Assembly (NCBI GenBank): GCA_947561715.1
Contig: OX387198.1
Span: forward strand, 5,704,001 to 5,768,000
Direction of reading: 5' to 3'
From: Ascidia mentula
Taxonomy: Eukaryota > Chordata > Ascidiacea > Phlebobranchia > Ascidiidae
Length of the DNA: 64,000 bases
Numbering within the stretch: the first letter of the stretch is position 1; every line of letters begins with the position of its first letter. Position numbers and translations under genes: made by a program. This document shows positions 1-64,000 of the stretch, in pieces. A model generated the notes under the pieces. It had not been told where the DNA came from. It was given only the letters and a program-made list of their open reading frames with translations, and did no database searches.

Positions 1-59
1 TCGAGTTTCAAAACCAGCCCGAAGTTAACTTGCCTTCCTGTCTAACATTTTCCGCATTG

Positions 60-260
60 TTGTTCGTGGTTTGCTTGCAACTTCAGACGAAAACATTGTT
101 GCTATATTTGGGTTCGTCAGTTGCATGTGAAACCCTCTTGTGTTCCTCACACGCAATTACGTTGCACTGCGTTGCTGTTATAGAGTTAAAAAGTGTAGCT
201 TTCGGCAGCCACGTTACAGCTTTGAATATGGAAATTCAAAGTTTTGAGTGGATGTCATTT
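60..260 (-). repeat. Diverged duplicate of the 3' end of the minus-strand membrane-protein gene
   Basis: The region around 84-205 aligns with 1868-1990. Two blocks stand out: TTGCATGTGAAACCCT against TTGTATGTGAAGCCCT, and AATTACGTTGCACTGCGTT against AATTACGTGGCAATGTATT. It may be the 3' part of a paralogous gene continuing left of the window, or a leftover partial duplication. Confidence 0.5.
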
Positions 261-318
261 CTCTTTTTATGTTCCAGTATTAGCGAAATACATTCAAATT
301 CAGTCCACAATATACAGC

Positions 319-350
319 ATATGTATGTATACGTATATATATATACATAT
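319..350. repeat. AT-rich microsatellite (TATG/TATA)
   Basis: Alternating ATGTATGTATACGTATATAT-type sequence, simple and low complexity, partly palindromic. Confidence 0.7.
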
Positions 351-439
351 GATGATTTAAGTTGAATTAGTTTGAACTTCCATTATGGTTGATTGTACAA
401 CATCAGTAGTGCCAATATCTTAAAAATAAGTCATAATGA

Positions 440-1365
440 TTAATTGGCGTAATATGGTATCAGTAGCATGGGCAGCAGTAGAATTTGTTGACTGCGGTGT
501 ATCCAATGGTCGACCGAGTTGGTTGTGGCTGTAATACGGTTTGTAGGACTTATTGGGGCCACAATTTTCCAATGGTGTTGCGCTGCTGTTGTTGAATTCA
601 AAGAGCTTTGAACAGTGCTTAATGTAAGGTTACTTCTTGTGGTCGATTTTGTAGTTTTAGTGCGTAATGTGGATATTGTGGTGCTTTCTCCAGTTGCCGT
701 TATGGGCGAAGTTGTCTCCGAAATAGTCGGCCCAGCAGCTGTAGTAACTTTCAAAATTTTAGGACTTCTTGAAGTGGATTTTGTAGTTGTAGTGCGCAAC
801 GTGGTGGTGGTGGCGGTGGTGGTGATGGCGGCTGTCGTCGGTTTAGGTGTTGTTGTGTAAATTTTTGGCCCATCCGCTGGACATTCGCCACATTTTCCAT
901 GTTCTTTGACATTGATGTAATTACTCACGATAGGACACCAGTAGAAGCTACCGAAGACAGTTTTATAATAAACACAACTTGTGTGGTTATGTCCGTGTTC
1001 GTCTACGTACGGCCAAACGCACTGGTAGCCATCAACGGTACATTCTGTGTTAAAAAAAGTATTTTTGATTTTTCGATAAAAGTAGGTGACAGTTTTGTAA
1101 GGCACACACCCTACCTGTTTTGGGGGGAGGACATTCATCCAAGCAGTAACTATAGTCCACATTTTCAGTGCTCGACGTAATTTCTGACTTAATTCCACAC
1201 CATTTGCCACGAAAACCATCAATACACCTGTTATATTGCTTGCCCTTGTACGTAAATGGGAAGACGCAGTCGATTCCACTTCTGGTACATGTTCCTTGAA
1301 ATAACAATAAATCACATTTTTGGGGGGTTTTCTTCTTGGTACATGGGTCGGGCACTTGACCAGTG
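440..1365 (-). CDS. Secreted or surface protein with two fibronectin type II modules and a Thr-rich mucin-like stalk (5' partial)
   Basis: Exon 1 (1365-1115) holds a canonical FN2 module: C-VFPFTYKGKQYNRC, then GKWCGIKSE and DYSYC. A 70-bp intron (donor ACAG|gtaggg, acceptor AACACAG) leads to exon 2 (1044-440). This opens with a second, diverged FN2 module (CTVDGYQCVWPYVDEHGH, then YWCPIV), followed by about 110 residues rich in Thr (TTTATTTTLRTTTTKSTSRS and a second LRT-KTTKSTTRS copy), and ends with a hydrophobic tail (ILLLPMLLIPYY). FN2 modules bind collagen or phospholipid choline groups in known proteins. The tail could be a GPI-attachment signal. Exon 1 begins in phase 2, so a signal-peptide exon should lie upstream, between about 1400 and 2000, but I could not identify it. 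Confidence 0.65.
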
Positions 1366-1867
1366 CTGCAAATCACGCCCATGGTTTTACATTTACAGAT
1401 CGTGGGTAGGTTGACACCAAGCGATTATATTGCCCATTTCTATCAGTATGTGAATAAATTTCGTACTAACGTAGATGATTTTGCGTTCTTTCTTGCAGTA
1501 CTTTATAACCTTTATGACCAGTTGTACAGAAGAAAGAAAGCTTTACTTTGTTAGTCAGTTGTTTTGCTACTCATTACGACGCAATTATACTAGAACAAAA
1601 GATATTGAAAACTTTACTTACTTTGCTGTGGTACCAAACTTGACTCAGAGATTGTCAAGAACATGCAAAGTAACAAACAAAACGGCAACATTCTTCTCAA
1701 TCCTCGAATTCTTCGGAAAATATAGTTTGAAAGTACTTGCTATAATACACAGCGATAGTATTTTTTGCCTTGTGGTTGTTGCCTTTCGATGTTCACCACA
1801 GCAAATTTCGCTAGACTACGACTAGGACTTTCCTAAAGCGACTGATTGCTATATGGGCTGTTCGTGC
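1366..1867 (-). other. Gap between the FN2 gene and the 3' end of the membrane-protein gene
   Basis: It should contain the missing 5' exon(s) of the FN2 gene, but no signal peptide or further FN2 module is visible. The plus-strand open frames here have no recognisable content. Confidence 0.35.
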
Positions 1868-1990
1868 TACTTCAGGCAAACAGTTATTGTGACTTGAATT
1901 GAATTTTGTATTTGTATGTGAAGCCCTTGGGAATCTCCATCCGGAATTACGTGGCAATGTATTGCTGTTTTTCCAAATAAACTGGGGATT
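1868..1990 (-). repeat. Second copy of the diverged 3' segment
   Basis: It lies just after the tail exon stop of the membrane-protein gene, so it would be 3'UTR of that gene. Its partner is at about 84-205. Confidence 0.5.
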
Positions 1991-2008
1991 TTACCAGCTC
2001 CGACTTGT

Positions 2009-4240
2009 TTAGTTATAGTCAAAGTTGCCTTGCAGGAGAACATACCAACGGAAACATTTAAAAGCCAATCGCTTGAAACCAATTGGGTAGTATCTGTTTC
2101 CAAACCAACATACATTTACACAGCAGAGTTCATTCTGAATAAAAGCGACACATTGTAAAAAAAAGCCTTTTCCTCATTTGCACTACACATACAGGTTGAT
2201 GAAATTCGTTTGACGTTCTTGATAGTATAAAGCCTTAATAATGTCACGTTTATATGGCGTGTTTTTCTATGAAACATACAATGGTACAAATAGTAGTGAG
2301 ACTGGATTACTTCAAAATATTGGGCAAGTACAAATTAAACTCACAAAACATTAACTGAACGCAGTATAATAGAACATGCATGTAGAAGGCGATCGATTGC
2401 AATTACAACGAATGACTCGTAACTTGATACTTTTTCAAATTAGATGCGGCTCGTTTTCGGATTGGCAGCAACTGGAAAAATAGAAATTATAAACATACAC
2501 TTGGTGTCGCTGAAAAACCTTTCAACGATAAACATACCTTCCTCTGTAATGCCAAGTAACAGCTGCAGCTCCAACCAGAAGTATGGCTCCGCAAGCGACA
2601 ATGACGACGACTATAATATTATTGCCCTGTGTAGGACTGGTGGTTGCTTGAACATTACGAATTCCCTGTAAATGGTTGTAAATATTCTGTGTTTGGGGAA
2701 CGAGTAATACAAAAACACAATTCGTAAAAATTTGTAATTTATTCTTAAAGCTTCAATGTAATTATTTTATGTTTACATGTGGCATGTGTGGGTAACTTAT
2801 ATTGAAAATTATCACTTTGCCACAATCGTCGCCTTACAATGGCCATCCTCCACTGGTTCGGACCAGATCACAAAATCTCAAAAAAAATTAATCACGTGAC
2901 TTGCCTGAGTTGTAGCTGACATATTGTCGTCACGTGATTCTTTTACGTCATCAGGGATGTTTGTGACAATGTCCTGATTGTAATTATGTTGGGTGTCGTT
3001 GAGTGATGTCTCTTCTGTTCCCGTAATCGCGTTGTCTTCTGACGATTTCCAATCCGCGCCGCTTGGTGTCGCTGTCTGCTTCACACATTAAGAGCCTCTG
3101 ATTTGTAATTTTGTAAAGCAGTCAATTTGACAATGGCAGATTTGCAAAGCTAAATCAAAATGATTGCTACCCCACTTGTAGATGCTGGAATATAACTAGC
3201 CCAAACACAAAACCCACAAGCACGACTTGCCTGCATCGACATTGTCAGATTGCCATCACGTGACCCTTTTACAACGTCAGCAATACTTGTTCCAGCGTTC
3301 TGATTGGTATTATGTTGGGTGTGGTTAAGAGACTTACTTTCTGTTTCCATAATCGTGTCGACAGCTGCACTGCGAGGTGTCGTTACTTGTTTTGCAAGCA
3401 GAAAATTTATGATTGACTTGCTGGCAGGATACACTATTTCCGCCTGTTTTCCAGACTTACGATGTGTGAAATAATATAGATACAGTTTTTTGGTCGTAAG
3501 CATAGGGAAAAAAATGATCTGTAAAGTTTTTCCCAAGCTTAAGACCGAACAAACTGTGCTAATGTGTGGATGTCCAAGGTTGAATGTCCTTACACCTCAT
3601 TGGTTGATTTTTACGATCGCAGCTTTTTGAAAGTTACATCGAAACAGTTTCAGTCATCATTGCACACGTCCTGTCTGCATGTAGTCTGACGACACCCGAA
3701 TAGCTTTGACGAATGGAGACTGGAAATTTGCCGAAGCGAAACTTTAGTTTTACAAATTACTATTTATTCCTTTGAAAGGGAAGTGTTAAGTATCGGCATG
3801 CATCAAGGCTGTTCGACTATAAGCGTGCTGATGAAAACCTTTGAAAATCAGTGGATCATGACCAAAATTAAAAAAGGGGTTAAACCTTTTATAGGTGTTT
3901 TAGCTCTAACAATCTTAGACTATCTTGAGGTACTTTTTGCAAAACCTATACATTTAAGGGTTTTGGATTGTATAATATGGACAAACCTCTTCTTTCTCCA
4001 CATTATGAACGAAAGGCTTTGTTATTTTACCTGCATTGTAGCTTCATTTCTGGTATTTGCTCCTTGTGACTTAACTTCGAAGTGCGTGGTCGAGTCGTAA
4101 CGTTTCTGTACGACGTCCATTGTTGTTGGTTCGCCCGAGAAATCGACTTGTATCGTTTCGTATCCAACACAGTTTTGTACGCCGAACGATAAACACTGAT
4201 GTAGAACCAAAATCACGAGGTTGACACAGACCACCTTCAT
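2009..4240 (-). CDS. Small type I membrane protein with signal peptide, duplicated Ser/Thr/Asn-rich exons, TM exon and basic tail
   Basis: Not a family I recognise. Exon 1 (4240-4031) encodes a signal peptide (MKVVCVNLVILVLHQCLSFG) and a short ectodomain, ending in phase 0 (ATGCAG|gtaaaa). Exon A (about 3386-3231, start uncertain) and exon B (3075-2905, 57 codons) are related: SLNHTQHNTNQ with KGSRDGN against SLNDTQHNYNQ with KESRDDN. Both end CAG before a GC donor (gcaagt). The TM exon (2665-2538) encodes NNIIVVVIVACGAILLVG and AAAVTWHYRG, ending in phase 2. The tail exon (2093-2009) gives YYPIGFKRLAFKCFRWY and a stop. Phases agree from B onward; the acceptor of A is unclear. Cell-surface adhesion or receptor roles are possible but unproven. 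Confidence 0.6.
2538..2665 (-). CDS. Transmembrane exon of the minus-strand membrane protein
   Basis: The exon is flanked by CAG acceptor and GTATGT donor on the minus strand. It encodes a 20-residue hydrophobic span (IIVVVIVACGAILLVGAAAV) followed by WHYRGR, a typical stop-transfer basic edge, so the C-terminus should be cytoplasmic. Confidence 0.7.
2905..3075 (-). CDS. Ser/Thr/Asn-rich repeat exon B with GC donor
   Basis: This 57-codon phase 0-0 exon has acceptor GAAGCAG and ends ACTCAG before gcaagt, a GC-AG donor. It contains N-linked sites of the NDT and NMS type. It is a diverged duplicate of the exon about 300 bp upstream on the minus strand. Confidence 0.6.
3231..3386 (-). CDS. Ser/Thr/Asn-rich repeat exon A with GC donor
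   Basis: About 52 codons align with exon B: TTPRSAAVD against TATPSGADW, HTQHNTNQ against DTQHNYNQ, and SRDGN against SRDDN. It ends TCGATGCAG before gcaagt, the same GC donor. The 5' boundary is uncertain because no AG sits at the codon-boundary position used by exon B. Confidence 0.45.
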
Positions 4241-4261
4241 TATCACACTATGTTTCGCTTT

Positions 4262-4267
4262 TTTATA
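4262..4267 (-). promoter_or_regulatory. TATA-like element upstream of the minus-strand membrane-protein gene
   Basis: On the minus strand TATAAA lies about 22 nt before the ATG at 4240. That spacing would put the start site almost at the ATG, so this may be fortuitous. An acceptor-like ACATAG also sits 8 nt before the ATG, which would suit spliced-leader trans-splicing known in tunicates. Confidence 0.25.
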
Positions 4268-4630
4268 AACCTGTTAAACAAAGAGGTGTTCTTGGAATGG
4301 GTATTTTGTCGCATTGCTTCTGTTGCTTCATAAGCTAACCTAACTTTTTTTAATTAACCTGTTTTCATCTGCGAATAAAGTAAGTTGCGGTTTCAAAACT
4401 TAAATTAACTTACAGACAATCTCACTATTGGTACGATCTATTCATGATCGCATGACAAAGGCTCGCAGGCGAACCATTTTGCTTTGCCAACCCCCGTACT
4501 GCTTAATCATGACTTCCCTGGCGCCTGATTTCCGCTTTAAGCAAACCGCGGGAAGAGTCATATTACCCGTTTTGGAGGTTCGTCGCTGAGCGATTCAACA
4601 TTGAGTGTTTCGAAAAAATTGACGTTGCTG

Positions 4631-4638
4631 TATAAATA
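4631..4638 (+). promoter_or_regulatory. TATA-box-like element TATAAATA upstream of the first visible nesprin exon
   Basis: TATAAATA occurs 350 bp before the first confident nesprin exon, in the gap between the minus-strand membrane-protein gene and the nesprin exons. It could serve an isoform that starts inside the window, but I see no convincing initiator ATG exon to pair with it. Confidence 0.25.
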
Positions 4639-4863
4639 TCGTCCGCTGGAAAGTTGAGGCTGTGTGATAACAGATAAAAAAAAGCAGTAAAATTAAAGAA
4701 CAATAGTTGATAAATATTGTGTTGCTGTTGCTGCCACGCCATATTTTATTTCAATTAATCTGTTCCTTTGACACAATTAAACGTATACTTTTTTCACCGA
4801 TGTGTCGCCTGCTAGATTTATTGAAATCATAAAGTCAGTTTAACAAATTTCAACAAAAAGCAG

Positions 4864-4910
4864 TTGCAAATGAGAGAAGGCCAAGTTTTTATGAACAAAA
4901 CGAGCCAAGA
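4864..4910 (+). CDS. Candidate upstream nesprin exon (47 nt)
   Basis: A possible exon lies between an acceptor ending AAAGCAG and a perfect donor GTGAGT. Read with two leading bases it encodes ANERRPSFYEQNEPR and ends in phase 0, which is what the next exon at 4989 needs. It is short and shows no spectrin-repeat hallmark, so it could be chance, an alternative 5' exon, or part of an untranslated leader. Confidence 0.35.
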
Positions 4911-4988
4911 GTGAGTGTGGGTGTGCAGGTTGTGTCTGGAAATGATACTGTGTAACGCACTCTTTAACTTCGAAATATTTTATTTCAG

Positions 4989-7900
4989 ACGCAACGAAGT
5001 GAGATTGAACACCACCAAGAGGATTACCGGGCTCTCGCCTCACACTTGGAAGATCTACGTACAATGTGCGACCCAAGCGAAAGAAAGACACTAAACGCGA
5101 GGTTGAACACTTTTTAGTTGTGATAATTTGTTCTTGTGCGAATAAATTTCTCAGGTGTTATTTGAAAAGACACATGAGAAGTTTATCCTGATGTAATTGT
5201 TGCGTGATAACGAGGCAATAAAGTAACCGAATTGCCAGAAAAGCCTTTTAGTATTAATCCGAGGTCACATTTATCTGAACATTGTACATTTAAAATGCTC
5301 TCTGACAGAGATGCGTTCTAACTTGTGTGCTCTTAATCTTAATGTGTAAACTGCCAACAATGTCGACTACAGATTTTAATATTCTTATCCAACTCATATG
5401 CAATTTTATAAAGTACTTCTAATAATTTCTATTATAAAGCTAAAAAGTAATTAATGCGGTCGAAGGTAAAATTATCCTTCGTCTGTTCCAATTTCAGATA
5501 CACAGAATGCACTAAATTCCTGGGTCGTGTGTGCGAGGTCGTATCTGCCAGAGAGGAAGCTCTCGACCGTCTTTCGTCGTTCCACTACACTGCGCAGAAG
5601 GTTGTCGTTGCGCTTGAGCGCCTCGAGGGTCACGTGAAAAGCAACGTGATTTCAACTGACGAGCTGATTCGTTGGCAAAAGGAATCTCACGAACTCGGAA
5701 AGAACATGAACGAATGCGCGAGGCAAGGAGCACATTAAGCTGCTATGTACATACGTTAAATGATGACCTTGGAACATGGATAATGTATCTTGATCCAAAT
5801 TTAGCTCAACCTATACCTACAAGTACTTTAACTAACAATATTGTATTTTTCAAGGACTTGCTTAATAGCTTTATAGGGATATAGCCCTTTGTTAGGCATT
5901 GTTTACTTATCTGCGACAGCAAATTACTTTAGTTGGTGTATATAGTGAAGCAACAAACCTCTGATTTACGTCAGCAGATATTTTTCAATTTACTTTGTGT
6001 GCAAGTTGCTCTTTCAATGCGGGCTGAGCTGGCACTGTGCGTAATGCAAGGCAAAGAACATATAAATAGCCTTTTGTTTTGTAGAAATGGATCTGGTTTG
6101 GATCCAATACTGCAGCAAGCGCAACTAACCACACTCGACAGCGCTGCCACGCGGCGGCGCACTACAGTAAGAGGATACTTGAACAGATTGCAGGCGCGCT
6201 GTGAGAAATTGCAAGCAGAGATTTCAATAAAACAGGAACATTTCGATGAAGTGGATAGCATATGGCAAGGTTTCCTGGACAGGTAGGGGCCTTTTCCGGT
6301 CGGTTACACCTTATAATAGTTCTCACTTCACTTGCTGCAGTTGGCAGTAGGTGTATGTTTAGAATGCAATCGATATGGTTAAGTTAGTTAAATATATTTT
6401 AAACAAAACGCCAAAGCTCCTCACAGCTCCACAAATAGTAGCAACTGACTCAAAAGCACTAGCACACTGGGAAAAGGCAAAACCACTGGTGCATGACATT
6501 GTATGTTATTTCTTTAAGTGGAGGGGCACCACTTGGACATCATTGTTAAACAGATATAATAACTATGGCATAAATAATGATTGAACTGAATCCAGGAAAG
6601 AGAAACTCCTCAAAGCACTCGAGGATTTGGAGGAGAGAGCAGAGATTGATATTCTCATTGATGATATTGACAATGAGAAAATGCAGATGTACGTGAAAAT
6701 CTACGAGAAACTCAAGGTATTTCCAACATTCCAAACAAACACCCCCATTTTGCAGCAACAATACGTTTTTGAGGATACAATTAATATTAGGCCGCTCTCA
6801 TATTTAGTTGGTGGTGGGTGCTTAAATTTATCGTGGTCTATGTAGGAGGAGCTGGATCTAAAGAAATATGAACTTACTGGACTCCAGGGCAAAGGAAAGC
6901 AATTGGGAGAAACGGATCCAAGCCAAGACCATGTGGTTCAAGGTACTTTTGCACTCACGTTTCTTATCTGCCAGGTCTAAGATAATAATATATGTGGGAT
7001 CTACAAGGCTAGTGTTTATAGAGTGAATTTATACGTTGGATGAATAAGTCAACTACGTTTTAACTCGGACATTTGTAACATTTCAAACTTTGCAGAGCAT
7101 TTGAAACTTGTCGAAATGACTTGGGAGGACACGAAAGATCTGATCGTTGATAGAGAAGAACAGCTGAAAAAACTTGCCGTGATGCTTCGAGATTACGAAC
7201 TCGTCCGTCAGACAGTTGAGCGCACCCTTAGCAACGCTGAGGTGTTGTCGTCTGCTGCGGAGGCTCCAAGACACTTTAACGCGGAGGAGGTGAAGAGACA
7301 CGTCAACAAGTTGGAGGCGAGTTACTTTACAGTGTTTATTGACCTATTTTAAAGGTTTTTGAATTAAAACAGCAAGACTTGAGGAAAGTAAAAATGCATA
7401 AGCACACCCACATACTGAAAAAACGACTGAAGTATTTCTGGCCTTTCATTAATAATTTATGGCGCCAGACACATCAGCAATCTTCCATATCGAAAAACAC
7501 TTGCCAGGGACGTTTATAGCTTGCCACATAACCCGGAGTAATTTATCCAGAGCCTGAAAAAGGAACTGGACGAAAAACAACCGGTCATGGACGATTTAAC
7601 CATGAAAGGAAAACTGGCGGCTGCTGAAGCGAAGAAACAGCTCGTATCTGAAGCAACCACCATACACGCCCGGCTGGAAGAGTTGGTAGACAGGTGGGTA
7701 TTCATTTAGGTACTAATAAAAATGAGAATAAGATGCTTTTGATCTACGCAATTAAATTACGGACAAAACTAGCTGACTTCATGCGGACCCTGTTTGTTTA
7801 AGTGTTTACAGATCTAAAAAAACGTAATGTGTTCTCTTGTTCTGACTATTGCAGTACAAGTGGTTTGGAAAAAAGTTTATATTTTTTCAGATACCTGGAC

Positions 7901-8685
7901 GTGGGCGACAAAGTTGAAGAAAGTGTTGAGAGCTTGAAAGGCCAACTTGCTCTTTGGAAGGAACTTATTTCGGCCGAAGAGGAGCTCGATGACTGGGTGA
8001 ACACTTCCATCAATGACCTGAACGCTTCAGTTTCCAGCCTGGAAGACAGCGTCGGTTTGCAAGGAAAAATCAAGGTGGTCCATGAAGAGATTGAAAAGTA
8101 AGTCATCGAAAGTACCAGAAGCAAAAAAACTTATTTACATTGGGACGAAATTCAGAATTGTATTATTAGTTAACCTCAACGAAAGTTCATTCACTTGCAA
8201 AGTTTGCATTTAATCAATGCTGTTCGGCTTAAGTTTTTCTTCTCAATATTGAGTCTATTATTCAGTTAAACTTACGAAAAAATAAGGGACATTATTGCAA
8301 ACTTTGCCATTCTCACAGGAACAAATCAGTGTACGAAGAGCTGCAGAGAAAAATGAACGAAGTGCACGTGACCCGAAGACGCAGCTCAGTGGGTGAAATG
8401 GACGAGCTTGCCCAAGTTAATGAAAGCATGAAAGCAAAACTGGATAAGGCCACAAGCGTTTACCAACAGGTAAGAATTGGAATAAATACTATATCTCCAC
8501 TTATCAGCCTGTGACTTCATTATACTGTTTTTGCGTAGGCCCAGACTCGGTTGGAGGACTTTACAACACAGAGGAAGATGCTGGTGGATTACGTGGAGGA
8601 GTTGTGTGAGTGGTTGGACCATAAAGAGCAGTCACTCAACTCTATGCTGCGGAATCCGAAACCCGAACATTTGAAGAAATGCAGG
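4989..8685 (+). CDS. SYNE1: Nesprin exons 1-10: N-terminal part of the visible rod
   Basis: Exons as read: 4989-5101, 5498-5722, 6085-6282, 6596-6716, 6846-6942, 7096-7316, 7551-7693, 7891-8097, 8319-8469, 8539-8685. They encode spectrin-repeat helices, for example EDLRTMCDPSERKTLNARYT, ELDDWVNTSINDL and VEELCEWLDHKEQ. Two introns use GC donors: exon 2 ends GCGAG|gcaagg and exon 6 ends TTGGAG|gcgagt. In both cases the GC donor is the one that keeps frame with the next exon. The first exon starts in phase 0 with Thr and no initiator Met, so further exons must precede it. Helix-rich, soluble cytoplasmic sequence with no membrane segment. Confidence 0.88.
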
Positions 8686-11600
8686 GTAAATAGATTTTTA
8701 GTTTAACTTTGTTAAATGTTTTTAAACACGAGTTAAATGTTTTTAAACAGTACAAGTATGTTTTGGGATCAAATTAGCTGCTTTCAGTCGACCTGAAAGT
8801 TATTCACCAAAGATATCAACGTCCGAGAACTGATTTACCACAATACTGACTGGGCTGATTTAAAAATACTTTTTTGTTATTTTTCCTTGTCTATAGTTAC
8901 ATTACATACACATAAGCTGACACTAAATTTTGAATGGTGCTGTGTGCTAAGCAGTTATTTATTTTAGCTATTCTGGATACCTTATTTATTGGCGTCATTA
9001 CACTTTTCAGGAGATCAACTCTGAAATTTTGGGTCAACGAGACAACGTTGAATCGACCAAGGAACATTTCAACAGTTTGTGTAGGAAGTTTCAGACACCT
9101 GAATTGACATCGGTACAAGAAAAGGTTTCAAAACTTACCACAAAATACGAAGAGATCAGCAAGCTCCTTTCCAAAGGTATTTTTCACAAGTTTATTCGGT
9201 ATACAGTATTAAGTATGTCCTTCGAAGTTTCCAAAATTTGAAACATAATTACAACTGTATGAATTGCAACACATAAAGAATGTCACATCATTTCGCAAAC
9301 TAAAGTACAGCCACTGTTGCAGGTGCGTTTATTTCCCTTGACTACAAAATTATGGCAGTATGAGATATTACGTGTACTGAAAAATTTCGAAAAATGCGAT
9401 GAAAATGCAAACCATAGCTTTACTGAATTTCTGACATTGTGTAGTAATGGACAATCTGGAGGGAAGACTGGACGATAATTTCAACGATGCAGTGAAAGAT
9501 TTTTATGCTTGGTTCCGCTCCTCGAAAGAGGTGGTCGGCGCATGCGCAGACACGTCTGGTGATGTTCCCGCATTAGAAGAAAAACTAGAGGTAAAATTGT
9601 TGCAAATAAACTAACGTTCAAACTGTTTCTAGTTTTCTTTAAAAAATTAATTGTCAACTGAGCTATAGACAGTTGTGCGCACGCTGTTTCGACCTGTGAG
9701 GTATCATTAGTGCCTCTGGTAACTGTAGCGCTGGATTATCTTATTATGGGTTGAAAAAGTATTCTTCACAGTCTCCAGCTCAATGATTATTACGGATCTT
9801 ATATGCTTGTGTATTAGTCTAATGTTGTTGTAATGAGACTTTAACTTATGACGTTCCACAAAATCTATGAATACAGTTTTGTAACAAGTTCATCGGTGTT
9901 TATTTAAACATAAAAATACACGCACACAGAAACTGCAAAATTTCGTGGCGAAAATCGAAGAAGGCGAGAACCGTGTGAACAAAGTTGTGACGAGTGGTGA
10001 GATTTGTTGCGACGCACAACTTTCCAGAGCAAGTTCAGATTCCGTGCAGCAACAAATGCAAAATGTTAAGGACGAATGGCATGACTTTCTGGCACAAGTA
10101 CAGGTAACTTTAAACGCCTTTGCTGTAGCATTTATTTTTTTTAGTAGCAAATATTTTTTTCCAAAGTGTTAATTTTGTGTTTATGGTGTTTACTGAGGCG
10201 ACAACATGATGTCTTTTTTAATCTACTCAAGCAAAACATTTCAAGCATAAATCAAACCTAACTACATAAGCCTTAAAAGTCTTGCCATTTCTGACCACCT
10301 ATAAACGCCTACCAGGAGTACTAATTAAAGCGTGCAACTTTGGCAGGATCAACGGTCGAACCTTGAATCTTCACTTGCCGTGCTGAGGTCACTTGAGGAC
10401 AATCGCAAGGAATTGGCCAGGTCACTGAAGGTCATCGAAAGATCTTTGCGCGATGAAGAGGAGCCCAAGGACGACCTCGACGCCAAAATTAAACAATTGG
10501 AAACTTTACAAGTAAAAATGTCGCATATGGTATTTCACGATAAGGAAAGTTGCTGTTCATAGCTCGACATCACCACCTAATGATCTTCCCGTCTACCGTT
10601 TATTTTTTCTATTTTATTTGAACAAGAGGTTTATTGCCTTTGTGATATAGAACTATTTCTAGAACTTTCATTTTTGTTATGTTTATGACCTGGTTAGCTT
10701 TGACAAGGTCTATTTAAAACGAATCGTTTTTTCACATAGGCTTTGAACAAGGAGTTATCGGGCAAAAGCAAGCAAGTGGAAAACCTCATGCAACAAGCTC
10801 ATGATCTCGTTGAAGGCGACTCGTCACAAGGTGGCAGTGCACGAAAGGCACAACAATTAATCACAATGTACCACGGATTATGCCGTAAAGCAAAGGTTGG
10901 TACCAGATGCATGGAAAGAGTCAAAGTCTTTCGCCTGTTGCAATGACTGCGATTCGGTTTTTATCCTATGTATTCTTTCGTATCGCGAATGTAACACCCA
11001 ACTTGGGTGATAGAAAGCGTCGGTGGCTCTTTTAATTAAATAACATTATTATGTAACCATTGCCCACATCTGAGCATGTAACGTGTATTGCAGGAGCGTT
11101 TGCGGGTTTGCGATCAAAGTGTAAATGATCAGCGGCAGTACGATGATGCACTTGCATCAACTAAGGCTTGGCTCCGATCGGCGACTACCAAACTCGATGC
11201 ATGCGTTGAGGCGACTCAACAAGCTGTGGATCAACTTGAACTCGAGGCCAGGTAGTAACTCTTCCTCAAAACGTGCATTTGTTTTAAAAGGTTTTAAGTA
11301 TTTGAAAACGCAATCGTTTGATGGCAGATTGCCTTATTTATGTGTTGCTAATGCCATAAAAACACAAAATTTTACAAAAAAAAAATTTAAAAAATAGATA
11401 AAAAATTTTAGTAAAAAAAAAATACAAAATATTTGCCACACCGATGTTCAGTGGTACGAAAAAACATTTGCTAATATTTATTTACGTTTGTGACGTAGAC
11501 TGGTGGACGTGCAAAGCCTGCTGTCATCTCTACAGGAAGGAGAAGTTAAACTGAACGTTGCGCTTGGCAAAGGGGAGAGAGCGTCCCAATCATCAACCAT

Positions 11601-14600
11601 TGATGGAAAGCACAAAATACATGAGTATGTTTTCTATTATAATACAGAAGTTACAACCTAACTTATAAAATACCCAGGATCTGTTGTTGGTAACCGGAAT
11701 ACTTGGTAATAGTTTTATTACGTTTGTTTTTAGCGACCTGACTGAACTTAAAAGTAGCTACGAAGATCTGAGCGACAAGTTAAGCGACAGAAAAGTCAAG
11801 CTTTCTCAAAGACTCGCCGATTGGCTGCAGTACACCCAGTCACGTGATGAACTCGTTACCTGGTTGGACGAAAACGACGCATTGTTCGCCGGTCGCCCCG
11901 CCCTTGCCGTTGACCTCAAGGACAAGGAGGCCCAGTTGGAAAAATACAGGTGGGTTATTCCAACAAAACCAGTATCCAATTTTGTTTCTCATCACATTTA
12001 TTTACAGCAAAATCTTTAGAATTTAAATTCAATTGTTATGGCTCCTTTGCATATATTTAATATTGAAGTTTTTGAAAATTTGCAAAGCGGACGTTAGTTC
12101 GGCATATATTAAAATGCGGTTTATGATAAATGAGTTCTGTCCAGTGCACTATCTTATCGTGGTAAGTCACCAACCATAGTTTTCTGTGTAAAGGTTGATC
12201 GAAGAAGACGTTTCTTCCCACGAGGAAACGATCGATTCGTTGCGCAACAAAGCTATTCGTCTTAACAGGGAGGGAGACTTCAAGGTAAGAATCCAAGCAA
12301 TACAAACTACTCACTTCACATACCCTAAAATGCCCCAAGTAGTCTGTGTGTGGATCTAAACCACAACTACAAACTACAACCTGGTGATCACTGTACCTTC
12401 AGTAATAGCAATACATAGTAAAAAGCATTCACCAAATAAATAGGACCAGTCCGGTAAATTTTTAGCAAGTGTTTTTTGAGTGTATTTATATTCCTAAAGT
12501 TTATGAGTACATGCATAGAAATTGAGTAAAGAATGCAACCGTGTCTGTTCAGGCCATTGAAGAACTTTACGAACAAGTGTGCGAAAAAGCACTGGAGCGT
12601 GTCGCGCAGCTGATTCGTTGCGTTGAAGAACACGCGAGTTACTACGAGGCGTCACGTGACTTTGTGGATTGGTGCAACTCGGCCAAAGAGGAACTCGACC
12701 GCTGGTCTGACGTCACTGGCACGGACAAGGACGCAATACAGAAAAAGTTGCAGAAAGTGCAGGTAGGGTATGGCTGAAAAATGTGGGAAATTGAACGATC
12801 TTTTTTTGTATCACGCGTATTGTTTTGACGCAACAAGTTATTTTATTATATATATTTGTATATTTTTGTCTGCAATTATATTTTTTGAACTTTTCAGAGC
12901 CTGAAAGCAACGAGAACATACGGAAGACAAAAACTAGACACAGCAATAGACATCGGTGATCACGTGATTGCGGATACCGCCGAATCGGGTCGCGATGTCA
13001 TCAAAACGGAAATTGAAAGGTGGGACATGAGAATTTTGTTGAAAACGATTCATGTCTTACAAGCAATGATGAGCTGTAGACAGTACTGCATAAAGTTTCG
13101 ACCTGTTGCAATATCTGACCGGTCGAAGCAGTGTGCATAATTGTATGCATGTCACTAATCATTATTGGCTCATTGTTTGAAGAGATTTGCAACAAGTTAT
13201 AGTTGATACTACTATATCTTAGATTCTCCTTTGGATTGCTTGTTGTTCTTACATATTTGACTGTATGTAGTTTGTAATGATTTCTTTTTTGTTAAACACG
13301 TTTTTTCTCGTTTGCAGTTTAAAGGAAGAATGGAGATCATGGGACAGATCTCTGATCGAAACCGAGATCTCACTCGAATCGCGGTTATCTCAAGTCACCA
13401 AGTACGAGGAGAGTTTCGAGATCGAACGATCCGCTCTCGCGGACGCGCTTGAACGCTTCCAGTCTCGCTTGAACGATTTGGACGTGGATGAAGTGTTGGA
13501 TGCGAACACATCTTTTGATGAGGTTGACGGACAACAACAACCACAAAATACTACCGCCATCTTGAAGAAGTGCAAGGTAGTAAATAGCGACGGTTTTGCG
13601 ATTATAAAGCTTTGGTGATTTCATCTGACACGTCTCTTTTTACCAGGTGATCAGTCAAGCTCTAAACGGCCTCCAGGAGTCCGTAGACACACTCAAGGCA
13701 AGACTGAACACGATGTGTCGAACTTACCAGGGTCCGGAAATCGACCAACTTTCGAAAGACGTCACTGCCGCTTTGCAAAGGTAAGCAAACGAAAATGACC
13801 CCAAAACTGGTTTGACGAATTTGTACAAACAGGTACGATGCGAATCGTTTAAAAACCGATAAGTGTCGACTGAACTGTGAGCGCGGGTTGAACGAGACCT
13901 TCCAGAATTCTGTGCGAGAGTTCGATCTGTGGATTAAGTCAAAGAAGGACGCGGTTCACAAATACGGGGAAATATCCGGAGATCGCGAGGTGGCGCAAGA
14001 GAGGTTACAACACCTGCAGGTGAGCAGCAGTCACTTCCTTGCAGAAATAGCAACTTTTATTGTAAAAAAGAAAGGCTTTATTGTGATGCCATCGTTGAAG
14101 CCTATTTTCCCATGTCAGGATTCTTTTGGTGTTTAGAGCCACCCATTGACCTGACAGCAGAAATATATTTATCGCTGCAGGCGCTTCTTGGCGGCGTAGA
14201 TGCGGGACAGACGAAGCTCAATGCTGTGTTGAACACCAGTGAATGTTTGTTGGCTGTTGTCGGTCCTGAAGTATCTGGGTCTGTTCGACAGCAAAGCAAA
14301 TTGTGCAAAGACAACTGGAGGAACTTTCTCAACGCGTTGCAGGTATATGTTTTGTCTGCAATGGAAGTTATAACGTACCTTTACAACGTTAAGACATAAT
14401 AGTTATGGCAGGGCCACTGTTTCGACCCAATATGTCTCCGATCTTGTCAGCTAAATAGCCGGCGAAACTTCCACTTTGAGGTGACCATACAGCCACCATT
14501 AACCATTGGGTACCAAACTAGGTGTAACCCGACGGAAACTAACGAAGGTGGAAACATTGTGGGCAACCAAAAGTTAAAACCAACAGTTTCGTGTCTGCAG

Positions 14601-17600
14601 CTCGCTATAAAAACATTATTGGTTCTATTGCTTTTCATAACAGTTATGTATTAGTCAATGTGACAATCGGTAAAGCACTAAACAAAATGCTGTCTTTTGA
14701 GTGTCATATGTAACAACAACACACTGTTTCCACCCAGGATCGGGAACAGGGATTAAGAAATCACGTCGACCAACTGAAGGAGTTTGACACAAATGTGAAT
14801 GAGATAACGGAGTGGCTTCAAACAGTGGAAGCGAAATTTGAAGCTGAGTCTGGACTGAAAGCAACCATAGGCCTGAAAAAGTCCCAGCATAATGCATTTC
14901 AGGTAAGAAGGAACAACCAAACCTGTTAAACCATCTCTAAGTACATTTAAAAAGCCTCAATAAACACAAATGTTTCGTTTACACATGCAGGTCATTCGCT
15001 TTATGTGTGCTATGTTTTAGCTTAGTATAAAAACTTGTTTCGTACAAATAATTCTGCAGTATATTTTCTTTTGAAAACTAAATTACTATAAAACCGTCTT
15101 ACGATAGTGTATTTATTAATCGTTTACTTATTGATAAGCTGATAACGTTTATGTAACTTCAGACACTTGGGGGCGATATTGCCGATCATCAATATAAGTA
15201 CGAACGTATGAAGAGGAAAGCCCAGAAACTCGGTTCATCGCTGGAGCTAACTAGACTCAACCAGCTGCTTACCAGATATCACACAGTCACCAAACAAGTG
15301 CAAGTATGGGAACAACTATTTACAATTGAATACTTATGTTACGAAGAGGTCATAATCTTAGAATTAAAGGCCGATAATTGGTTTACAATAAACATTCCAA
15401 GACGTTATTTCTGTTCGCCTGGGCTTTTGCGTGACTTTTACTGCCAAAATCCACTCCAATACAACAATGATTTTTTTTCCAATTTTTCAACATTATTGTC
15501 ACTTGCAATATTGTAAAATGAGAATATACAAACTACACAGGACGCACTGAAGCGAAGCGAGCAGCACGTGACCGAGCACCAGGCGTACCAGACTGCCTTC
15601 ACCGAGTGTCAAGAGTGGATGAACGATTTCGGCCACAGGATGGAATCATATTGTAACCTGGCCGGTGGTAAACATATGCTGGAACAAAGACTCAACAAGC
15701 TCGACCAACTGCTTGCTTCCAGACAAGATGGAGAAATTAAACTTAACGTCATGCTAGGTATGAAAGTAGTGACAATATTTAATATTTTTCATCTACTTTT
15801 TATTGCAATTACCCAGAGCAGTGGTTTTCTAACGGGGCGTTGTAATGATATTTTAATGTTGTCGGGTCACAATTTTAACAAACACAATATTTTTCAAGTG
15901 AGACTTCTTCCACTAAGACAAATATAGGAACAAATCGCCCTTAAAGAATTATCAGTGACATTGAAGAAACTACTGACTTGAAGAACATTAGTAACATAAA
16001 AATAAAATAAGAACTTATAATATTAATAGGTCGCGGCGAAAAAATCCTCGAATCAACAGCCGCCAAGGGGCGTTCGGCCATTGAGAGTCAAATGCAAAAC
16101 CTTCAGGACTCTTGGGAGAAGTACACAACACAAGCTGACCAGTGGAGGTTCGTTGTTTTCCACTGTGTGAAAATGTGTGATATCGCGCATTGCATTTTTA
16201 CATCATTTACATCACGTGACAGGGGAAAACTGGCCGCTTGTATTGCATTGTGGGAAGAATACGACGAGTCCGTGAAAAACGCGCAGTCGTGGTTGGAACA
16301 AGCCGAACAGGCCATTAAGTGTGAAAAAGAGGCAAGGGCAATTCAGGTATACATCCAATATACTGCCGTTGTAACGAAATGTACTGCCTTATCCAAATCT
16401 GTTTTAAAAATGATGTCAGCTTCCTATGGATAGCGCTGCTAGATTTACAACAAAAATGATTTTGTCCAAATTTTGTTCTACTAATTGCTTTCTCTTTTTA
16501 TTTTTGTGTAAACTTAACATATCGTGTGATTTAGCCTTCAGCGGCCGACTCGACTTTCGCCGACCTGGAAAAGTGCCAGGCGCTCTACCGTGACGTCAAA
16601 CAGCGTTCCACGGTAATCGAGAAAGCCCAGTTGTGCGCCAACAAGATTGCGGAGTGCACTGGGGATGCTGGAGGAACCAGAGTTGATACCGCGGAACTTC
16701 GTGATCTTTACCAAGACACTCTGAACGCTGCTCAAGGTGCAATAGATAGTTGTGGCCAATCTGCTTTTCAAATTCACTAAAATTAAATTCACAACACAGG
16801 TAAAGTATATTAGTGAATGACAGACAGTGCATGCTGTTTCGACCCACTCATCAGTTCAGCTGGTGGCCGAGGGCGGCCCTGCCGGCTAACTAACAAGGCA
16901 GGACTATCCACGTTTGTGGTGACTTTGTTGTCATCGTGCGCGCTGTCTGCAGCCCACTGATCATCATGGGTTCATTTGCTTCTACATAAATTATGTTGTT
17001 ATTATTCTTGACACTTGTTTTGTGTGTTGTTGAATTGTGATAATTTGAAGTCTTTTTATACAAACATGGGTTATTGTTGCAGCACTATTGGATGAAGTTG
17101 AAAGTGCGGCCGAATCTGCCAAGTCTTACCACCAAGCCTTGCACATTTTTACTGACTGGTTTTCCGGAAGGCCGGTGGAGTTGTTCAGACTTTCCGACCA
17201 GACCGGGGGAAAAGAAATACTTGCGGAAAACCTCAAAGTGATAATTTGATTTCTATGTGCATTTGCATTGTTTGAACGACAGAAATTCCTGTGTATCACG
17301 TGTTAGAAGAATATGTAGTGTTTCAATGTGTAAAGTTAAGTTTTTTGGTCCTAAAGGCATCTGAAGCTTGTTTCATGCAAAAGAAGTTGTTTTAAATGGT
17401 GAACTTTCTACTCTTTGCAGGCCTTGCAACAAATCGAGAAGGAAATACCCGAGGGCGAGGAGAAACTAAAACAAGCTTTCAATGCTGGGAAGAAGAGCGG
17501 CTCTGACAAAACTGTCAAACTGCAGTTGCAGGTATAACATTTTAAAGCAGGTTTACAAATATTTTGATGCTGAAGCTATCAGGCATAATCTTCAATAAAC

Positions 17601-20600
17601 TCAAGTCACTTCTGGCTAAAAATTATTTGCACGGTCGACGTTTCGGTCCGCATGCAATCATTGTCCTGATCACAAATATTGTGGTAATAACTCAAATAAA
17701 AAATGTGACTGTTGTGATTGTCGTTAAATAAATGTTCCGCGAGCACAAAAGAAAACATCGTAATCGGGCAGAAACACATTAAAATCGACGCCGAATTTAT
17801 CGATTAATTCAATTGTAAATCGCACTTGTTCAAACATACTCGTGTTTCACGAATTTTCCCTTAAATGACCGCGCATCTATTTGAGCTTTGAAATCTTCTA
17901 AACGTCGATATATCCGACCACAGAACCTGAAAGAGGAATGGAAAAACTACAGGAAATCGTTGACTGATTCTTTGAGACAAACAAGCACTCTTCTTGACGA
18001 ATTGGAAAAATACCACAAGATATGTGTGAGCTTCGAGGATTGGCTCAACGCCATGGAACAGTGTCCTGATAACGAGGTAATTAAATCTATGGGAATACAT
18101 TTTGGAGATAAACACAGTGTTTAATAAATACGTTCTGGTTGAACTGTAGACGCAAATATTTTAGTTTTGAATACTAAAGTGGTATAATTAAAATGAAAAG
18201 GCTTGTTTCTTTATCTCGTTTCGTTTAGTATTTAACATAGAAATTGTAAATGACCTTCAATTAAACAAGTATTTTCGGTGAATAAAAAATTTGCGAAAGC
18301 AAATGATTTAAAACACGTTTAACCCAGGTTTCATTGACTGGCAACTTACAAGAGAATCGCGACTCTACTGAACGATTCCGGCATTACACCGACGAGATAA
18401 CGAACAACCGACACAAACTGGAGAAACTCAACAAAGCTGCACAAAACCTACTCGAAACTTGTGCGCCATCTGACGGAAGCATGAGCAAGCAGGTAACAAT
18501 TTTCAGTAAACAATAGATCCTTTCAACCACAAATATTAAAAAAAAAGTAACGGATTTGGCAATTACCGTATATGTTAAGATATCTTACAATACGTCATGC
18601 AGGTTTTTTTTTATCTGTGGCGTTATCGTTAAAACACCCTGTTCGATTGTGATTTTGAATTGCAATACTGGCAAGAGTTTTTCGTGATAAATAATTAACA
18701 TCACAAATTGTGTAACATCAGATTCTGCAATGCTTGTAAGTGGTGCTGATAGTATATTTCATTACCATTTTCTCACCAGGTGACAGAGCTGAGTTCACGA
18801 TATCAGTCACTCTTGATGAAATGCAAGAGTCGCTTGAGGGCGTATCAGAGCGCAGTCCAGATTCAGTCTGACTACCAGGAGCAAAGTGACGAGTTTGACC
18901 AATGGTTGAACACCGCTGCTGAACGTTTTGCTGTGCAGGTATCGGCCGAGATGGCACACCCCGATACAACTGATGTGAGTTTCTTAAATTCTCTCTCTAG
19001 TTCTTATAAAATCTGTAACGTAGTGAAACACGTTTGAGAAACTATTGGTTCCCAAGTAAAAATCGATTGATTGCCTTTGAATGATAAACTTTTTTTGCAA
19101 CATATTTCCGATAGATTACTGTGTATAATACTTTGTATTACTTTGGTTTATAATAAAAGATCTAACAGTCTTGTAACTACGTTATTTTGTACAGGAGCGT
19201 TGTGAAAAACTAGATGATCTCCTCGTTGAATTTGAATCGAAGAAAGTTCAGCTCTCGCAAATATCGGAAAAGGCGAACAAACTAATACAAGCTATTGGTT
19301 CGGAATACCAAGCAGAGATCAGTGCACAAACTTCCACGCAGCAGGGCGATTTCCAGGTTTGTTTTAGAGTCTCTTTAAATGTACTTGATGTACCTCGGTT
19401 TTATGACCAAGCCTGCTTTGCATAGCCTGAACATACTGTACGTTTTTTGTGTATATTAACATAATAGTAAATGGGGGTCTGGTCATACAGCAACGTGCGA
19501 AAAACTGTCAGTTGTATCGTTTTACTGTCGTATGTCCAAAGTATTGCCGTTTGTTCGTATCGAGTAAAGCGATATGAAATAAAGTAGTAATAACGGTTTC
19601 GTATCTATACAGGAGTTGTATGCAAGCATTCAGACAGCTCAGCGCACCATGCGGCGCAATCTACACCTGCAGAAGGATTACAGCAACGCGTTGGATTCCC
19701 TTAAAAGTTGGCTAGCCGACGCCATGTCGAAAGTGGAAAATAAACCGGAAATGAAGTACGAGTTGTTCGAGAAGAAAGCCCAACTTGCCAGGTATGCGTT
19801 TGTTTTCTAAACATTACTGTGACGTCACTTTCCTAGAAACAACATCATTAGAATTTTCACAGTAATGTTTACAGGCAGGGACCATTATATACATGAGGAA
19901 TTGCAATTATTTGATGGTTTTGAATTTTAGGTACATTGGATATCAAGAAGACATCGGTAAACACCAAGAGACTCTGCGTGACGTAGCGCACAAGTCCGAC
20001 CGTTTGTCTGCGCAGTCACGTGACCCGCGTGACGTCGAGCAGGTGAACGAGAAGTTTCAACGGGTCGCTCATCTCTGTCACCAGAGAATAGACGAGCTGA
20101 AGGTGAAGGTAAGTGGAATCAAAGTGCCTTCGTTGGTATGTTTTGCCATGGTACTGAGGAAAATGTATTGTGTACTAAGGTGAAATCACATCAGGAATAT
20201 CACGACGCCGTGCAGTCGGCGGAGAAATGGTTGCTCGGGAAATCGTCGCAAATCATGATGGTTTCGTCCCAAGTGAGTCGGTCTCTTATTGGAAATCTCG
20301 ATTTAATCCATTGATCATTATAGTTTCCTGTCCATGTATTGTGTATGTCATGTATTGCCTTGAACACTCAAGATGAAAAAACTTTGTGCAGGACCTCGGC
20401 GAGTCAGGCTCCGAGTCTTCTCCTGCTTCCACTGTAGAGGATCTTCTGGTGGAGTACAGAGGAGTGCAGGAGGAAATCTCCAACTTCCGAGTGGAGGTGC
20501 AGGCCGCATCCAATCTCGGCAAGAAACTTCTCAATGAGTACGAAGATGGAAAGAAGGAACCGCTGGAAAGTCAAATTCAAAATCAACTTTCAAGCCTCCA

Positions 20601-23600
20601 GGTAAATGACAGTTGTGATAGCACGTTATAAGCTAGGGTCGGGTATATTGGTACGTGGCTGTGAACACGTCACCATTAATATACGTTAGAGTACAGCAAA
20701 TTTTTGCACACATTTTCTTAAACATACTGTATATTCCCATATAGTGTGGCGACCCCGCTTTAAATCTGCTTAAAAAGTCATCAAATTCTGCAAAGGAGGT
20801 TCATCAATGTGTAAGGGGAGAACATATTTACGTTTAGGCGACTTATGACACCGTCCACGCTGCCGCTGCGCAGCTCGTGCGCCGCCTAACGGAAGTCGTT
20901 CACAAACATCAAGACTTGAGCGTGAAACTGGAACAGACTGGCGCCTGGCTCGCCGAACAGCAATCTTCTATCCGTGTTGCATGTGCTTACCCTTCTGCCA
21001 ACCTGTACGAGGCTATACGTCGTGTCAAGGACATCGCGCTGCTATTGGAAGACGTGAAAGGTAGAGTTTAACACCCGATAACCTCCTTGATTTTTGTTCA
21101 TCCAAGTACGATGTGATCAATGTTGCAGCTCGGGAGATTTTCGTCGAGGACAGCATGATACGTGACCCAGAACAGACACGCCCATTGGAGAAAAAGTTTG
21201 CCGAATTTAAGAAAGAGTTAGAATCGTTGTTGGCCGAGGCAGCGGAAGCGGAATCCGGATGGAGAACTGTGATGGACATTCTCAATGATTTCAAGGTAGT
21301 AGAACATTACATATAACACTAAAAAATGCAGTAAACAAATGGGAGAAGTTCTTCGGTACAACTATGTTGCGTTACTTACAGGAATGGTTACTGGATACTG
21401 AGAAGTTGCTACACAGGCTTGAAGACTCACCAGCGGAGGCCACGTCATCAGCTGCCAAAGAGCACGCCCTCAAGTGTAAGAAGGTTTATGACGAAGTGAC
21501 CGACAAAAAGGGAATGATTGCACTCCTGGACGACAAATACCGCCAACTACTGGGCGAAAGTAAGATTTTTATGTATTTACGCGGAAAAAGTTGTCTGATC
21601 TTACCTTTGCTATTTGCTTGCTGTATATTATGAGAGAATAGCATTTTGTCATTGATATTTCATACAAATTATATTATTTGATGTTTCTGTTGGAAGTTAC
21701 TTGCTTTGGTCCCTATCGTTTGTAATTTTGAGGGTATAGCATTTTGTTATCGGTGTTACGTACAATACTTGTGATTTAAGGCAATTTGATCGGATAAATT
21801 TTCATTGAAGTGTGCCACCTGTAGTGCTTCACAATGAAACCCAGGCCACTACTCATTATTTGTTTCTTATTACGGGCTCAGCTTTAACACGTTTCAACTT
21901 GCATTCTATTCAAATCAACGTTGGAATGTAGAGTGTGCCAACCAGGTTCTCAGACGGTTCAAAACGCTTGACTATCTTGCAATATTGTTTATTGATGATT
22001 CTTCGAGATGAACAAATGACCAGTGCTGTAGATCAGTTGGTGAAATTCGAAGTTTAAAATGAGGCGAAATAAAAGTAGTTCCTACTACAGTTTTGTAAGC
22101 TTTCATTTACACACAGGAGAAAATGACGACTCGGAGTTTCACGATCTCATCTCGCAGTGGGAGCGACTTTTTGCTCACGCCACAAACCTACACCAATCAC
22201 AAGAACGCAACCTCAGCGCTACCCAAGACTTCAACTTGTAAGTTTAGGTTTAGCACAAGTACTGCTATTTTGTATTGGTGATTAACAAGAGGTCTTGTGG
22301 TCGTGGAGAGTTTTATTTCGACTTCAATGCAATTTACTTAGTCACAGAAACATGTGACTTTATTAAACTGAAGCTTGCCAGTAAATATCAAGATTAATAT
22401 TTCCCTACAGTAAACTACAATATGTTGCATTTTTTTCTACACCTATAAACGTGTATGTTCCATAGCTATCTCAACGAAGTTGAATCACTGACTCAACACT
22501 ATCAATCTGAAGCCGATCTCTTGCTTCGTAACGTAGTGGATAGCACACCAGCCCGTTTGGAGAGGGCAAAGGTGGGTGTTGCCATCGTCTGATGTTATGT
22601 TTCGAGTACCCACTCGTATGTGTATATTTGAGTGCATCAGTTCAAACTCGGGAACGATACTCCAATATTTGGTCTGTTGATTGGCCATGTAGTTTGGTGC
22701 AGTTGTTTTAAAATCGCAGCCCTGCTTATGCCATGTTCGCTGTTGGAGTGTGTTAACTTATCGGTAAAAAAGGCGTACATTCCTAATGTGTCTATGTTTA
22801 AGAATCCGTAGACACAGAAAAGTTTACCTGTAATGCGCTGAGTTTGAGTTTGGCGTATAGAGGCTAAATTTGTACGTTTTCAAGGTCAGATATTCGGTGA
22901 CATAGGTAGCTTACAGTATGTCTGGCCGGCTTTTAGTTTTGTTGAACATGCAGGCGCTTGTCATGGAAATGCAAGACAACAAAAAGATGCTGGACGCACT
23001 GACTGAACGCCTGGATAACCTTACGCCACGCATGAACGCGCACGACGCTGAGATGGTAGAAGACAAAGTGAGGTATGATATTGATATCCAGAAGAACTGA
23101 TCAATTGAATTTGAGGCAATTTTTGTGTAAATCAATGTATACATGTGCAAACGTTTCTGACACAGAGGTTTCCCTGGTGCAAATCTCTTACCATTAGATT
23201 AGAACTGTTATCATTTCGTTCTGTTTCAGACATTTGAATCAGCGTTGGATCGAAGCTGAGCAGAAGCTTCAATCCCGGGCTCAGTTGTTGGAAAGCACGG
23301 CGTGCGAACATCGTGAATACCGCAGGCAACTGGACGCTACCCGATCTTGGCTACGAGCTCTTATCGATAAAGTTACAGATCCCGTCCCCATGACTCTCAG
23401 CGTGGAAGACTTGAACGCCGCACGACAAAAACATAGCGTGAGTTCTGGATCTTTGTAATTTATGTGATTGGGTACTTTCTAGGAAGACGGTTTCTTACCT
23501 CGTGCGCAATATAGACCAGCCTACTTGTAAATCTGAGTGTAATACGTTGCATTGACTGACCCGATAAAAGTAGAGAATTTCGTAGAATTTGAAAACCGGT

Positions 23601-26600
23601 TTCCTGTGATCAAATCGACAACACGTATGTTTTTTCATAGATGCTGTGCAAGGAATTGAACCAGAAAAAAGAAGAATTTAGTGAACTGAGCAGCTGTCAC
23701 CAGACCTTGCCATTGAGTCTGAGTGCACCCGAGCGTGACGCACTACACACCGACGTCACAGGCATTCAGGCACTTTTCCGAAAAGCTCAAGCTGTGGCAA
23801 CGGACAAAACTAACGCCCTTAATCACGCGATTGGCCGACGAAAAGATCTTTGGGCAACTTCACAACAGGTAAAACAAGAAACGAAATGTTTAACGACTAA
23901 GGATAAATCGCAATGTTTAGTTTTGTATTATCATTTGCTCTTTGTCGTTAGGCTCTGGCTTGGCTAGAACACATCAAAGAAAATTTGGAAAAACGGAAGC
24001 CTTATCCTCTCCACCCAGACGCAGTCGCTAAACTCATACAAGAACACAGGGTAATGATCTTGTTTATAACACAGTGTTATGGAAATTGTAATTACTTTGC
24101 TTAAAATCCCAACAATACTAGTCACGCCTAGCTAATGCCATTAAACCTTCCGCAGACTCTTCACAAGGAAATTGTTCGCCACAAGGTGACAGTAGATGAG
24201 GTGATCGCCACAGGGATACAAATTATCTACGAAGGCAAACCGGAGAGTGTAAGCGTGCGAGGCAAGTTAACAGGTATTTAAGTATTGTTATTACGTCGCC
24301 AGAGGTGACGTAGACGTGCTGTGACGTGTTGGTGGTGGATCATAGCGGCGGTGTCGTGGCGTTCATGGGTTTGTAGTTTGCACGTAGAAATATTTTGTGT
24401 TACCAGCACATGTTGTGTTAGTTTTCTTGTTTGCCGTTTCCTTGTATTTGTGTTCTTTATTTCGTCTTTAATAATCTTGTCATTCATTTTAAATTGTCAA
24501 TCAGCTGCGCTCGCCGCGACAAACAAAACTCATCGACTTTTACAATAGTTGAAAATACATGGTTTAAAAAAAACAGAATAACCTCCATTCACAAGATTTA
24601 AACAGGTAGTTGCCATCGTAACTATAACAACAATACGTTATACACTGACAAATTTAAAGATGTCATTAGCCCGTATCCTTCAATTGAAAACACATAACGT
24701 TATTCCGCTTCACTTAAACAGGCCCCAATTTTTACATCGGTTCTCTTGTCTTTGTTTTCACAATACTCTCGTACAGGGCTGGAGGATAGTTACGCTGAAG
24801 TGGACGAGCTTTGGCGCCACCGTCTGGACGAACTGCAACAACTTCTGGCCAGTCGCGAACTATTTCACGCCGACGTGGATCGTTGTCTGCGTTGGCTGAA
24901 GGAAGCTGATATCGTGACCTTCCCAGAGGTCAACCTCGCTGCCTCTCTTCCAGATTTGGAAACTCACCTTGGAAGATACGAGGTAAGGATCCCTGTTCGT
25001 TACTGTTATTTATTTTTCTCTATTCGACAAAGCTATGACATTGCATTGTGAATGCTTGTGGTAATGCAAGATTAGCATCTGTCGAATTTTACTGCTTAGG
25101 TATGTGGCATTATGCTCAAACACAAATCTGTGAGTCACATTTTGGAGATATTTAGAGGGCTTCTCAAAAAGGAACTTTTACTTTTTATGCCAATTTACCA
25201 ATTGTTTCACTAACTAATTAATTTTTAATCCTCGTTCATTCATATGAAAAGTTTCTCAGGCAGGATCTTAATGCTATGGTTTGTACACAGGCAATAACAA
25301 ACGAATCTGTGAAATACCGCGATTTGGTGTCGAAGATATGCGATCAGGCGCAACAAATTCTCTCACAATTATCTGACGTCGACCAGTCTTTGATCACAGA
25401 TAAGATGAAAAACATTAAGGACCAATTCGAACAGTAAGTTGTGTTATATCAATTCAACTCACTGTACTCGAACCACAATATTTAGCACTGGTCGCCAAAA
25501 TGCCGTGTTTCTAAAACAAACTGGTTTGCCATTTGATTTGTTACTCAAAAGTTACGCCAAAGTAAATCATTTCCTTGCGACTAAAACTCAGCTCTAATGA
25601 CAATCTTAAAATCCTTCACCTGCCAGAACAGCTACGTTAAAGCGATTCACTCGTTTACCTGTTCAGCGTTTGTAAGTCGGCCGAGCAAAAAGGAGATCAA
25701 ATGCGAGAAATGATGTCATCACGCCGTGAATACATCCACGCTTTAGAGGAGCTTGAAGACTACCTGGGCGTTGGGCAGACGATGCTTCATGAACTCGACC
25801 ACATGCCGACTGGACACACAGCTGGCCAGGCTCGCACTCTGCTGCATAAAGCCGAGGTATGTTACTGTTTTAATTGTTAATGATTTTAATTTGTGATGAT
25901 TTTTGGAAACATTGAAAATAAAAGTAAGCTACATAGTATATAGTTTGATACAATTGTTCTGAAAAAGCATTTCCACGCATCCAATCCATGGAGTTTTAAC
26001 CATTTTTTCTCCCGTACAGAAAATCCAACATTCGATGATGGAAAGGAAACCAAGCCTTGAACGAATCGAAAAAATGAGGGATTGCCTCAAAGGTTCGGGA
26101 CAACCATGGCAACCAGAAGAGCTACTAAAAGGTAAACTTAGTGATCATCAATGAACAAGTGATTTACACCAGTCGAAACCAACACGTCAATTTTATTCCT
26201 TGAGATTTTCGTGTCGCACAAAATTTCGCTGTAAACAGTTAATTTCCTTTTTAGCTACTGCAATCTACCACCGGTTGGCTCAGCAGAGTTCTCAACGAAT
26301 CGACCGTTTCCGCGAGATGGCGCTGTGTCGTGAGCGGTTCGAGCGTCGAATTATGGAACTGGATGAACAAATATCCGACTGCGACCGAGAGTTGAACACC
26401 GGGAGCCCAAGCAGAGTGGAACACAAACTAACCATGTCTCAGGTGCTATTTCTAGCTTTGTTAATAATAATCTTAGACCAACTGATGCGTAATGGATATT
26501 GAGGAAAACTTAACAAAACTAGTTTACTCGTGCGTTCTAACCTGGGGTTTTAACCTCGTAGCAAATGGCGGCGATGTTGACAAGTTGCCAGATCGAGTTG

Positions 26601-29600
26601 AGATCCGTGAGCGGACTTGCCGAGCAGTTGTGCGCAGACATGGAGGAACAGGACAAGACTCTTACCCGGGATAAGGTGGACAACCTACGAGACGCACTTC
26701 ACCGCTTGCAAGGAAACCTGGGCGAAAGACAGCGTGACCTTGAGAAACGGTTCGTGGAAAAACTAAAATACTTTGTTCGTGTGAAGGTTGTATCCACATT
26801 AATATATGATGGGCATAGAGTCTTAGCAATTTTGTTTTAATCTAACCTTTTGCCACAGAATATGGTCCAAAGTTGTTTTGAACTCGTCGTGAACAAAATG
26901 GTTTAAACTTGTTTCTTATCTTACACACAGACTTGTTTCCCGTCGAGACTTTCAGGGGGATCTTGAGAAAGGAGTTCAGTGGTTGGAGGACACGCAGAGC
27001 GCCCTTGAATGCGAAACTCCCCTTAAGCTTGACCCACAAAGTGTACAAGAAGAAATCAAGAAACTTCAGGTTCGTTTCACTTATTTCTGTTGAAAAAGGT
27101 ATCATTGCATATGTTTTAATTGGTTGTAATCTGGTAGATAACCAAAGAAGAAGTGGAGTCCAAATTGCGCGTCCTGGTTGCCCTTGGTGACAAAGAGGTG
27201 GAGCGCCACCTAGAGGAAGGCGAAGAACTTCCGTTTGCAGTAAAACACCAACTTGACCAACTCACCAAGCTCAAGGCGTCGCTCGCTGCTGTGATTGAGA
27301 CCAAAGAGGTGCTCAATGCTTCTGTAGTGTAGAATAGGGACTTTACATTGGTTCTAAGTGTAACTGTATTGACAATTTTCTGCGAAATATGCAGCAAATC
27401 ATTTGCTTTACAGAGACATCTTGAACATGCACTGGAATCTCGTCAGAGATACGCTGATTGTTTGAATCACGTGCAAAGCAAACTTGGCAGCGCAAGTGCT
27501 GAATTGCAACTGCTTGAAGCAGACAGCAACCCGGAACACGCTAGAGACCTCCTTGAACAGCACCAGGTATATACATTAGATTGCATTAATTGAGGTAAAG
27601 GATAATTTGATACGAATTTCTCAGTAATTGAAATACAGATAAATTTCATGCCACATTCGTAATTGTGATGATTTTACCATGTCGTTTTATAGTAAACAAT
27701 AAACGTATGACTCCAAAGGTCGCAGTGTAATAATTTATATGCTAGTATAATTTACCGTGGTTTAGTTAGAACACGTTAATTTGTAATAATATAAACAACT
27801 GAAAATACAGGCGGACTATATGATTCACCAATACGAGGTAATTCCAGCATGTCATGCATGGTGCCCGAATACTTGTAGATCTGTAGCTTCTCGTAGTGTT
27901 AATTATACTGTGACTTGGTTACTCCAATGTCAAACCTTTCCCATTTCTTTGAACGTCCCACAAGACGCCGAACAAGAGAACCATGGTTTCGTTAGCATTA
28001 GTGAAGATTCAGAAAAATATTTTCGGCAAATTTTAAATTATTATTCTCACAATGATGGCATAAGCCGAAACGTCTTCTTTTAAACATGACAGTGTTAAGA
28101 GCAATATGGACCAGTCTCTTTATATTCTCACAAGTTTTGAGTGTAAAATATCACAAAATGTAATTTGCAAAATCTTTCTCTTCTGGTGTACCTTGTGATG
28201 CATGACTCTAGTCCCCAGGTTAGAATTGCTGCAAACTGGTTTCGAAGTCATATATTTTCATCTCTTTTGTATTCTTGGTTGAGTAATATGCTGCTCAATC
28301 TCAACTGTTGTATACCCCAAGCAGACAAGATGTTAATACTTTTACACGATACCGCATGCTAGGCCCTATTCACGACCGAAGGGGAAATACTCCATTACGT
28401 GGATGAGTTGGAGGAAGTTGCCAAGGATCTCGAGGAAATGTGCGGGGCAACAGGGCTAACCAAAACAGCACGTGACACACTCTCTACTGTGGTGGGGGGT
28501 GTTCGTGAGAGGGCAGAGAACCTTCTAGATTCGGCGAAAGACATCCATCAAAGCTTGCAGGTAATGTGTTTTGTGCAAAGCGTGAATCTCCTACCACGCG
28601 CCCGCAAAAATAGAGCGTTGTGGCGTGAGGATATTTGGAACCGCCTTTGTTGACTCAAGCAACGTCAAAGGTTGACTCTAAATTTTGTTTCAGTCAATTT
28701 TAATAAATCTGTTCTTCTGGCAAAATAAAGCTTTCATTCACCGCCGTTTCGCCTGCTTTTAACTTAGGCTTTATCAGTTGCGGCACTCAAACAAGTATCA
28801 AGAACCGTACTATATATTTTACCAGAAGATTTATGGAAATTCAACATACCTAAAGCAACAGAATCACAGCATTTTTTTTCATATTTGCAATACAATATAA
28901 TGCTTAATTTATAAGAATAATGGGTGCAGAATTGATCATTTTATGTGTTTATTTTTTTAGGCTGCGGCAATCAGCTGGGAGGGATTCGACCTTGAACTTG
29001 ACCGAGTGACATCAAAGATGACGCGAACAGAAGAACGACTGAAGGCGGTTGACTGCTCGATGCCATCTTCGCTTGAAACTGCCCAAAATAACTTGAATAA
29101 CTTTCAGGTACAGCAGGGCATTATACTGAGTGCGACAATAAATGAGATTTCCAATTGTATTGTAAAACACCCTAGAAATAATGAATAATGTACAATTTCA
29201 ATTGAAGTAAGATGGTTTATGTTTGTAAATAGTAAACAAATTATTAACAGATTTGGTTTTCTGGCAGTGGTGCAGTTAGTTACGGAAAAATATACATTTG
29301 CAATTTATGTTTACTGACTCAAACACATTCGCGAATTAGAATTGGTAGAAACCGGTATTGGGTTTTTTCTCGCACAGGATATGACGTTTTTTATGCGAAT
29401 TGAGAGCCAAAATACACACGAAAACACAAAACTCGCTAATACGCTAACTGCTATCCAACAACGTCTGTTTGCATTCAGTTGATAACTGGGGATATCTGTA
29501 ATCTGGAGAGCAGCGTTCAGGCTTTACAAGAAGTGTCGCAAGCTCTTGCAGCAACGGACAGTGTCGGCGGAAGAATGGCTGTCGGTCGCTCTCTTACCGG

Positions 29601-32600
29601 AGTTAAACAAAGACTTACCAGACTACAGGGAAGGTCAAAGGTAATCAAAGACCCTTGTTATACTATGGATGGATCAGATGTCTACTTCAATATGATGTAG
29701 CTATAAAAATCCTGTTCTAGCCCTTTTTTATGCGGTCTAGAACTTCCAGCACTTTTTAATTCATTATTTTCTGTTGACATTATAAAAATATGTTGTTTTC
29801 CTCAGGAAATACAGCGTATTTTGGAAAAGTCAGTGCGTGAATGGAAAACCTTCAACGAAGTAACTTCATCGACTGGAACCACACTTGATCGTGTACAAGA
29901 CAAACTTCCATATCAGGCATTGGAAAAATGCACTCTACAGGAATTAAAACAGCAGAGGTGGGAATACATTTTTGTCAACAAAATATACGTTCGGTCGAAA
30001 AATTATTTTTATCTTTTAAAGTTAATGCTAAGATGCCATCGCGAAATTTTGGAAAGCTATCGTAGCGTAATCCCAAAGAAACCAAATGTTTCATAAATTA
30101 AATGTGTTCAACGCAGTACATTTTGCATGCTTTTCTGTAGATCGACTCTGCATTCTTTGCAAAACGACGTCTCCTCTGTTTCGAGAAGACTGAGCACAGT
30201 ACACGATGCAGCTCACACCCTGTCTGGTCGTCTGGAATCACCAATCAAGCACGCTGTGCGAAGCAAAGCTGAAAACATTGAGGGCAGGTGTCAAAAGTAC
30301 GTCGTCATGTTCTATCGTGTTGCTACATGTGTTTAAAGTTGAGGGCGGAATAGTAAAAATATTTGTGACGACCAAAATAAATGTTACGAACTGTGTTATC
30401 AGGACTGAATTGAAAGCAAGTGAAGTTCTTAAAAAGTTTACCCAGCATGTTCCTAACTTGTCATAAGTAGGATATAACAGTAACATTAAAGCATTTAAAG
30501 TATTTTTGGTGTCTTTCTATTCTATACAAATGCCTTTTCTCTACCAGGTTAAGATTTACAATTTAAAATACAAATTCCACAGTGAGTTTATCAATCAAGT
30601 CGTCAGGTTTCTTTTCTAAATTTACCAGATTGTCGGAAGCAACCATTGAAAAAATGGCGGCTGTGAAAAGCGAGATGCAAAGCAGGGAAACTTTGAACGC
30701 CGAACTGAGGGACATGCTGGAGTGGGTCGAAGATATGAGGGAGAACGCTGACAGGACGTTGGACATCGCACCAGCACCCGGGCACGTACAAGACAAACTG
30801 GATACAATGCGACAAGTAGGGAATAAGCAGTTCTCTTTTTAATGCAGCTAGTTGCATGTCGAAAAGTTGGTTTTGCTTTTGTATTGATGGCTCACCTGAC
30901 CTGTATGTCGTGTCTGTAATGGTTTGCGATTACCGCCACCAGTTAAAATCGGATTGTAATCAGCAAAAAATGTATTATTATGTGCTGAACAACATGTGTA
31001 CTGGAATGTCATTTTAACTACAGGGTTATAAGCTTTGGCAGATCAAACTTTAATTGCGGTGTTGTTTGTGTAGTTGAAAGAGCAGCTATCGAACAAAGAA
31101 GCTCACTTCAACAAAATATCCGAAGAACAGCGACAGAAGTATTTACAGAACTACGCCATCCTCCCAGTAGAGTTGTCGTCAACAATTGCAAAGATTCGAA
31201 TAGCGCTCGCCGCGTTGCACGAAGAACTGCGAGACAAAGAAAACGTAAGTTACAAATATATATTTGGAATTCGCATTTCGCACAAAACTGTTAACTGTTG
31301 GTCGTAGCAACCTCTGCACGAGTTATAACCCATCCAGTGTTTGTGTTTGCAAACATGCATGATTTGACTTCTACCAATATCTTGTCTACTGATATATCGA
31401 GGTTTTGGACCAAAACACAAAAGAAAAGCACCGTCAAGTAAATATAATTTTTTCCCAAGGAACTTGAATCTGCCAGGGATCTTCGTGAGGATTACCACGA
31501 CGAAATAATGCAAATATCGTCTCTTCTGAGCAAGATCGAAATGCAAGTTACCGATGATCCCAGCGACCTCGTGGCAAGCACTGCCACCCAAAGGGTATGC
31601 GGGATTCACGTAGTTGTATGACACTAGTCGCGATCCACGCTATTTGCTTATCGTGAATCCTACATAAACAAACTATGGTGTTTATTTTTGTGCATTGCGA
31701 ATTACATAAACACTAATACAAACCTTTTGTGCAGCAACTCGCGGATAGCCTTGACCAATGCCACGTCCGACTTGTCAACCTTGATGCAGTAGCGCAGGAG
31801 ATTGCAGATCAAACCTCGCACGCCGGAAGCAAGGCATCACTCAATGCGGCAGTAAATGCTGTGAACGAACATTACACCCGCGTACAGGAACTCATGGACG
31901 GCAAGATTCGTGAAGCTAACCAGGTACTGCGTCACTTGTTTGTATTTACAATCTTGTTGTCCTTTACAATGTTTAACAGTTATTAGATTGACGTTGTTAC
32001 ATTTTATTGATGTTTTCATGGGTTGTTTTTTTGTGTTAGGCGTCGGTTTACTTGGATGAGTTAAACGAGATGGGTGAGTTCTTGGATGAGTGGAAGAGCA
32101 AGGCCCTCTCCACAATAGCCGGACCCCTCACTGTGAGCGACGCAAAGGATGCAAGAAAACAGATGCGAGATCACAAAGTACGTTATTACTATTCATATAA
32201 AGGCATTTGTTCTTTCTCCTTATTCATAATTTTTTTCTAATTCTCCTCTTTTAGAACCTCCGGGAGCAGCTCCGGAGGTTGCGTAACGAGTTGGAGAGGA
32301 AGAGGGATCGTCTTCCTTCCTCCCTTCCCTCCGCATCGAGCAACGTCTTCAACAGAAAGATCGACGCGATGTTGGAGGAATGCGGGAACGTGGAAGATCA
32401 GATCAGGCGGCACGAGGACGAGCTTGGTGATGCAGTTGCCGTGGCAACTGAAATGGAAGAAGAAGTCCAAAAGATTAGCGACGGTTCGGTTCTACGTGAT
32501 TTGCCGAATTGTGTATTTTTTATACTTCCATCCATTTATGCATTTTTACTTGCAATTAAATCGTATTTTAGCCGATGTTTGCTCGTTTATCGGCGTATGC

Positions 32601-35600
32601 TTGACTAATTTACATTCGTATTTAAGTAATATTGTGTATCCTCAGCTGTTGCAGACCTTAAATATTCTTCGGTGGGAGACAGTCAAGGCAAAACCATCTT
32701 GCAACAAATCCAGGAGAAGAAAAAGATTCTGGATCGGCTGCAAAAATACAAAGATAAACTTGAAAATGTGAAGACGCATCATCCATACCAACTTTCACCA
32801 ACACCTTCGCCGAGAAAAAGAGGTTGGTGTGAAAAGGGGATAAAGTTAGTGTGTGTTATATACAAGAGGTTAATCACGTGGTCTTGACGTAAGGTCCCCA
32901 TAAGCCTTGCACGTACGTATAACAAATGGACGTATGTGAAACCAGGTTCAGGATTCATAATACATTGGCATAGCGAAATAATAAAAAGCAAAAAAAGCTC
33001 AAATGCGAATGCGAATGTCAAGTCTTGTTTAACTAAATACAGCTGGACAATCGCAGTGTTGAGCACTTTCTTTATGGTACATGGTTTGCGTTTGTGTAAA
33101 TTTAAAACTGTATTATACCTTGCTTTCCTTCAGGTGTACAAGAAGCGATTGGAGTTCCCAAGCTGGCTCTTGATACTTTACGGGAACCAGTGGAGGCGGT
33201 TAAACGGGCTAATGATGCGGAACAGGCGATCGATGAAGTAGAACTGGCCGTTACGGCTGAGTTGCTTGACCTCGAAGCCCAGGCACGTGATAACGACGTA
33301 TACGATGACGAGATTCGACGGTTGGCCGAGAAATTGGATGACGTCAAACAGAGATTGAACCTCTTGCCCAAGTCGAAAAATTTTGGTTTGTGGTCGCGTT
33401 TTCATTTATGATTTTTTGGTATTTAAATTTCGATTGAACCCAGCGGATTATGTGAATGTACATACTATGTATACATTCAACAGACAAGCAGTTTCGCCTT
33501 TCAAAATAAAGGTTGCAATCTTAACTTTGTATTGGAATTTCTGGTGGACCGTGCGAAGTGCCATTGAATGCTTTATCATGTATTTTACTGACAATTAGCA
33601 GCTTCGCTTTTACAAGTAAAAGTTTACATGCTATCTCACTAAACCCTATTTGTATGTTTTTGATATAGGTTCATCGCGAGTTTCGACTCCAAGAACTCCC
33701 CGCGAGGAGCTGGAGGAGTTCAGGAAGTTGACTGAAGAGATGCAGGGTTACGAGAAGGAAATAGACCAACTCCGCCAGGAAGCTGAAAATATGAAATTCA
33801 GAAGTAAGTAATTCAGTTTGTGCTTCTTCTGTATTAGTTCAAATAGAAATAATACATACAGCAAGGACGAAATGCCATAGAAAGCAAGCCCGCCAATTTA
33901 ACTAAACGGTGTTTATGTAGGCTATATATTGGATTAAACTGTTCCAGTTGAAAATTTAAAACGATGTTTCAGATGATTCCAGTATGATGGAAAACGGTTT
34001 AGATTCTCCTCCATACGACTTGCCAAGTTTGAATGCGTTCCAGTACAGCATAGACGAAGTCGACGCACTGTCTACTACCGACGGTCCGCGCACTTCAACC
34101 AGGCAGCAAACACCACGTGAACGATTCGCCAACCAATCACCTTCGCCGAGATCTGACCCCGAGAAAACGCCCACATTTTATGACTTGCTGCGACAGGCTA
34201 CGAAGGAAGTCCCAATATCGCCAATAATTAAAACCAAGTACAGATTTATTTTTTGTAAAAGGTTGTGTTCTATGTCCTCATCGTGGTACAATTTTAAAGT
34301 AGATCTCCAACCGATGTGAAAAGAAGACTTGCCTTGGATGACGATCTTAGCGACACGGTATCACCGACGTGGACTACCCCCGATTCAAAGTTCCTCGGAT
34401 CCGCATCAAGTACTGATTAGATGGGATTTAAAACATAATTTTTGTATGACATGCCCAACAAATTATGTACCACGATAACTCTCTGCGCGCGCACAGTTTA
34501 GACTTATATAAAACCACTATTTGAATCCATTCATTGGTGCAGATCCGTCCTCGTGCAGCACAAACTCCCTACTTTCTCCAACCCTGGCGAAACCGATGGT
34601 TTCCACCTCACCGGATTCCGCCATAGCTCCGTCCACCGACCTTACTCGCGACAACTCGTACAGTGAGTTCGACGCGTTGCAAGTTACAACAGAAAACCAC
34701 ACTTTACAATTTCTTCATGTAACAGCTGAGGAACCAGAGACACGACAGAGTCTTACCAACAGTCCATTCATGGTATCAAGACAACGCGACAGCACTTTAC
34801 TCGACTCTCCTGATCGAAAACTAGGCATCGTTGACCGTTCCTTATCCAAACTAAAAGAGCAGGTAACATTCAAAGACTCCAAGCACGTTTTATATGAGCT
34901 GCATAAGGTTAAGTGCAATGGCATAGCTGCAAGTAGCTGCAAACACATCATTGTTTACAGCTCGGCTCAAAGGCGGAGTCGTTTCTGAACGCCCTCCAGC
35001 AACAGGAAGATCTTCAGGGCGAAATACAAGGAGTTACATCGAAACTCGATGAGTTCCAGGATCGTTTGGACGCTTCTGATGAAGAAGTCGATCTTCAAAT
35101 GACCCTTCAAGCAACTCAGGTAAGACTTATATTGTTAACAAGATTTGGAATGCTTTGGGTTGTATGTCGACCTTGAACGGTTTTCAGCTGTTTATATGTT
35201 TGACATTTAAGGGTTTTCCCTGTTGAGTGTGGCACCTTTAACGGTGTTTAAAGTGACAAGTTAATTAAATTATTCTATTTTATACAAATTTTTATTCTAT
35301 AAATACTACCAATATGTTCAAAATGTTTTGCGAATAATCTTCAAGAGTAAAGCCATACCTCTAAACTTGTTGGTTAGTATAATGCATACCTAGTCTTAGT
35401 GTAAGTATACTGGCTTCCTTCTAACACATTATGCCAATACCAGCATGTTTTGTTAGTTTCCTTTTGTTGAACAAAGGCATGTTTATAGGAGCTACTGGAC
35501 GACATTAACCGACTTATTCCCAAGCTGGAGTCGGTCGACCGAAAAGTTCGGTTTCTAGGCAAGGATCACGCGGGCAAGGATGCTTTCCAAGCCACTGTGT

Positions 35601-38600
35601 CGGTTCTCTACGATCGTTGGGACACTATAAGGATGCAGGCAACGTCGAAGCAAAACACGGTTGAGGTGAGATAGCGATATTTTTAGACAAAATTAATGGT
35701 TTGTTAAAGGTTTTATTGCAGCATACTATTGTGTGAAATACAAGTTAATTTAAGACGCAAGGACAGATCCAAACCGGCTGATTGGTGTCGTCTTTTTGAC
35801 ATTTTGTCTTCGTATGACGATGTTGATGTGTGCAATGTTTTTTGCAAAGCAACTGTTGTTGAAGTGGTACCCCAACCTAACCTACAGATTAAATATCTTC
35901 CAAAGCTCACGTTACGATAAACAAACCAAACAAAATATTACCATGTCATTAATGAAAGTAAAACCATGGAAAGGGTTAACACAGGAGACACTATTTTGCA
36001 GATCAAAATCCTCGAGGAGGAACAGTACAGGAGGATGGTGGAAGCTTACAAAGCCGAACTTCAACAAGTCACGGACTGGATGGAAGAAGCCAAGTGCAAG
36101 ACTTCTCCTCACGAAGAAGTTCACGACGGCATTTTGTTGTCGCCGAGAAGACGGAGGCATTCCGATTCCTCTTCGGCATCGAGCAACATGACGTCAGTCC
36201 ATCAGCAGTTGAAGCAATGTCGCGACACTGTGCTGGATATTGAGAGGAAACTTATTCTACTTTCGGAACTGAGCGGTATGTGGAATGTTGATACATTTCC
36301 TTCAACAGTCATTCAAAAAGGCTCGAATTTTTTATTTAAAATTTATAAACCTATTGTATAAATTAGCAAGGTTATGTATCCCCGTTCTTTTGAGACAGCA
36401 GCTTAAGTTGACAATTATTTATACTTTTTACAGATGCACATACGTTAAAAGAAGCAGAACGTTACTTACTAAGTGACAAACATTGTTTCTGATAGTTAAT
36501 TATTAGGTTATCCACTTCTGTAACGAAATACACCCCTAAAAATCTGGGGGAAAGCACTAGATATAACCAAACAACAATATGCAACTGTTAGCACTATCTT
36601 TACAGACCGTTTTAGCACTCTGTGGACATTCAATTCTGAGGTATTCGGTATGTGGTCATATTCTTGTCTAACGCGCTTTGCGCTACAACGACCAAATGCT
36701 CTGCGACGTAATTACGACTCATTTTTAACCGAAATGTTTGTTTCGCTCAAACATGTCGCCATTTGCTGCCAAGATCAAACATATATTGATCATTTATTTC
36801 ACTAGCTTTGCATCAACAGTACCGTTATTTATACAAAATTGGAAATTTTGTTCAACGTGCATTAATAGTAATGGACAATTGCCCGCGAAAATTGTTCAGT
36901 CACTAAATGTTGTGTAAAATTTTTGACCATCACGGTATTTTTGCATTGAACAATAGAGTTTCTTTTTCACTATTGAGACAAACCTTGCATATTCCCTTTG
37001 CTTTGTAACGAATCTCGCAGGTGTCTTTTACTAACAACGTCATCACCCTTTCATGTATCTTACCTTACAACTATATTAACCCTCCGTCAACTGTGGAGTT
37101 CTTGCATCACTTCAACCTCACATTTTCGCCACTCGTAATCACCAGGAACGCCCCGCCGTGACGTCCCTGTGACGTCAGACTCGACGCGTTCTCGTACCTC
37201 CTCCACCTCATCCACCTCCACCGTCGTCTCATCCGCCCTTCCTCCCACATTTCGCTCACTTGGCATTGTGACGTCAGCACGATCTGGAACTCGACGCGCT
37301 TCGGGTTTGCCCAGCGTGAAGGAGTTGTTGTGGGCTGGTGTGTCTTAACTCCTTACTAATAGCAATCATAGCGTAGAGTGGATGGTGGTGTAACATAAGT
37401 ATAACAACATATGTAACATAATGTTTGTTTCTTCTTCTTGGGATGTTTCAATGATCGGAATCGTTATGCATGACAAAACTGGAAGATTTTGCACGACTTC
37501 CTTCATTTCAAACAAGTTTTTGTTCATGCTTTTGTCACCAATATCACGTTTCATCCAAAACAAGACTTCATGACACACTGTGTGGCACGTTTGCTGTTTG
37601 AATGTTTTCTTTTTTCATGCATATCATCATTTGCATGTTGCACTTCTAACCACTTTATCATTTATCAACATTTTCATGTGAGTGGCTTGCTTGTGATACA
37701 ACCGATCTTTTTTGTATTTGCTCACTAGGTTTGCTTTAAACAAATGTGATGGATTTTCTTTTTCACGCTCCACTGCTTCCTTAACTTTTAACATAGTGTT
37801 GACCATGTGTTTTCCGCATGATGAGGCAAATTCATCATGAGTTAAAAACTAAACCAGCTTTTATTGGTGCTAGACTCCCGACTGACAAACGATTTACTTC
37901 CGCAGAAAAAAGTTCGAATCTTTCACAAGCGGACGAGGAGCGAGACGCCCTCTTGCGGAAGCTCGAGTCTGTGAAAGGCGACCTGGAAAATTTACAGAAA
38001 GAGACACAAGACAGAGAGAAGCAGCTTCAGGTTTTTGAAAATCCTTGCTGCATTTTTTATAATGTCAGTACATAAATTGTATAAGCAATGATCCGATATG
38101 ATCTGCTGCAGTTGCGCACATTGTTTACCAGGTCACAAACAGGGCAGTTGATAACTGACAATTGACGAATACGTAACTGATTAAATATCTTGTTTTCACA
38201 CTTAGAAACGTTATGTACTGCATGGTTTATTGGCCTGTGCTGTAAATATGACTAGTTTTACCTTAATAACTATCTTTGCATTCTTTCCTGGCGCAGAATG
38301 AACTTGAAACACAACGAGACGATTCTTTGTTCGAACAGGAATCTCGCGCACAGCAAATGCGAGACTGGCTCCAATCTCTGGAGGTAATATAAGAAACTCA
38401 TCAACGTGTTGCAAATAATATTCACCCGTTAAATTTCTTTCTTTTCAAGACCGACTCTGGCATGGAAGTGATGTCACCGACCGCGCTACAGCGCCAACTA
38501 TCGGATGACTTGCGCGACCACCAGGAACATCTTGAGACTGTGGCGAAAAAAGGAAGAAACCGATCGGCATCTCGGGATTCTTACACATCACGTAATCTTC

Positions 38601-41600
38601 TCATTTGTTTAAAGATTAAGTTTCTTACTGTGAAGTTGTATTAAGTGGCTTACAAATTCTCCACATGTTTGTGTCTGGGTTCATGTATTTAATGCATGAA
38701 TTAGAAAGTAACCGCTTCGCGATTTTGTAAAGCGAGAAGTACCGACCACTTGAGCCCGTGGAAGAGATTGAGCAATGAAGCGGAAAACAAAGCTACGGAA
38801 TCCAATGAGTTCACGGCTAAGAACCTTTGCCACGAAAACCACCTTACTCTGACGCATGCTGTGGATTGCGGGAAAAAGGTGGACCCGCCAAAACTAAACG
38901 TAGGTGTTGATAATAAAATACCATTACACCGAGCATAGGTGATTGGGTATTATGCTCGTATAATATTTTAATCGTGCAAAAACAGAAAACTTTGGAGGAG
39001 GTCAATAGGAAGTGGGTCGCGTTGAATCATTCACAAAAAGATGCGAAATTGATCAACGAAAAGTCGCAGCGTGCTCTGAAGGTGCGTCAATTAAACACTA
39101 CAATGAACACAGGAACAACCGATAAAAAACTATTCGCTTATTTAGGACGTTACACAGTGGATGGATCAAGTAGAGTTTGATTTAATTCTCTCTGATTGGA
39201 CGAAGGAGACTGACGCCACTGTGCAACGGGAATGTAAAACTCTGCAGGAAAACGTTGGCTCATTATTATCTACCTCAAAACAGGTGGGTATGAAGTTACA
39301 TAGATTTTCATATCTCACACGGCGAAAGTACGCAACACGTTACTCAAACATCCAAACTCATGTTTTCATAGTTTACGGCCGCCAACCCTCTTGCCGAGCA
39401 CCAACGTGACATCCAGAGCGCTCTTCGCAGTCTGGACACCCGACTCCACTCAGTGGCGGAGGAGCAACGAAAACGAGAGGGCGAGTCACGTGACAAAAAG
39501 AACCAATGGCGCAATGTCCAGGTGGGAGCTTTAGATGTTTTTTTCCTTAACTGTCACTCACATATTTAGATCAACTATTTTGTTTACCTCTAGGAACCGT
39601 ATGTGTGCACTTCAATATTTATCATTTTGTGAAGGTTGATTTGAAAATGGCGCTCTCCCAATTGTCCCAGCTCAAAAAGCAAATGAAAAACGTCACTTCG
39701 GCTAAAATTTCCGCAACAGATGACATCAAAATTAATTGCGGTAAACTGAAATCACTCCAAGAGGAGATCAGAGCGTTGAGAAAAGAGCTTAAACCTCTCC
39801 TGGAGAAAACAGACGAGGTACACCAACACCTTTCCCTGTACATTCCATATTTATGTGTAACTATGATATCCGAGTCGTTTTGACAATAACAAATCATTTG
39901 TGAACTGATCTTGTAGTATAGTCTTTTGTAATTTTTCGAGTTAAATGTTCCTCTACAAACATTATCCAAGTAATATTATATTTACACTATTTAAAGTTTG
40001 CTTGCGGGTCACACCCCTCACACACCCTGGATATGCATGAGCTGCGACGTACGCTTGATGACGTAGAAAAGTCCGTCCAAACGTCACTAAACGATTTCAG
40101 AATGCTTTTGGAAGACGAAAAGAAGTTTACCCAAGTAAGTTGTGTTAAACACATTTTTATACAAACCTCGTTATAACTTACCGTTTGCTTGACACAACTT
40201 TCGTTCCAGATGTTGAAAGATTACAAGGAGTTGTTGGACGCTGGTTTTGAAAAAGTTGAACCAAGGATTCTGGACGTACTGGATCTGAAGGAATTCAACA
40301 ATCAGTTATCTGATCTGAAAGTACATCACACTCTTTCGGTTGAATTCATTGCAGATATTGTTATGCACCTAAAATACCAGTGTGAACGTTTTTTTTAGAA
40401 CCTTTTTTGAAACTTTTAGAAACATACTTTCAAAACGTTTAATCTGTGCATATTTATTGCTTATCCTTCTAATGTTCAGAAATTTGCCTTGACCGCTAAA
40501 GCCTGTCGGGCAGTATGTTTGGAAACCAGCGCCAGCCTGCATCCCACCGTACAAAACCAACAGCGCCAACTCCTGGAAAATTTGCTTAAACGACACGACA
40601 AACTAGATGGCGCAATAGTCGAAAGATTATTTTCGTTAGAAAAATGCACACAGGTAAAAAGTGGTTTCGTCTTATGTGACATGAAAAAGTGTGTTACATA
40701 TTGCTATATGTGTATTCTCACAGGAATGGGAAAAGGTGGAGGTTGAAATTGGTTTGCTTGGTGACGACTTGGAGACAGTCGAGTCCCTGCTTCCTGAAGA
40801 GGAAGATGTGGAAGATCAGACGTCCAGGATCCACTTGCTGGAGAGCCTTCAGGAAAAACTGAACAAATGTGAAGCAGGTGAGAGAATGCATATGTACCTT
40901 TTTGCAAGCAAAAGATTTCCCTAATATGTTCCGTTCAACCAATTGTGCCGTGAATTATTTTTCTTTTCTCCGAGGAAAAAGGTACAAAGGAACTGAATTA
41001 TTGTAAATTAAATGTAAAACATTCATTGCAGCTGTTTCCCATACCTCGGAAAACTGGAAACGGGTCGCTGCACAGCAAGTCACGTGCATCCTGATGGAAA
41101 ATCGTTGCAGCGAACTCGCGAACACGTGGCTGCTTCACAGCTCCAAGGTCAACCAGGAACTCCGCCGTCTTTATGTTCTTCGCGAATTGCAACCAAGGTA
41201 TATTCCCAGCAATTGGCTGCAACAAGTTCGCTTTCAACCAAAACTAATGTTAATTAATAGATACTCGCACAGTACAAGCACTCTTAGAGATGCAATGGGT
41301 GAAGTTTCACAAAAGCTGACTGACACCCTTAGCAGACTCGGTCATTCGTCACTAAACCAACACGACGTTGGAACCATGTAAGTTCACTTCAACTAAGATT
41401 CTGTATTTATTTAGTATGAGTGTTTTTAATTTAGACTCTGTATATTTTTAATTTTTTAGAATTCTCCTTTAAATTTAGTATCAACAAGTTATGTAAGAAA
41501 AAACCTCAGGCACTTGTCGTGTGGTCGTGTTTTTCTCTGATATATATTTCGCCCACAATACGTTATTGTCAGTATCACTTTTTTAAATAGAAATCACCTA

Positions 41601-44600
41601 CACCAAGTCTTTGTTGCCCATAAGCATGTTTGGTGATTCTGGTGCTTTCTCAGAGAATTAAATTCAATATAGGTTGAACTAAAATTTTTGACGAAAACAT
41701 AAATTGATTTTCCCCTGAACTTTTTTCGTCGCAGAGCAACTGACGTCAGCGAACTTGTACGTGACGTCAAACGAGTTGACCTCATGCTCCGTGACGTCAC
41801 TGATTGCTGCGACACACTCACGAATGAAACCATGTCAGACAGGAAAATCCTGCAAGCGGAACTTGAGGATCTTACGAGATCCAGAGCCACTGTTACATCT
41901 GGTGTTGCAGCGGTGCAGGAGAAACTGTTAGAGGTATGGAGTGTTTCTAACATTAAAGATAACTGCACACTGTTTATTAAATACAAACGACAAAACAGGA
42001 TAGGTTATACCTAAACGTCACGTTGGCTGGTTTTAATCGATAAATATTTGCATGCAGGCTCAAATCAAATTTTATGCTGATGCCGAGCTTGCCGAAAAAC
42101 TTAAGTCATGGATATTGGAAACCAACTCTGCCCTCGACAAAGAAAACGTTAAAAATTTTGATTCAGTTACATCAGACGACTGCAAGGGTCAAATGATTGC
42201 CTACCAGGTAATGAGTTTCATTTCGGTTTTACACAGTTTGCAGTTCCTCATTTTTTTCTTACATTTCTAATTGTGATTGCAGTCATTCCAGTCCGTCCAA
42301 AACAGTATGGAGGGTAGTTTGAATCATTTGAAACGCGTGGATACGCCTCGGCAGCTGGATGTGGCGGGACTCAACCGGCAATGGGGATTACTGAAGGACA
42401 GGGTAGGTTTTACGTCGCTCTACACATAACACGCTAAACCTTGTGTTATAAAATGAAAATATTACATGAAGTAAAACTTACCCTTTACGTGATTTGTTGT
42501 AATATTTTCGGACAGATTTCTCGTTGCGTCAACCAATCAGAGCGCGAGTTTAAACGGTGGAAGGAATACGAACAGCGGGTAAACATCTTGCAACAATGGA
42601 TGGACAGAAAGATCCAGGTGAGGTTTTGTTTTATGGTATTAGTGTTTGTGTAGAGGTTTGGAAGAAACAGCGGCATCGAAGCCAGTGATTTCTTGTGCAA
42701 CATTCTGCTTGAAACACAACTATTTACAGGCTCAAGACGAAGAATCCGCGACTTCCAAAATCGGATCCCGCTCCGACGTGACGTCATCATTACGTCAATA
42801 TGAAAACTTCGAGAAGAAGCTAAAATCGAAATTCCGCGAACTTACCAAGTTGGAAACCGAGTACAGAGGTAACGTCACTTATTTTTAAATAAATTACGTC
42901 ACGTTTCAAAAACATGACGTATCTGTATGACGTGTTCAGACCTAGTGACAGACAAGAACCAGTCTTACCGATCGGCAACTCCCGAGCCTGGATGTGGAAG
43001 TCCAGAACTTCTCAAACTGAATCAGAGCTGGACTTTTCTCGATCACTCATTGGCCAGGAGGAAAAAGGAACTGAAGCAAGCCATACAACAGTGGGACAAG
43101 TAAGGCTATTTCTGACATGTTTTGGCATAGGTTATTTGTACGAAAAGTGTCATAACTTCTTCCGAAACGTTTGTGTGTATGTTTTGTGGTGACATTTTCC
43201 GTGTATATTTCCAAGGAGTAATTCTACGTGTAATAAATTTTCTACAGGTATCAAGCCGCTGAAAACATTGTATTCGATCAGATAAGGACAGCAGAGATTG
43301 CTCTGCAAAAAGACAGTTTTACATCCGAAAATCCTCAGGAAAAAATAGCGAAGCTTCAAGGTTTGTGACAAGAGAACATTCAGAGTTTTTTTACAAATTT
43401 TCAAACTATTTCTCCCGCTTTTCATTTAGGTGCCTTGAGGAACTTTGAAAGTCAAAGGTTGCACGTCCAATTTCTGGCTGTCGAGGCCGATTGTGTAATC
43501 GCCGGTTGTCATGACGACGTCGGAGAAGTTGTGAAAAGGAAACTCACCAACATAGACTCCAGGTAATTGAAAAGTTACGAAAATTACTGCCTTTATATAA
43601 CGTTAGGACCATTTGAACAAGATACTTAGGAGACCAAAATCGGTTGTCAAAAGAAAAGTTGTCCCTCAAATTGGCCCCGCATGTTGTACGAATGACCTGA
43701 ATATCATACACCTACGGTCGTATGACAAAGTGTGTTTCACCAATATCTATTATTCAGCTACAACTTTTATTCCAAACTTGTCGAAAACCAAGTGTTGTTG
43801 CTTATAATCATGTTGCAATATAGGTGGAATGATGTGTCTGTGCGACTCGCAAGGCGAATAGAGCAACATGGCGAATGCGTGGAAGCGAGAAAAGAATACG
43901 ACGACAAGCTGGCGGACATCGAAAACCGTTCGAAATCCTTGGAATTAAAAATCGTCGAATTACTGGACGGAAAATCCTGCCTTGAAGATCCCCGTGCATG
44001 CTCTCTGCAAACTGAGGTTTGAAAATCCGATACAGAAAGAGTAAAATTTAGTTTTGTTAGAAGTAAATATCAAACAAAAACTTATGTAATTTCTTGTAAA
44101 CTTTACAAGGTTTATGAGAAAGCAATATTATGAGAGGTTTTATTCCCAATGTGATTTGTGATCTTTATTCTGGGTCATTTGTTAGCTTGTTCTATCACAT
44201 GAGGCAAACTACCTCTAAACACATATTTCCCCGTACCTTTAAATTGTTGTTAACTGAAGAATACGTGACACTAAGGTGTAAACCAATGACGTCAGGTCAA
44301 GTTCTGACGTGTTACGTTTCTTACAGGGCTTGGAACGAACGTGTGAAATTTTGCGCAACAACTTGCAAACATTGACGTCAATCGCCGAAAGCGCACAACA
44401 ACGAGATCGCTCGGAAGCTGCCAGGCTAGCAGTCAGCAACACAAGGTAATATTGAACCCTAGTTGTGATTTGCTACATTGCAGGATTGGTAAATTTAATT
44501 CAATTAAAGGGTATGTGCCGGGGGGGTTTGCCTTGCTAAACTTACTTTCTGAAGTATTAGTTGTTTGTGAAGCATGTGAATTCGTTAAGGTATTCCTGTT

Positions 44601-47600
44601 TAAGAGTGCATGTGTACAACATTTATTTCACTCAACACTGAAATGAAACAAGTTATAAAAACATCTGGTAACATAGGTTTTCGGTTGGGGTTTTGAAAAA
44701 CATCCGTCGCGCAAGGGAAGCCGTGGAGAAAACGCGGGAACATTTGAGAAAGTCGGGTGAGCTTAGAGACAAAATGGGATATATGGACGCATGGCTGGGA
44801 GAGGTTGAGGTCATCACCAACAAAGAGTATCCGGCAAATCGAAAAGATATTGAGGTTTGTGTCTGTAGGCTCACTTGGTTGAATATGTGCTTGGTGGCGA
44901 GTGAACAGACCAATAGGTTACCGCGCTGTATGAAATAAGTTAAGTTGTCGCTGTATAAATGCAGGTAAAATTGCCTTTTGTTTGAACGATATTGTTGAAA
45001 AACATTACTCGACTAACATACTTTCATCCATCTTTGAAGGGAGGTTTGGCCGAGTTAAGAAACCAACTACAAGCTTTCAAGGCATATTCGAGGACCATGG
45101 ACGATGTTAACTCCATCGCCAATCATTTGCCATTGGGAGACAAACACATCAAGAAAGTTCAAGCTCTTAACGACAGATGGAAGGAGACGATGAAATCCAC
45201 TGCAAAAAGGTCACGATTTAAATATGGTCATTATGCCTCAACAAGGATAATATAAAATACAACAAGACTTCCCAAACTTCTAAGCTCGTGGCCCATTTTA
45301 AATAAAACAAAAATTTCCGTTGCTATTTGTTTCTTTGACAGTTATATACGTGTCTGGAGACATACACACACACACACACACACAGACAGACATATATATA
45401 GTTATGAAACACTGTTGTTAACTGTTGTATTACCTTGTGGCATGCGTATACTGTTGGCGATCCCAAAAAATCGTCGTGCTAACCCTAGGTTTCGACACCC
45501 AGTTTAGGTAGCCTTGAAACACAGAGTATCGTAAGTAACTTAGTACGTTTGGATGCAGATACGGGATGCTTCAGAGCTCTCTTCTTCCAATGCTTGAATT
45601 CGCTGAAAAATGTGAGAACTGGATGTTGTGTGTGACTCAGGCTGAAAGAAGTTTGGTCGCCGATATCCCAACCTCATACAACGGCCTCTTCGATCAAGCG
45701 AGGTATCGTACCCTCTAGTTTACTCAAAACATCTAAACGCATTTGTAGACCATTATTGTTGTTGTATATTTTTGGTCATACAGGCACAAGTCTACAGCAG
45801 GTGTTCCTATTATTATGACCATGTGTTTTGCAGATCTTATGATATGTTCATAGTCGAGAGTGGTGCAAGACAACAACTACTGCGAAACATTATTAGTGAA
45901 GGCGAGGAAATGTTAAGTGAAGACATCGTCCCTAACAGGTACCTTATTCACCCGTAGTGGGTCCGAGTACAGCTCATTTATGTTTAATTTTAAAACGTAC
46001 TAGATTTTGATTTGAGTACAGTACATGATATTGTCTAAAAATACAAAAAAGCGCGCGAACAATACGTGCTTTGACGTTGTCCAAAAATTGTCAAATTAGA
46101 CCCCGACCCTATATTAGGGCCAACATTTGTTTTTCTAAGAGGAACATCCATATCATTGTATTCCCTAAAGGTGCTAAAAAATTGCATTCGAAAGCCTTGG
46201 GCCTTCCTGCAATCTCATGTGATTTCTATAGAACGGCCCGCAACAGAATTTTGCATTCCAAAGGGGCCCTGTTGCGACCATTTTATAATATTAACCTTGC
46301 ATATATTGCATTAGTTTTCCTATCATGAGTGTTCACAATGTTTGTACAGGGAGGAGTTCGGCAGCAAACTAACCAACCTCGACAAGCAGTGGAGTTCGGT
46401 GCTAAGGAAAGCTCGAGAACGTAAAACAGTCGTAGATGCTGCCATAGAAACATGGCGAACTTACAAACACAAAACCGCGGCTGTTGTTGCTGACACTCGC
46501 TCGTTCGACGTGGAAATGACAAAACACGATCGGGAAATCCCCCTGATGGGGCTTGCCCCCACCACTTTGGCCGAAATTATGGTGAGAGACTTATAAGTAG
46601 CTTTTTTGAAGACTCCGATATTATTTTTTTCCCATTTAAAACTATACGAATACTATTCCAAACCCTGTCTGTTCCCACAGAGGCATTCTCACAAATTTAA
46701 CTGAGGATAAAGTAAGCTAAACAATCCACGATAACTTTTATTGCTTTCTATTACAAAACCTGCTTTATCAAATGTGTAATATTCATAGGAACTCGAAGCC
46801 TCCACTGAAAGCGAAGTCTGCGCCGAAATGTTGGACGCCGGTCACCGCGTGATGGCGCTATCGAGAGGCGATCTGCACGCAAGACTAAAGAAGGAAATTT
46901 CCTCCTGCCATGGAGATTACACGAACGCTCACCAAGCAGTAAAAGACAAACGGTTAGTTGGTGTGTCGTCTTATGAGGTGATAACCCTTGCAAAACTACT
47001 ATATATCCTACACAAAACGTCTTGATACTCTTTTAGTCGATTCAAAATCGCCTTTGGCAATAAAACTGTTTATTAAGTGGGCGTTTCTGTCGTAAAGTGA
47101 CTGAATGCCTGGCAGCGTTAGCAACAAAATATTCACATAATTTTATTTTGAAAAAAGAATATATTCGTTACCTTTAGGCGAGAGCTGCAATCACTAGTAA
47201 ACAAATGGAATGACTGTGACGACAAGATCAGTGACATCATCTCCTGGCTTGCCGATACTAAGACCATGCTGACACATGATCTTCCCTCTGCTATTGAGGA
47301 TCTCCACGCGGAGGCGATAAAGTGTCGCGACAGAGAAATCGTATTCGAAATGAGCCCAGACAAATTAAGGTTAGAATTGTTTGAGCTGTTTGGATCTGTT
47401 TGAACTCTTCCATTCTCGTTATTACAGATCAGTTGATAAACTCGTCCAGGGTTTGGCTGATGTTGTGTCAGGTGACGACCTTACATTAATGAGAGAAAGA
47501 CTTGCATTGGTGCGAGCACTCTGGCATGACGTGCGCAATGGTGTGGAACAGCGTCGGCGTTGCATAGAAACAAGGTATACATATCTGATCCCGTAACAGT

Positions 47601-50600
47601 TTTGAAATGCAACAAAGTATCAAACGTTTTATCCGTTGCAGACTGAATGACTGGAACAAGTTCGACGAAAAATATCGGGACTTGTGCTCGTGGCTTAACA
47701 AGATGGAACGCAAGGTGGCGCACGCGAGTGATTCCGACGCAGAGCAGTTTCTTGAGAAGTTGCAGAAGGTTTGTTGCTAACGATGTGCAAAATAGAGAAA
47801 TGTAAAGTATGTTTAAAATCATGTTGTGAATGCCGCATTCTCTAAAGCTGGCGATACACATCACAAATTCGTACAGGAAAAACATCTTTTCTCTGACTGC
47901 ATGCCAGAACATACTAAAACACCTTTTCTCTCGCAAATGCCAGAACATACTGAACTTCAAAACCTTTTCACACAATGTATTTCCCATTGATTCCCCGTTT
48001 AGTTACTTCAACAAGTGTTGTTGTTTTTTCAACAAGGATTATTTGAGTGACATTGACGCTGACGGAGACCGACGGGCAGAACTTGTGTTGCTGGCAGAAC
48101 GTCTAGCTCCATCCAGTGACAGGAATGAAATGGAAAAGAAACTTGCGAAAATAAACGACAAATGGCAACACCTGGAAGGGCTTGTTCGGGCCAGGTAAGC
48201 GTTGTTATTAAAACAAGTACGTAATCAGAGCAACAATGAAACTATTTTCTTAGCGAAAAACATAATTAAAGCCTTCTCACGCAAAAAGAAGCTTTAAAAA
48301 CTAGTGATCGTTTTTTTTTCTCACTTCCTTTTGAGACAAAATCAAAAGTTTTAAAAAACTGTATCACATAATGTTATCTGGGTTTTGTTTAAGAAACTCT
48401 ACTGCAATGTAAACTTTCTGTTACGTAATAATGGCGGTGGCTCCAGGCCATTGGCAGTCATTGTTTGCTTGCTGATAAAAAAACGCTGCAGCAGACGAAA
48501 ATGACGTCAGTGACCGCGCATATATGAGGTTTTCTGACCCGTAAATATGATCTTGCCAACGTCACACGACAAGGGGAGAGAATGCTTGTTGCTTAATGGC
48601 AAAGAGACTTGTGCGAAGACAAGCTAGTGAAGTAACAGGACAAGGAAAGGTGCCAGTTGGGTTTGGCTGTAATTTTTTGAACAATGGACTCTTTCTTGTT
48701 ACAGACCTTTGGTTAATAAATAACTGGATGCCAATTGTTTAAAAGCTTCGGTAGTGTTAGCACCTATTCAGTACTGGAAGATTAGCTGAGATATGTTGAT
48801 TAGCTTTATTTCGTTGGAATACACTAAAGGTTTTTTAGAAAGATAATGATCAAGATACAATTTATATTTTAGCTTTAACATTGCCCAACTGATAAACTAA
48901 ATTAAATTGCTCTATTACCATCATACAACAAAGCACGAATGGAGCCAGCGTTTGAGAGGGTTAGGGCCTTGGCCCACGTTGAATGCAACACTTTGCATGA
49001 GAAAATGGCAGTATATTCTACGTGGGCTGAAGACTACGATCATGACGTGTCCGAACTTAAATACAGCGCGCCAATGGAAGCAGTGAAAACACTTTGCAGT
49101 ATTATGGTAAGCCATGCGGGCCTAATGAAATCGTGCAGCGTTGTGGACTTTGCTGCAGGTACAGGCCGGGTTGCCAGATGCCTTCGAGGTAAAGGATTCA
49201 CCGGTGCTATTGACGCAGTTGACGGCAGCGAGGGTATGCTACAACAGGGAAAGCACCTCTACCGTAAATCCTACTGCTGTATTTTACAAAGTGACGCCAA
49301 ACTACCAGAAGAGCTCACGTGTTCATCCTATGACGTGGCAGTATTGTGTGGCGCCTTGAGTCCTTCGCAAGTCGAGGTCGATGGTTTGCAATTTCTGATC
49401 AGCTCCGTGAGATCGGGCGGCTACGTTGTTCTCACCACGCGGCTAAACCCTTCTAATCTGGAATACGTCGCGAGGCTGGAGAAAGAAATGAAAGCGTTCG
49501 CAGATTGCGGTGTGTGGAGTTTGTTGGAGAAACGAGAAGTGAAGGATTTCGAGTTGGCGACTGACGACTCGGAGAGAGTCTCGGAGTCGAGATACATCCC
49601 AGGAGTTGTTTATTGTTACAAGAAGCTTTAAACTCTTGTGCAGTTGAACCGGTGTTCTGTTTGGGACTGGGGCACAGGGTGTTTGCAAAACGTTAGTGGG
49701 AGTGAAGTAACCTCTACCTCTGTGATGATAATCTATACGTTGGAATGCTTGAATTGTGGTGACCTTGGTATTGTGTGCATTAAAATACAACCGTTCATAT
49801 GAATCTTGGTCTTTTATGCGTAAAATTACGGATTTATTGCTCGCTAAAGTATTTCCGTATACCTGTCACCGAAGCAAGTTTTAATTAGGACACACGAGTT
49901 TTTTTTTTGTTTGCGCAGAAGGCTTTTACAAGGGTTCCTTACACATCCAACAAGGCGTGCATAGCGTTACGACGCCACGCGGATTCGAGCTACTTCAAAA
50001 CCTAAGTTGTATCTCTGGACAACCTTCTATAAGCAAGCATTCCCAAGGACCTGACGTTTGTGTTGTTACGCCACACTAAAAATATTTCTTATTGCGGTTT
50101 GGCAGTTCAGCGTTGTTTGAAGATATATGAAGGCAAAGGTCCTTGTAAAGGCAAAGAGTTAGCATAGGTTAAAGGCGAAATCGGTTTTGTTTTAGATACT
50201 CAGTCAGGTTTATTGAAGCTGTTAGTCTGTTCATACGAAACAGAAGGTCTCAGATTCTAAAAGTACTGTATTTATTTGCCAATTTGCTTATAATGTAACT
50301 TGTTTTAACGACATGATGTTAATGTTAGAATAAAACTTTGCAATAAACACACAAAGAAATATAAATTCAAAACCGTATTGGACCTGTTGAATTTTTTAAG
50401 ACTTAGTATTTTGACCCAAATATATAAACCAATTTCTAATGCAGTACTCCAGTTTCGACTTGGTTGAATTGCAACGTAAATTTCCCTTGAACACATGTTA
50501 AAGATGTTCTTTACATCCCGTAACACGTTGCCACCAATGAGTCAGGCACAATTGACGCAGCGGCCTAGAATTTCGCCGCGGGGTTACTTCGGGTCACCAT

Positions 50601-53600
50601 TACGCAATCGCAAATGATTTCCACGAATGAGTTTTGAATTCGGGCGGGAAACACTGAACTTGCATCGTGGAGCATTGCCATTGAATTTTGAAGACATTTC
50701 AGACCTGTAATGGTTTATTAATAGATGTTATCCTAATTGTGGTTGCTACTGCACATATTTAATAGCGCATTGTAACAACAACGTGTGCTGTTAAAGCTCA
50801 TGAAAAATTTAGGCAGGCAACCGGCAGCTGCACAATCAGTATCGATCGCGCTTTAAGACAACGTGTAGCGAAACACGTTTTAACTCACTAGCAGGATACT
50901 TATTTAATGCAAAATGCAATATAATAGACATACACAGCATAGTCAGAAACTGCGATTTACTTTCCAGGACCAAGAAGCTGAAAGAGACGTACGCTGCTGT
51001 AGCCCAGCTAGATACAAGCATGACTGACCTCCGTGATTGGCTGAAACTCATCGAAAGCAACTTGGCTGCTCCGGTTATTCACCAGAATTGTACCGACAGC
51101 GATGTGCGTACGCGGTTGGAAGAACAGAAGGTAATCCCAGTCCGTTTGTTTGTTAAACGTTTTCTTTCTGTTGAGAGATTAACCCGATTAACATTCGCGT
51201 AAATCACAACGGTTGACTGCTTATTTTTGTTTTTTTTACGATGTCTGTGTTTGCTGTTCTATCAGTATATCAGGAATTGTATTCGTATTAGCAAGGAATT
51301 AGTCAGCTTTTAAAAATTGGACCAAGCACTCTCGAATATTTTACCAAATACATCAACAAACATCTTCTATTGTGACCGGTAGAAGAAAACTCACCAGCAG
51401 CGAGATAACGACTTCGCACCCACAGCTGTTTAATTTGGTACCGCAGCGGGCACGAAGTGATTGATAAGCGAGATGGAAGCAATGCAAAGGCGCCTTTCAA
51501 ACGCCCAGCGCTAGAGCGTAGAGAACTGGGAAAAAGGCAACAGCTCTGCGGTTTAGTGGCAATAAGACTGGCCATCAAGTTGTATAGATGCAGCCAAAAA
51601 AGCCGGTCATAGTTTTGTGTCTTTGGACTCTTGTTTTCCACGCTTGGTTGTGGGACGACCGGAAATTGTTTCATGTAATATGTCTGCCTTGCTGAGAAGG
51701 AAGCTTCAAGTCGATTTGTTTGATGTTATACACTGCGAGTTCTCAGTTCGACCACAAAGGTCGTTTCACTGTTTTCTTCCGAGGTGATGTAATTTTGGCG
51801 AACGTTGGTTAAAGGTCTGTTGGTTGTCAAAACGCGTGAGGCTGAATCACAAGCTTCTATAATAGAGCAGCAGCAGATTACTTTAAGGGTTCTTTGCAAT
51901 TCAAATTTCAAACTAAATCAACGTTATTCTGTTGGACCCATAGTGAAATGTTTATTTATTTGTACGGACTACGGACTATATGCCGAAGTATAGCTGCAAG
52001 CTTTTATAGATGGCTAACTCAAGTTGAAAACCAGTTGTAATGTGAGGTAATGCTTATTGTTTAAAGAGTCGGCAGTGAAGCACAGAGCTTTTTCGTTTTC
52101 ACGGACGAACATAAAGTTACAAACCGAACTACTGCGTGTTTTTTTAAACCCGAAATCCCGCGCCACGACACGCACTGTTGCGCACGGGTTTGTTGCAAAG
52201 CACAACATATTCCTGTCTGTACTTGTAAGTGCATGTGTGAGGCTTGTTCGTAGCGCAGTAACGAGGTTAGTGCGTTGTTGCGATAGCCTGTGAGTAATTG
52301 AGCAATTGGTGCCAGCATTAACCGAATGAAAGGGTCATTTTTTCCTGCAAAAATCTTCGCGATTTCGCGACCTACGCTGGGTTATCATATGTTTTAAGGC
52401 ATTTGGTGAGCTAGTTTAAAACTGTAATAAAATTGTTGGACTTATTTTCCATGGGCAGGAATTGTAAGTAAAACGGTCTTTGCAACACGGAAATTAAACG
52501 ATTAAGAGACCAGCATTACAGTTATCGCTGTTTCGTATCCTTTTTGCTGGAGCGGCGACTTGACAGACAATTAAAAGGAACACTTGATACGAACCCCAGT
52601 CGTACCACAATCGGTCCACTATCTCTGCCACTTAATCCCCATGGGATTGTTACGCGTTTTGCTCCACGTCTGGATTGAAACCCGAAGGGAAACCGCAGTC
52701 TTCGCAGCCGTTTCATGTTGGATTTAACCTCGTTAAAGTTTGCTATATCTGCTGCTTGGTTTTAAACCTCTCCCTGGCATCATTATAATGGTTTAGGTTG
52801 GAATAAGTTGGCGAACGGCGTGTCATGTTGACCGCTGATATTGCGTAGATCATTGAGTGCTACCTAAACCCATTCTGTACAAAAGATGCGAAACCATTTG
52901 GTACATTTGCTTGGCACCAGTAGTTAATCAAGTGCCTGTTTAGTGTTATGGACGGCAGCGAATTTAATACAGTCCCATGAGTAATGTAGACCCACTTGCA
53001 GCAACAACTGCTGAGTTAGAACCGTCAAGGGAATTTTCTATCTTACTACTGTAGTAGCAAGGACATATATTTCGTACAAGAGCATGAGGTGGCATTGCTT
53101 CGAACGTATTTGCGTTAAGCAACAAGCTGGTGATATTGATTTTGCGTCAAACATCGCTCGTTTGCTTTTATTATTTCAACGCGAACAAGGTGAGAATCAG
53201 CTCATGTTGCTTCGTTACATGACAGACCGGTGATATTTCAGGCTTTTATACTTAGCGTGAATGTATTTTCAGTCGCTCAGCGTCAATCGACTTCCGCCCG
53301 TTTAGCTCTAAATTTAAGAGGATGATCCGCCCATTTAACACAACACGAATTTCGACTGAACTTGGGTTTTACACCCGAGTACAGGATTTCAATATGAACT
53401 GTTGTGGTCATGCTTAAGTTCAATAATAATAATCTTTTGTAAATTGTGTTGTCTCCATTTGTGCAACACACCAATCGCCTAAATTATCAGCGCCACGAAA
53501 GCAGTGGAAACGCTACAGTGTACTCGAAGGTCTTTTCATACGACTAATGCACAAGCAATAATCAGGCTAAACGACAAGGCTAAAGTCGCACGCTGGTAAT

Positions 53601-56600
53601 CAAGGGCTTGGCTTAAGCCTCGTGCCACAACCGCATATTTTCAATTGAAAATCCTCACCCACGTCAAGTGGTTGCTTGCGAAGAAGGGATATTGCCAGCC
53701 TTCACCGCCTTGAGCTATCGACTGAGGAATGCGACTGTATTAACGCAAGCTTGTTGTGTTAAAATCGCGCAATCAAATGCGTCCTGACGCAGCTTGTGTA
53801 ATTTTTCGAAATATTGTAATCGCAACGCATGGTTTAACGTTGCATGCGTCATTTCCGTTGCGCGACGCATGACTGCCGTTTGGGCTACAGCGTGCCCTTT
53901 GTTTATGAGGTGGCTAATAGTGTAGGGGAGTAGTTAAATAGGGTTTCGAACAGGCGTGAGAGGTCCATCACCAGTCACAGCAGAATGCAAATTCATCACT
54001 GCATGCATTGGCGACTAGTTGTGACGCGGTGGTTGTAGTCTTTGGTTGAGCGTTTTACAGCACAAGCTTTATGGCTAGCGAGTAAGCGTTAAAATCAGTA
54101 TCTGTTGATAACGTATAGCCAATGTAATCAAACTTGAAAGATTTTGGAAAGCGACTGCGCCGTTTTGCTAAAACTTATTGGTTTAATTGTTGGAAGCAGT
54201 TTTTTGTTTTGCTATCTGGTGGTAATCTAACGTATTTGGCAATGCTGAATGTTGAAACAAACAATTTTGAGTTGGGTATTTTTAACAGTGTAGACATTTT
54301 TGGGACCTAGCACTCAAGTTGGATCCTAATTAAGACTTTGTCAATTTGTCACGTGTTCTCAATTAGTGGCATTCTCTGCCCGAATGCAAAGTTATGTTCA
54401 GTCCTGAATATTTCGCCAAGCAATCAGCGTACGTCGAGTCACTTCACAGCGCGCTGGAAGTCGCGGTCAACGGATCAAGTGATCTTGCCAATGATCCGAA
54501 CGCGCGACTCAAGATATGCACCGACTGCCAGAAGCCCCAACTTTTCTTTTCCAATTCGGCGCCAAATTCCCCGTGCGCAATCAAGCGTCAATTGGACTTC
54601 GAGGATTCGCGCGGCGACCCGAGATCACCCGAGCGTGACCGAGGGACCTACGTCACTGCAGTGATGAGTACTCTTCTTAATACTCGTTCGCCCAACGCGA
54701 GTTTCAGCGAGAGTTTGATGCATGAAAGAGCGGAACAGCAAAGTTCGCCTGTCTCGCATAAACAATACTTCCTCAAGAGAAGGCCATCGATGAGGGCCGA
54801 GAATTCGAGATCAAACGCGTCGCCTGCTAAGGATTTCAGGCGTAGTTTAAGATTGCAGAGAAACACAGTTCCCCTGGTGGAAACCCCTATATCTGTGGAT
54901 GATAAAAAATGTGAGTTGGAGAAATCGTCCATTAAATCAGACACTGGCTTGTGTGGTGTTAAGGATTTGAATCACCATACCTCGAAAGAGGAAGTTGTGC
55001 CAGGAAGTAGCCCTTGCATAAAAAGCAATGCGTCCACGCGTTCAAACGTACAAGCAGATGGGGATGTAGTTCGAAAAGACTGTACTTCTAAACGTGATAT
55101 TTACTACACTTTGTCGCCGCTTTTACTGAATGAAATGGCGGACAAGGACAGCGAAAGTGGTAAAGGCATTTTTGGAACGCCGCGTATAAAGACCAAAGAT
55201 GGACGGATTATTGATACGCCATGTGATAAGAAACCTATGGAAGGAGTTTGTGAGTACAGCGATACCAACAAAGCAAATGAGCAATTGGAGAGTGACAGCT
55301 GCAGCACTGTAAGCGAGTCCTCATCTGGCGCCACATCGACATCTAGTGGCAGACCGGAATATTTTGCTGTGATCAAGAAAGGCGAGGACAAGAGAAGGCG
55401 ACACAAGAGCAGGGATCGTGCCATGTCCTTCGGCACTTCGTTCGGTTGCCATAGCAACTCGTTTCACACTACGCATGCGCAAGTAATGGCGGTGCTTTGT
55501 GATAAAACCAACATCCCCGATTCGCCCTCGGAAAAGTTGCACGAATCAGGAGCCAAAACCGTTTCCAGCACATATAAAGCCACTAATGTGACTCATACAG
55601 CTACTGTCAATGTGGAAGCATCAAGAAACCTCACAAAAACACCTAAGACCCCCAAGTTTATCACCCCTGATACGCCGAATGCGGGATTATCTTCACAGTT
55701 GACCACACCTGGCCACGAACCAGGTCTTCTATCCTTTTCCAACGTCTTCGAGCTTGGTGACGTCAGCAACTATGACATCAGCGACTCGTACGCAGAAGAG
55801 GCGGATTTCATGAAGGACGGCTACTGCCAGTGCAGTTACTGCACCGGAAACGAGGATATTTTCACTTCTACCCATGGAAAAGACTGGACAGAAGAATCGC
55901 ATCATCATGAGCCTACACACTGTAGTCGCCACAAAGCGAAAGATCACGAGTTCGATTCCCCGCTTAGCAGGGAAGACCTCGATTCTCCTGTTCAAACAGA
56001 AAACAATTACAAACAGAGTCCCGAGTATCGCGCTATTATGGATCTGTTCTGTCAGTGCAGGCATCAAGCAGATATAGATCATGAGGTGGTGCTTCTTCTT
56101 TGTTAAACATTTCATTACCGCATGGGCTCTGTTACCGTACATAATCAAGCTTCTACATTTTAAACAGCCAGAGATATTAAATGTTAAATATTTTATTCAG
56201 GCTTTACAACAAGATATTGAGAAGCACAGCACCGGTGTTGCATCAGTCCTCAACCTGTGCGAAGTGCTACTGCACGATGGCGACGCTTGTGCCACCGAAA
56301 ATGAGCGACAGTCGATCGAGGAAGCGACCAAAAGTCTTGACAGGCGATGGAGAAACATTTGTGCCTTATCCATGGAAAGACGATTAAAGTAAGTTTTTTT
56401 TATAACCAAAACCCTGCTAAATTTTTTTAGCCCTAAGTATTGTCTGCTTGGCTACACTTTCATTGCTTTGGAGTTTTTTTTACCTACCGTATGACATGGC
56501 CCACCGATTTAAAACCACTGTGCCTTACGTTTATATAACATAACAGCGAAATAATTGCTACCACAACACAACTGAATGGTACTTTACAACACAACTAACT

Positions 56601-59600
56601 TGAGTGTTTTCTGTTAATATCATAGGATCGAGGATACACAACGCCTGTGGCAAAAGTTTCTTTCCGACTTCGCTCGTTTCGGAGAGTGGTTGCATGACTG
56701 CGAGGCGACTTCATCAAATCCTAACACACAGTGTGTGGCTTACAACGTTGCGAGAGAAGAGTTGAGGTCATATGAAGTAGGTTTTCGCAATTGGCATCTC
56801 GTAGCAGCATATGATTGTACAGCGTAATTAATTTCGTCTGTTTGCTTGAAGACGTTCCAACGCAAAGTCCACGAAGGGCTGACTCAGCTTGAGCTGATTA
56901 ACAAACAATACAGGAGACTTGCCAGGGAAAATCGCACGGATACCAGCAACAAACTAAAACAACTGGTGAGCATCACTTTATGAGTAAAATGATTGAGACA
57001 AGCTTCCTAATCGCTCAACACAAAATGCAAGAACTTGTTTATAAACAAAGGATAATGCATCAGAGGGAACTGGGTTTTAATAAAAGTGTCTCAAGAGGTT
57101 GCGTAGTTCCGCTGTTGGCACTTAACGAGTGCCATCGCTTGGACTGTTTTTAACACTTGAATAACCACGTGGCAATTTCGCGAAGAACTTTTTTCACTTG
57201 AATGCAATATGGTGATGGTCTTTTCAGGTTCACGACGGAAATACTCGCTGGGATGCCCTCTCACGTCGGGTAGGCGGCGTCCTTCGTCGACTCAAGCACG
57301 CCATCGAGCGGCGGGAGAGCTTCGAGACGCTGCGTGAATCTCTTCTGGTGTGGCTAACCGAAACAGACCTGCAGCTCACCAATCTCGAACACTTCAGTCC
57401 GAGTTCCGATCGAAAAGAAAAACTCGCGCAAGTCAAGGTAACGGCCATGTCCAGTGCTTCGAAATACTTGCCTAGATTATTATTATTATTCCAAAAAAAT
57501 GGTTTAACCAACGAAAATGATTTAACCAACCAACAATATTAATTCTCTTTTAAACATATATCTTACTTTTAAACCTTCAATGCAATTTTCAAATACATGC
57601 AAATAATAGAGATTTTAAAGTTCCTTAAAGACAAGCTTACAACAAATCCTTAAATCTTCTGACACTGGACTAGTAATTGAACCTTTATCGCACGCAACGC
57701 ACTTATTTACCATCGTAATCCATTTACCACGCAACAGTAATTAGTTATAACCTTCTCCATCCCTTCATCAATGGCGACTTAAACGGGCTCGCAACCTCGA
57801 TAAATTTGCTCGAAGCATTTTGTGCGCTGATGGCGGCTATTATGTTTGTAATGATTGTCCTCGGTCGATTAGTCTTGTGTTGTAGGGGTCGAGTAGAGTG
57901 ATCAGAGGCATTTCGAGGACGATTGTAAGCATGGTAGTAAGTTTCGGTAAAAGATAGCACAGAATTTCGGTTTCGTTATTTGGTTTTGACTGTAAACATT
58001 TACAGAAAACGTCGTTTAGGGTAATGAGATGGTATCACATGCATACGGAAAAGGGAACGGAAAGGAAAGAATACTGTTAAATTTAATTGTTCAATGTTCA
58101 GACGATTCGAAAACGAACTGAAGCAAAAACTCATACCTTTGTGGCTATTTGCTTTGGTGATGTAGTACAACAACAATACCCTCTCATTAAGTGCCCTCGA
58201 CCCATAACCAAAGGTCTGCTGCTGTTCAGTCCGTCATTGTATGCAGTGATCCGACGTGCAGTTATTTTTCGTTCTCTCCACCGCCAGTGCAGTGTAAATA
58301 AACTGACCGCATTTTGGGCGACTCATAAACATGCAACTGCTGTATGTTGTAGGCGTTACTGGAAACTGCTCATTACAGTCAACCCAGAACATGACTGAGT
58401 TTAAAAATTATCGGTTTTACGACTCATAGAAGTCGTTCAATGGCAACGTAGTATTGTAGGAGTGAAGAAAAGATATGATACAGGCGTCATTGTCGCTTAG
58501 TAATTGGTTTAAAAGATTGAAGTTTTCGCAATCGTTGATGGAAAAACCTGGCATGGTTCAGTGCACGTAGCAATCCCCACAAATCAAATGCACTTGCCCG
58601 CGACGGGTGGAATAGTATGTTTGTTCAAGAGTTGAGTAAATAGACCTTGTGAGTGAGGCAGCTGTTTTGTTTATTGCCCAAATGGTAAAGCACTAGTTTT
58701 TGCCGGCATTCGGTCTGCAGTCGAATGCTCAAAATAGTTGCCTTGTACGCAAATCAAATTATTTCCTGAGTACTGATTCAGGGTAGCACGCTGCTGCAAG
58801 GCCAGCTTTTGGCATGTCGGTTTGATTATTCACATGAATGATGATGATTAGCATGTAGTTTGTTTATTCGCTTTTGCTTCAGATTAATTAAGATTCACAG
58901 GCACCAGGTCAGTTGCAGTTTATTGCTAGGGTTGTCAAACACAAGGACATGATGGGCACCACCCTTGTTTGTCAAAGCGGGCCGCAACGGTTGATTGTGC
59001 GTATTCGCTGTCACGCTAGTTGACAACAAGGTTTCTCGAGTACAGGCGTAGTACTCTTCTTGACTAGGCTATGCGTGGGAGCGAATACAGAAGTGGAAAC
59101 GTGGGTTTGGTTATCGTTTCCAACAGTGGTATTGAACAGGATGCACTGTTTCTAACTTACAACTAAATTTTGCTGAGGTTTTAGTGGTAAACAGCATCGT
59201 ACAGACAAAACCAATTATTGTTGGCCTCTCTGTTGAAGTAGACGATTTTCTAATACGCGATGATTTGGTATCAGTCGACTCTTAATAAATGCTTCACGGG
59301 ATATTGACTCCAAATTGCTAGTCGTAGTAACGGCCTTCTGTAGTAACGATGTTACCAACCGTGAAATCCATTCGTAGTCAGGGTGCCAGGTTAAACACCA
59401 ATCCACTGTACGTGAACCACGATCGCACGATCCCCTTTTTTGTCAGCACGCCTATTATACAAACACGTCACGTTTCCAGGGGTGTACTAATATTTGCACA
59501 AAAGACAGGCGAACGACCCAATGGAAAGGCTTTCTGCTGCCACAGAGCACAACGTGTGCCGGTTTTAAGTTGGTGCGCGCCAGTTAGGATAGGCGGTTGG

Positions 59601-62600
59601 TTAAGCCCACAAAGCGTTTGTGTTGTTGGCGCTTGATACTTGAAAATGCTTGTTGGTATCGATTGTAGCTATGTAATCGTCTGTTTTGTATTTCTCGTAC
59701 CATACTATTGGCAAAATGAGGTAGAAGCAGTGTTTTGTTTATACTTATTTGGCATGGTCAAAAATCTTCTCACTTTATTGCATGTAGAATGGTTAATGTA
59801 TACTAAGTAGCGATGAGTGAAAGCATCAATTGTTGCGAAATAATTAGGAAGGAAGTGGAAGAACAGCTTGCTTTGCTGTCGGTGAGATTCAATTAAAACA
59901 TTAACTTGTAAGAAACCAACAAGCCAGGTGCAAAGTAAAAACATGATTTCGGTTCGCAGGATTTCCAATCAAGAATTGAAGAAAGAATTCCCCTTCTCCG
60001 TGAACTGGACGAGAAAGGTCGTCTTCTGGTAGAGAAAAGCGAGCAACACGACTGCGTTGCAGTGGAGGAAGAGATGGAAGATTTCCACGACTACTGCAGG
60101 GAGGTTATCGCCAGACTGGACCGCTACCATAAACGACTGGTACATCTTATGGTAAGCATTGGTGTAAGCAATGACGGCGTTTTGTGCAGTATCGTGTTAT
60201 ACATTTAACATGGTTTGCTAATGCAGTAGGTTGGTTATGGAGTACCTGAAAATTTGTATTTTGATTCTTTAAAGTTTAACTAACATTGATTTGCTTTCAC
60301 AGAACGAATCGGACTTGCCAACTAACTCGTCGTTGTTCGATGATACCGAGCTACCCAACCTTACCTGGTGGACTGCGAGTTGTCTGACCGATGTAAGTTT
60401 TCCCGATTCGAACACCACAGACAGAGATTTACTTGCTACGCCTACTGGGAGGCCATGCAACGAGGACAAGAAAAAACACGACAAACTGAATGGAAGGTAT
60501 TGGATTGTGTTGTAACTTGATACGTGATTAAGTGATTAAGAGTAGTTTTTTTTCCTTTACCGGGGTTTAAGCATTAGCAACTCTCTCCTGACGTAAAATC
60601 AATTTAATTCAATTCACCGGTGTTTCTGTGAAGCAGTAGCGAATAAACAATATTTTATTGTACAGAACATCTCCTCACAGCATCGGGTCATTAGAATGGG
60701 ATCATTACGATATCAGTCAATCTGAAATCGATGCAAAACTTGACGATGACAGTTTGTCAATAGAAGGTTCTATAACCGGTTAGTAGCATAAACATTCTCT
60801 GAAAGCAACCCGGACAAGCTTAGTGATTGTTACGCCATATCATTTCAGATCTACCTTCCTTGGATGGTGATACCCCGGAAGAATTAAACATCAGTACGGA
60901 TTCAACCATAAAGTACAAGGAACCGGTAGGTTATTACTGTGGTAAATGTGCGATGACCTGGGCACATTTAATTACGTTGACTATTTTCAGAAATCGCTCA
61001 AAAGCAACTTGGCCGCTGTTACTCGACCCCGCCAGGAGGACGAGACTGCCGGTAAAACGATACGAATATTATTTCATTTTCTAACAACAAAAATTATGGT
61101 TGAAAGTACCAAGTTGTGTTTAAAGCATCCTATTGAATCTACAAGCTAAAATTCATTCCCAGTTCTTAAAAAAATATATTCTTAACATTATTCAATATTC
61201 ACAAAGTCGACTCGGCTCCAGCGAAACGACGACGTCAAGACCTGGACAAAACGGAACAGAAAGTAAAACAAAGGGAACGTCTTAATCACGATTTGGACGC
61301 CGTTCTTAAGTGGTTAGGCGCCACAAAGGTGTCATTTGAAAAGAGCGTCCCCACCAGTGAAAGTGTTTCGCAAATCGAAAGCAAAGTCAAGGAGCTGAAG
61401 GTAAGTGGTATAGTTGCCTTTGGCGGTATCATCCTATGGACAGCGTTCAAACAATCGGTGTATAATTTATCAACCAACATGCACTTGTTATGAAAAAGGA
61501 TAATGAGACATTTCAATAATACTCATTTTATAAAAATCCAACTACATATCCACATATAATTTTGCCCCAGGCCTTGCAAAAGGAAATCGAAGCGCGAAAA
61601 CCGATCGTGCTTTCCATTAATTTGGTTGCGGCGCGAATCACCAACGTAGACGCCGACGAAGAGTTGGCGAGCGAAAAAACCAGGAGCAAATCGCGGAGAA
61701 TGAACGTGGAATGGGAAGCTGTCAACGCAAATGCACTGAAACGAAAGGAAGAACTGCAGAAGATGTTTGTTCGCAGCGAGGTAAGAGGAATTCTTTAAAT
61801 AACAAGGAAACATTTATTAAGTCCATGACTGTTAAGTTATTGATTAACAGCTTTTGCGAGTAAGACCTCATTGGCTTCTGCAAACGTTGTGGTTATTTCA
61901 CAGTTTCAGTCTTTTTTCTTATAACTTTACAAACTATGGACCTTCTTTTAGGAGCTGAGATTTGCTACAAAGAAGTTGAAAATCTGGATCGAGGAGCAAG
62001 AGAAGAGGAGGCAGGATCTTGCAACCGTGTGTCGATCCAAGGATTCACTTCTTCCCATACCGCTCCAGACTCTGCGTAAGGCGCACAAGGCGCTCATTCA
62101 ACTGCGCGTCGACACATTGGAAGAACGCGCAAAGGTAGAAACTACTTCTTCCTGCAAAGTTTTACCATGCAGAAATTGTACTGTGCTTCTGGTATTAAAT
62201 GAATTTAGATTTAGTTGAACCTACGTTAGGTCTCGCCGGATGGCAGAGAGCAGAAATATTTTTTTTTTTATAATATTTGATTTTGATTTATAACAGATTG
62301 CTACTCTGCAAGACATCTCAAACCAACTGCTATACGCTGACGTTAGATTCCGCAGTCAGCAGGCACCTCCGGTAGAAGGCGCCACTGAGACATCCGATAG
62401 ATTACACGACCTCACTGACCGCTTGAAGGCGCTGCTGGATCGCATCGGTGATGACGTACGAGTGGCTGAAGGGGCGCTTAAGGAGGAGAGGCGGAGAATG
62501 GTGATGAATTGTTTATATCCAATATTTGCAACAGTTTTTGCAATTAATGCCGATGCCCAAATTGTCAACAAGTCAATTGCGAACGGCAATTTATAATCCG

Positions 62601-63162
62601 GGGAGGTCAAATGAGTCATAGAATGGTTTAAATTTGTCGCCTTACCGCCAATAGCGCCCGGGGGGAATAAAAGCGCGTATTCAGTTACATTCTCATTGAA
62701 AATCTCTGGCTTGGAGTGAATGAAACCAAGTTGTATTACAGTCGGACTGCCACGCTCTTATATGGCCTGGTACAACTGAAGTAGATAGTAGATAGGGAAA
62801 CAGTGGTTAACAGTTTGTTGCTGTTTCAATTTGTAGAGAGGGAGTGTTGGTTCAAACTCAGAAACTGACTCAGTCGCCAGCGAGGTTTCTCTCCATTCGA
62901 CAACTTCCATGAAACTGAAGAAGCTTCGTAGGAAGGTAAAGCATTGTGCAGTGAAAAATTTATAGTTGATTTATGTGAATTTGTACCACCAGACTTATAA
63001 TAAGAGATAAACTATTATAGCTTTTTGATACTGTTGGATTCACTCACTAACCGAATATTTTATTTTTTCTTCCTTTCTTCTTCCCTCTCTCGTTGCGATT
63101 GTGCCTTTTTCTCGCGCCTTCTCTCGATTTCTCCAGGTGGAAACGTCAAAAACGAAGTACAG
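4989..63162 (+). CDS. SYNE1: Nesprin (SYNE1/SYNE2 orthologue), giant spectrin-repeat LINC-complex protein, 131 exons traced, partial at both ends
   Basis: Nesprins sit in the outer nuclear membrane, bind SUN proteins through a C-terminal KASH domain, and connect the nucleus to actin and microtubule motors. I joined 131 exons totalling about 21.0 kb (about 7,000 codons) with consistent phase at every junction. The product is mostly spectrin repeats (roughly 55-60), recognisable by spaced Trp in helix A (DW, EW, SWL) and Leu heptads, with no EF hands, PH, SH3, plakin or WW domain. Orthology rests on the last third, which matches human nesprin-1/2 motif by motif (LTQLELINKQYRRLARENRT in exon 119, SLDRRWRNIC in exon 117, LEWDH in exon 123). 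Human giant nesprin-1 is about 8,800 residues, so most of the rod is here. The CH domains must lie upstream and the KASH domain downstream. Whether the species has one or two SYNE genes cannot be seen, so the symbol is nominal. Confidence 0.93.
9011..13019 (+). CDS. SYNE1: Nesprin exons 11-21: spectrin-repeat rod
   Basis: Exons: 9011-9176, 9445-9590, 9930-10103, 10347-10511, 10740-10895, 11094-11251, 11499-11624, 11734-11949, 12194-12284, 12553-12762, 12898-13019. Hallmark helix-A segments include FYAWFRSSKEVV, STKAWLRSATTKL, DELVTWLDENDALF and DFVDWCNSAKEELD. Many exons end in phase 0 after Gln or Lys within helices, as in vertebrate SYNE genes. Exon 19 (91 nt) uses a weak acceptor (TGTAAAG) but is required for frame and sequence continuity. 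Introns hold no other coding signal. The intron at 9591-9929 carries one copy of a weak interspersed repeat. Confidence 0.88.
9667..9760. repeat. Copy of the GTTTCGACC intronic repeat
   Basis: GACAGTTGTGCGCACGCTGTTTCGACC at the left and TTATTATGGGTTG at the right resemble the copies at 13075 and 16815. The middle is diverged. Confidence 0.35.
13075..13186. repeat. Copy of the GTTTCGACC intronic repeat with a fold-back core
   Basis: GACAGTACTGCATAAAGTTTCGACC is followed about 20 nt later by GGTCGAAGCAGTGTGC, so GTTCGACC-type arms are inverted and could fold back. It ends ATCATTATTGGCTCATTG, like the copy at 16815. Confidence 0.4.
13318..17531 (+). CDS. SYNE1: Nesprin exons 22-33: spectrin-repeat rod
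   Basis: Exons: 13318-13576, 13647-13780, 13833-14019, 14181-14342, 14738-14902, 15163-15303, 15541-15757, 16030-16147, 16223-16346, 16535-16736, 17083-17237, 17421-17531. Helix-A signatures include LKEEWRSWDRSLIE, VREFDLWIKSKKDAV, NEITEWLQTVEAKF, FTECQEWMNDFGH, VKNAQSWLEQAEQ and LHIFTDWFSGRPVE. Exon 27 has two usable in-frame donors six bases apart (CAA|gtgcaa and CAA|gtatgg); I took the downstream one. Introns before exons 22, 26 and 32 contain weak repeat copies sharing the core GTTTCGACC. Confidence 0.88.
16815..16985. repeat. Copy of a weak intronic interspersed repeat (GTTTCGACC family)
   Basis: It begins GACAGTGCATGCTGTTTCGACC and ends near CATCATGGGTTCATTTG. Similar starts and ends recur at 9667-9760 and 13075-13186, and the core alone at about 14409-14437. 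Size and non-coding nature suggest a SINE- or MITE-like element, but terminal repeats and target duplications are not clear. Confidence 0.4.
17924..22571 (+). CDS. SYNE1: Nesprin exons 34-46: spectrin-repeat rod
   Basis: Exons: 17924-18076, 18328-18492, 18780-18974, 19195-19356, 19613-19791, 19931-20108, 20195-20272, 20392-20601, 20838-21060, 21129-21295, 21382-21559, 22117-22237, 22466-22571. Signatures include VSFEDWLNAMEQ, SDEFDQWLNTAAERF, LDSLKSWLADAMSK, SAEKWLLGKSSQI and TGAWLAEQQSSIR. Exon 41 opens with a short Ser/Glu-rich stretch (LGESGSESSPAST) between repeats, a possible flexible phospho-linker. The 557-bp intron 21560-22116 contains no coding signal that I can support. Confidence 0.88.
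22954..27566 (+). CDS. SYNE1: Nesprin exons 47-60: spectrin-repeat rod
   Basis: Exons: 22954-23072, 23230-23437, 23641-23868, 23952-24050, 24156-24273, 24777-24982, 25291-25433, 25667-25856, 26020-26131, 26255-26442, 26562-26749, 26931-27069, 27138-27308, 27414-27566. Signatures include LDATRSWLRALIDKV, QALAWLEHIKENLEK, VDRCLRWLKEADI, LEELEDYLGVGQ and EKGVQWLEDTQSAL. The intron 24274-24776 (about 500 bp) encodes nothing recognisable on either strand. All exon joins keep frame. Confidence 0.88.
28363..32177 (+). CDS. SYNE1: Nesprin exons 61-70: spectrin-repeat rod
   Basis: Exons: 28363-28560, 28961-29107, 29479-29640, 29806-29957, 30141-30296, 30629-30815, 31074-31244, 31460-31594, 31735-31923, 32040-32177. 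Signatures include ISWEGFDLELDRV, LRDMLEWVEDMRENAD and LNEMGEFLDEWKSKAL. The 796-bp intron 27567-28362 before exon 61 has one 27-nt open block with good splice edges that I rejected as an exon. Other introns here are up to about 400 bp and empty as far as I can see. Confidence 0.88.
32255..39081 (+). CDS. SYNE1: Nesprin exons 71-86: rod interrupted by a Ser/Thr/Pro-rich disordered insert
   Basis: Exons: 32255-32483, 32646-32822, 33134-33385, 33669-33803, 33973-34237, 34303-34409, 34543-34862, 34961-35119, 35489-35665, 36002-36275, 37145-37336, 37906-38030, 38297-38383, 38450-38591, 38733-38899, 38986-39081. Coiled-coil stretches alternate with low-complexity segments rich in SP and TP (LSPTPSPRKRG, VSTPRTPRE, NQSPSPRSDPEKTPTF, SPTWTTPDSK). 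Exon 81 is almost purely Ser/Thr/Arg (RTSSTSSTSTVVSS). Exons 75-77 and 81 contain no helix-forming repeat at all. Phase is preserved throughout, so the insert is part of the main reading frame, although individual exons could be alternatively spliced. Introns 35120-35488, 36276-37144 and 37337-37905 show no further coding signal. Confidence 0.82.
39146..43562 (+). CDS. SYNE1: Nesprin exons 87-103: spectrin-repeat rod
   Basis: Exons: 39146-39283, 39372-39521, 39635-39817, 39997-40134, 40210-40320, 40480-40653, 40724-40877, 41032-41197, 41261-41377, 41735-41933, 42058-42207, 42283-42402, 42516-42617, 42730-42868, 42940-43099, 43248-43360, 43430-43562. Signatures include LSDWTKETDATVQ, ELAEKLKSWILETNSAL and VNILQQWMDRKIQ. 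Exon 101 carries a short linker (TPEPGCGSPELLK) before LKQAIQQWDK. Acceptors of exons 89 (GTGAAG) and 90 (TTAAAG) are non-CAG but required by frame. The 357-bp intron 41378-41734 is AT-rich and empty. Confidence 0.86.
43824..48194 (+). CDS. SYNE1: Nesprin exons 104-115: distal spectrin-repeat rod
   Basis: Exons: 43824-44016, 44327-44445, 44677-44854, 45040-45209, 45559-45702, 45834-45938, 46350-46581, 46789-46952, 47178-47369, 47428-47574, 47642-47768, 48037-48194. Signatures include MGYMDAWLGEVEVI, FAEKCENWMLCVTQ, VDAAIETWRTYKHK, DKISDIISWLADTKTM and YRDLCSWLNKMERKV. Exon 115 ends NDKWQHLEGLVRAR, matching the usual end of a repeat before the conserved C-terminal set. Introns 45210-45558 (with an AC microsatellite) and 45939-46349 are otherwise empty. 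Confidence 0.87.
45360..45400. repeat. AC microsatellite
   Basis: Roughly ten CA units run into CAGACAGA and TATATATA within the intron between nesprin exons 107 and 108. Likely length-polymorphic. Confidence 0.8.
48195..48938 (+). other. Non-coding stretch upstream of the nested methyltransferase gene
   Basis: No coding signal was seen. It must contain the nested gene's promoter if that gene is independently transcribed. A TATATGAG-like stretch near 48518 is the only core-promoter-like word I noticed. Confidence 0.35.
48939..49631 (+). CDS. METTL27: METTL27/WBSCR27-like class I SAM-dependent methyltransferase, single exon, nested in a nesprin intron
   Basis: The 230-codon intronless frame runs ATG to TAA. 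It shows the class I methyltransferase layout: motif I VVDFAAGTGRVARCL at residues 68-82 (SAM-binding Gly loop, here AAGTG), acidic motif II region DAVDGSEGMLQQGKHLY, motif IV-like YDVAVLCGALSPSQV, and post-I SGGYVVLTTR. The order GTG, DGSEGML, VLCGALS and VLTTR with N is characteristic of the METTL27 (Williams-Beuren 27) family, and the length (about 230-245 residues) fits. The substrate is not established. It lies on the same strand inside the 2.77-kb intron between nesprin exons 115 and 116. An ATTAAA polyadenylation signal follows at 49779. The lack of introns in an intron-dense neighbourhood suggests a retroposed copy or a compact host gene. Confidence 0.82.
   Translation: MEPAFERVRALAHVECNTLHEKMAVYSTWAEDYDHDVSELKYSAPMEAVKTLCSIMVSHAGLMKSCSVVDFAAGTGRVARCLRGKGFTGAIDAVDGSEGMLQQGKHLYRKSYCCILQSDAKLPEELTCSSYDVAVLCGALSPSQVEVDGLQFLISSVRSGGYVVLTTRLNPSNLEYVARLEKEMKAFADCGVWSLLEKREVKDFELATDDSERVSESRYIPGVVYCYKKL
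49632..50967 (+). other. Non-coding stretch between the nested gene and nesprin exon 116
   Basis: It contains the 3'UTR of the methyltransferase gene and then plain AT-rich intron. No exon, repeat or RNA gene was supported. Confidence 0.45.
49779..49784 (+). terminator. Polyadenylation signal ATTAAA of the nested methyltransferase gene
   Basis: ATTAAA lies about 150 bp after the methyltransferase stop codon, at a normal 3'UTR distance. It would end the nested transcript well before nesprin exon 116. Confidence 0.45.
50968..51130 (+). CDS. SYNE1: Nesprin exon 116: last exon before the alternative-promoter region
   Basis: The exon encodes RTKKLKETYAAVAQLDTSMT followed by DLRDWLKLIESNLAAPV and DSDVRTRLEEQK, ending in phase 0. 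From memory, human nesprin-1 has the closely similar TKRLEETFGALQQLD and LRTWLARIESELSKPV here. Spliced to exon 117 at 56201 it rebuilds an unbroken spectrin repeat, so the big exon at 54394-56085 is skipped in the giant form. It follows the 2.77-kb intron that hosts the nested methyltransferase gene. Confidence 0.92.
51131..54393 (+). promoter_or_regulatory. 3.2-kb non-coding block, probable internal promoter/enhancer of the short isoform
   Basis: No exon, repeat array or RNA gene could be supported on either strand. Because it directly precedes the ATG exon at 54394, it is the natural place for an internal promoter. Visible details are a cluster of TGCGTCA/TGACGCA words at 53777-53875, GC-richer patches around 52150-52350 and 52520-52720, and a CACGTG E-box near 54350. 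No clear TATA box was found close to the expected start. Confidence 0.4.
54394..56085 (+). CDS. SYNE1: Candidate alternative first coding exon (564 codons) of a short nesprin isoform
   Basis: This uninterrupted 1,692-nt open frame begins ATG (MFSPEYFAKQ), has an in-frame TAG 30 nt upstream, and runs to a donor GAG|gtggtg in phase 0, matching the phase-0 acceptor of exon 117 at 56201. It lacks spectrin repeats. The sequence is hydrophilic and disordered: Ser/Thr/Pro-rich, basic clusters (KKGEDKRRRHKSRDR), a TP array (KTPKTPKFITPDTPN), and Cys groups at residues 42/45, 478/480/483 and 553/555 beside a His run at 503-505. It interrupts the junction between exons 116 and 117, which otherwise fit seamlessly, so it is best read as a separate start of transcription. 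A cassette exon entered at TTCAG|T (phase 2) would not keep frame with exon 116. The donor is weak, and no transcript evidence is available to me. Confidence 0.72.
56201..57437 (+). CDS. SYNE1: Nesprin exons 117-120: highly conserved C-terminal spectrin repeats
   Basis: Exons: 56201-56388, 56626-56776, 56852-56965, 57228-57437. They encode LQQDIEKHSTGVASVLNLCE, SLDRRWRNICALSMERRLK, RLWQKFLSDFARFGEWL, LTQLELINKQYRRLARENRT, HDGNTRWDALSRRVG and ILVWLTE-like LLVWLTETDLQLTNLEHF. These match human nesprin-1 and nesprin-2 nearly residue for residue as I remember them, and are the firmest basis for naming the gene. This block is shared by the giant form and the candidate short form starting at 54394. 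Confidence 0.96.
57438..59812 (+). other. 2.4-kb non-coding intron segment upstream of the second candidate start
   Basis: No coding exon or RNA gene could be supported. It contains a short ATT microsatellite near 57475-57491. The open frames of 60-100 codons in it have no family resemblance and no splice partners in phase. As it leads into the ATG exon at 59813, part of it may be a promoter. Confidence 0.4.
57475..57491. repeat. ATT microsatellite
   Basis: Five or six ATT units lie shortly after the donor of nesprin exon 120. Confidence 0.7.
59813..59881 (+). CDS. SYNE1: Candidate second alternative first exon (23 codons) of a very short nesprin isoform
   Basis: ATG (MSESINCCEIIRKEVEEQLA LLS in two pieces) runs 69 nt to a strong donor TCG|gtgaga in phase 0. 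The acceptor of exon 121 (59960) is 78 nt further on and also phase 0. An in-frame TAA lies 9 nt before the ATG, and the only nearby acceptor (AAGTAG) would enter in the wrong phase for a cassette after exon 120, so a first exon is the simplest reading. The peptide is helix-prone and continues into DFQSRIEERIPLLRELDEK. An isoform from here would have one partial repeat, the LEWD linker, the last repeats and KASH. Confidence 0.5.
59960..61400 (+). CDS. SYNE1: Nesprin exons 121-126: end of a repeat, LEWD-containing linker, start of the last repeat pair
   Basis: Exons: 59960-60151, 60303-60496, 60666-60778, 60849-60925, 60991-61051, 61207-61400. Exon 121 (EMEDFHDYCREVIARLDRYH) matches human ELEELHRYCQEVFGRVSRFH. 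Exons 122-125 are an acidic, disordered linker. Exon 123 holds SIGSLEWDHYDIS, equivalent to vertebrate SIPLEWDH, the kinesin-1 light-chain-binding W-acidic motif. Exon 126 restarts helix (HDLDAVLKWLGATKVSF). Exon 122 contains a second strong donor (GAT|gtaagt, after 60392) in phase 0, compatible with skipping to exon 125. Confidence 0.9.
60691..60702 (+). other. LEWD kinesin-1 light chain docking motif
   Basis: Codons TTA GAA TGG GAT in exon 123 encode LEWD, followed by HYDIS and acidic residues. In vertebrate nesprins the same motif in the same linker recruits kinesin-1 through the light-chain TPR domain. Here the motif and position are seen directly; function is inferred from the family. 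Confidence 0.75.
61571..63162 (+). CDS. SYNE1: Nesprin exons 127-131: last spectrin-repeat pair and Ser-rich pre-KASH linker
   Basis: Exons: 61571-61780, 61952-62134, 62297-62500, 62837-62935, 63137-63162. ALQKEIEARKPIVLSINL aligns with human nesprin-1/2 (KAFDTYKALVVSVN, KAVDHRKAIILSINL). IATLQDISNQLLY aligns with VDMLQEISNSLL. Exon 130 is Ser-rich (GSVGSNSETDSVASEVSLHS), then basic (KLKKLRRK). Exon 131 is only 26 nt (VETSKTKY plus two bases) and ends in phase 2. No transmembrane/KASH coding sequence (luminal NNFARSF...PPP type) is present up to its end, so the gene continues. Confidence 0.9.
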
Positions 63163-63938
63163 GTTAGTCGACCAAACGGTGGAAACCCATGACTTTCTTG
63201 TTTTTTGCCTGTTGCATTGTTGTGTTACGTACATGTCTCGCTTTGCCTGTGTGCCGCCTGCTGCCTGGACTTCTTGAAAAGGGAGGACTTTTTGGAAAGG
63301 AAGCTATTTTCTTAATTTAACATATAGCAGCAGAACCAGCAAACAAATAATAGGGTTCCCACAAGCGAAAGCCGCCAAAAAACGGGAAAACAAAAAGTCG
63401 TATCCGGCAGTACTTCCACCCTAAATTAAACTCATTGAAATGTTTTAGATAAGGGCAATAAGTTATTGAACTTTCATACATTAATATTAGGATTATTCCA
63501 CACACAACTAAACGCAACTTACAAAGATAAATAACGTGATAGAACTATCTGGAGAACTTTTTCTAGTAAACCAATTCCAAGCAAAACGATAAATAAACTA
63601 TTTTTATTACACCGACGTTCCACCGCAATTCCACACGAGAATCCGAACACCAATACACTATAAATTCCCGAGAAGATTCATGCTGCCCCCTAGCGGATCA
63701 GTTTATCAGTCCGAAAATCTGGCGCTCGTGTCGCCGCCTAAATTCAAACACATTAAAAACCACTTTCTCCCGTTAATACTTCAACGAAACAGTATTGTCG
63801 TTTCATAACTAAAACTTAATATCAACTGGTGCATGATTCGCTTGCATGACGAGTTAACATGGATCTGTGCGTCCTGTGTTTGAATGCATGGGTGTCTGTA
63901 TGTTATGACGTCATCTTTTCTCTTACTTTCTTTTGAAG
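63163..63938 (+). other. Non-coding intron sequence near the right end
   Basis: Nothing supportable was seen: AT-rich sequence, with no KASH-like hydrophobic stretch in any frame that I can read. Short open frames here have no resemblance to known proteins. Confidence 0.5.
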
Positions 63939-64000
63939 GTCGTCTCGGGGTCATCATACTAAAACGGTTTTGGTCTCGAATTCTTTAATATCTTTAATAT
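63939..64000 (+). CDS. Candidate next nesprin exon running off the window
   Basis: A pyrimidine-rich acceptor (TTTCTTTTGAAG) is followed by an open frame in the required phase: SSRGHHTKTVLVSNSLISLI to the window end. A basic Ser/His stretch before a hydrophobic run would suit the pre-KASH position, but the length is too short to decide, and a donor-like GTTTTG follows ACG. Confidence 0.3.

Follow-up and report, generated by a model that had tools for sequence, protein, structure and literature searches.

Results

A Nesprin Gene Occupies the Window

The window, that is, the whole 64,000-nucleotide stretch of Ascidia mentula contig OX387198.1 analysed here, contains on its forward strand a SYNE/nesprin gene with a spectrin-repeat rod. 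Around and past the junction discussed below, the rod matched PF00435 Spectrin (1.3e-20) and PF25034 Spectrin_SYNE1 (8.2e-12); both matches were over cut-off and came from a query with one wrong residue at the exon 115/116 join. We modelled the gene with a self-written generalised hidden-Markov gene finder, which combines codon usage, intron background and splice matrices and tracks phase and split stops. It calls internal exons only, having no first-exon state, and was trained on the window minus the open block at 54394–56085 that is the subject of this study; its splice matrices were seeded with generic consensus values and were then retrained without the block. The plus-strand path comprised 133 exons from 4989 to 62935, with a total score of 2342, and the same gene finder run on the reverse strand returned 39 spurious exons with a total of 135, which we took as the false-positive level. 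Removing the block and two false exons in the region of a METTL27-like gene left a reference model of 130 exons, which join without a stop over 20,556 bases. The codon model still included the two false exons, and the splice matrices behind the scores 4.40, −0.26 and 2.35 quoted below were remade without them. The SYNE gene appears to run past the end of the window; a Pfam scan for the KASH domain, which covered five of the eight plus-strand open pieces longer than 45 residues at 62001–64000, gave no match.

Counted from 4989, the exons that flank the block are numbers 116 (50968–51130, plus strand) and 117 (56201–56388, plus strand) of 130, as the original prediction had numbered them, and their junction is in phase 0. 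The intron between them, 51131–56200, is the largest of the gene at 5,070 bases; the two that follow it in size have 2,773 and 2,522, and the median intron has 185. Spliced to each other in the giant isoform, the two exons form a nearly full spectrin repeat: they matched positions 5–104 of the Pfam spectrin profile with 30.9 bits (cut-off, 29.9). Exon 117 starts mid-repeat, near position 45 of the 105-position profile, and when searched alone it matched positions 45–105 with 21.6 bits. The last 56 residues of the block joined to exon 117 matched positions 42–104 with 25.4 bits, under the cut-off. Because the junction falls inside a spectrin repeat, a short form that enters the gene at exon 117 would begin with a repeat lacking roughly its first two fifths, which in the usual spectrin-repeat layout comprise helix A and the beginning of helix B. 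Downstream, exon 123 of 130 (60666–60766, plus strand) carries a LEWD motif of the kinesin-binding type, which would be common to the giant and short products.

The SYNE gene also hosts another gene. An intact single-exon METTL27-like methyltransferase gene lies at 48939–49631 (plus strand), nested in the SYNE intron 48195–50967. Its product matched Methyltransferase-like 27 in the PDB over residues 19–229 (3.4e-31) and Methyltransf_25 in Pfam (6.9e-06; 27.1 bits, cut-off 27).

The Largest Intron Contains a Coding Block of 564 Codons

The block belongs to a frame that is open from 54367 to 56103 on the plus strand and is bounded by a TAG at 54364–54366 and a TAA at 56104–56106. Nine codons 3' of the frame opening, an ATG at 54394 begins a run of 564 codons that ends in phase 0 with the GAG at 56085. 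The donor at this point reads GAG/GTGGTG, the TAA falls six codons past it, and the following exon begins at 56201 with the peptide ALQQDIEKHS. On rereading the sequence, we found the predicted coordinates to be exact in every respect (ATG, 564 codons, phase 0, donor, and acceptor at 56201).

Could such a frame be open by chance? The 3-base periodicity of the block was 7.45, whereas 500 dinucleotide shuffles averaged 0.75 and reached 2.29 at most. The longest frame was 240 codons across 500 dinucleotide shuffles of the block, and 167 codons in three frames of 2 Mb of simulated intron DNA. The codon log-likelihood was +93 in frame 0; the remaining two forward frames scored +18 and +61 and contain 17 and 39 stops. 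A test that used synonymous codons only counts against coding in frame 0, which it did not single out: the score was 30.7 for frame 0, 3.8 and 44.5 for the two remaining forward frames, and 41.5, 20.7 and −2.1 for the reverse-strand frames. This failure to separate the frames is probably due to confounding by base composition. Because both the 3-base periodicity and the length of the open frame exceed those of shuffles and simulated intron, the block is clearly coding and its open frame is not a product of chance.

The Block Encodes a Peptide That Is Likely Mostly Disordered

The 564-residue peptide had no match in the PDB and two matches in Pfam, both under cut-off (best E, 0.11). Searches for relatives returned 32 pattern matches in bacterial and archaeal genome contigs and four in viral contigs, none of which was confirmed. 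The peptide is rich in serine, threonine, proline and glycine (a combined fraction of 0.31 versus 0.19 in the rod). A single-sequence AlphaFold2 model had a mean pLDDT of 36.9, and no residue reached 70; because this model was made without an alignment, it is a weak indicator of disorder. FoldIndex did not set the block apart, with 374 of 514 windows negative versus 4577 of 6802 in the rod. Taken together, the composition, the absence of any domain match over cut-off and the weak single-sequence model suggest that the peptide is likely mostly disordered. Residues 1–60 (54394–54573) modelled best, with ten-residue pLDDT means of 50–59 and a helix at residues 4–27 followed by a C-x-x-C stretch, ICTDCQK; in the model, these residues could form a small folded N-terminal element.

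The block contains 20 [ST]P sites versus 6.7 expected, a count that none of 2000 shuffles reached. This enrichment is not special to the block, because a disordered stretch of the rod itself shows it likewise (15 sites versus 5.9 expected, 0 of 2000 shuffles). That stretch, encoded by exons 74–77 (33669–34862), comprises 261 residues and is largely non-spectrin and disordered-looking. In the remainder of the rod, we counted 24 sites versus 15.6 expected (6 of 300 shuffles), and in the LEWD linker three versus 2.4. The likeness of the block to these regions was weak, its alignment score being reached by 20 of 300 shuffles for the disordered stretch and by 48 of 300 for the LEWD linker. The block also carries one SxIP-like motif (TNIP), one PKA-like motif and two basic runs, lone motif matches that we do not count as evidence.

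The 3' Edge of the Block Resembles That of a First Exon

How might the block be connected to the nesprin gene? The donor at 56086 scored 4.40, at the 24th percentile of the 130 model donors, and its phase 0 matches exon 117, whose acceptor before 56201 scored 7.41, in the upper part of the range. The putative intron that joins the two (56086–56200, plus strand) is 115 bases long, and 32 of the 129 introns of the model are this short or shorter. By chance, an equally good phase-matched donor would lie within seven codons in about 0.55% of cases in coding sequence (5 of 6332 positions); in introns longer than 150 bases, with the host intron left out, such a donor precedes 9 of 1230 stops. Because a slightly stronger in-phase donor sits within the block at 55483 (4.73 versus 4.50 for 56086 under the same scoring), this argument rests on the place of 56086 beside the stop.

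We scanned the 129 introns for frames that run from an ATG to an in-phase donor. Candidates with a donor above 1.5 were present in 41 introns; the block scored 97.7, the nested METTL27-like gene 25.5 and the next candidate 8.1. In the third-largest intron, which lies towards the 3' end of the model (57438–59959, 2,522 bases), the best candidate for a further first exon had 11 codons and a score of 6.0 and was not credible. At the 5' edge of the block, an upstream out-of-frame ATG with a C at −3 opens a seven-codon frame (54384–54407), which overlaps the candidate start codon. Initiation at 54394 would therefore need leaky scanning, which counts against this start, and the short frame might hold back translation of the short isoform.

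The 3.2 kb of non-coding DNA 5' of the block (51131–54393, plus strand), which holds no model exon, would carry an internal promoter and a 5' UTR. Its GC content is 0.40–0.47 in 500-base bins versus 0.347 in the introns shorter than 1 kb of the same gene. Seven of the eight promoter patterns sought in this interval gave null results, TATA, MEF2, CArG, CRE and E-box patterns showing no enrichment; GC boxes, one of the eight, occurred twice versus 0.42 expected, and 20 of 300 shuffles reached two, a figure uncorrected for the number of patterns. It had been proposed that a promoter here predates the tunicate/vertebrate split. What speaks for this proposal is the intron shared with nesprin-1-alpha-2 (see below), the promoter motifs lacking clear enrichment; an ancient internal promoter at the junction is thus suggested by position only.

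The Junction Coincides with That of Human Nesprin-1-alpha-2

Human SYNE1 exon 131, which we take to open with DLQRDIEQHS, resembles exon 117, which opens with ALQQDIEKHS. In human alpha-2, a private exon of 31 residues is placed directly before exon 131, as described in PMC4924313. The product encoded from exon 117 onward aligned with a provisional human alpha-2 sequence from residue 2 past the junction; the alignment spans about 280 residues, contains one gap and scores 895. Because the alignment starts at human residue 2 of exon 131, the junction is the same as in human alpha-2, the short form made in muscle, in agreement with the original prediction; the exact human boundary is partly presumed and partly set by the printed length of 31. 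Exon 117 is thus identified as the equivalent of human exon 131 by the gene model, the alignment, the spectrin profile and the description in PMC4924313.

On the other side of the junction, we compared the block with the human 31-residue peptide, residues 1 and 18–31 of which are provisional. The best local score, 25, was reached by 1187 of 2000 shuffles, which lends no support to the suggested homology of the two N-terminal peptides. The last 40 residues of the block fared similarly, with 2952 of 5000 shuffles scoring as high. A CQC does lie nine residues before the junction, as had been pointed out; however, the human C-x-C with which it was paired presumably sits four residues from the junction, 59 of 5000 shuffles also place a C-x-C among their last 15 residues, and the motif was picked after the fact.

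The donor, its phase, the poor in-frame acceptors (see below), the 3.2 kb of non-coding DNA upstream and the shared junction all support the proposal of an alternative first exon at the alpha-2 junction, which is the best reading of the block on sequence grounds. We put at about 70% the probability that a short nesprin isoform begins with this block (54394–56085, plus strand, 564 codons) as its own private first coding exon.

Is this start inherited or convergent? As a sub-case of the same reading, the block may be a real first exon that arose independently of vertebrate alpha-2, the coincidence of the junctions reflecting convergence at a permissive intron. We regard this as possible, at odds clearly below even. 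An independent origin would agree with the lack of similarity between the block peptide and the human 31 residues, and about 15 starts have been proposed in human SYNE1, so that matching one of them is not rare: 11 nesprin-1 5' starts are given in the table and text of PMC3388047, where the new nesprin UTRs are typically retained introns, and alpha-1, alpha-2, beta-1 and beta-2 are further starts listed in PMC3981789. If any of these starts is counted, the chance of a match is nearer 10%. The match is, however, to the alpha-2 intron itself, for which the chance is about 1 in 129, and alpha-2 is the nesprin-1 KASH isoform reported to be strongly supported; according to PMC3981789, Simpson and Roberts (2008) found strong support for it in a comparative analysis and it is present in human and mouse, and the evidence on the nesprin-1 beta isoforms is judged insufficient there.

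Cassette Exon or Nested Gene?

Could the block instead belong to long transcripts? Under this explanation, some of them would include a giant cassette exon of about 1.67–1.72 kb between exons 116 and 117, in phase 0 on both sides. The phase-0 end of exon 116 and the frame open to 54367 allow in-frame inclusion through an acceptor at 54367 or 54421, our gene finder, which lacks a first-exon state, called the block an internal exon from 54421, and a second long disordered stretch rich in [ST]P sites occurs in the rod. Both acceptors are weak, however: the one at 54367 scored −0.26, under all 130 model acceptors (minimum, 1.34), and the one at 54421 scored 2.35, under their 5th percentile (2.45), a score equalled or beaten in 587 of 2850 60-base intron stretches. 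Moreover, the longest of the 130 model exons has only 320 bases, and in the giant form an included block would interrupt the spectrin repeat that exons 116 and 117 make up together. The poor in-frame acceptors at the 5' edge thus disfavour a cassette exon, which we consider unlikely, and they equally disfavour a strong spliced-leader acceptor at 54366. Stronger acceptors are found at 54402 (3.22) and 54450 (3.59); because these are out of phase with exon 116, an upstream exon of another phase, unseen by our model, is possible.

A nested intronless gene on the same strand, encoding a 570-residue protein that ends in VVLLLC and has no nesprin function, deserves weight because the METTL27-like gene, 5 kb upstream of the block, shows that the host tolerates nested single-exon genes, and the block, with an ATG and a stop of its own, shows no spectrin match and is followed by an ATTAAA at 56176 (one of 50 in the 64 kb window), but we hold it to be improbable, given that an ordinary phase-matched donor lies only six codons ahead of the stop (chance, 0.55–0.73%), that the stop ends 94 bases ahead of exon 117 within a 5,070-base intron, and that the METTL27 frame has no such fit, its best in-phase donor scoring 2.1 and omitting about 310 bases of the gene.

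Discussion

If the block is a first exon at the alpha-2 junction, transcription would start within the 5 kb intron between exons 116 and 117, and translation would begin at the ATG at 54394, as suggested by the frame. The block would then be spliced through the donor at 56086 to exon 117, a step backed by the site itself, its phase and its position. The predicted product would lack the N-terminal part and nearly all of the spectrin rod and keep the last repeats and the LEWD motif, its KASH anchor presumably being encoded beyond the window. The missing opening two fifths of its first repeat would be replaced by 564 residues, for the most part disordered and with an abundance of proline-directed phosphorylation sites.

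What could such a protein do? The LEWD motif binds kinesin in vertebrate nesprins (PMC6775114), and in the mouse, myonuclear positioning needs alpha-2 nesprin-1 and not the actin-binding long form, according to PMC5496623. By analogy, the short product most likely acts like nesprin-1-alpha-2, as a nuclear-envelope adaptor that would recruit kinesin or microtubule organisers with no tie to actin. Its long N-terminus might, by conjecture, be a docking or spacer arm tunable by kinases. The picture that emerges is of a short adaptor at the nuclear envelope whose disordered arm would be accessible to proline-directed kinases. More tentatively, and at odds somewhat below even, the start may have persisted in this intron from a time before vertebrates and this lineage diverged, and the private N-terminus may have been wholly replaced, the 564-residue disordered, phosphosite-rich arm making the product a kinase-regulated adaptor and no mere truncation.

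If the start site does predate the vertebrates, the division of labour between giant and short nesprins would be ancient, and work in an invertebrate would offer a way to study the two apart. The 564-residue private arm would also offer a handle specific to the short isoform, for an antibody, a tag or a knock-out, that is far larger than the 31 residues available in human. Among the matches listed in our literature search, which drew mainly on openly available papers, no title concerned nesprin isoforms in invertebrate chordates.

Internal starts with private exons are known from several comparable systems. Short dystrophin isoforms such as Dp71 are likewise C-terminal products made from internal promoters in a giant spectrin-repeat gene, with private first exons; unlike the block, these encode short private peptides, and the gene is a different one. 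In Drosophila Msp300, the isoforms M and G, which lack the CH domains and have KASH, use internal starts and share exon 28, absent from the long isoforms, and isoform G is proposed to anchor myonuclei (PMC8616381). Like the predicted ascidian isoform, M and G are short products of internal starts with an exon private to the short forms, but the exon and its position are others, and the comparison is one of descriptions rather than of sequences. Nesprin-2 epsilon and alpha and other internal SYNE starts described in PMC3981789 and PMC3388047 also arise by alternative initiation within a giant nesprin gene, with start positions elsewhere. Human and mouse nesprin-1-alpha-2 share more with the predicted isoform: a private first exon joined to the equivalent of exon 131 (on the block's side, by prediction), loss of the N-terminal domains and most of the rod, and retention of the last repeats and LEWD. 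They differ in the private peptide itself, which has 31 residues there and 564 here, with no detectable similarity between the two.
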